Source: a virus. Taken from it: DNA of 29,284 nt. Below, piece after piece: positions 1 to 29,284 of the stretch; within the stretch, counting starts at the first letter, position 1, and the number at the start of each line of letters is the position of its first letter. Both the position numbers and the translations under genes were made by a program. The notes below the pieces were generated by a model. The model saw nothing but the letters and a program-made list of their open reading frames with translations. It was not told where the DNA came from and ran no database searches. The stretch spans positions 1 to 29,284 of IMG/VR virus record IMGVR_UViG_3300006750_000052; one strand, written 5' to 3'.

Positions 1-13
1 AATAAGTTCGACA

Positions 14-49
14 CTTAGGTTAGTCCCACTACCTTGGGACCGACCTAAG
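14..49. other. Long hairpin downstream of nrdB
   Basis: Inverted repeat: a 7-bp outer arm (14-20 with 43-49), a 2x2 internal loop, a 6-bp inner arm (23-28 with 35-40) and a 6-base loop. A second complement, 1-6 with 65-70, could enclose it. It lies just beyond the nrdB stop codon. There is no T-run after it on the minus strand, so it may stabilise the 3' end of the nrd transcript or be a processing signal rather than a classical terminator. The window edge cuts off the context. Confidence 0.5.
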
Positions 50-65
50 CATGTCTTAAAACTGC

Positions 66-1025
66 TTATTTGAATATATCTTTCCAATTCCCAGTTGTAC
101 TAGCTTTGGCGTATTCTGTAGCTCGATTTTCAAAGAAATTGGTGTGCTCTACCCCATTTAACATATAATCTAGCCAGGTTAGGGGATTGGTAGTGCTTCC
201 AAATATTTTCTTCATACCTAAGCCTAGTAAGCGTCTATCCGCAATATATCTAATATACTCTTTCACTTCTTCAGGAGTGAGGCCCGGTACTTCTGCGTTC
301 TCAAAACACAGATCAATAAAAGAATCTTCTAGATGTACGGTTCTTTCCGCAGCGCAATAGATTTCATACTTTAAATCATCGTTCCATATATACTTATTTT
401 CCTTAATAAAAGTACGAAATAACTGTGTCATTCCTTCAACGTGCAAAGTTTCATCTCGAACAGACCAAGTAATAATCTGCCCCATTCCTTTCATTAAGTT
501 ATGTCGAGGAAAGTTTAAAAGAATCGCAAAGCTACTGAACAATTGTACTCCTTCTGTAAATGCAGAATAAATAGCCATAGTTTTAGCTATTTCTGTAGGA
601 GTAGTTGTTCCAAAGTTATTTAGATACTCGTGTTTATCTAACATTGCCTGATATTCTAAAAACATTTGATACTCTTCATCTGGAAATCCCAAAGTTTCTA
701 GTAATAAAGAGTATGCTTCCTGGTGTACGCCTTCCATAGACGCGAAAGCAGCGAGCATCATTCTTACTTCTGGTTGTTTAAATGTAGGTAAATAATGTTT
801 GGCGTATCCTGCGCAGACGTCTACATCTGCTTGTGTAAAGAATCTAAAAATTTGAGTAATTAATTTTCGATTTTCTACTGTTAATTTTTCTTTATAATCC
901 CGTAAATCATCGGCCAGGTTTATTTCATCTGGTAACCAATGCATTTGCTGTTGAAGTTTGTAGTTTTCAAATGCCCAAGGATAATTGAAAGGCTTGTAAT
1001 AGTTTCGTTCGTCTAATAATCCCAT
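66..1025 (-). CDS. nrdB: Class I ribonucleotide reductase beta subunit
   Basis: Small (radical-bearing) subunit of aerobic ribonucleotide reductase; with NrdA it makes dNDPs from NDPs for phage DNA synthesis. All expected metal ligands are visible (numbered from a GTG codon 4 residues upstream): D71, the E102-x-x-H105 pair, E162, E196 and H199. The radical tyrosine Y109 sits four residues after the histidine, as in E. coli NrdB, so this looks like a Tyr-radical enzyme. At 319 residues it is slightly short for the family but shows no internal break. I chose ATG at 1025 over the GTG at 1037 because a GAGG ribosome site stands 6 bases upstream. The start lies 1 base after the nrdA stop (TAA-A-ATG), which suggests translational coupling. 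Last gene of the leftward operon in this window. Confidence 0.95.
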   Translation of the reverse strand: MGLLDERNYYKPFNYPWAFENYKLQQQMHWLPDEINLADDLRDYKEKLTVENRKLITQIFRFFTQADVDVCAGYAKHYLPTFKQPEVRMMLAAFASMEGVHQEAYSLLLETLGFPDEEYQMFLEYQAMLDKHEYLNNFGTTTPTEIAKTMAIYSAFTEGVQLFSSFAILLNFPRHNLMKGMGQIITWSVRDETLHVEGMTQLFRTFIKENKYIWNDDLKYEIYCAAERTVHLEDSFIDLCFENAEVPGLTPEEVKEYIRYIADRRLLGLGMKKIFGSTTNPLTWLDYMLNGVEHTNFFENRATEYAKASTTGNWKDIFK

Positions 1026-1026
1026 T

Positions 1027-2796
1027 TTAACCCTCACACGCTAAACACGCTTCGTCCGAAATTGAATCGAACATATACTGTCTAAGAGCTTCATCAGATA
1101 CTTTATCTGCACGCTTTATAGCAGCGCTTCTCAGATAATATAGGGTTTTTACCCCCCTTTTCCACGCCATTATATGTACAGCATGAAGTTCTTGTTTTGA
1201 AACATCTGCTGGGAAAAATAGATTAAGAGACTGACTCTGACAAATATGTTGTTGTCTATCAGCAGCAAATTCTATAAGCCATCTCTGATCTAGTTCTGGG
1301 CCCGTCTTAAATATGTCTTTAGTATCTTCATCCAAAAACTCTAGGTGTTGTACTGAGCCGTCCTGAGTAATAATACTTTGCCATACTTCTTCAGTATTCA
1401 TTCCTAACTCATCTAAACAGTGTTCTAAGTATTCGTTTTTGAGGAGGCTAGAGCCTGTTTTAGTTTTTTGAACAAATGCATTAGCGCGGTAGGGTTCAAT
1501 GCTTGGGCTAGTGTTACCACAAATAATACTACTGCTAGCGTTAGGAGCAATAGCCAATAAATGGGAATTGCGAATACCATAACCAATAGCGTCTGGACAT
1601 TCTCCTCGTTCTTTTGCCAATAACTTTGTCGCTTCATTTGCTTTTTCCTTAATTTCGTTAAACATTTTCAAATTCTTAATTTTTGCTATTACACTTTCAA
1701 AAGGGATACTATGTCTCTGTAAATAAGCGTGAAATCCCATAGCCCCTAAACCTAAACTTCTTTCCTGTTTTGCACTGTATACTGCCCTGTGTAATTCTGG
1801 AGGGGCATTTGTGATAAAATATTGAAGTACATTATCTAACATTCTAATTAAATCAGGGATAAATAACTTATTGCCTTTCCACTCATCATATTCTTCCAGA
1901 TTTACACTTGAAAGACAGCAGACTGCAGTTCTATTCTCGTCTGTGGGTAGTGTAATCTCTGAACATAAATTGGAGTGATGAACTTCTAGCCCTAATTCTT
2001 GTTGAAACTTTGGCACAGCCTTAGCAACTGTATCTTTAAACATTATATAAGGTTCGCCAGTCTCAACACGGTTTTGTATGAGTTTTACCCACAATGTTTT
2101 TGCGGGTACCGTTCTTATTACTTCTCCAGTATGGGGGTCTTTTAACTCCCAAGTGTCATTAAAATTTGCTTCTTTTGTTGCTTTTTCAATCAATTCCATA
2201 AAGTCATCAGTAATAACAACAGCATGGTGCAGATTAGTAGATTTTCTATTAATATCACCTCCAGTTGGCTTACGTATATCGAGAAATTCTTCGATTTCTG
2301 GATGAGATATGTCCAAATATGCTGCATAACTTCCTCTCCTGGTTATTCCTTGGGAAAAGGCTAGCATTTCCCCATCTACTACTTTTAAAAAGGGAATCAC
2401 CCCTGTACTTTCAGAGCCGTTACTAGTTGAAGATCCTACACTTCTTACCTTCCCCCAGTTACCCCCGATACCTCCTCCTACTGAAGATAGAAAAGCGTTT
2501 TCAGTATAATGAGATGTTATCCCGCCTCTACTGTCTTCTACATGATTTAAAAAACAACTTATAGGCATGCCTCTTTCAGTACCTCCATTACTTAGAATAG
2601 GGGTAGAAAACATAAACCATAGTTTACTAGCATAATCATATAATCTTTGGGCGTGTTCTTCATCATCAGAAAAAGCTGTTGCAGCACGCGCAAAAGCTTC
2701 TTGAGGAGAAGTTTCGTTATCTAACAAGTATCTATCATTCAGAGTTTTTATACTAAACTCTGATAAGTATTTATCCCTATTGTAATAAATATCCAT
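1027..2796 (-). CDS. nrdA: Class I ribonucleotide reductase alpha subunit
   Basis: Catalytic subunit of ribonucleotide reductase. Key residues are present: C81 in a GMPISC context and C293 (the redox pair), the N276-L-C278-S-E280 active-site triad, the Y553-Y554 radical-transfer pair in TLYYLRS, and a C-terminal CLACEG (C584, C587) that receives electrons from thioredoxin or glutaredoxin. The protein is 589 residues, against about 760 for E. coli NrdA. The missing length is at the N-terminus, where the ATP-cone allosteric domain would be, so overall activity control by dATP is probably lost. ATG at 2796 has GGAG 8 bases upstream and lies inside the end of the exonuclease gene (20-base overlap). 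Paired with nrdB directly downstream. Confidence 0.95.
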   Translation of the reverse strand: MDIYYNRDKYLSEFSIKTLNDRYLLDNETSPQEAFARAATAFSDDEEHAQRLYDYASKLWFMFSTPILSNGGTERGMPISCFLNHVEDSRGGITSHYTENAFLSSVGGGIGGNWGKVRSVGSSTSNGSESTGVIPFLKVVDGEMLAFSQGITRRGSYAAYLDISHPEIEEFLDIRKPTGGDINRKSTNLHHAVVITDDFMELIEKATKEANFNDTWELKDPHTGEVIRTVPAKTLWVKLIQNRVETGEPYIMFKDTVAKAVPKFQQELGLEVHHSNLCSEITLPTDENRTAVCCLSSVNLEEYDEWKGNKLFIPDLIRMLDNVLQYFITNAPPELHRAVYSAKQERSLGLGAMGFHAYLQRHSIPFESVIAKIKNLKMFNEIKEKANEATKLLAKERGECPDAIGYGIRNSHLLAIAPNASSSIICGNTSPSIEPYRANAFVQKTKTGSSLLKNEYLEHCLDELGMNTEEVWQSIITQDGSVQHLEFLDEDTKDIFKTGPELDQRWLIEFAADRQQHICQSQSLNLFFPADVSKQELHAVHIMAWKRGVKTLYYLRSAAIKRADKVSDEALRQYMFDSISDEACLACEG

Positions 2797-3625
2797 CTAT
2801 AAGTCTCCGATCTATTTCTGATATATTATCAGCTCCTATTGCGTCTTCACAATATGTTAATAAGTCCATTAATTGATAGTTTGTGAGTAACACCTCGCCA
2901 TTAGCATTTAATTCTTGAATGTGTTTATACTTGCTATCTATAGGTAATCTGTCGTAAATGTCATATGCACTTCCCAGGTTGTTTATAAGACTGACTGCTC
3001 TTTTCGGGCCAATCCCTCTAATTCCTGAAACATTGTCTCCTTTATCTCCAACAAGACATTTATATGATATATAATTGTCTATGTCTACTTCGTAGTGTGT
3101 TGACCAGTTATCTACTGTTACTTCTTTTCTCGTAACATAAGAAAACCTAGATACTCCTTCCCGTATTAATAAGTCCCAGTCTCTATCACTAGAAATTAAC
3201 CAAATATTTCCATATTTGAATTTATCTCTATATTTTACTAAATAAGCTGCGATATCGTCTGCTTCTACCCCTTGGAATCTGAGCACGGGGTACTCTTTAG
3301 ATAAGCGTACTAAGGTTTTTTCATACTCTTCGAAAAAATCTTTAAATGCTTTCTTCTCTTCTTCTGTCTGTTCCGCATACTTATCTTTTCTATTTTGTTT
3401 ATAATCAGCACTTATAGCTCTTCTATATGTAGATGTTCCTAAATCTGAGGTGATAACTATATTAGCACTTTTATAAGAATTAGCAAGAGAAAGTACGGTT
3501 CTTACATATTCTTCGCAAAAATCAGTTTTGCCTTGATGTTTCCATCGGAAAGCTAAATTTAACGAATCTACTATTAATACTGATCCCGAATCTTTTTCGA
3601 GTACTTCTGAAAAATTAAAAGCCAT
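2777..3625 (-). CDS. 5'-3' exonuclease / flap endonuclease (FEN/RNase H type)
   Basis: PIN-like 5' nuclease of the FEN family (T4 RNase H, T5 and T7 exonucleases), expected to remove RNA primers and 5' flaps at lagging-strand junctions before ligation. Visible acidic metal-binding residues: D20 (IVDSLN), D61, the E121-A-D123-D124 cluster, D147 and D149 (SSDRDWD), and D194/D197 in GDKGDN, followed by the H3TH motif GIRGIGPKRA (201-210) that grips DNA. The 282-residue length fits a stand-alone phage enzyme. The DNA polymerase in this window lacks a 5' nuclease domain, so this gene supplies that activity. It overlaps the upstream nuclease by 11 bases and nrdA by 20. Confidence 0.9.
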   Translation of the reverse strand: MAFNFSEVLEKDSGSVLIVDSLNLAFRWKHQGKTDFCEEYVRTVLSLANSYKSANIVITSDLGTSTYRRAISADYKQNRKDKYAEQTEEEKKAFKDFFEEYEKTLVRLSKEYPVLRFQGVEADDIAAYLVKYRDKFKYGNIWLISSDRDWDLLIREGVSRFSYVTRKEVTVDNWSTHYEVDIDNYISYKCLVGDKGDNVSGIRGIGPKRAVSLINNLGSAYDIYDRLPIDSKYKHIQELNANGEVLLTNYQLMDLLTYCEDAIGADNISEIDRRLIDGYLLQ

Positions 3626-4061
3626 TTTCTATAAACTCTATTTGTTCTGAATTTAACCACTCTTCTGCTAGTAGCACATAACAATTTAACCAGGAAATAA
3701 ATATATATTTACAACTCTTTGGTTTATGCTCTGTTGTTACAAATACTTTTGATCTGTCATATTTAAAGAATAATAAAGGTTGTTGATTTCCGTTCTCTGC
3801 TTGTACTAATAGTTTTTTCCACCACCGAATAAGATTATTGGTTTTTTCAGCGGTAAATATCTTGTCTGTTAAAGGAGACTCTGCATAATTTTTTACTTCT
3901 ATACAGTAATAATTCTTTTGGTGGGGAACATAGAGGTCTCCTTTTAAATACTCTAATGCTCCGGAGGAAGGAACTCGTTCAAACTTTAAGCCCGTATGCT
4001 CCCTTAACATATCTCTTACTAGATATTCACCCCGTGCACCCTTTGCTCTTGAATCTACCAT
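3615..4061 (-). CDS. PD-(D/E)XK nuclease, Hjc-like Holliday-junction resolvase candidate
   Basis: 148-residue protein with the layout of the archaeal Hjc / small PD-(D/E)XK nuclease fold: a helix starting KGARGEYLVRDML with E12, then GDLY with D42, then IEVKNY with E55 and K57, the expected catalytic set. It lies between SbcC and the FEN nuclease in the recombination operon, which fits branch resolution of replicating DNA. A VRR-NUC or other restriction-like nuclease cannot be excluded from sequence alone. The start codon lies directly after the upstream stop (3615-4061, then SbcC from 4062), and the end overlaps the exonuclease start. Confidence 0.75.
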   Translation of the reverse strand: MVDSRAKGARGEYLVRDMLREHTGLKFERVPSSGALEYLKGDLYVPHQKNYYCIEVKNYAESPLTDKIFTAEKTNNLIRWWKKLLVQAENGNQQPLLFFKYDRSKVFVTTEHKPKSCKYIFISWLNCYVLLAEEWLNSEQIEFIENGF

Positions 4062-5858
4062 CTAATCTAACCTACTTATATTTTGTTCCTTTACTATTTC
4101 TATCTTATCTAATAGAGGGTGGGTCCACCCATGACTAACTACATAAGTGTTTAAGTTTTCTTCTTGAGTTAAAATTTCTACCAATTTTTCTCTTCCTGGG
4201 TCATCTAACACACTGATTACTTCATCTAAAAACAATGTATTAATTCTTGACTTAGAAATACTACTCATTAACTTGCGAATCGCTATCAATGTTGCAGTAT
4301 TTACTCTAGCTAATTCTCCCGATGATAACGCTAGAATATCTACTATCCTTGCATTATCTGTTATTTGCACATTTAATTTGTCATTCAAAACTACAAATTC
4401 AAGTGTAAACCTACCATCAGAAAATTCGGCTAAATAAGTATTAACTAACTCTTCTAATTCTTTAACTAAATTCTCTATTTTGTAGGCTAAAAGCCCGTTT
4501 GTGCTAAAAGCTTTTTTGAGTATTTCTAAATTTATAAATACACTGTCATGCTTATCTAATTCTTTTGTAGAGTCCCTGAGCTGTTCTTTGAAAGCTTCTG
4601 TTTGTTCTTGTATGACTTGGATCCTTGTGTTATTTTTCGTGCGCTTTTCGTTTTCTTTTGAGATTTCTCCCAGTCTTTCTCTTGTTGTACGAAGTCTTTC
4701 ACGCACTCTTCCAATGCGGTCAGTAAGATTTTGACCGTCCACTTGCTCACTTGACAAAGCATGGTCAATACGGCTATACAAATCCTCCCAATTTTTCTGA
4801 ATACTAATTTTAGTTTCGTACTCAGAGTTGTTTTCTTTGATTTTCTTGATGGCCCTGGAAATGTCGCCACGTTTTTCTTTTGCCTCCTCTATATTATCTA
4901 GTTCGACTTGCATTAAGTTTTTTTTAAACTGTGAGTCTACTGTCTGCTCACAAGTAGGGCAGTTATCCCCTAATTTTTTCATCTTTTCTAATAATAAATT
5001 AGAAGTACTTATAGAAGCCTTTATACTACCTTCTTCGGTTTGTAAATTATCGTATGATATTATTTCAGTCGCTTTTATTTCATTGGCTTTATTAATATTT
5101 ATTTGTTTAAATAAGGTTTTATAACTATTGTTGGTTTTTATCTTTTTATTTTTTTGCGAGATATTTTCAAACTCTAACAATAAAGACCTTAATTCTTCAT
5201 CGTCTTTACTCGTATCAATTTCTAAATTTAACATTGGAAGTATGTTAGTACTCTCCAATTTATTGTCATACAGCCACTTTTCTATCGTTGCTATAGTCGA
5301 ATTTATCTCAGTGATCTTGATATTTGCGTGTCTAGAGGCTTCCTTGAAAACTTCAAACAACGCTACATATTCTTCTAAATGCAATAAATCAATTAAAAAC
5401 TTTTTCCTGTTCGTATCTGTAGCAGTTAAAAATTGCAAACTACTATTAGTATTTTGATAAACTAATTGACTAAATGTTTTGAAATCTATACCTATAACCC
5501 CCTGAAGAGTCTTATAAGTATTTGTAGCTGTGTGACTAGATATATCCTCCCCGTCTTTAAGGAGCTTCACTTTTATACTTGTTTTTCGGTTTACTACTAC
5601 TTCATATAGAGTATCTTCTTTAGTAAAGGCTAGATAAATATCATATCCATTATTGACATATCTATTAGGAATATCAGCTTTTTTTATTCCTTTTGAGTTT
5701 TTATTATATAATACCTCTTCAATAATTAATGGAATAGAAGATTTTCCCATTCCATTTTTACCAATTATTTGTGTAACATTACTACTGTCTAAGTCAAGTT
5801 CGTTGTTCTCACCGTAGCTAAAGCAATTATTCCATTTGAGCTTTTTGAGAATAATCAT
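4062..5858 (-). CDS. SbcC / T4 gp46-like recombination ATPase
   Basis: Large subunit of an Mre11-Rad50 type nuclease complex that resects DNA ends for recombination-dependent replication. Domains in order: N-terminal ATPase half with Walker A IIGKNGMGKS (31-40); a long coiled coil (about 170-290); a zinc hook CPTC at C300-C303; the returning coiled coil (about 310-475); and the C-terminal ATPase half with ABC signature LSSGE (511-515) and Walker B TLFLDE (D545, E546). The length of 598 residues is close to T4 gp46 and much shorter than bacterial SbcC. The start overlaps the end of the gp47-like gene by 32 bases, consistent with a coupled two-subunit complex. Confidence 0.93.
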   Translation of the reverse strand: MIILKKLKWNNCFSYGENNELDLDSSNVTQIIGKNGMGKSSIPLIIEEVLYNKNSKGIKKADIPNRYVNNGYDIYLAFTKEDTLYEVVVNRKTSIKVKLLKDGEDISSHTATNTYKTLQGVIGIDFKTFSQLVYQNTNSSLQFLTATDTNRKKFLIDLLHLEEYVALFEVFKEASRHANIKITEINSTIATIEKWLYDNKLESTNILPMLNLEIDTSKDDEELRSLLLEFENISQKNKKIKTNNSYKTLFKQININKANEIKATEIISYDNLQTEEGSIKASISTSNLLLEKMKKLGDNCPTCEQTVDSQFKKNLMQVELDNIEEAKEKRGDISRAIKKIKENNSEYETKISIQKNWEDLYSRIDHALSSEQVDGQNLTDRIGRVRERLRTTRERLGEISKENEKRTKNNTRIQVIQEQTEAFKEQLRDSTKELDKHDSVFINLEILKKAFSTNGLLAYKIENLVKELEELVNTYLAEFSDGRFTLEFVVLNDKLNVQITDNARIVDILALSSGELARVNTATLIAIRKLMSSISKSRINTLFLDEVISVLDDPGREKLVEILTQEENLNTYVVSHGWTHPLLDKIEIVKEQNISRLD

Positions 5859-6786
5859 TAAATGTTCCTATGATTTCGGTTACGTTTTCTGGGTCTATTT
5901 CTAATATATAATTAAGATATTCAATTAACTCTTCTTCTATAGTCATTTCTTTTTTCATTAAAAGAGCTGTTTCAGAATTTCTTTTTACCACTTTTTTATC
6001 TAGTAATTCTGAATTTTTAATTGATGCCAGTTGTTGAATATCTCCCTCTATTTCATATATAGTATGGTGATATTGTGTAGGAATCATTTCTTCAGCATTT
6101 TTTATGGTTTTTCTAAGCAACTGGGGTAGGTGAAATTCATCCCACATCCAGTCCCAAGTATTCTCAGCAATAAATAGAAACCCTGTGTATACTTCAGTTC
6201 TATGAAAAGAAGTAGTCAAAGGGCTGCCCGGATAAACAATGTTTCTTTGTGTATTATTATGCGCGTGTAAATCTCCCGCAAATACAACTGGAAACGGATT
6301 AAATCTATCTAAATCAACTTCTGGTTTCACATGAGGGGGTATTTCACCCCTCACATGAGTAAATAAAGGCCAATCAGGATTGAGCTTTTCAATGCTGTTA
6401 TCTTTATGAAGTTCTGAGTAAGGAAGAATACTAAAGCCTAAATCCGTATCCTCGTAAAGAGAGTCAATAATATCGACCATTGGATTTATACTTTTAGTAA
6501 CTTCTTTTAGCTGAGTAAAGAATGTCTTATTTTTTCGAGTAGCCTCGTGATTACCACTATAAATTAAAGTGGGTCTCTGAGCTTTAGATACAAAGGAAAA
6601 GTATAATTCTAATTCTTCCATACTGGGCAACCTATCAAATAGGTCACCCCCTATTATGTGCATCTTACACGTTTTTTCTTTCTCTCTTATTGCTTCAAAA
6701 AATAACTCATACCGATTTAATGCCCACTTCTTAGGTACATTTTTCTGGCCTAACTTTAGATGCCAATCGGCAGTAAATAGAATCAT
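5827..6786 (-). CDS. SbcD / T4 gp47-like Mre11-type nuclease
   Basis: Calcineurin-like metallophosphoesterase, the nuclease partner of the downstream SbcC-like ATPase. Metal ligands: D7 and H9 (FTADWHL), D48 (GGDLFDR), N79-H80 (YSGNHEA), H144 and the H174-x-H176 pair (AGDLHAH). A YPGSP segment follows, as in other Mre11 proteins. 319 residues, typical for the phage form. The start uses an ATGA overlap with the stop of the SSB gene, so SSB, SbcD and SbcC are translated as a chain. Confidence 0.92.
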   Translation of the reverse strand: MILFTADWHLKLGQKNVPKKWALNRYELFFEAIREKEKTCKMHIIGGDLFDRLPSMEELELYFSFVSKAQRPTLIYSGNHEATRKNKTFFTQLKEVTKSINPMVDIIDSLYEDTDLGFSILPYSELHKDNSIEKLNPDWPLFTHVRGEIPPHVKPEVDLDRFNPFPVVFAGDLHAHNNTQRNIVYPGSPLTTSFHRTEVYTGFLFIAENTWDWMWDEFHLPQLLRKTIKNAEEMIPTQYHHTIYEIEGDIQQLASIKNSELLDKKVVKRNSETALLMKKEMTIEEELIEYLNYILEIDPENVTEIIGTFNDYSQKAQME

Positions 6787-7415
6787 GCCACATCAAATTC
6801 ATCTTCAAGAGTGTCATCTATTTCTTCAATATTAGCTTTTCTAATACTGTCCAGAAGCTCTTTTTGAGCATCTGGAGTAGGACGGGCCATAACATCATCC
6901 ATAGACTTGAGATCCTCAACAGCTGCTCTCTCATCTTCGGTTAATGCACGAGGCTTACACTTTAGAACTTGGAGTTGGTACTCTACGTTATATGCTAGAG
7001 GCCCAGTTTTTACTCGCTTAAAGCAAAGATCCCAGCCTGAATCATAATCAGTAGGATCGCCTAAATCTTCTGCGGCAATCATAATTTGTTCCCACAGTTT
7101 TTTCTTTAGATTTAGAACTTTAACTTTGCCATCGGTTGGGTCGATGCATTGTGTAGCGTAGCTCCAGCCACACTTGAGATCAGGATAGTACTCACGTACC
7201 CAATCCTTTTCTTTGTTATTGAATCGTTCAATATTTCTATCGAAAGAAAGGCATTCGAAAGGAATGTTCTTTTTATTGGTTCCTTCTATCCAATAAACGT
7301 ACCTGGCGAGTATATCGCCCACGACGCGAACCTTGTTGTCTCCATCTTTATAAGTGTAACTAAGGATGGAATTCTTTTGGGCGGAGCCCTTTTGCTGGTT
7401 AAATGAAATAGCCAT
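6783..7415 (-). CDS. Single-stranded DNA-binding protein, T4 gp32-like
   Basis: 210-residue protein that looks like the small gp32 relatives of marine phages: an OB-type core rich in aromatic and basic residues (YVYWIEG, WVREYYPDLKCGW, LNLKKKLWEQI), a GWDLCFKR segment, and a strongly acidic C-terminal tail (EEIDDTLEDEFDVA) like the protein-docking tails of SSBs. The gp32 zinc motif is not obvious, so the core may be zinc-free. Role: protects ssDNA and recruits replication and recombination proteins. A strong ribosome site (AGAGGAG, 8 bases before ATG) and its position just behind a consensus promoter fit high expression. The start overlaps the upstream stop (TAATG). Confidence 0.8.
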   Translation of the reverse strand: MAISFNQQKGSAQKNSILSYTYKDGDNKVRVVGDILARYVYWIEGTNKKNIPFECLSFDRNIERFNNKEKDWVREYYPDLKCGWSYATQCIDPTDGKVKVLNLKKKLWEQIMIAAEDLGDPTDYDSGWDLCFKRVKTGPLAYNVEYQLQVLKCKPRALTEDERAAVEDLKSMDDVMARPTPDAQKELLDSIRKANIEEIDDTLEDEFDVA

Positions 7416-7828
7416 TAATGTTTCTCCTCTGGGACTTCTTCGTATAAAAAGTGAACTAAATTTGTTTCTTCATCTATACGAAGTAGACTATTGTCGTTAA
7501 TGTTGGCAACAAGAAAATCTGCAAATGGAAGATGCAATAATTCTAATGTTGTAGTTTGTGTCGCAGCATAATCAGATATACTTCTAAATGATGCAGTTGC
7601 TAAGTATGCAGCTATTTCCTTATAGGAATGTTTATATGAGTTATATAATAAGACATCAGGATGAGCTAAGAAACTTAGCCCATTAAAATCTTGTTGGCTA
7701 TATCGGTAAAGTTTATCGCTCCTGTGTGTAGGAACAGATTTATTTACTAACATTTCAAATATACAAAATATTTCTCCAACGCTACCATCGGATGCTTTAT
7801 ATATTTTTTGCCAATCATACAACAACAT
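7415..7828 (-). CDS. Hypothetical protein, first gene of the SSB-SbcCD-nrd operon
   Basis: 137 residues, no motif I can name. It opens with YDWQKIYKASDGSVGEIF and ends in an acidic stretch (DEETNLVHFLYEEVPEEKH). In T4 the gene next to gp32 encodes a late-transcription or helicase-loading factor (gp33/gp59); that is only a positional hint. The start is uncertain: the ATG at 7828 lies just 3 bases beyond the -10 box of the promoter at 7832-7858, so an RNA from that promoter would begin inside the codon or after it. The next in-frame ATG is codon 26 (7753). Its stop overlaps the SSB start (TAATG). Confidence 0.7.
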   Translation of the reverse strand: MLLYDWQKIYKASDGSVGEIFCIFEMLVNKSVPTHRSDKLYRYSQQDFNGLSFLAHPDVLLYNSYKHSYKEIAAYLATASFRSISDYAATQTTTLELLHLPFADFLVANINDNSLLRIDEETNLVHFLYEEVPEEKH

Positions 7829-7831
7829 ACT

Positions 7832-7858
7832 ATTATATCAATCTTTAAGGTTAATGTC
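7832..7858 (-). promoter_or_regulatory. Sigma70-type promoter P1 (SSB/recombination/nrd operon)
   Basis: On the minus strand: TTCTTGACA, then 17 bases, then TATAAT, a full consensus match, preceded by an A/T-rich UP-like stretch. One of eight near-identical promoters in the window. It starts just after the UvsW-like stop codon and would serve the genes from 7828 down to nrdB. Confidence 0.85.
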
Positions 7859-7870
7859 AAGAACTATTTT

Positions 7871-9157
7871 TTAAAGCTCTTTTATTTGATATCCCTGTTT
7901 CATGTAGTATCCAATTCTACTAGACGCCTGTCTTCTAGCAGTATCTCCTTTGAGGTGAATATCAATAATTACAGGGGTTAGTTTATTCTTTTCTTTTCTA
8001 ATAATTCGACCTATTAGTTGGGTCAGTAAAGGGTCATTGTTAATAGGTGTGCCTAAGATCAAACAACTTAATACATTTATAGATATTCCTTCTGAAAAAA
8101 TTGCTTGTGTTCCGTATAATACGTTCTTATTTCCGACTTGAAGTTCATTTATTAATTTTTCTCGTTCTTCTTGTGGAACCTCACCTGTAACACAAAGAGC
8201 GTTCTCCCCCGTAAGTTCAGCACAGCTTTTTAAAAATGCTACTCGATCACTTACTACTAAAACTTTATGCCCCTTATGTGCATATGCAGCCGCTAACATT
8301 GCTACTGTGTGTCTATACTCTTCGTTACTCGCTAGATTTGTAACTCTATTAGCCCAAGGTATTCTTGAGCCGTCTAAAAATCTTATTTCTGAATGTAGTA
8401 TATGTACTACTGGAGACATAAAATTCTCCTTAGGCGGCTTAAGAACATTAGGGCTAAAGTAGTCTCTAAAGACAACATGTTTTCCGTCTTTTCGTTCTAT
8501 AGTGCCTGACAAGCCAATTTTATATCTGCAGTAGTTTGTGTCCAGGATCCTGGAAAAGGTGGGGCTACTAACATGGTGCATTTCATCTAAGATTACAGTT
8601 CCGAACTCTTTACGGATTTTTTCAATGTTTCTATAAAGAGTTTGAATATTTCCTATCACAACAGGACTGTTAGTATCAAACTGGCCACTACCAATAATTC
8701 CGGGCTTAAACCCAAATACTTTTTGTACTTCTTTTGCCCATTGATTCCTTAAGGGGATAGTATGGACAACTACTAATGTCTTTTGACCTAGTTTACCGGC
8801 TATTGATAGCCCAGTAAAGGTCTTGCCCCAACTTACCCAAGCGTTTATAATACAGTTATCTTCTACTGTATTATGTACCTCTTGTTGACTTTTTCTAAGG
8901 TCATATTTGAACTCAGGAAATGTCTCTGGTTTTAATACTCTTTTATCTACGATCTCATGTCCATGAGGTATCAAATCAGTGCGTCCTATAGGAATAGTTA
9001 CTATTCCGGGACGTATAACAGCCATGTTTTTTATTACCTGTGGAACTAGGTCTTTTGGATTTTTTGGGGGTACTACATATGTTAACTCTTTATCTAGTTC
9101 ATCTTGAACTTCTGGAGTTACATCTAAATAAATCCTATTACTTAGTACTGCTTTCAT
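7871..9157 (-). CDS. SF2 DNA helicase, UvsW/XPB-like
   Basis: DEAD/DEAH-superfamily helicase resembling T4 UvsW, which remodels forks and branched DNA and switches origin- to recombination-primed replication. Motifs: a Q-like region before motif I; motif I with GKT at 111-113; motif II DEMH (191-194); motif III GLSGT (215-219); and motif VI QLIGRIIR (380-387). Motif I reads AWVSWGKTF and lacks the usual upstream glycines of GxxGxGKT, which is unusual but keeps the Lys-Thr pair. 428 residues, close to UvsW minus its N-terminal domain. The start overlaps the upstream gene by 4 bases (ATGA). Confidence 0.9.
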   Translation of the reverse strand: MKAVLSNRIYLDVTPEVQDELDKELTYVVPPKNPKDLVPQVIKNMAVIRPGIVTIPIGRTDLIPHGHEIVDKRVLKPETFPEFKYDLRKSQQEVHNTVEDNCIINAWVSWGKTFTGLSIAGKLGQKTLVVVHTIPLRNQWAKEVQKVFGFKPGIIGSGQFDTNSPVVIGNIQTLYRNIEKIRKEFGTVILDEMHHVSSPTFSRILDTNYCRYKIGLSGTIERKDGKHVVFRDYFSPNVLKPPKENFMSPVVHILHSEIRFLDGSRIPWANRVTNLASNEEYRHTVAMLAAAYAHKGHKVLVVSDRVAFLKSCAELTGENALCVTGEVPQEEREKLINELQVGNKNVLYGTQAIFSEGISINVLSCLILGTPINNDPLLTQLIGRIIRKEKNKLTPVIIDIHLKGDTARRQASSRIGYYMKQGYQIKEL

Positions 9158-9648
9158 ACTTTCCTTCGAGTATTTTTCTTTTTAGTTTCAGAATACTCAT
9201 AAATTATCCAAGGGTATTTTCGCATAAGTAAAACTCCTGCCCATAACATATCAGGACTGGGAGGTCTGGGTATAGTAAAAGGAACTTTCCAATTCTCTAT
9301 CCAAATCAGAGAAGCGGTAGTTTTTTTCTCAATTTTTCTTATTTTTCTATACTTTAAGGGCAATATTAAGGTCTTTTGATAGATAAAAGGAACCCCCTTA
9401 CTATCTACAAAATAATAAGAATACTGTTTTAGAATACCAACTAAGCTATCAACTGATTTTCTTAAAGGTAGGAGCCCTTTGTGGGGGGTTTGAAGCCTCC
9501 GCTGCCCTAGTGTTTTTCCTGGCATATTTCTATCGTCTAACAGTTCGCCATCTAGGTACAGTAATCCGTCTGTTAAATCCCAATTACTTGATGGTAGAAT
9601 AAATACTGGAAACTCTATTCTATCCAGTGTTTTGTACGTAACTATCAT
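9154..9648 (-). CDS. Hypothetical protein between polymerase and UvsW-like helicase
   Basis: 164 residues. I do not recognise a family. The N-terminal half looks beta-rich (FPVFILPSSNWDLTDGLLYLDGELLDDR), the middle has basic patches (KYRKIRKIEKK), and the C-terminus is very basic (KKKNTRRKV), so nucleic-acid contact is possible. It overlaps the polymerase gene by 29 bases and the helicase gene by 4, so it is translated inside the replication chain and probably acts in replication. Confidence 0.75.
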   Translation of the reverse strand: MIVTYKTLDRIEFPVFILPSSNWDLTDGLLYLDGELLDDRNMPGKTLGQRRLQTPHKGLLPLRKSVDSLVGILKQYSYYFVDSKGVPFIYQKTLILPLKYRKIRKIEKKTTASLIWIENWKVPFTIPRPPSPDMLWAGVLLMRKYPWIIYEYSETKKKNTRRKV

Positions 9649-11959
9649 ACTCTGAGCCTATAAAAAGATGGGGGCTATCATTTATATAGTCTCCATACTG
9701 ATCTTCAAACTTGCCCATTGAGTAGTCATCTCCTGTATCAAAATCGCATCCTATAGGAGCGCCTGATATAGAGATACCTCGATCTCTTTGAATAAACTCT
9801 TGTAATGAACTGCAATATATATCCAGCTCTTCATTTGGTACTTCTGCTAATATAGAGTCATGTACTAAAGCAAATATTTTAGCTTTCATATTTGATTTTT
9901 CAATAAATTCGTTCATTTCTATTGCGCCGAGGAGGTTAATATCAGAAGCAGTAGACTGCACCAGAAAATTAAGACCAGACCTAACGGTATGACTTCTAAT
10001 AGCTTTATCTTCACTTTTAACATTTGGTAATCTCCGTTTGCGCCCGAAAAAACTATACACAAATCCATTAGCTTCTATAAATTTTTGATTTTTTTCAATC
10101 CATTCTTTTAATTTTTTGAATGACTTAAAGTAATTATATATAACCTCAGAGGCTTCTTTGACACTGAAAAGTTTTCCAGAGTCTTTTGTTACTTGTTGGC
10201 TAATTTTATGTGGCCCGGCTCCATACATGATTCCAAAACTTACTGCCTTGGCAGCTTGTCGCTGAGTGGGGTATAGCCTGGCCACGTCTTCTGCTTCACA
10301 AGGCAACTTAAATACTGTTTTGGCAATTGTACTGTGAAAATTGCCGCCCTCTCGAAATACATCCATAAGTGCTTCATCATTTGCCAACTTTGCGGCGACA
10401 TATACTTCTGCGGTTGTCAAGTCCATTGCAACTATCTGCGACCCCGTTGAGGCTGTAATACATCCTTTGACAATTGGATTGTCTCGAGGAATTTGTTGCA
10501 TATTTAGCTTACCGCTACTGCTAAGACGACCAGAAGTTGTAGAGTGCAGGTTAAAAGAAGTCCTAAGACGGCTATCCTTATCCAATTGCGGTATGATTTT
10601 GTCCAAATAAGTATTTTTAATTTTGGATTTTTGACGGATTGCCAAGATATGTTTGGGAAGTTCAGATTTTTCTGCGAGCTTATTAAGGACTTCTGAGTCT
10701 GTTGAGTGCTGCCCCGTTCCAGTTTTCTTATTAGTAGGATTAAGGCCAATAAAATCAAACAGAAGGCCCCGAAGTTGTACAGTGCTATTAGGGTTAAAAG
10801 GTTTACCATTTAGTTTCTCGAATTTTTCTATATCAAAATCTTTATACATAGACTTGATAGATTCATCAATGTTTTGCTGCATTAAATCTTGAGCTATAAT
10901 TAGTCTTGTTTTATCAAAAGGAACACCGTTTTCTTGAATGTTCAATAGAAATCTAGTACCTGGAAGTAATAAGTTTTCATATACCCAAGCTAGTTTTTGG
11001 TTTTCTTTAACTTTTATAAACTTCTCAAACAGTTTAAATGTAACTAATGCATCCATAGCTGCGTATGTTTTCATTACATCAAAAGGAACTTCTTGATAAT
11101 TGAACTCGCCTTTAAGGATTCTATTTTCCTTTCTGTAGTTATCTATCCAGTCATGCATCGGCTTTTCGTAATCTCCGTAAGGAGTATACTTCAATGCTAA
11201 TGCTTTTAATCCGTGATGCCCTGGATTTTCATTGATCAAATAAGATAGAAGCATAGTATCCTCTATCTTTGGAAACGTAAATCCGAAATGATACTCAAAC
11301 CAAGCTAAGTCGAACTTAGCATTATGAAAAATTACAGTCTTTTCATTAAATAACTTTTGTAACTTTTTCTCTATTCTTCCTTGAAAATCAATACAATCAG
11401 TACTAATATAAGCTGCGGTTTGTCCATCATAGCACAAAGACATTCCCAACATATACCCATTTCTAGGATACAAATTAGTTGTTTCTGAGTCAAGGGCTAT
11501 GCAGCTATTTTCATGTGCGAGAGCTTTATCTATAAAATTTTCGGCTTCTTTAGCTTCTGTAATTCCAAAAGCAATACTATCATCAATTACCACATCTTCT
11601 ATTTCGCCCTTAATATATTTAATGATATTAAGTTTTGAGGTGTCCCAAGTCTTTTGAGCTTCGGGTTTGAAAGCGAGCATGGCGGGATTAATTACTGGTA
11701 AAAACTTATTTTCAACTTTCTTACCAGAGTATTCCACGACTGAATTAATTTTAGTAAAGTATTTCAAAGACTCACTTCCTACTAAAATAATCCAATCATA
11801 TAATGAGGTGTCTATGTCAATATCGCAATCTCGTTTTAATACTTTCTTGATTGCGGGGTCTGAACATAATTGATACTGATCGAAGGAGAATTCCTCTCCG
11901 AAATGTTTAACGTAATCTGTTTTACTAGGCTTCGTTTCTACTAATGCAACTTTAGGCAT
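9620..11959 (-). CDS. DNA polymerase, family A, with 3'-5' exonuclease
   Basis: Replicative polymerase. The N-terminal ~130 residues are not recognised. A DEDDy proofreading exonuclease follows (Exo I D157/E159 in DSETTNLYP, Exo II D217 in HNAKFDLAW, Exo III Y299/D303 in TYAAMDA). Then the polymerase: motif A D513 (MDLTTAEVY), motif B R567-x3-K571...Y579-G (RQAAKAVSFGIMYG), motif C H700-D701 (LVHDS). The residue equivalent to E. coli F762 is Phe (F575), a position used to class marine phage PolA types. Motif A (DLTTAEVY) departs from the usual DYSQIELR but keeps Asp and Glu. There is no 5' nuclease domain; that activity is at 2777-3625. 779 residues. The start overlaps the primase end by 8 bases. 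Confidence 0.95.
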   Translation of the reverse strand: MPKVALVETKPSKTDYVKHFGEEFSFDQYQLCSDPAIKKVLKRDCDIDIDTSLYDWIILVGSESLKYFTKINSVVEYSGKKVENKFLPVINPAMLAFKPEAQKTWDTSKLNIIKYIKGEIEDVVIDDSIAFGITEAKEAENFIDKALAHENSCIALDSETTNLYPRNGYMLGMSLCYDGQTAAYISTDCIDFQGRIEKKLQKLFNEKTVIFHNAKFDLAWFEYHFGFTFPKIEDTMLLSYLINENPGHHGLKALALKYTPYGDYEKPMHDWIDNYRKENRILKGEFNYQEVPFDVMKTYAAMDALVTFKLFEKFIKVKENQKLAWVYENLLLPGTRFLLNIQENGVPFDKTRLIIAQDLMQQNIDESIKSMYKDFDIEKFEKLNGKPFNPNSTVQLRGLLFDFIGLNPTNKKTGTGQHSTDSEVLNKLAEKSELPKHILAIRQKSKIKNTYLDKIIPQLDKDSRLRTSFNLHSTTSGRLSSSGKLNMQQIPRDNPIVKGCITASTGSQIVAMDLTTAEVYVAAKLANDEALMDVFREGGNFHSTIAKTVFKLPCEAEDVARLYPTQRQAAKAVSFGIMYGAGPHKISQQVTKDSGKLFSVKEASEVIYNYFKSFKKLKEWIEKNQKFIEANGFVYSFFGRKRRLPNVKSEDKAIRSHTVRSGLNFLVQSTASDINLLGAIEMNEFIEKSNMKAKIFALVHDSILAEVPNEELDIYCSSLQEFIQRDRGISISGAPIGCDFDTGDDYSMGKFEDQYGDYINDSPHLFIGSEYDSYVQNTG

Positions 11960-12776
11960 ATAATTTACTCGTTAATTTATCAACTTGGGATTGTGCTAAT
12001 GCTCCAGGATCTGTATGCTGTAAACATATATTCCTAGAAAGGAGACCAACTCTCTCACACATAGCTTCTACTTTTTTTGCTGCTTCTTGGCCGGCTTCAT
12101 CTCCATCGAAGAAAACATCTATTCCTGATGCGCCCCGTATAAAAAGCATACTTAATTTATCTTCATTTATATTTGATGTGCCAAAACAACACACGGCATT
12201 TGTTAAGCCTTTATCATGTAGGTTTATCACATCAAATATACCCTCTACTAGAATTACTTTTCCTTTTCTAGGGGCTACTGAGGGAAAGAGAGGCATTTTA
12301 GAGCCTCTAGGACTAATTTTATACTTAGGTATTCCGTCTGTTAAATGTCGCCCATTAAAAGCAACTATCTTACCAGACGTATCTCGTATAGGAAAAACTA
12401 TTCTATTAATAAAATCTGGGTTGGTATGTTGGAACGCTTCAAATTTTTTATAGGTATCTGGGCGTATATTTCTCCAGTTACCCAGATAAGGGGTATAGTT
12501 AAAGGGAAAAGATAAACCAATACTTTCTGCCTTCTTTTCTATAATTTTTTGTTTAATAAGTTCTCGACGTAATTGTAAGTGGTTTATCTTTTCATCAAAC
12601 AAGGTAAGAACACTTCCTTTGTACCCGCAAGAAAAACACTGAAAAATACCGGTAATTTTATCTATGCGCATACTAGGATTAGTATCATCATGTTCTGGAT
12701 TCAAACAATTTACTACATAATCTTTGCCTTTAGAGAGATATTTAATCCCTCTTTGTTCTAAAATATCTTCAATCAT
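11952..12776 (-). CDS. DNA primase (CHC2 zinc finger + TOPRIM)
   Basis: Makes RNA primers for lagging-strand synthesis. An N-terminal zinc-binding domain has C24, H29, C47 and C50 (NCLNPEH ... QCFSCGYKG). A TOPRIM catalytic core follows, with E178 (LVEGIFD) and the D224-G-D226 pair (FFDGDEAG). At 274 residues it is a stand-alone primase without a helicase domain; the DnaB-type helicase is a separate gene at 13318-14664. The start uses a 4-base ATGA overlap with the upstream lipoprotein-like gene. Confidence 0.92.
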   Translation of the reverse strand: MIEDILEQRGIKYLSKGKDYVVNCLNPEHDDTNPSMRIDKITGIFQCFSCGYKGSVLTLFDEKINHLQLRRELIKQKIIEKKAESIGLSFPFNYTPYLGNWRNIRPDTYKKFEAFQHTNPDFINRIVFPIRDTSGKIVAFNGRHLTDGIPKYKISPRGSKMPLFPSVAPRKGKVILVEGIFDVINLHDKGLTNAVCCFGTSNINEDKLSMLFIRGASGIDVFFDGDEAGQEAAKKVEAMCERVGLLSRNICLQHTDPGALAQSQVDKLTSKLYA

Positions 12777-13063
12777 CTATCATTATATCCAGGTGCATAT
12801 CTATTAACTGGTGAATAATTTATTGTACCTAGAGATAATGCATTATCATGTAATTCAGTTGCTAATTCTGCTAGGGAAAAACAGTATCTTTTCTTTATAA
12901 AAGTACCTGTTCTTACTTCTTCAAAACAATACACTTTTTGAGGCATTTCTACTGTTTCATTGTATGAAGCTAGCTCTAGCCCTGTCATGCGATTAAATGC
13001 AATTTTAGAACTAGAAGTGCAGGTCGTTAAAGTGATTAAACCAAGTGCTATTAGTATCTTCAT
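12773..13063 (-). CDS. Small putative lipoprotein
   Basis: 96 residues with a short hydrophobic N-terminus and a lipobox-like LTTC (C15), followed by Ser-rich sequence as in exported lipoproteins. Two further cysteines (VYCFEE, KRYCFS) could form a disulphide outside the membrane. No family recognised. Its place inside the replication operon is odd for an envelope protein; it could be an early superinfection-exclusion or host-envelope factor, but that is speculation. Its start overlaps the upstream stop (TAATGA) and its stop overlaps the primase start. Confidence 0.75.
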   Translation of the reverse strand: MKILIALGLITLTTCTSSSKIAFNRMTGLELASYNETVEMPQKVYCFEEVRTGTFIKKRYCFSLAELATELHDNALSLGTINYSPVNRYAPGYNDR

Positions 13064-13257
13064 TATTCAGTCATTACGTCTAAAAGTTGCTCTGCTTCGT
13101 AAAGGATAGCTTTTTGGTCATCATCTAAAATATACTCATAGATTCTTAACTTATTTACATAAAAATTTATGTCTTTTAGATTTGCTTTATTTAGACTTTC
13201 TATCAAATTATAGCAATATTCATACGCTCTATTGTTTGTCACTTCTTTAATATTCAT
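13063..13257 (-). CDS. Small hypothetical protein, first gene of the primase-polymerase operon
   Basis: 64 residues, MNIKEVTNNRAYEYCYNLIES..., helical and charged, no recognised domain. I chose ATG at 13257, not the upstream one: the longer reading would begin inside the promoter, and a GAGAG ribosome site stands before this ATG. Directly behind promoter P2. Confidence 0.7.
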   Translation of the reverse strand: MNIKEVTNNRAYEYCYNLIESLNKANLKDINFYVNKLRIYEYILDDDQKAILYEAEQLLDVMTE

Positions 13258-13279
13258 AGGTTTACTCTCATTATGATAT

Positions 13280-13308
13280 ATTATACTAAATTTCAATATG
13301 AGAGTCAA
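13280..13308 (-). promoter_or_regulatory. Sigma70-type promoter P2 (primase-polymerase operon)
   Basis: TTCTTGACT, 17 bases, TATAAT on the minus strand. It lies between the helicase stop codon and the 64-residue gene, and would drive primase, polymerase and the UvsW-like helicase. Confidence 0.85.
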
Positions 13309-13317
13309 GAAATATTT

Positions 13318-14664
13318 TTAGATGTCATCGATTTCTTCCCCAGTCTTACTGCTCTCATCCTCTAATTCTTGAGGAGTTCTAGCAGATTCGGGGCCCATTT
13401 TTAAAGTTTCCCAATTTACATAAGAAGTAAAAGATTCCATAGAAGCTGACCTCATCTTCTGACAAGTAAATGTGGCACAGGCATCATCGTGTGAATATGT
13501 TTCTAAGGAGTATGCAGCATCTGCGGCATCTAGGATTCCCTTGGCGAACCTGGCTTCTCCAGTAGCGTCAGTTTGATAAGGGGATAGAATTGGAACTTCA
13601 TAATCCTGTGCCATAGTTTTTAATCTTTTACTAATTTCTACTTGTTCTGTCCAATCATACTGTCCAACACGAGAAGGAAGAGTAGAGCGTTTTACTTGAT
13701 TAATATAGTCTACAATGACTATACCAACATTATCTAACTTTTTTAATTTCGTATCTAAATCAGATTGTATCTTACCAATGGTAAGACTAGAATCATAAAC
13801 AACATCTAGCTGAGTCGGGAGAAGCTCGCCTTCTGTTAATTTAGTATGAAATTTATCAAAGTCGTTATGTTGTTTATATTCTTTCAAACGCTCGTCTCCA
13901 AGCTCAAAGCGGTTTGCCCACCATTGAGCAACTTTCTCCCACTCTTTAATATTAAGATTTTTAGTTCTTAAACGAGCGAGAGGTACATCAGTAGCAATAC
14001 TACAGCATCGTTGTAAAATAGATCGGCTATCCATTTCTATAGTGAAATAGATTGCAGACTTACCTGATTTAATGATGTGATTTGCTACGTTAGAACAAGT
14101 AACAGACTTACCTCCACCACGTCTGCCTCCAACAAGTATCAAATCTCTAGGAGAGAACTTCATGAAACTATCGTATTCGGCATTTAATCCAAGGGAAACA
14201 TATTTTTTAAGGTCGTTATCAGGCTCAAACAAGGGAATATGTTGCATACTCTCCTCGGGATTTTTAAGCTCTACCTTGTCCCCTATACGGGTGACAATGT
14301 CATGGAGATGGTCTAGTGTTTCTTGCGCACCGTCAAATGCAACGGAATTATCTACATACTTCTCTAGTTCATTTAATACTTCTCTCTGAGTATATTCGTT
14401 CTTTAAGTAGTTGAGAAGCATCGCAGCTTCCGCCTCTACTTCAATACTCTTTATAGCAAATAATTTGTCTTTAGTAATGCTATCACGAATTTCGTACTTG
14501 AGATCATCGAACTTGGGGAGCTTATGATATTCGTCGCAGTGTTTGTCGATTACACTGTATATGGTGTGGTATTCGGAAGGTAGGTAGTGTTTTCGCAGAA
14601 CAGCCCAGGTTTCAAAATCCTGTGCATCAAGAATCTGCTTTATTAAAGCACTAGCAATATTCAA
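13318..14664 (-). CDS. Replicative DNA helicase, DnaB family
   Basis: RecA-fold hexameric helicase that unwinds the fork ahead of the polymerase. An N-terminal helical domain (about 1-130) resembles the DnaB N-domain. The ATPase core has Walker A GGRRGGGKS (179-187), the H1a-like ...FTIEMDSRSIL segment (208-217), Walker B VIVDY with D319, and a Q-rich motif near PILSPYQTDATGEARFAKG. 448 residues, near the usual size. It starts with TTG at 14664: no ATG fits, and a G-rich stretch (GGGGGGA) precedes it. It follows a strong terminator with no new promoter visible, so it must depend on read-through and may be kept low. Confidence 0.92.
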   Translation of the reverse strand: MNIASALIKQILDAQDFETWAVLRKHYLPSEYHTIYSVIDKHCDEYHKLPKFDDLKYEIRDSITKDKLFAIKSIEVEAEAAMLLNYLKNEYTQREVLNELEKYVDNSVAFDGAQETLDHLHDIVTRIGDKVELKNPEESMQHIPLFEPDNDLKKYVSLGLNAEYDSFMKFSPRDLILVGGRRGGGKSVTCSNVANHIIKSGKSAIYFTIEMDSRSILQRCCSIATDVPLARLRTKNLNIKEWEKVAQWWANRFELGDERLKEYKQHNDFDKFHTKLTEGELLPTQLDVVYDSSLTIGKIQSDLDTKLKKLDNVGIVIVDYINQVKRSTLPSRVGQYDWTEQVEISKRLKTMAQDYEVPILSPYQTDATGEARFAKGILDAADAAYSLETYSHDDACATFTCQKMRSASMESFTSYVNWETLKMGPESARTPQELEDESSKTGEEIDDI

Positions 14665-14680
14665 CTACGTCCCCCCGAAC

Positions 14681-14716
14681 AAAAAAATAAGTGCTGAGAA
14701 AATTCTCAGCACTTAT
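14681..14716 (-). terminator. Intrinsic terminator after the multi-HTH gene
   Basis: Perfect 14-bp stem (14687-14700 with 14703-14716) followed on the minus strand by a run of seven T. It lies 11 bases past the stop of the HTH protein and 16 bases before the helicase start, so it should limit transcription into the helicase. Confidence 0.9.
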
Positions 14717-14727
14717 CAGTCAACTAA

Positions 14728-15462
14728 TTACTGAGCAGCCGCAGCAGCTTTTTCTCTTCGAGAAGCGCCGTCGTAGTCGGAAGCAGAAATGCCACGCCTT
14801 GTAAGCATAGTTTTTACTCCTCGTACAGTTTTACCGATTTCAGTGGCTATTTCTTCAACAGTCATTGATTCGATGTCGGCAAGCTCTGCCAGGGGGTCTA
14901 CTCGAGTGCCAGATTTAGTTGTTTCCTGGCGGGGGATGGCTGCAATAGTACCAGCTCGAAGTAAGCTAAGAGCTTTACCACGGATGGAGTTTACTGAGCG
15001 GTCAAGCGCAGCTGCAATTGCTTCAACAAAAGCGCCTTCATTTACTAACTTAACAAACGTAGCTTCTTCTTCATCTGTATAAGTCTTAACAGTTTCCGGC
15101 TTAGGAGTCGGCTTAATGTGGCTAGTCAATTCCATAGACAAGATTTTGCCTTGGATTTGCTTTGCTGTAAATTGGCCGTCGGCAAAATTTGCAGCAACAT
15201 CCGCATAAGTATATTGACCACTGTTGTCAGTTACAAATGATTCCAAGACCCCTTCTTGTACGTCTGAAAAGGCTTTGGTAGAGGTTGTAGAAGCTAGTTC
15301 TACAGCATAACCCATTTTTCGCAGTTTACTAGAAACTGAACGGGTTGAGGTTTCAAGGTTATCAGCAGCCTCGGCTACTGTTGCTTGAGATACAGGAGTT
15401 TCGTCTCCTACAAACGTTTCGAGCGCGCTGGTGCGCTCATCATTCCACTTAGGAACTGCCAT
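14728..15462 (-). CDS. Multi-helix-turn-helix (Myb/SANT-like repeat) DNA-binding protein
   Basis: 244 residues containing what I read as four successive small HTH modules. The first three start with K-[aromatic pair]-[ST/N]-D (KWNDER, KAFSD, KTYTDEEE) and end in a recognition-like helix (RSVSSKLRKMG, KQIQGKILS, NSIRGKALS). The fourth ends RGVKTMLTRRG. The layout resembles the homeodomain-like HTH of small phage regulators, including those at 18680-19021 and 26227-26400 here. An Ala-rich tail closes the protein. ATG at 15462 has GGAG close upstream, and a strong terminator follows directly, so it is probably an abundant DNA-binding or DNA-organising protein. Exact role unknown. Confidence 0.75.
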   Translation of the reverse strand: MAVPKWNDERTSALETFVGDETPVSQATVAEAADNLETSTRSVSSKLRKMGYAVELASTTSTKAFSDVQEGVLESFVTDNSGQYTYADVAANFADGQFTAKQIQGKILSMELTSHIKPTPKPETVKTYTDEEEATFVKLVNEGAFVEAIAAALDRSVNSIRGKALSLLRAGTIAAIPRQETTKSGTRVDPLAELADIESMTVEEIATEIGKTVRGVKTMLTRRGISASDYDGASRREKAAAAAQ

Positions 15463-16210
15463 GTTTTTCTCCAATATAATCTTTAAGATTATTGACAATT
15501 TGTATGCCTTTATCTAAGGCTTTTAAGGTTTTTGCTGTCTCTATTTCTGTTTCATTAACTAAAATAGTTACATCATTTGTTACATTATCTTTGATAGTGT
15601 AACCTAGGTTTTTTAATTTTGTAGCTGCTTCTGCTTTAGTTTTATAACTAAAGAGTTTTCCAGTTATACAAACGGTTCCTAATGTACCACCGCTTTTTGT
15701 TTCAAAAAGCATATTGTGGGGAAGATACTGTCTGTACTCTACAAAGTCTGTTTCTAACCAAGCCATTAGATTATCGGTCGTTATTTGCCCGAGTCCCGCC
15801 CTTTTGCAAGATTCTGCAGTTATATCATAGATACTTCTACAGACCGCTGAAAGTTTTTCTGCTGCGACTCTCCCCACTAAAGGGATGCTAAAGGCGGGTA
15901 GCAGTAAATTTGCAGGGGCTTTGGTTGAGTTTTCAATTTCTGTAATTAGTTTACTACCTAATTTTTCAGAGTTAAGGGCTAAAGAAGCACTTTTTTCATC
16001 TAAGTAATATAGTTCGACTATATTACTTAATCCTAATTTTTCTATAGACCTCGGACCGAGTCCTTTAATGTATAGTGATTTAGCAAAGTGCTGAATTTTT
16101 TTAGCTGATTTAGTGGCGCAATTTTTATTATTACAGAATAATAAATCATTTACCCACTCAAGTGTTGAATTGCACGAAGGGCAGTTACTAGGCACTTGAA
16201 TTTTTTCCAC
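15449..16210 (-). CDS. NAD+-dependent DNA ligase, C-terminal half (Zn finger-HhH-BRCT)
   Basis: 253 residues equal to the C-terminal part of a bacterial LigA: a four-cysteine zinc finger (C10, C13, C26, C31), helix-hairpin-helix repeats (about 40-150, with YIKGLGPRSIEKL and SIPLVGRVAAEKL), and a BRCT domain (about 175-250, VCITGKLFSYKTKAEAATKLKNLGY). It has no nucleotidyltransferase core, which is in the separate gene at 16898-17938. It starts with GTG at 16210 behind AAGGA and has its own promoter, so it is a designed second subunit and not the debris of a frameshift. It overlaps the HTH gene start by 14 bases. T5-type phages are known to carry split ligases too. Confidence 0.88.
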   Translation of the reverse strand: MEKIQVPSNCPSCNSTLEWVNDLLFCNNKNCATKSAKKIQHFAKSLYIKGLGPRSIEKLGLSNIVELYYLDEKSASLALNSEKLGSKLITEIENSTKAPANLLLPAFSIPLVGRVAAEKLSAVCRSIYDITAESCKRAGLGQITTDNLMAWLETDFVEYRQYLPHNMLFETKSGGTLGTVCITGKLFSYKTKAEAATKLKNLGYTIKDNVTNDVTILVNETEIETAKTLKALDKGIQIVNNLKDYIGEKHGSS

Positions 16211-16238
16211 TATGTTATCCTTTTTGATTGAAGTGTAT

Positions 16239-16268
16239 ATTATACTAAAGTTTTGAGATAAAAGTCAA
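16239..16268 (-). promoter_or_regulatory. Sigma70-type promoter P3 (ligase C-half / HTH gene)
   Basis: TTCTTGACT, 18 bases, TATAAT on the minus strand. It lies between the methylase-like gene and the second ligase gene. Confidence 0.83.
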
Positions 16269-16289
16269 GAATTATTTTTTTAAAGGTTA

Positions 16290-16897
16290 TTAACCCCATT
16301 GCTTCGCCATAGCATCAGCTATTCCCTGGTAGGTTAATGATCGGTCTTTGCCTCTAGTTTTACTTGGCCCTAACTTGTTTTGACCACTATCAGTTTGATT
16401 CGACCACCTTTGATAAATTTTTCCGTTTTTCTTTATTTTTCTACCGTTAATTAGTTTTGTTGGTTTCAGTGGCCTAAGTCCTTTCAGCCATAAACCAGTT
16501 TTTTTACTTGCATCTTCTCCGAATTGGTATGGCTGGATATATTGCGGTTTAGGCATAAATTTTAGCCTAGTATTTATACACCCTACTGGATTTTCCAAAC
16601 ATATTTTTGGGATTCCAGATTGCCATAATTTTGTGATAAATTCTAATGCCTTCTCTGTTTTTTCTGCCCGGCCTTCGATTTTATTATTCCAATGTAGTCC
16701 GCTGGAACATATGTAGGTACACTCAGGGTGGGCTATCATCATATCCCAATTATATGAGAGTATGTCTAGTACGTCACCCTGGTAATGGTTTCCCGGTCTT
16801 TCTGTAGGTAACAGATCGCAACTGGTTACATCGTGGCCTTTCTCTGTAAAAGCATCTCTAACAATACCACTGTACTCGCAGGCTATTAATATTTTCA

Positions 16898-16898
<1 letters not shown>
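16290..16898 (-). CDS. DNA cytosine methyltransferase-like protein
   Basis: 202 residues. It starts with MKILIACEYSGIVRDAF, which resembles the AdoMet-binding FxG region of C5-cytosine methylases. HPECTYICSSG could be the motif IV (PC) equivalent, with the catalytic-type Cys, and ICLENPVG the motif VI (ENV) equivalent. Proteins of this shape are common in phages and annotated as methylases; activity on DNA is not shown here. Shorter than typical Dcm enzymes, with no clear target-recognition domain beyond the basic segment KLINGRKIKKNGK. ATG at 16898 overlaps the ligase stop (TAATG) with GGAG 5 bases upstream, so it is coupled to ligase expression. Possible role: modification of phage DNA. Confidence 0.65.
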
Positions 16899-17993
<1,095 letters not shown>

Positions 17994-17996
17994 GAA

Positions 17997-18296
17997 TTAG
18001 ATATAGATATCGTTAATTAAATCTTTAAAGTGTTTTTCTATCACTTCTTTACTTTCTGCTAGTGATAGAATTTCGATCAGCCCTACAAATAGTTCCTTAG
18101 AGTTTTCTATGGTTAATGGCATTGTTACCCCTACATTTGAAGGTTTCCATTCCTCATTAAAATCTAAATAATACTTTCTTATACTGAGATATTCGGTATG
18201 TCTGAAAGTATTTACTATTAAACGAACCTGCTCCTCCCTATCCTGGTCATAGAATATAACTTTTGTGTATTCTTCTGGGGACTCGTGTAATTCCAT
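17997..18296 (-). CDS. PC4/YdbC-like ssDNA-binding transcription cofactor
   Basis: 99 residues. The centre reads VRLIVNTFRHTEYLSIRKYYLDFNEEWKPSNVGV, close to the PC4/YdbC signature in which a beta-sheet strand carrying IRKYY is followed by a KPS/T-x-x-G turn and a helix. Members bind single-stranded DNA as dimers, and the eukaryotic form is a transcription coactivator. In a phage it could assist transcription or coat ssDNA. ATG at 18296 has AGGAG 5 bases upstream. The assignment rests on pattern recognition only. Confidence 0.65.
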   Translation of the reverse strand: MELHESPEEYTKVIFYDQDREEQVRLIVNTFRHTEYLSIRKYYLDFNEEWKPSNVGVTMPLTIENSKELFVGLIEILSLAESKEVIEKHFKDLINDIYI

Positions 18297-18304
18297 GTCG
18301 ACTC

Positions 18305-18565
18305 CTAATTCTTCAAGATGGATGATAGAGGGACTACACTTGTAACACTTTCAGGCCTTAGAAGCCTGTAAGAGTCTGTATCCCAACAAAAAAACAGCAA
18401 AGTTTCTGCCGTTTCTTTAGCTCTACTTTTTTTGGAAACAATGTAGGAGGTACTAAAATCCAAAGTACATACATTATACTTTAGTTTCTTAGAATTCTGA
18501 CTTCTATAAGTAATTACCGCATCCCCGTATTCAGCTACTAGAGCGCGTAATTCTTGTTTTTTCAC
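18305..18565 (-). CDS. Hypothetical phage protein
   Basis: 86 residues, starting with GTG at 18565 behind AAGGAG (5-base spacing). The middle contains NVCTLDFSTSYIVSKKSRAKETAETLLFFCWDTDSYRLLRPESVTSVVPLSSIL, which looks like a compact beta-barrel small phage protein, but I cannot name the family. It lies 8 bases before the PC4-like gene in the same short unit. Confidence 0.7.
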   Translation of the reverse strand: MKKQELRALVAEYGDAVITYRSQNSKKLKYNVCTLDFSTSYIVSKKSRAKETAETLLFFCWDTDSYRLLRPESVTSVVPLSSILKN

Positions 18566-18637
18566 ATTAACTCCTTTAAGTGTAGGTTAGCAAAAATTTT
18601 TTTACTGTACTTTCTAAAAGGTGTTAAATATGTGCAT

Positions 18638-18667
18638 AACTATACACTGAGATCTCAGTGTATAGTT
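18638..18667. other. 30-base perfect palindrome after the small HTH gene
   Basis: Perfect inverted repeat AACTATACACTGAGA with its complement, centred on GATC. It lies 12 bases past the stop of the HTH gene at 18680. No T-run follows on either strand, so it is either a terminator stem without the usual tail or an operator for a dimeric protein. It shares a CTGAGA...TCTCAG core with the terminator stem at 14687-14716, which follows the other HTH gene. Confidence 0.6.
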
Positions 18668-18679
18668 ACAATACTAAAA

Positions 18680-19021
18680 TTACGATATGGAGGAAATAAC
18701 CCCTGCAAAATACTTTGCAGCTTTTCCAGTCAATTTACTAATGATATCCCCATCAACAGTTTGACCTGCAGAGGTTAATGCATCGGTGAGTTCATCCTGG
18801 GCTTGAGCTTTTGATACGCGGGGACTCCCACTACCATTACTCGCTGCAGCCGTCTTTCGAATATATACTCCTGCTTTTGTTAGAATCATACGGACTCCAT
18901 TAGGAGACTCTTCGTATTCTTCTGCGATTTCTTTTACAATTTCTACACTTGTTTCTGGTGTAGGGTTGGCTTCTTCATAAGCTTGTATTACTGCTTCTTT
19001 CTTTGTGTCGTCCCAAGCCAT
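18680..19021 (-). CDS. Small HTH DNA-binding protein
   Basis: 113 residues. The N-terminal 50 residues (MAWDDTKKEAVIQAYEEANP... EIAEEYEESPNGVRMILTKAG) form a Myb/SANT-like HTH of the same layout as the modules in the 244-residue protein at 14728. A Ser/Gly linker and a C-terminal helical domain (LTDALTSAGQTVDGDIISKLTGKAAKYFAGVISSI) follow. Close relatives are, from memory, widespread in lytic phages without known function. Strong ribosome site (AAGGAG, 7 bases), its own promoter P5, and a perfect palindrome directly downstream, so probably abundant. Confidence 0.75.
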   Translation of the reverse strand: MAWDDTKKEAVIQAYEEANPTPETSVEIVKEIAEEYEESPNGVRMILTKAGVYIRKTAAASNGSGSPRVSKAQAQDELTDALTSAGQTVDGDIISKLTGKAAKYFAGVISSIS

Positions 19022-19059
19022 GCTTGTACTCCTTGGTTAATGTTTCAAAATCAAACTAT

Positions 19060-19089
19060 ATTATACGAAAAATTTTACATATTTGTCAA
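19060..19089 (-). promoter_or_regulatory. Sigma70-type promoter P5 (small HTH gene)
   Basis: TTCTTGACA, 18 bases, TATAAT on the minus strand, just after the stop codon of the gene at 19093. Confidence 0.85.
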
Positions 19090-19092
19090 GAA

Positions 19093-19803
19093 CTATTTTT
19101 CTAACCTTGATATGTCTACCCCTTGATCTATCAAGTGATCTAACTTACCTAAATCATAGGCTAAACTACAAGAGTAATGTCCCCCTACGGTTACGTAAGG
19201 GAAGTAGGTATTTGAAAAGTCTCCTTTTTCTATAACATAAATTTGGTATAACTTACTTGAATATAAGTCTTCATAGTTTCTAACTGATTTATATCCAGGT
19301 TTAATTTGATACTCTGTATCTATTTCTTTTAATATTTGTACTAATCCGTGTTTTATTGCTGACCAAACTATTTCGCCTTCTTTGAACTGTGAAGCTATCA
19401 TAATTTCTGGTAAAAAAGCAACTTTACTTTTATTTTCTTTTGTAGGAATTTCAGGTACTCCAACCTTATTCAGGATCCCTTTTACAAAAGAAGAAGATCT
19501 AAATAAAGAACTAGCTATTGCTGAAACTGGTTCTTTATTTAGATACATTATTATAGATTCATTTATTTCATTGGGCGTAGCCGGGCGTCCTCTATTTTGA
19601 GACCGTCTTTTTTCATAAAAGGCTTGTTTATCTTTAAATTCCGTTATAATATTACTTAATCGAGAGGTGTTATAAGTTATATTAAGTTTTTGGCATGCTT
19701 CCTTTTTTGTAAACGGCTTCCCAGATTCCAATAGTTCTATTACTTCCCGTACATTCGTGTCCGAGAGTTTTTCGTGCTCTCTCTTTTTTATGCCTCTTCT
19801 CAT
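19093..19803 (-). CDS. Putative HTH DNA-binding protein
   Basis: 236 residues from ATG at 19803 (a TTG seven codons upstream is possible). Very basic start (MRRGIKKREHEK), then two HTH-like segments: NVREVIELLESGKPFTKKEACQKLNITYNTSRLSNII (about 16-55) and a second around NESIIMYLNKEPVSAIASSLFRSSSFVKGILNKVG (about 80-120), joined by an RGRPATP hinge like an AT-hook. The C-terminal half looks beta-rich and is not recognised. Probably a regulator. The first 122 bases overlap the gene at 19682-19942 in another frame. Confidence 0.7.
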   Translation of the reverse strand: MRRGIKKREHEKLSDTNVREVIELLESGKPFTKKEACQKLNITYNTSRLSNIITEFKDKQAFYEKRRSQNRGRPATPNEINESIIMYLNKEPVSAIASSLFRSSSFVKGILNKVGVPEIPTKENKSKVAFLPEIMIASQFKEGEIVWSAIKHGLVQILKEIDTEYQIKPGYKSVRNYEDLYSSKLYQIYVIEKGDFSNTYFPYVTVGGHYSCSLAYDLGKLDHLIDQGVDISRLEK

Positions 19804-19942
19804 TCTTTTCCGTAATTTTTTCAATTAGTTGGTCACAGTATATCGTTATATCTTTGTAACGATGCCAACTGCAGCAACATTTAACTTCGTTTTTAATTTT
19901 TTCAATTAGGACAAGTAGTTCTTCTTCGTGCGGAGTTATCAT
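19682..19942 (-). CDS. Hypothetical small protein, largely overlapping the next gene
   Basis: 86 residues from ATG at 19942, which overlaps the stop of the upstream membrane protein as TAATG; that coupling is the main support. Contains KCCCSWHRY and a charged helical stretch (LIEKITEKNEKRHKKERAR). The last 122 bases lie in the reading region of the HTH gene, which is long for a phage overlap, so the true protein could be shorter or this could be only partly real. Confidence 0.5.
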   Translation of the reverse strand: MITPHEEELLVLIEKIKNEVKCCCSWHRYKDITIYCDQLIEKITEKNEKRHKKERARKTLGHECTGSNRTIGIWEAVYKKGSMPKT

Positions 19943-20115
19943 TATTCTAGTAAATCCCAAACTAAAGGAAGCATTAAACAAGCTAATCCAAAATATAATA
20001 TAAATGAAACTATCGTTGCAGGAATTGTAATATAAAAGGCTGCCCCACAGAATCCAACTATAAATAATGCGATCTTAAATTTATTTAATCCTTTTAATTT
20101 CTCTTTTAATTTCAT
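19942..20115 (-). CDS. Small two-helix membrane protein
   Basis: 57 residues: a basic N-terminus (MKLKEKLKGLNKFK), two hydrophobic segments (IALFIVGFCGAAFYI and TIVSFILYFGLACLMLPLVW) and a short acidic end. Ribosome site AGGA, 6 bases before ATG. It follows the protease gene by 8 bases. The size and topology would fit a small holin, but other small membrane genes lie closer to the lysozyme. Confidence 0.7.
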   Translation of the reverse strand: MKLKEKLKGLNKFKIALFIVGFCGAAFYITIPATIVSFILYFGLACLMLPLVWDLLE

Positions 20116-20123
20116 ACTTATTC

Positions 20124-21281
20124 CTAAAGTGTAACTATCTTATCTACTCTCATGTCAAATTCATTTTCTCCGAAACCAATATAGATTTCAGCACCTTTAA
20201 ATTTAGATAAGTCTAGCCAATTAACTACTTTAATATGGTTGTCATTATCTAATACATAGTTTTCTTGTACAGGAACTAAGCCTGATTCTTCTACAGGTAA
20301 CCATACATCCGGCATATCACTAATACTGCCTTCGATACTGGGGACAGGCTGTTTAATATAAACATTATCTTCTGTATCTATCCCTCCCATCCAGACCTTA
20401 ACAGTCTTACCTATGTCTTCTTTCTCTGGTACAATCCTGGCTTCAAGCCTATATTTACTTACGAAGTCTACTTTAGAACCAGTAGTTTCTGGCACTTCCA
20501 TACCCTTAAAACTTCTAGCTATCCAGGCCTCGAAGAAGGGCTCGCTCACCATATTATAAGGAAGGCCACAATAACCTCCATCGCCCCAAGAAGTTCCCCA
20601 ACTATTTTGTACTAAGAATTTATGGGCTTCATCATCATATCCTACGATCAGCATATAGTGCCCGCCAACCCCTGTATTATCCTTACTAACTCTTGTATAC
20701 TTATGTTCTTTCCAAGAACCCTCTAAGCCCATTAAAGAGGTAGTAATCATCATAGCAAAGCCAACTGGCATTCCTTCATGGAGTGCGGACTTAATATCAT
20801 GTATTTCTTGATAATGATTTGCACTACCCCATCGAACTACACTTTCATATCTGTCTATTCTATTATTGAAAGCCTCTTTATAATCTTCTGAGGTGGGGAT
20901 TGTATCGTCAAATGCTATATCGTAAGGATAGTACTCTTCTGTTGGCATTCCTTGTTTATACGCAACATGATAAGCATCTCTAGTGTATAGGCCCACTTCT
21001 CCTATTCTATTTTCATAAACCTTAGTGGCGTTATAGAGAAATAGCCGACTTAAATCAATAGGTTTCTCGTTTCTATTAGCTATAAGTTCGCAAGAACTAG
21101 CTACTCCATTCGCAACACAACTTCCTAATGGGCCTTGATTTTCTACTTCATAAACATCGTTTCGCATATCCACAGAACTAGGTAAATCTTCTGGTTTATA
21201 AGGAGAGCGATAAGGGATGTCCCTCTGATCGGGTATAGAGGGAATTGTATTTGCTATAACGCATTTAATTTCTTCGGTCAT
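20124..21281 (-). CDS. Papain-like (C1A) cysteine protease
   Basis: 385 residues with a complete C1A catalytic set: oxyanion Q49 and nucleophile C55 (NQGPLGSC), H208 (GGHYMLIVGYDD) and N226 (VQNSWGTSWGDGGYCGLP). The mature-like domain spans about 33-262. No signal peptide and only a very short pro-region, so it probably acts in the cell or in the virion. The C-terminal ~120 residues (about 265-385) look like a separate beta-rich domain that may bind a partner or surface. Strong ribosome site AGGGGG before ATG 21281. It lies after the lysozyme and small genes; possible roles are virion maturation, cleavage of a host protein, or entry. Confidence 0.9.
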   Translation of the reverse strand: MTEEIKCVIANTIPSIPDQRDIPYRSPYKPEDLPSSVDMRNDVYEVENQGPLGSCVANGVASSCELIANRNEKPIDLSRLFLYNATKVYENRIGEVGLYTRDAYHVAYKQGMPTEEYYPYDIAFDDTIPTSEDYKEAFNNRIDRYESVVRWGSANHYQEIHDIKSALHEGMPVGFAMMITTSLMGLEGSWKEHKYTRVSKDNTGVGGHYMLIVGYDDEAHKFLVQNSWGTSWGDGGYCGLPYNMVSEPFFEAWIARSFKGMEVPETTGSKVDFVSKYRLEARIVPEKEDIGKTVKVWMGGIDTEDNVYIKQPVPSIEGSISDMPDVWLPVEESGLVPVQENYVLDNDNHIKVVNWLDLSKFKGAEIYIGFGENEFDMRVDKIVTL

Positions 21282-21289
21282 TTTACCCC

Positions 21290-21508
21290 CTAATGTGAAA
21301 CTTCTCTATTGTAAGGTTTGATTTCGTCTGTTGTTCTAATAATAGTTTTCATCATATTGTTATAGTCTTCATCATTAAGAACAGTTCTATAAATTCTTAG
21401 AGCCTGTGCTGCCATATTTCCTGCAATCATTAGGTCGGAATACTCTCCTTGAAGCTCTAAAACTTTTGTAAATATTTCATTATAACAATTGTTTAATTCC
21501 TTATCCAT
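21290..21508 (-). CDS. Small hypothetical helical protein
   Basis: 72 residues, all-helical by appearance (NEIFTKVLELQGEYSDLMIAGNMAAQALRIYRTVLNDEDYNNMMKTI). GAGGAA ribosome site. It sits between the 52-residue gene and the protease with only 8 bases to the next gene. No family recognised. Confidence 0.7.
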   Translation of the reverse strand: MDKELNNCYNEIFTKVLELQGEYSDLMIAGNMAAQALRIYRTVLNDEDYNNMMKTIIRTTDEIKPYNREVSH

Positions 21509-21510
21509 AA

Positions 21511-21669
21511 TTATTCCTCAAGTTTATACTTATTTTTATACCATGCCTCAAAGTCAGGATTGTACTTAAATTCTTTCTGTACTTGTGCGGCAGATAGTTG
21601 ATCAGATCTTATACATTGTGCTAAAAATTCATAATTCATTCGTTCGATTTGTAACTCTTTCATTTTCAT
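21511..21669 (-). CDS. Small hypothetical protein, 52 residues
   Basis: Starts MKMKELQIER, ends KNKYKLEE, with an aromatic PDFEAWYKN segment. AGAGGAA ribosome site inside the lysozyme end; its ATG overlaps the lysozyme stop (ATGA), and its last codons hold the ribosome site of the next gene. That tight packing supports a real gene. Confidence 0.7.
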   Translation of the reverse strand: MKMKELQIERMNYEFLAQCIRSDQLSAAQVQKEFKYNPDFEAWYKNKYKLEE

Positions 21670-22139
21670 ACTAATTCCTCTAAACTGTTCTGAATAGTTT
21701 GAAGGCTCTCCAAACTACTCATTAATCTTTCTGCTCGTAATGGCACTTGTGTGTACCACCTGGAATCTCTACCTTCTAAAGCGGCCTCATTCCAATCATT
21801 TTCTTCAATAGCTTTTAGAAACCTTCTAAATAATGATAACCTATAGTGTCCTAGATTGAAATGCATATTTATTAATACTTCTTGTACTGTGTCAGGCTTA
21901 TTATTAAAATCATATACCAAACATTTTATCTCTGCGATAGAAGTTTCAACGTCCCTGTCGAAACATTCTCTTATTCTTTCTTCGCTTACAGCGGTTCCTA
22001 AAGCCCAGTCTGCTTCTGGATCTTTCTGTGTTATTAAATGTCCAATTCCAAAAGTTAAATAACCTAAATGGTCTCTGTAAACTCTACAAACTTTACCCTC
22101 ATCTTCTTTTAGTTGTCTGTACAATCTATTTCTATTCAT
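21666..22139 (-). CDS. T4-type lysozyme (GH24 endolysin)
   Basis: 157-residue muramidase that cuts the glycan strands of peptidoglycan at lysis. The catalytic triad has the exact E-8-D-5-T spacing: E14 (KEDEG), D23 (YRDHLG) and T29 (LTFGIGH). The family segments MHFNLG and SRWYTQVPLRAERL are present in the C-lobe. No signal peptide is visible, so it needs a holin for release. It lies in the lysis block after a membrane-anchored coiled-coil gene. Confidence 0.93.
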   Translation of the reverse strand: MNRNRLYRQLKEDEGKVCRVYRDHLGYLTFGIGHLITQKDPEADWALGTAVSEERIRECFDRDVETSIAEIKCLVYDFNNKPDTVQEVLINMHFNLGHYRLSLFRRFLKAIEENDWNEAALEGRDSRWYTQVPLRAERLMSSLESLQTIQNSLEELV

Positions 22140-22145
22140 TGATAC

Positions 22146-22520
22146 TTAATCCTCTAGTTCATTAGTTTCTTCCATTATTTCTGTTGCAGCCATTCGTTCT
22201 GTAAGACGAGTAAGCCTGCCAAGCTGATCATTAGCACGAGTTACTATTGTTGCATTATAATCAGTTCTTCTACTTACTGCATCAATATCACTTCGCAACT
22301 CTTCTCTAACTGCGTTGACAGTATCTGTTAGTCTATCTAACTGCATAGTTACATCTTGCAACGCCCACTTAGGGGGTTCTATAAGATTTATTGTGTGCTC
22401 TACTGCACGAAGTCTATTGTATAGTTCGAAACCAGCTATTGATATAAGGGGTATTACAGCTATAATAACTATAAATAGAATAATTATGGAAAGTTTTAGA
22501 TTCTTTACTGCGTGTTTCAT
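22146..22520 (-). CDS. Membrane-anchored coiled-coil protein (holin or spanin-like candidate)
   Basis: 124 residues: basic N-terminus, one long hydrophobic segment (about 10-32, LSIIILFIVIIAVIPLISIAGF), then a heptad-like coiled coil (about 50-115, DRLTDTVNAVREEL, NDQLGRLTRLTERM). It lies directly before the lysozyme. The single N-terminal TM plus coiled coil recalls i-spanins, but a better i-spanin is at 23102-23464; it could instead be a holin or anti-holin. Function unresolved. Confidence 0.7.
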   Translation of the reverse strand: MKHAVKNLKLSIIILFIVIIAVIPLISIAGFELYNRLRAVEHTINLIEPPKWALQDVTMQLDRLTDTVNAVREELRSDIDAVSRRTDYNATIVTRANDQLGRLTRLTERMAATEIMEETNELED

Positions 22521-22548
22521 TGTTTAAGCCTATGAGTTATAATTAGTA

Positions 22549-22692
22549 CTACCCCAGTGTTTCGTACTGTTTCCATTCGGGGGCAGGAGGGTGTAGCCAG
22601 TGGTCCGGCTCTTTTGCTTCGGCAAAAACCCATGTAAAAAATAAAAAGACTACTGCTACAATACATATTAGTTCTACTAAATCACGTTTCAT
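22549..22692 (-). CDS. Small membrane or secreted protein, 47 residues
   Basis: Starts MKRDLVEL, then a hydrophobic helix (ICIVAVVFLFFTWVFA) ending in an AEA-type signal cleavage pattern, then a Pro/Trp-rich tail (DHWLHPPAPEWKQYE). Lies between the o-spanin and the coiled-coil membrane gene, 6 bases after the o-spanin stop. Candidate holin or small lysis accessory. No clear ribosome site, hence moderate confidence. Confidence 0.6.
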   Translation of the reverse strand: MKRDLVELICIVAVVFLFFTWVFAEAKEPDHWLHPPAPEWKQYETLG

Positions 22693-22698
22693 CGTTTA

Positions 22699-23154
22699 TC
22701 ATCTCGTTAGGCTATATACTATCTGCATAAGCTGGCCGGCAACCGAAGTTGCACTCTGCGAATTCTGCTCATCGGTCAGTTCTGCTTGATCGTCTATCAT
22801 CTCATTAGGTTTAATACTATTTTCATAATATAGTATTAAGGTTTGTTGTTGTTCTATGTAGCGCCTTATCTCTGCCATATTTAGAGATAAGTTTTCATAA
22901 TCTGGTACTCCTAATGCAAAAAATACAAAGCTTGAGTACTCGTCTTCAAATGTGGCTTTAAACTCTTCGAAATTCTCTTCTGTTACTACAAAAAATTTTA
23001 CAGGATAAGTAACGATACCCTTTGGTCTAACTTGTATTGGTATAGTACGATCTACATATTCAGTTTGAACTACTACTTCTCGTGGCCATAACCAATTACA
23101 GCTAGTTAGCAGTAATAGACTCAAGATCGCTAAAGACTTGTGAGGTTGCATCAT
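22699..23154 (-). CDS. o-spanin-like outer-membrane lipoprotein (Rz1 type)
   Basis: 151 residues with a lipoprotein signal: hydrophobic LAILSLLLL followed by the lipobox LTSC (C19), then a proline-containing stretch (RTIPIQVRPKGIVTYP) as in o-spanins. It begins inside the i-spanin gene (53-base overlap in another frame), the classic Rz/Rz1 arrangement. With the i-spanin it would bridge and fuse inner and outer membranes in the last step of lysis. Longer than lambda Rz1; the extra C-terminal region is helical and acidic. Confidence 0.75.
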   Translation of the reverse strand: MMQPHKSLAILSLLLLTSCNWLWPREVVVQTEYVDRTIPIQVRPKGIVTYPVKFFVVTEENFEEFKATFEDEYSSFVFFALGVPDYENLSLNMAEIRRYIEQQQTLILYYENSIKPNEMIDDQAELTDEQNSQSATSVAGQLMQIVYSLTR

Positions 23155-23464
23155 TTACTATTCCTTCTATTAATCCCGGCTTTTCGTAGGCATTTCGAGT
23201 TAAATCATGTTCTCTCAATGTTTGTGATAGTCTATCCCTGTATCTTTCAGCGCTTTGTAAGTTAGAGGTTAACTCTGAATTTAACCGTTCAAATTGTACT
23301 ATATCGATTTCTAACTGAGTTATTGTGGCTTGATTGATACCGGAAGTGATTTTTAATTCTGTGTTAGTTTCTGTAAGGTTTTTGAGCGCCCTGGAAGTGA
23401 GAAAATAGTAAGTAGCAAAGCCTATTCCCAGTATTAATATCATGCCTATTAAAATTCTACTCAT
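23102..23464 (-). CDS. i-spanin-like inner-membrane protein (Rz type)
   Basis: 120 residues: an N-terminal transmembrane anchor (about 4-22, ILIGMILILGIGFATYYFL), then a long periplasmic coiled coil (TETNTELKITSGINQATITQLEIDIVQFERLNSEL...), and a C-terminal EKPGLIEGIVNDATSQVFSDL segment typical of phage Rz-like proteins. Overlaps the o-spanin lipoprotein gene downstream. The pair indicates a Gram-negative host. Confidence 0.82.
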   Translation of the reverse strand: MSRILIGMILILGIGFATYYFLTSRALKNLTETNTELKITSGINQATITQLEIDIVQFERLNSELTSNLQSAERYRDRLSQTLREHDLTRNAYEKPGLIEGIVNDATSQVFSDLESITAN

Positions 23465-23466
23465 AT

Positions 23467-23808
23467 CTATGTTTCATCAGTATCAAGATTGAGAAATGTT
23501 TGTGCGTTAGGGCAGAAAGAATTCTCTCCCTTGACAGCGCCGACGAGCCATCGCTCGCATAAATCTTCACTTTGACAACCGCGGCATCGCTTCCGCACTT
23601 GTTTCATAGTGGCCTCAGTTTGTGGGTAGGATAGGGTTTGCGGATAAGTACGTGTAGCAATTCTAGGATCCAAGCCAACACGCTCCATCATGCGCGTCAT
23701 ACGCTTGGCCGAGGCATCCCTGAAGTGGCTGAGTAATGCCACAGCAAGGACTATACCCGTGAGTATCGCAAATACGGGGAGATAAGCTTCAAATAATATG
23801 GAATCCAT
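23467..23808 (-). CDS. Membrane protein with DUF6455-like C-terminal domain
   Basis: 113 residues: an N-terminal transmembrane helix (about 10-28), then MMERVGLDP, then a four-cysteine domain RCRGCQSEDLCERWL ... NSFCPNA (C75, C78, C84, C99). The Cys pattern with terminal FCPNA matches what I know as DUF6455, found mainly in alphaproteobacteria. The region is visibly richer in G+C than its neighbours, so it may be a host gene acquired by the phage. AGAGG ribosome site before ATG 23808. Function unknown; a zinc- or redox-binding role is possible. Confidence 0.7.
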   Translation of the reverse strand: MDSILFEAYLPVFAILTGIVLAVALLSHFRDASAKRMTRMMERVGLDPRIATRTYPQTLSYPQTEATMKQVRKRCRGCQSEDLCERWLVGAVKGENSFCPNAQTFLNLDTDET

Positions 23809-23820
23809 GGTTCATACCTC

Positions 23821-24012
23821 TTACTTGTCGTCGCTGTCAGGGTGCCACAGTAAAGCACAGCTCTCAACGTTCGCGCATGGCGGTGACCATACACACCCGT
23901 TTAGTTTACAATCCTCTTCGATCTGCTCAAGTAGCTCCTGCTCGATTATGTCGTGGTCTTTCGGCATGCCGGCGTACAGCATGTCGCGTCGTGGGCGGTT
24001 TGTTTTGCACAT
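23821..24012 (-). CDS. Small cysteine-containing protein
   Basis: 63 residues, MCKTNRPRRDMLYAGMPKDH..., with five cysteines (C2 and four in the second half: KLNGCVWSPPCANVESCALLW). GAGGAA ribosome site before ATG 24012. Stands 12 bases before the DUF6455-like gene and shares its higher G+C, so the two may have arrived together. May be a zinc-binding small protein. Not recognised. Confidence 0.65.
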   Translation of the reverse strand: MCKTNRPRRDMLYAGMPKDHDIIEQELLEQIEEDCKLNGCVWSPPCANVESCALLWHPDSDDK

Positions 24013-24040
24013 AAGGTTTCCTCATTAGTTAATAAGTAAA

Positions 24041-24076
24041 CGAATAGGGGCCTAAGCCCCTATCCGGTTTTTTGTT
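24041..24076. terminator. Hairpin with T-run on the plus strand
   Basis: 8-bp stem (24044-24051 with 24056-24063, loop CTAA) followed on the plus strand by CCGG and six T. On the minus strand, the direction of the genes, the tail is only moderately T-rich. It may work in both directions, separating the sHSP unit from the DUF6455 unit and blocking antisense RNA. Confidence 0.6.
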
Positions 24077-24187
24077 TTACGCAAGTATTATTATCCACCA
24101 AGGTAGTCTAGTGGCGAACCATGTTATTCCGACACTAACTGCTATAGCTTCTGCGACTTCCGCATTTTGTTTACACTTATTTTCCAC
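24077..24187 (-). CDS. Tiny membrane peptide, 36 residues
   Basis: GTG start at 24187 with a strong AGGAG site 5 bases upstream, 8 bases after the sHSP stop. MENKCKQNAEVAEAIA... then a hydrophobic, Trp-rich end (VGITWFATRLPWWIIILA). Likely a single-span membrane peptide. Function unknown. Confidence 0.6.
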   Translation of the reverse strand: MENKCKQNAEVAEAIAVSVGITWFATRLPWWIIILA

Positions 24188-24195
24188 GACTTCTC

Positions 24196-24609
24196 CTAGT
24201 CTATGGCAATGGTAACGGGTCTTTCTGATTCAGGTAAATCCTGAACTAAATTCAAGCAAAGTAATCCGCGTTCCAAATACGCTTTTTCAATTTTAATATA
24301 ATCTCCTACTTTGAAGTCTCGTGTAAATTGTTTACCACTCAACCCTTTATAGGCGTATGTTTCTTCTGGATTTTCTACTTGCTTCCGAATACCTTTAACG
24401 CTAAGTACATTCTTAAATAGAGAAATTTCGATGTCCTTTCTATCCCACCCAGGAAGAGCCATTTCAATTCTATAGCCATGCTCTCCTGTTTGTACGATGT
24501 TATATCTAGGATAACTTCCGTCTACTGTACTTGCAAAGAAATCTTGTTCTAAGCGGTCAAACCCTACAAAAAATTTAGGCAGGTCTGCCAATAATGATCT
24601 TGTAATCAT
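24196..24609 (-). CDS. Small heat-shock protein, IbpA/Hsp20 type
   Basis: 137 residues. N-terminal FVGFDRLEQDFF as in IbpA proteins; alpha-crystallin domain from about YPRYNIVQTGEHGYRIEMALPGWDRKDIEISLFKNVLSVKG through the AYLERGLLCLNL strand; short end PESERPVTIAID. Chaperone that holds unfolding proteins. sHSPs are known in marine phages, notably cyanophages. Strong AGGAG ribosome site. It is the first protein gene after the permuted tmRNA and probably shares its transcript from promoter P6; the tmRNA 3' hairpins lie in its leader. Confidence 0.92.
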   Translation of the reverse strand: MITRSLLADLPKFFVGFDRLEQDFFASTVDGSYPRYNIVQTGEHGYRIEMALPGWDRKDIEISLFKNVLSVKGIRKQVENPEETYAYKGLSGKQFTRDFKVGDYIKIEKAYLERGLLCLNLVQDLPESERPVTIAID

Positions 24610-24645
24610 TTTTCTTCTCCTCTAGCTCCCTTTCGGTAAGCCTCT

Positions 24646-24948
24646 TTGCCCCTTTCGGTGGCAGATTATCAAAATGCTACTTATTGGGTGATAAGGAAAG
24701 TAGCCACCCCCAGTTAACTACTTACGCAGCTAACGCAAACACTTCATCGTTTGCAGTTGTGTTGTTGCAGTAACGTTGCTTCCCCACGATTCTCCTGATA
24801 GCCTTTCTTAGCCTGTCGAACCTAGATCACCCCCCATAATCTTTGTGCTCAGTTGCACACTATCATTAGAATTTGGTTGGTGGAGGTGTCGGGATTTGCA
24901 CCCGAGTCCACACTAATATTATACTACCTATCAACGAATTTAAAAAAT
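24646..24948 (-). ncRNA. ssrA: Circularly permuted (two-piece) tmRNA
   Basis: Read on the minus strand, the 3' part comes first. The acceptor piece has GTGGAC, a T-arm (TCGGG-TGCAAAT-CCCGA) and an acceptor strand CACCTCC-A-CCA ending at 24878. A 43-base intervening stretch holds a hairpin (TGTGC/GCACA). The coding piece begins about 24834 with GGGGGTGATCTAGGTTCGACAGG, the tmRNA 5' signature. The two acceptor strands pair over all 7 bp with G3-U70, the alanine identity pair. The tag frame (24722-24754) encodes ANDEVFALAA. After it comes an H-type pseudoknot: 24705-24709 with 24686-24690, and 24698-24704 with 24676-24682. A P2-like pairing (CTATC in the coding piece with GATAG at 24928-24932) joins the pieces. 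Outer ends are approximate. Role: rescue of stalled ribosomes and tagging for proteolysis. Confidence 0.93.
24722..24754 (-). other. tmRNA tag reading frame (ANDEVFALAA, stop)
   Basis: Resume codon GCA at 24754, ten codons, then TAA. The encoded tag ANDEVFALAA differs from the E. coli ANDENYALAA only at the two middle residues and ends in the LAA degron recognised by ClpXP, so tagged proteins should be degraded by the host. Confidence 0.88.
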
Positions 24949-25092
24949 TCAATTAGAAGGTACATCATCTACTTCAATAATTTGTTGTTCTATAAGGTAC
25001 CCTATGGTTGCTACAATACCTGTTTTCCTGCCCAAGGCGTAGCTAGAAATTCCGCAGCCCAATACAACTAATATAAATAGTATTTCAAACAT
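24949..25092 (-). CDS. Small membrane protein, 47 residues
   Basis: One N-terminal hydrophobic helix (EILFILVVLGCGISSYALG), a basic step (RKTG), a second weakly hydrophobic stretch and an acidic tail (EVDDVPSN). AGAGGAC ribosome site before ATG 25092. Its stop codon directly abuts the start of the tmRNA acceptor piece, and both lie behind promoter P6, so the tmRNA is probably cut from a transcript that also carries this gene. Function unknown. Confidence 0.65.
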   Translation of the reverse strand: MFEILFILVVLGCGISSYALGRKTGIVATIGYLIEQQIIEVDDVPSN

Positions 25093-25124
25093 AGTGTCCT
25101 CTTTTTTCAATTTTCAGATATACT

Positions 25125-25153
25125 ATTATACAACTATAGAGATAAAAAGTCAA
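25125..25153 (-). promoter_or_regulatory. Sigma70-type promoter P6 (47-residue gene, tmRNA, sHSP)
   Basis: TTCTTGACT, 17 bases, TATAAT on the minus strand. It lies 23 bases after the terminator of the large noncoding RNA, so the tmRNA unit is transcribed separately from that RNA. Confidence 0.87.
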
Positions 25154-25164
25154 GAAATTTTTTT

Positions 25165-25210
25165 AGAAGAATAGAAAATCCCCCTAACAGCGGGAGCTAT
25201 TAAGGGGATT
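25165..25210 (-). terminator. Intrinsic terminator of the large noncoding RNA
   Basis: On the minus strand a ~15-bp stem (AATCCCC at 25210-25204 with GGGGATT at 25183-25177, continued by TTAATAGC with GCTGTTA) and a 4-base loop TCCC, followed by TTTTCTATTCTTC. Orientation fits RNA coming from 25846 leftwards. Confidence 0.88.
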
Positions 25211-25846
25211 AAAAAGGAACTGAAGGTCAAGTGGCCCTTCTAATGCGTGTTCCAACACAGCCTTTGTTTCATTCCCACTTAATTATATTAAGGGGGGTAG
25301 GTATAGTGTGTTTGCTTCACTACTGAATTTTTTCTCGCAGATCTACGTTCCTAAGCAGAGTGGTGTATTCAGAAGACCAGAGATTATGCCACTTATCTCA
25401 AAGTACCTATCGCTTATCTTTAGCGTCCCCCCGATAGGAGTTAGACGTTTTTGACCCTATCATCTTCACCCTAGGAAAGAATGAGTACGAGGGTCGGAGG
25501 GATTACTATATAGCGTTGTTCCCACCACTATTATCCGCTATTTGCAAGTAGCCATATATAGATTTCAGACTGTACAATACGTCTCCATAAAGGTGATGTC
25601 GCCTCCGTCTGATGAGCCGAGCGATCCAGAGTTTATACTCAGATAACGCCTTGCTGAGTCCTTAACCTTCCCGTTTTTTCAAACGAAGCAGAAGAAAAAG
25701 CAACCGGTGTGCCACCACTTGATTCCTTCGCCCAACGTATGATTGGTTGGGGATGGGTAAGTAAGTCGGCAAGTGGCGAACATCTTCTAGCGTTCGGCCG
25801 AAGCCCATGTTAGCGGTATGGGGCCACTTGCCTAGCACCTGATTAA
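25165..25846 (-). ncRNA. Large structured noncoding RNA candidate (~680 nt)
   Basis: No credible gene, but dense local folding on the minus strand that ends in a strong terminator. Stems of 5-10 bp that I can pair: 25823-25832/25768-25777 (10 bp, enclosing 25804-25808/25818-25822 and 25778-25781/25792-25795 plus a cUUCGg loop), 25731-25736/25746-25751, 25637-25642/25654-25659, 25506-25512/25555-25561, 25453-25458/25490-25495, 25406-25411/25433-25438, 25380-25384/25395-25399, 25323-25328/25367-25372, 25304-25308/25318-25322, 25278-25283/25287-25292, and a long-range 8 bp 25715-25722/25227-25234. It follows a 76-residue gene behind promoter P7. Size, phage origin and a tRNA-like neighbour recall the GOLLD and ROOL ornate RNAs; I cannot confirm membership. 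Confidence 0.78.
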
Positions 25847-25855
25847 TCAAGTGCT
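25834..25855 (-). other. Hairpin at the start of the noncoding RNA region
   Basis: AGCAC/GTGCT arms continued by TTGATT/AATCAG, about 9 bp with one G-U. It contains the stop codon of the 76-residue gene. No T-run follows, so it is not a terminator. It may be where the mRNA ends and the structured RNA begins, perhaps a processing site. Its 5' strand (CACTTGATT) is also complementary to AATCAAGTG at 25716-25724, which allows an alternative fold. Confidence 0.6.
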
Positions 25856-26077
25856 TAATAAAATATTGTCTAATACATTCTGTGCCTGGAGCTTTCTTTC
25901 AGCATCCTTGTAGAGTTCACTCTTCTTGGCTGCTCCAACTTTTTTTATTAACCAAGCGATGTCTGCAGGAGGTGAATCGTTCATCAGCATTATGTATGCG
26001 ATGGCTCCTTCTTTACTACAGCCTTCTTGCAACATACCTGAGTATATCATAAGTATTTCGAATTGGTTTTTTGTCAT
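25847..26077 (-). CDS. Small hypothetical protein
   Basis: 76 residues from ATG at 26077 (GGGAG ribosome site; a longer reading would start inside the promoter region). MTKNQFEILMIYSGMLQEGCSKEGAIAYIMLMNDSPPADIAWLIKKVGAAKKSELYKDAERKL... is helical. It is the first leftward gene after the divergent promoters, so it is expressed very early and upstream of the structured RNA. Not recognised. Confidence 0.7.
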   Translation of the reverse strand: MTKNQFEILMIYSGMLQEGCSKEGAIAYIMLMNDSPPADIAWLIKKVGAAKKSELYKDAERKLQAQNVLDNILLST

Positions 26078-26103
26078 CGTTGTTTCTCCCAGAAAGTTCA
26101 TAT

Positions 26104-26132
26104 ATTATACGGAAAAATAAGCAAGATGTCAA
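26104..26132 (-). promoter_or_regulatory. Sigma70-type promoter P7 (leftward, start of leftward region)
   Basis: TTATTGACA, 17 bases, TATAAT on the minus strand. Drives the 76-residue gene and most likely the large noncoding RNA. Back-to-back with P8, with 56 bases between the two -35 boxes. Confidence 0.86.
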
Positions 26133-26188
26133 TAATTTTTTTAAGCCAGGGTTAAAATAATTTTTTAACGCCTAACTAAAATAATTTC

Positions 26189-26217
26189 TTGACAATACAG
26201 GTGAAATTTAGTATAAT
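26189..26217 (+). promoter_or_regulatory. Sigma70-type promoter P8 (rightward region)
   Basis: TTCTTGACA, 17 bases, TATAAT on the plus strand. The expected start of RNA (about 26224) lies only about 3 bases before the ATG at 26227, so the first gene would be read from a nearly leaderless mRNA. Confidence 0.86.
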
Positions 26218-26226
26218 TATCCCATA

Positions 26227-26400
26227 ATGAAAAAAAGACCGTGGACAGTAGAAGAAAAACAAATACTGAAAGATAACTATGGAGTTTTACCACTAAAGGA
26301 CTTATTAGAACTACTTCCAAGTCGCACAGAAAATTCTATTTATAAACAAGTTTCATACCTACGACAAAGAGGATGGACGTTTGGACAAGCACAAATTTAA
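26227..26400 (+). CDS. Small Myb/SANT-like DNA-binding protein
   Basis: 57 residues: MKKRPWTVEEKQILKDNYG, then LPLKDLLELLPSRTENSIYKQVSYLRQRGWTFG, the layout of a minimal homeodomain-like HTH (W-T-x-E-E start, R-T-x-N-S-I recognition helix, R-x-R-G-W end). It matches the modules in the HTH proteins at 14728 and 18680. First rightward gene, directly behind P8 with no ribosome site. Likely an early regulator of the divergent promoters, by inference. Confidence 0.75.
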   Translation: MKKRPWTVEEKQILKDNYGVLPLKDLLELLPSRTENSIYKQVSYLRQRGWTFGQAQI

Positions 26401-26429
26401 CGAAAAATTTTTTAAAGGACAACCGAACT

Positions 26430-26702
26430 ATGACAACGAAAAAGAGACGAAGGGCTTCCAAGAAAAGCCTGGGCAGAGAAGGCCACCCACATGGTGGGAA
26501 CGGCTTACACGATGGAATGGGTCGCGCATTAAAACAGTTACAAGCTCACGAACAGGGCAAAAACACAAAGCTGTTCACAGAAAGCGGTAATTATCGAATT
26601 ACTGACAAAGCTGGTAATATAGACCCTATGTACTTTATTAATTTGGCTAGAAAAGAGAAACGTAATAAGGAAAAAAATGCCAAAAGTATTAGTACGAAAT
26701 AA
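26430..26702 (+). CDS. Small basic hypothetical protein
   Basis: 90 residues: very basic start (MTTKKRRRASKKSLGREGHPHGGNGLHDGMGRALKQLQ), then NYRITDKAGNIDPMYFINLARKEKRNKEKN. Probably binds nucleic acid or the ribosome; it sits directly before bS21 and overlaps it by 26 bases. I prefer ATG at 26430 (AAGGA upstream) to an ATG at 26373 that would run back into the HTH gene. A competing frame at 26381-26590 looks less natural. Confidence 0.6.
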   Translation: MTTKKRRRASKKSLGREGHPHGGNGLHDGMGRALKQLQAHEQGKNTKLFTESGNYRITDKAGNIDPMYFINLARKEKRNKEKNAKSISTK

Positions 26703-26868
26703 TAATATTGATGCCGCCATTCGTGTATTCAAACGAAAGGTTACTGATAGCGGAATATTAATGGACTACAAAGATAGGCAATATTTTGAGAAGAAGTCCG
26801 CTAGACTTAACCGCAATAAAAGAGCTGCCGTAGTTAGAGAACAAAGGAGACAAAGCAAGGATGGATAA
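26677..26868 (+). CDS. rpsU: Ribosomal protein bS21
   Basis: 63 residues matching bacterial S21 along its length: VLVRNNNIDAAIRVFKRKVTDSGIL (S21 N-terminal part with the FKR motif), then the YKDRQYFEKKSARLNRNKRAAVVREQRR basic helix. bS21 is the last, loosely held small-subunit protein and helps mRNA start selection near the anti-Shine-Dalgarno. Phage copies are known, including in pelagiphage HTVC008M, and can replace the host protein. Ribosome site AAGGA 5 bases before ATG. Followed, with an 8-base overlap, by a MazG-type gene. Confidence 0.88.
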   Translation: MPKVLVRNNNIDAAIRVFKRKVTDSGILMDYKDRQYFEKKSARLNRNKRAAVVREQRRQSKDG

Positions 26869-27121
26869 ACTTGACCAAAAGACTCGTGAACTTATGACTT
26901 GTACTTCCGAAGAATGTGGAGAATTAGTACAAGCCTGTATGAAGGTTGTGAGATATGGGCTAGAAAAACCTAAAGTTGATGCACTACTTGAAGAGGTAGG
27001 CGATGTACAATGTTTAATAGATTTAATGGTAGAACACGGTCTGTTGAATCTGAAAGATATCGAAAGACGTATAATTACTAAACGTGATAAATTAAAAAAA
27101 TGGAGCAGTCTTTGTGACTAA
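26861..27121 (+). CDS. MazG-like NTP pyrophosphatase (short form)
   Basis: 86 residues of the all-alpha NTP pyrophosphatase superfamily: EECGELVQACMKVVRYG (E17, E18, E21) and LLEEVGDVQCLIDLM (E44, E45, D48), the E-E-x-x-E and E-x-x-D metal motifs. Hydrolyses nucleoside triphosphates to monophosphates; in phages it is thought to clean or balance the nucleotide pool or lower (p)ppGpp effects. First of two such genes in a row. Confidence 0.82.
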   Translation: MDKLDQKTRELMTCTSEECGELVQACMKVVRYGLEKPKVDALLEEVGDVQCLIDLMVEHGLLNLKDIERRIITKRDKLKKWSSLCD

Positions 27122-27509
27122 TTACGAGAAAGTTAGACAGTTTATGGTTACGTTCGGCCAAGAGGTTAAAGATAAGCCAAAATTGAGCAATCTTAGCACT
27201 TGTAGGCTGCGCTTAGCACTCATAGAAGAAGAAATAGGAGAGCTGCAAGACGCTCTAGTAAACGATGATCTAGTAGGCACAGCAGATGCATTAGCTGATA
27301 TACTTTATGTTGTTTATGGAGCTGCTGCAGCTTTTGGTATCGGAATTGATGAAATATTCGATGAGGTACACGATAGTAATATGAGCAAACTAGATGAGGA
27401 TGGAACCCCCATTTATAATAAAATTGGCAAAGTAATGAAAGGGCCAAACTATTTTAAGCCTAAGATAGCAACTTTGTTACTAAAGCAGAAAGGTTTGGTC
27501 TGGAAGTGA
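27114..27509 (+). CDS. All-alpha NTP pyrophosphatase (MazG/HisE-like)
   Basis: 131 residues. GTG start at 27114 with GGAG 8 bases upstream. Motifs: RLALIEEEIGELQDAL (E38-E40, E43) and TADALADILYVVYGAA (D58, D62), followed by FDEVHDSNMSKLDEDGTPIYN and KGPNYFKP as in phosphoribosyl-ATP pyrophosphohydrolase-like phage proteins. A different sub-branch from the preceding gene, so probably a different substrate. Overlaps it by 8 bases. Confidence 0.85.
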   Translation: MTNYEKVRQFMVTFGQEVKDKPKLSNLSTCRLRLALIEEEIGELQDALVNDDLVGTADALADILYVVYGAAAAFGIGIDEIFDEVHDSNMSKLDEDGTPIYNKIGKVMKGPNYFKPKIATLLLKQKGLVWK

Positions 27510-27700
27510 GAGAAGCCATACTCAAAAAGGAAATAAATAATGAGTCGGGGCTTAGAGGCCCCGATACAATCACACGTATCAAGCTTTTTGACGAGCAAGG
27601 CATTTTAATACACGAATTAAGGGAGAACTATTATGTTATGGCTAAAAAGACTGCGAGATTATGGGTTGCAGAAGGTCGGGTGTTTAACAAATCCGGCTAG
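27506..27700 (+). CDS. Small hypothetical protein
   Basis: 64 residues. GTG start overlaps the upstream stop (GTGA). Sequence MREAILKKEINNESGLRGPDTITRIKLFDEQGILIHELRENYYVMAKKTARLWVAEGRV suggests a small beta-strand then helix protein. Its end overlaps the next gene by 68 bases. Not recognised. Confidence 0.6.
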   Translation: MREAILKKEINNESGLRGPDTITRIKLFDEQGILIHELRENYYVMAKKTARLWVAEGRVFNKSG

Positions 27701-27866
27701 GCGTGTCTATATTAGAGTTAATAGCACTCCATTAGGTAGGTATTACGGGGCTGTTCTTTATGAGAATGGCATTCACATTCACACTATTGGGATGGAAACT
27801 TATGACCAAGAACGAATCGACAGAATCAAAGAATCCTGGGAAGTTCACGGAACTTTCGTACGATGA
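27633..27866 (+). CDS. Small hypothetical protein
   Basis: 77 residues from ATG at 27633, which has a GGGAG site upstream. Basic N-terminus (MLWLKRLRDYGLQK), then a beta-rich part (RRVYIRVNSTPLGRYYGAVLYENGIHIHTIGMETYDQERIDRIKES). The overlap of 68 bases with the preceding frame makes the exact start uncertain; the second half is the more convincing part. Confidence 0.55.
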   Translation: MLWLKRLRDYGLQKVGCLTNPARRVYIRVNSTPLGRYYGAVLYENGIHIHTIGMETYDQERIDRIKESWEVHGTFVR

Positions 27867-28014
27867 GTGGTTAGGTCTCCACGAAGATGAACTCTATATT
27901 GAGTTTATGGAAACAGGGGCCTACTACGAGATGGATGAAGAGGATTGGTTAGAGAAGAAGTATGAGGAATATGAAAACAGTCAACTTAAAGATACAATTA
28001 GAAGTTACGGATAA
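27802..28014 (+). CDS. Small acidic hypothetical protein
   Basis: 70 residues from ATG 27802 (GGA site 5 bases upstream). Strongly acidic centre and end (ELSYDEWLGLHEDELYIEFMETGAYYEMDEEDWLEKKYEEYEN), which could mimic nucleic acid, as in DNA-mimic anti-restriction proteins; that is speculation from charge alone. Overlaps neighbours on both sides. Confidence 0.55.
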   Translation: MTKNESTESKNPGKFTELSYDEWLGLHEDELYIEFMETGAYYEMDEEDWLEKKYEEYENSQLKDTIRSYG

Positions 28015-28207
28015 TGAAACCAAGGTTGACTGGATACAAAAAGCTATCCAGGATTGCCTAGTTGTTGAGGAAGGCGAGAAAATTAATATTTTTAGCGTAA
28101 TTCCTGAGCCGCTTAGGTTCACAATGGAACTTCATCCCACTGAGCATGATGAGTCTGATGACATAGAAGATGTCAAAACTATAACAGCTTATGGGAACTT
28201 TGATTAA
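27971..28207 (+). CDS. Small hypothetical protein
   Basis: 78 residues from ATG 27971 (GAGGAA upstream). MKTVNLKIQLEVTDNETKVDWIQKAIQDCLVVEEGEKINIFSVIPEPL is an alternating beta-alpha-beta pattern of the kind seen in small ferredoxin-like folds. Acidic C-terminus. Overlaps the preceding gene by 44 bases. No family name. Confidence 0.6.
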   Translation: MKTVNLKIQLEVTDNETKVDWIQKAIQDCLVVEEGEKINIFSVIPEPLRFTMELHPTEHDESDDIEDVKTITAYGNFD

Positions 28208-28208
28208 T

Positions 28209-28412
28209 ATGAAAATACCCGTAACACTAAATGGGCTTCAAGTCAATTATGTAGTAACCCAATCACTACGTAAGAGCATGGAGCTTTGTGACACTTTTGA
28301 TAAGGACAACGAAGCCGCTAAAGAGATGAAACTCTGTTTACAAACTGTACTTAACCTTTATGAGCAGGTAACTGTGGATCAAATAAAGAAAAAAAGTAAC
28401 TGGGGAGAATAG
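28209..28412 (+). CDS. Small hypothetical protein
   Basis: 67 residues from ATG 28209, directly after the upstream stop; an ATG six codons earlier is possible. MKIPVTLNGLQVNYVVTQSLRKSMELCDTFDKDNEAAKEMKLCLQTVLNLYEQV: a short strand then helices. Not recognised. The strong GGGGAG site of the next gene lies in its last codons. Confidence 0.6.
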   Translation: MKIPVTLNGLQVNYVVTQSLRKSMELCDTFDKDNEAAKEMKLCLQTVLNLYEQVTVDQIKKKSNWGE

Positions 28413-28414
28413 TG

Positions 28415-28642
28415 ATGAAATGGTTAAAGAATCTAATCAGATTTGGAGGAACATCTGTGGAGCACTCTGAAAATACTACTACTATTGATGTGATGAGGGA
28501 TGACATCAATCCTTCTGAAATTACTATTGAGAACGCGTACAAAACTAGGTGGGTTTGGTATCATATCATACTCGCACTAGAAATTTTAATGACAAACTTT
28601 TTATTACTGGCAATTTTAGTTATCCTAGCGGTGAGATTATGA
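28415..28642 (+). CDS. Small C-terminally anchored membrane protein
   Basis: 75 residues from ATG 28415 (GGGGAG, 7 bases). Amphipathic start (MKWLKNLIRFGG), polar middle, then a hydrophobic C-terminal segment (VWYHIILALEILMTNFLLLAILVILAV). Starts a chain of four tiny genes linked by ATGA or short overlaps. Function unknown. Confidence 0.6.
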   Translation: MKWLKNLIRFGGTSVEHSENTTTIDVMRDDINPSEITIENAYKTRWVWYHIILALEILMTNFLLLAILVILAVRL

Positions 28643-28740
28643 GTCCGAAAGAAGTTATAATGATAGTAGCAATGACTGCCTTACTTACTTTAATGCTTAC
28701 TTTAGAGCTGGTGAAGTTTTTTTGGGTTTATGTGCTATGA
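28639..28740 (+). CDS. Tiny membrane peptide, 33 residues
   Basis: ATG overlaps the upstream stop (ATGA). MSPKEVIMIVAMTALLTLMLTLELVKFFWVYVL: one transmembrane helix. Supported by coupling on both sides rather than by homology. Confidence 0.5.
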   Translation: MSPKEVIMIVAMTALLTLMLTLELVKFFWVYVL

Positions 28741-28811
28741 AGATCGTTACTTTATATATGATAGCATATAGCATTGCATTAGTAGCGGCTGTATACTGGT
28801 TTATGATATGA
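28737..28811 (+). CDS. Tiny membrane peptide, 24 residues
   Basis: ATGA-coupled to the previous and to the next gene. MKIVTLYMIAYSIALVAAVYWF: one transmembrane helix and little else. Very short, so the call rests on the unbroken chain of overlaps. Confidence 0.4.
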   Translation: MKIVTLYMIAYSIALVAAVYWFMI

Positions 28812-28975
28812 GATTGTTACTTATATCAGCAGTTTTCCTGGTTAGCTGTGAAGCACCAATTCTCTACTCCGATAAGCAAGAATTTGACTGGGTAGAGCCA
28901 GTAATTTTTCAACACGATCTAAGAGCGTGCAGAACTCAACACATATGCACGGCTGAGGAGTTATTTGATGGATGA
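28808..28975 (+). CDS. Small putative lipoprotein, 55 residues
   Basis: Signal segment MRLLLISAVFLVSC with lipobox LVSC (C14), then a polar domain with a second Cys pair (LRACRTQHIC). ATGA-coupled upstream. Exported, Gram-negative type. Second lipoprotein-like gene outside the lysis block (the other is at 12773). Confidence 0.6.
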   Translation: MRLLLISAVFLVSCEAPILYSDKQEFDWVEPVIFQHDLRACRTQHICTAEELFDG

Positions 28976-29096
28976 TATATTAGGAGAAATCGTTTTTTGG
29001 ACAATGATAGGATTTGGACTTACTTTATTAACTAGCACCTGGGCAGACCTATTTTTCGTAATGCTAATGGTATCAGCTAAAGCATATATAAAGTAA
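28968..29096 (+). CDS. Small membrane protein, 42 residues
   Basis: GAGGAG ribosome site 7 bases before ATG 28968; overlaps the lipoprotein end by 8 bases. MDDILGEIVFWTMIGFGLTLLTSTWADLFFVMLMVSAKAYIK: one or two hydrophobic helices. Last gene of the chain. Confidence 0.6.
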   Translation: MDDILGEIVFWTMIGFGLTLLTSTWADLFFVMLMVSAKAYIK

Positions 29097-29097
29097 A

Positions 29098-29142
29098 TTT
29101 TAGTTACTGAAACCCTACTAAAACCCAGGGTACAATCCCCTG
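29098..29142 (+). other. Two-hairpin RNA element after the membrane-peptide operon
   Basis: First stem 29098-29104 with 29117-29123 (7 bp, TTTTAGT/ACTAAAA). Second stem 29126-29130 with 29138-29142 (CAGGG/CCCTG) with a 7-base loop TACAATC that resembles a tRNA T-arm. The first loop contains CCCT, complementary to AGGG of the second stem. No T-run follows, so it is not a standard terminator. May be an end-stabilising structure or a decayed tRNA 3' half. Confidence 0.4.
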
Positions 29143-29156
29143 CTCAAAAATAAAAC

Positions 29157-29185
29157 TTTACTTCTGCCATAATGCATGGTATAAT
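29157..29185 (+). promoter_or_regulatory. Weaker sigma70-type promoter P9
   Basis: TTTACT, 17 bases, TATAAT on the plus strand. The -35 box differs from the common set and the TTC before it is missing, so it is less certain. It stands before the partial gene at the window end. Confidence 0.5.
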
Positions 29186-29230
29186 AAATACTAAATTTGA
29201 TTAGTTAATAAAGTCATTTGAATAACCGTC

Positions 29231-29284
29231 GTGAGCGAAATAGAACAAAAATATTTACGCGACACCGCTCTGGAGCCTAAAGTG
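29231..29284 (+). CDS. Partial gene, start only
   Basis: Open frame from GTG 29231 to the window edge: MSEIEQKYLRDTALEPKV. An in-frame stop at 29219-29221 leaves GTG as the only likely start. No ribosome site is visible. Too short to identify. Confidence 0.4.
   Translation, partial: MSEIEQKYLRDTALEPKV

Follow-up and report, generated by a model that had tools for sequence, protein, structure and literature searches.

The window analysed here, a 29,284-bp IMG/VR virus contig (IMGVR_UViG_3300006750_000052), harbors on its minus strand a noncoding stretch of approximately 670 nt that, as comparison with relatives indicates, is a large structured phage RNA that is real, new and rare. The RNA is known from three sequences, two of which (the window and contig L004) are near-identical, while the third, L241, is a diverged homologue. 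Most likely, it would represent a class of large phage RNA that is new but works like GOLLD and ROOL. We hold it to be fairly probable that this RNA, together with a small protein, p77, forms a two-gene early cassette, and that the RNA is early, stable and trans-acting along the lines of GOLLD and ROOL, with p77 as a possible partner.

The cassette and its genomic setting

The window phage is a T5-like marine phage. Its DNA polymerase is ~41% identical to the polymerase of T5-like phages, and a related polymerase is found on at least 80 IMG/VR contigs. By our own reading, the window also carries gp46/47-like ORFs and an NAD-dependent ligase split over two ORFs; no tRNA was found in it. On the minus strand, the order of the locus is promoter, p77 ORF, the ~670-nt noncoding stretch, terminator, second promoter, small ORF, tmRNA and Hsp20, and its features are as follows.

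26227..26400, plus strand: Myb-like small ORF, the right flank of the cassette, with a divergent promoter of its own
26189-26217, plus strand: promoter of the Myb-like ORF, divergent from the cassette promoter
26104..26132, minus strand: cassette promoter, early-type sigma-70, TTGACA-17-TATAAT, 12/12 consensus matches
25847..26080, minus strand: p77, the leading gene of the cassette, an ORF of 77 aa whose product is predicted to have four helices
25177..25846, minus strand: large structured RNA, ~670 nt, fold conserved with L241, Rfam matches at chance level only
25177..25210, minus strand: intrinsic terminator of the cassette, 3 compensatory changes relative to L241
25125..25153, minus strand: promoter serving the following unit (small ORF, tmRNA, Hsp20), 11/12, kept in L241
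24949..25092, minus strand: small ORF (47 aa) preceding the tmRNA, the left flank of the cassette
24666..24991, minus strand: permuted (two-piece) tmRNA gene, RF04321 and RF01850 both over gathering score
24609-24196, minus strand: Hsp20 gene, downstream of the tmRNA

The diverged homologue, L241 (DQKQ01000288.1), was found through p77 alignment in genome contigs. It is a contig of 6.7 kb that was placed in a Flavobacteriales MAG by binning, and since its gene content is that of the window phage, the bin label probably says nothing safe about the host. Among 29 relatives having both neighbouring genes, a gap of 150-232 nt separates the small-ORF start codon from that of the Myb-like ORF, whereas the same gap measures 1,134 nt in the window and 1,151 nt in L241, where it is filled by p77 and the RNA. 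This difference indicates that p77 and the RNA are an inserted cassette, present or absent as a unit between divergent early promoters; the inserted piece would comprise promoter, p77, large RNA and terminator.

The boundaries of the RNA are conserved. As the first-pass annotation had described, the stretch is gene-free, extending from the p77 stop at 25847 to the small-ORF start at 25092, and no credible gene was found in the ~670 nt of the RNA. The strong intrinsic terminator in the same orientation was likewise confirmed, at 25210-25177 on the minus strand; that of L241 was inferred from the alignment, as a simple scan did not flag it. The separation of the RNA from the tmRNA unit by this terminator and a second promoter also stands, and the arrangement is conserved in L241. 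The permuted tmRNA adjoins the RNA in the same orientation, but it is a separate transcription unit and a separate RNA. The proposed position behind an early promoter held in part: an early-type promoter does lie upstream and is kept in L241 (TTGACG-17-TATAAT, 11/12), but p77, not the RNA, comes first behind it. Because the cassette promoter drives the 77-aa ORF first, the RNA forms the 3' portion of a unit of two genes; no promoter was found directly in front of the RNA, and one promoter serves both. With that promoter shared, the RNA might be the 3' UTR of p77 or a product processed from its transcript, and the stand-alone RNA of the first-pass annotation stays a proposal.

The p77 proteins of the window and L241 are 70% identical, and relatives were found in L241, L003, L127, L142-L145 and L147. 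p77 matches no Pfam or PHROG family. The structure model of p77 consists of four helices (pLDDT 81) and has no match in the PDB at E<=0.001. Since p77 and the RNA are inherited together, we would guess that p77 is the protein partner of the RNA.

Joint inheritance and a single promoter, with none found before the RNA, would also be expected of the main rival, a long structured 3' UTR acting in cis on the p77 mRNA (through stability, attenuation or ligand control) and having no separate life. We regard such a 3' UTR as unlikely: the RNA has roughly three times the length of the p77 gene, its core is better conserved than p77, and most p77 relatives (all those named above except L241) have no such RNA directly behind them. 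Under the favoured trans-acting reading, the RNA would be transcribed early together with p77, cut from the p77 mRNA near a hairpin at the p77 stop codon (P0, a possible processing site), and would accumulate stably, acting in trans as a structural RNA as GOLLD and ROOL may do.

Two-piece tmRNAs are found chiefly in marine and aquatic phages (PMC9004378). In the window, the tmRNA frame GCAAACGATGAAGTGTTTGCGTTAGCTGCGTAA reads ANDEVFALAA by eye; the tag printed by ARAGORN for this permuted tmRNA, EKKNDYKIIIGRPA, differs from it and is a mis-parse of the tool.

Fold of the RNA and comparison with L241

Single-sequence folding of the RNA gave a z of about -3 on both strands, and two of eight control stretches of the same window reached -4.1 and -4.3. 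Because controls reach such values, single-sequence folding energy is weak evidence and proves nothing alone. Exact 8-mer inverted repeats were mildly enriched (9 versus 2.9, P 0.024, with the terminator left out). The first-pass annotation had named compensatory changes in homologous loci as the test of its stems, and such changes are seen against one diverged homologue, L241; L004 alone gives no power for covariation, so that the covariation rests on one comparison, window versus L241. The predicted fold opens with a hairpin domain at the 5' end, continues through an arm, a variable domain and an invariant core, and closes with a 3' hairpin that loops back ~480 nt upstream; its parts are listed below.

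25835..25854, minus strand: P0, hairpin at the p77 stop codon; 8 pairs, 2 compensatory, 1 one-sided and 0 broken versus L241
25768..25832, minus strand: P1, 5' domain, 10-bp stem around sub-hairpins; stem kept in L241
25688..25731, minus strand: P3, arm pairing 25731-25723 with 25697-25688; 9 pairs, 2 compensatory, 1 one-sided, 0 broken
25637..25659, minus strand: P4, hairpin ACUCAG/CUGAGU, unchanged in L241
25500..25636, minus strand: variable domain, 41% identical to L241, with most window/L004 differences
25408..25499, minus strand: conserved core of P5, P5a, P6, P6a and PK1; 92 nt, 89% identical to L241
25323..25399, minus strand: P7 (25399-25396/25383-25380) and P8 (25372-25367/25328-25323); 3 and 1 compensatory changes, none broken
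25222..25259, minus strand: P9 and P10, the P10 loop pairing with 25721-25715 (PK2)

Measured against column-shuffled controls, the alignment-fold z was -5.1 for the RNA strand, -4.7 for the opposite strand and -2.2 for the p77 coding sequence. Local helices alignable between the window and L241 numbered 30, with 11 expected (P<1/400, column shuffles), and 4 of the local helices had compensatory changes versus 1.0 expected (P 0.018); when helices at any distance were counted, those with compensatory changes were not significantly in excess (18 versus 13.4, P 0.18). In a post hoc, hand-written list of 15 helices or helix parts, 13 of the 91 pairs are compensatory, 7 one-sided, 71 unchanged and none broken. 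A tool count over the core and P8 found all 70 cells paired and 3 pairs changed on both sides. When the partners were slid by 1-3 columns, pairing fell to 40-51%; the shuffle control for the same region is weak with two sequences, 65 of 500 shuffles reaching the observed value. Judging by these comparisons, we consider the conserved, pseudoknotted RNA fold to be real. A decayed gene, or random intergenic DNA merely looking structured, would agree with the unexceptional single-sequence folding energy; it is contradicted by the comparison with L241, because that shows compensatory changes along with an invariant core, and no long reading frame is common to the RNA and L241. We therefore hold this explanation to be very improbable.

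Two further elements of the first-pass annotation, a perfect 10-bp stem and an 8-bp long-range helix, are present. The stem (25823-25832/25768-25777) is kept in L241 with a different sequence and with bulges, and the helix (25715-25722/25227-25234, 480 nt between its arms) is kept there as CAAGUGG/UCACUUG. The latter corresponds to PK2, CAAGUGG/CCACUUG in the window, in which six pairs are invariant and one is changed one-sidedly; one of its strands lies in the P3 arm. This pairing could be intramolecular or intermolecular; multimeric RNA nanocages, in ROOL with intermolecular kissing loops, are a mark of both GOLLD and ROOL. A competing 10-bp end-to-end helix, CAAGTGGCCC/GGGCCACTTG (25821-25830/25228-25237), is lost in L241 and was rejected. 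In the core, compensatory changes occur in P5 and PK1, and all cells are paired. PK1 is a pseudoknot joining 25436-25432 to 25412-25408, with one compensatory change (UAUCG/CGAUA in the window, UGUCG/CGACA in L241).

Conservation is uneven along the locus. Between the window and L241, DNA identity is 74% for the p77 gene, 86% for hsp20, 88% for the tmRNA and 89% for the RNA core, and 41% for the middle of the RNA. Outside the RNA, the window and L004 differ by 12 substitutions in 4.6 kb; the 3' part of the RNA holds one, and 25500-25651 holds approximately 15 together with two indels (15 and 20 nt). The variability of L004 is possibly a contig-end artefact, as L004 ends nearby; L241 independently shows the same middle part to be the least conserved. 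A fast-changing domain, within a cassette that is either wholly there or wholly missing between conserved genes, would suit a dispensable decoy or inhibitor RNA directed against host defence or host RNA-binding proteins. No sequence link to a defence system was seen, and no CRISPR-like repeat exceeded the threshold; we judge the decoy to be distinctly improbable. As for other rejected candidates, the longest exact complement to the phage's own genes was 13 nt, which speaks against an antisense RNA, and the core, searched against E. coli genomes for similarity to rRNA, had no match.

Known RNA families and further copies

The first-pass annotation had taken the RNA for a member, or a new class, of RNAs such as GOLLD and ROOL. 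Membership was not borne out, a cmscan of the window (cutoff E<=10) and of L241 (cutoff E<=1) having returned neither family, and the new class is the better half of that proposal. The RNA belongs to no Rfam family: over the whole window, the gathering score was reached by tmRNA families only, and matches over the RNA itself at E<=10 were sub-threshold and due to chance, with OLE, HEARO and group I and II introns not among them. L241 yielded at E<=1, apart from the tmRNA families, a single sub-threshold match, which falls within the tmRNA region.

GOLLD has one conserved and one less conserved part, and ROOL an unconserved linker (PMC12286853). Like GOLLD (as described in PMC12286853), the window RNA is a large structured phage RNA of marine samples with a conserved and a variable part; GOLLD often lies near tRNA genes (PMC12286853), whereas the window RNA adjoins a tmRNA. 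GOLLD members are often >800 nt long, whereas the window RNA has ~670 nt and is placed after a small ORF. Like ROOL, it is large, comes from a phage, contains multiple pseudoknots and has an unconserved stretch, corresponding to the linker in ROOL; unlike ROOL, its PK1 and PK2 are of other sequence. Size, phage context, the tmRNA neighbour and the combination of conserved and variable parts could thus also point to a diverged GOLLD or ROOL too distant for the Rfam models. With no covariance-model match to either family in the window RNA or L241, such a relationship is hardly credible to us.

Further copies were sought in several ways. DNA searches of public phage genomes gave nothing convincing, exact-pattern scans of IMG/VR retrieved L004 only, and a DNA search of fifty relatives by polymerase gave essentially short matches, mostly to the promoter. 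When a covariance model of the core was run over 63 loci, 47 related records and 395 genomes, the window and L241 were its sole matches; the 395 genomes belong to the class of the L241 MAG, and among them only L241's own genome was matched. A weak core-model match in L243 (E 0.005) lies in an apparent lysozyme gene and was rejected.

Candidate large RNAs in early operons of related phages

Large RNAs in early operons seem to recur in the T5-like marine phage group, in which two families, A and B, are separate candidates. Family A (L142 3893-4907, L144 3893-4943 and L127 1197-2121, plus strand) is a noncoding RNA of ~0.9-1.05 kb directly behind a D5-like regulator gene that closes an early operon with a p77 relative. 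The L142/L144 pair gave an alignment-fold z of -5.9 with 25 double changes, and family A has no Rfam match. Family B (L122 2131-3130, L130 ~1270-2640 and L150 ~10400-11490, minus strand), a ~1-kb noncoding RNA, likewise follows a D5-like regulator gene. A 53-nt stretch is 90% identical between L122 and L130; fold support is weaker (L130/L150 alignment-fold z -2.0). The two families have in common the motif UUCGNAAAUUG-hairpin-CUAUGUGGAC, on a stem that changes sequence between members. Like these RNAs, which measure ~0.9-1.3 kb, the window RNA belongs to a T5-like marine phage and forms the 3' portion of an early operon, which, as in family A, also contains p77 or a relative. Its inclusion in either family was rejected, as there was no BLAST or nhmmer match, no motif and no core-model match.

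One operon position appears to hold different RNA genes in different phages. A tentative, broader reading, which we find plausible without leaning towards it, is that the window RNA belongs to a new large-RNA class carried as an exchangeable early cassette with the dedicated protein p77, and that several kinds of large RNA, lacking sequence similarity to one another, occupy early operons beside tmRNA and tRNA genes. If true, different RNAs would behave as if solving the same problem for the phage. The further candidate families suggest that T5-like marine phages use large RNAs more often than RNA databases show. The window RNA lies outside Rfam, is bounded by the promoter and terminator of its cassette and paired with one small protein, and is cleanly present in some and missing from other phages that are alike in the rest, which opens its effect to direct study.

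Several minor observations were made in the same phages. L127 ~1211-1376 (plus strand) starts with a tRNA-like piece, GGCCTCC ... GAAGGTTCAATCCCTTC GGAGGCC ACCA, by eye, for which ARAGORN made no call. After the D5-like regulator gene, L145 ~3990-4340 (plus strand) has a permuted-tmRNA-like sequence and L143 ~3010-3170 (plus strand) tRNA-like sequences, both by eye. In L152, L155 and L157 (~2990-3440, plus strand), a third noncoding stretch, which is ~430 nt long and has a TTGACA/TATAAT promoter of its own, lies directly upstream of hsp20, where other relatives have the tmRNA (L152/L155 alignment-fold z -3.6). L154 ~3230-3360 (plus strand), also upstream of hsp20, resembles by eye a permuted-tmRNA acceptor piece without the coding piece. 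In the window, 23386-24090 has a GC content of ~50% versus ~37% and a codon usage unlike the remaining phage, a possible recent gene acquisition. Finally, 16238-16282 (minus strand) is a strong early-type promoter, TTGACT-17-TATAAT, which with its flanks repeats within the phage and across relatives.
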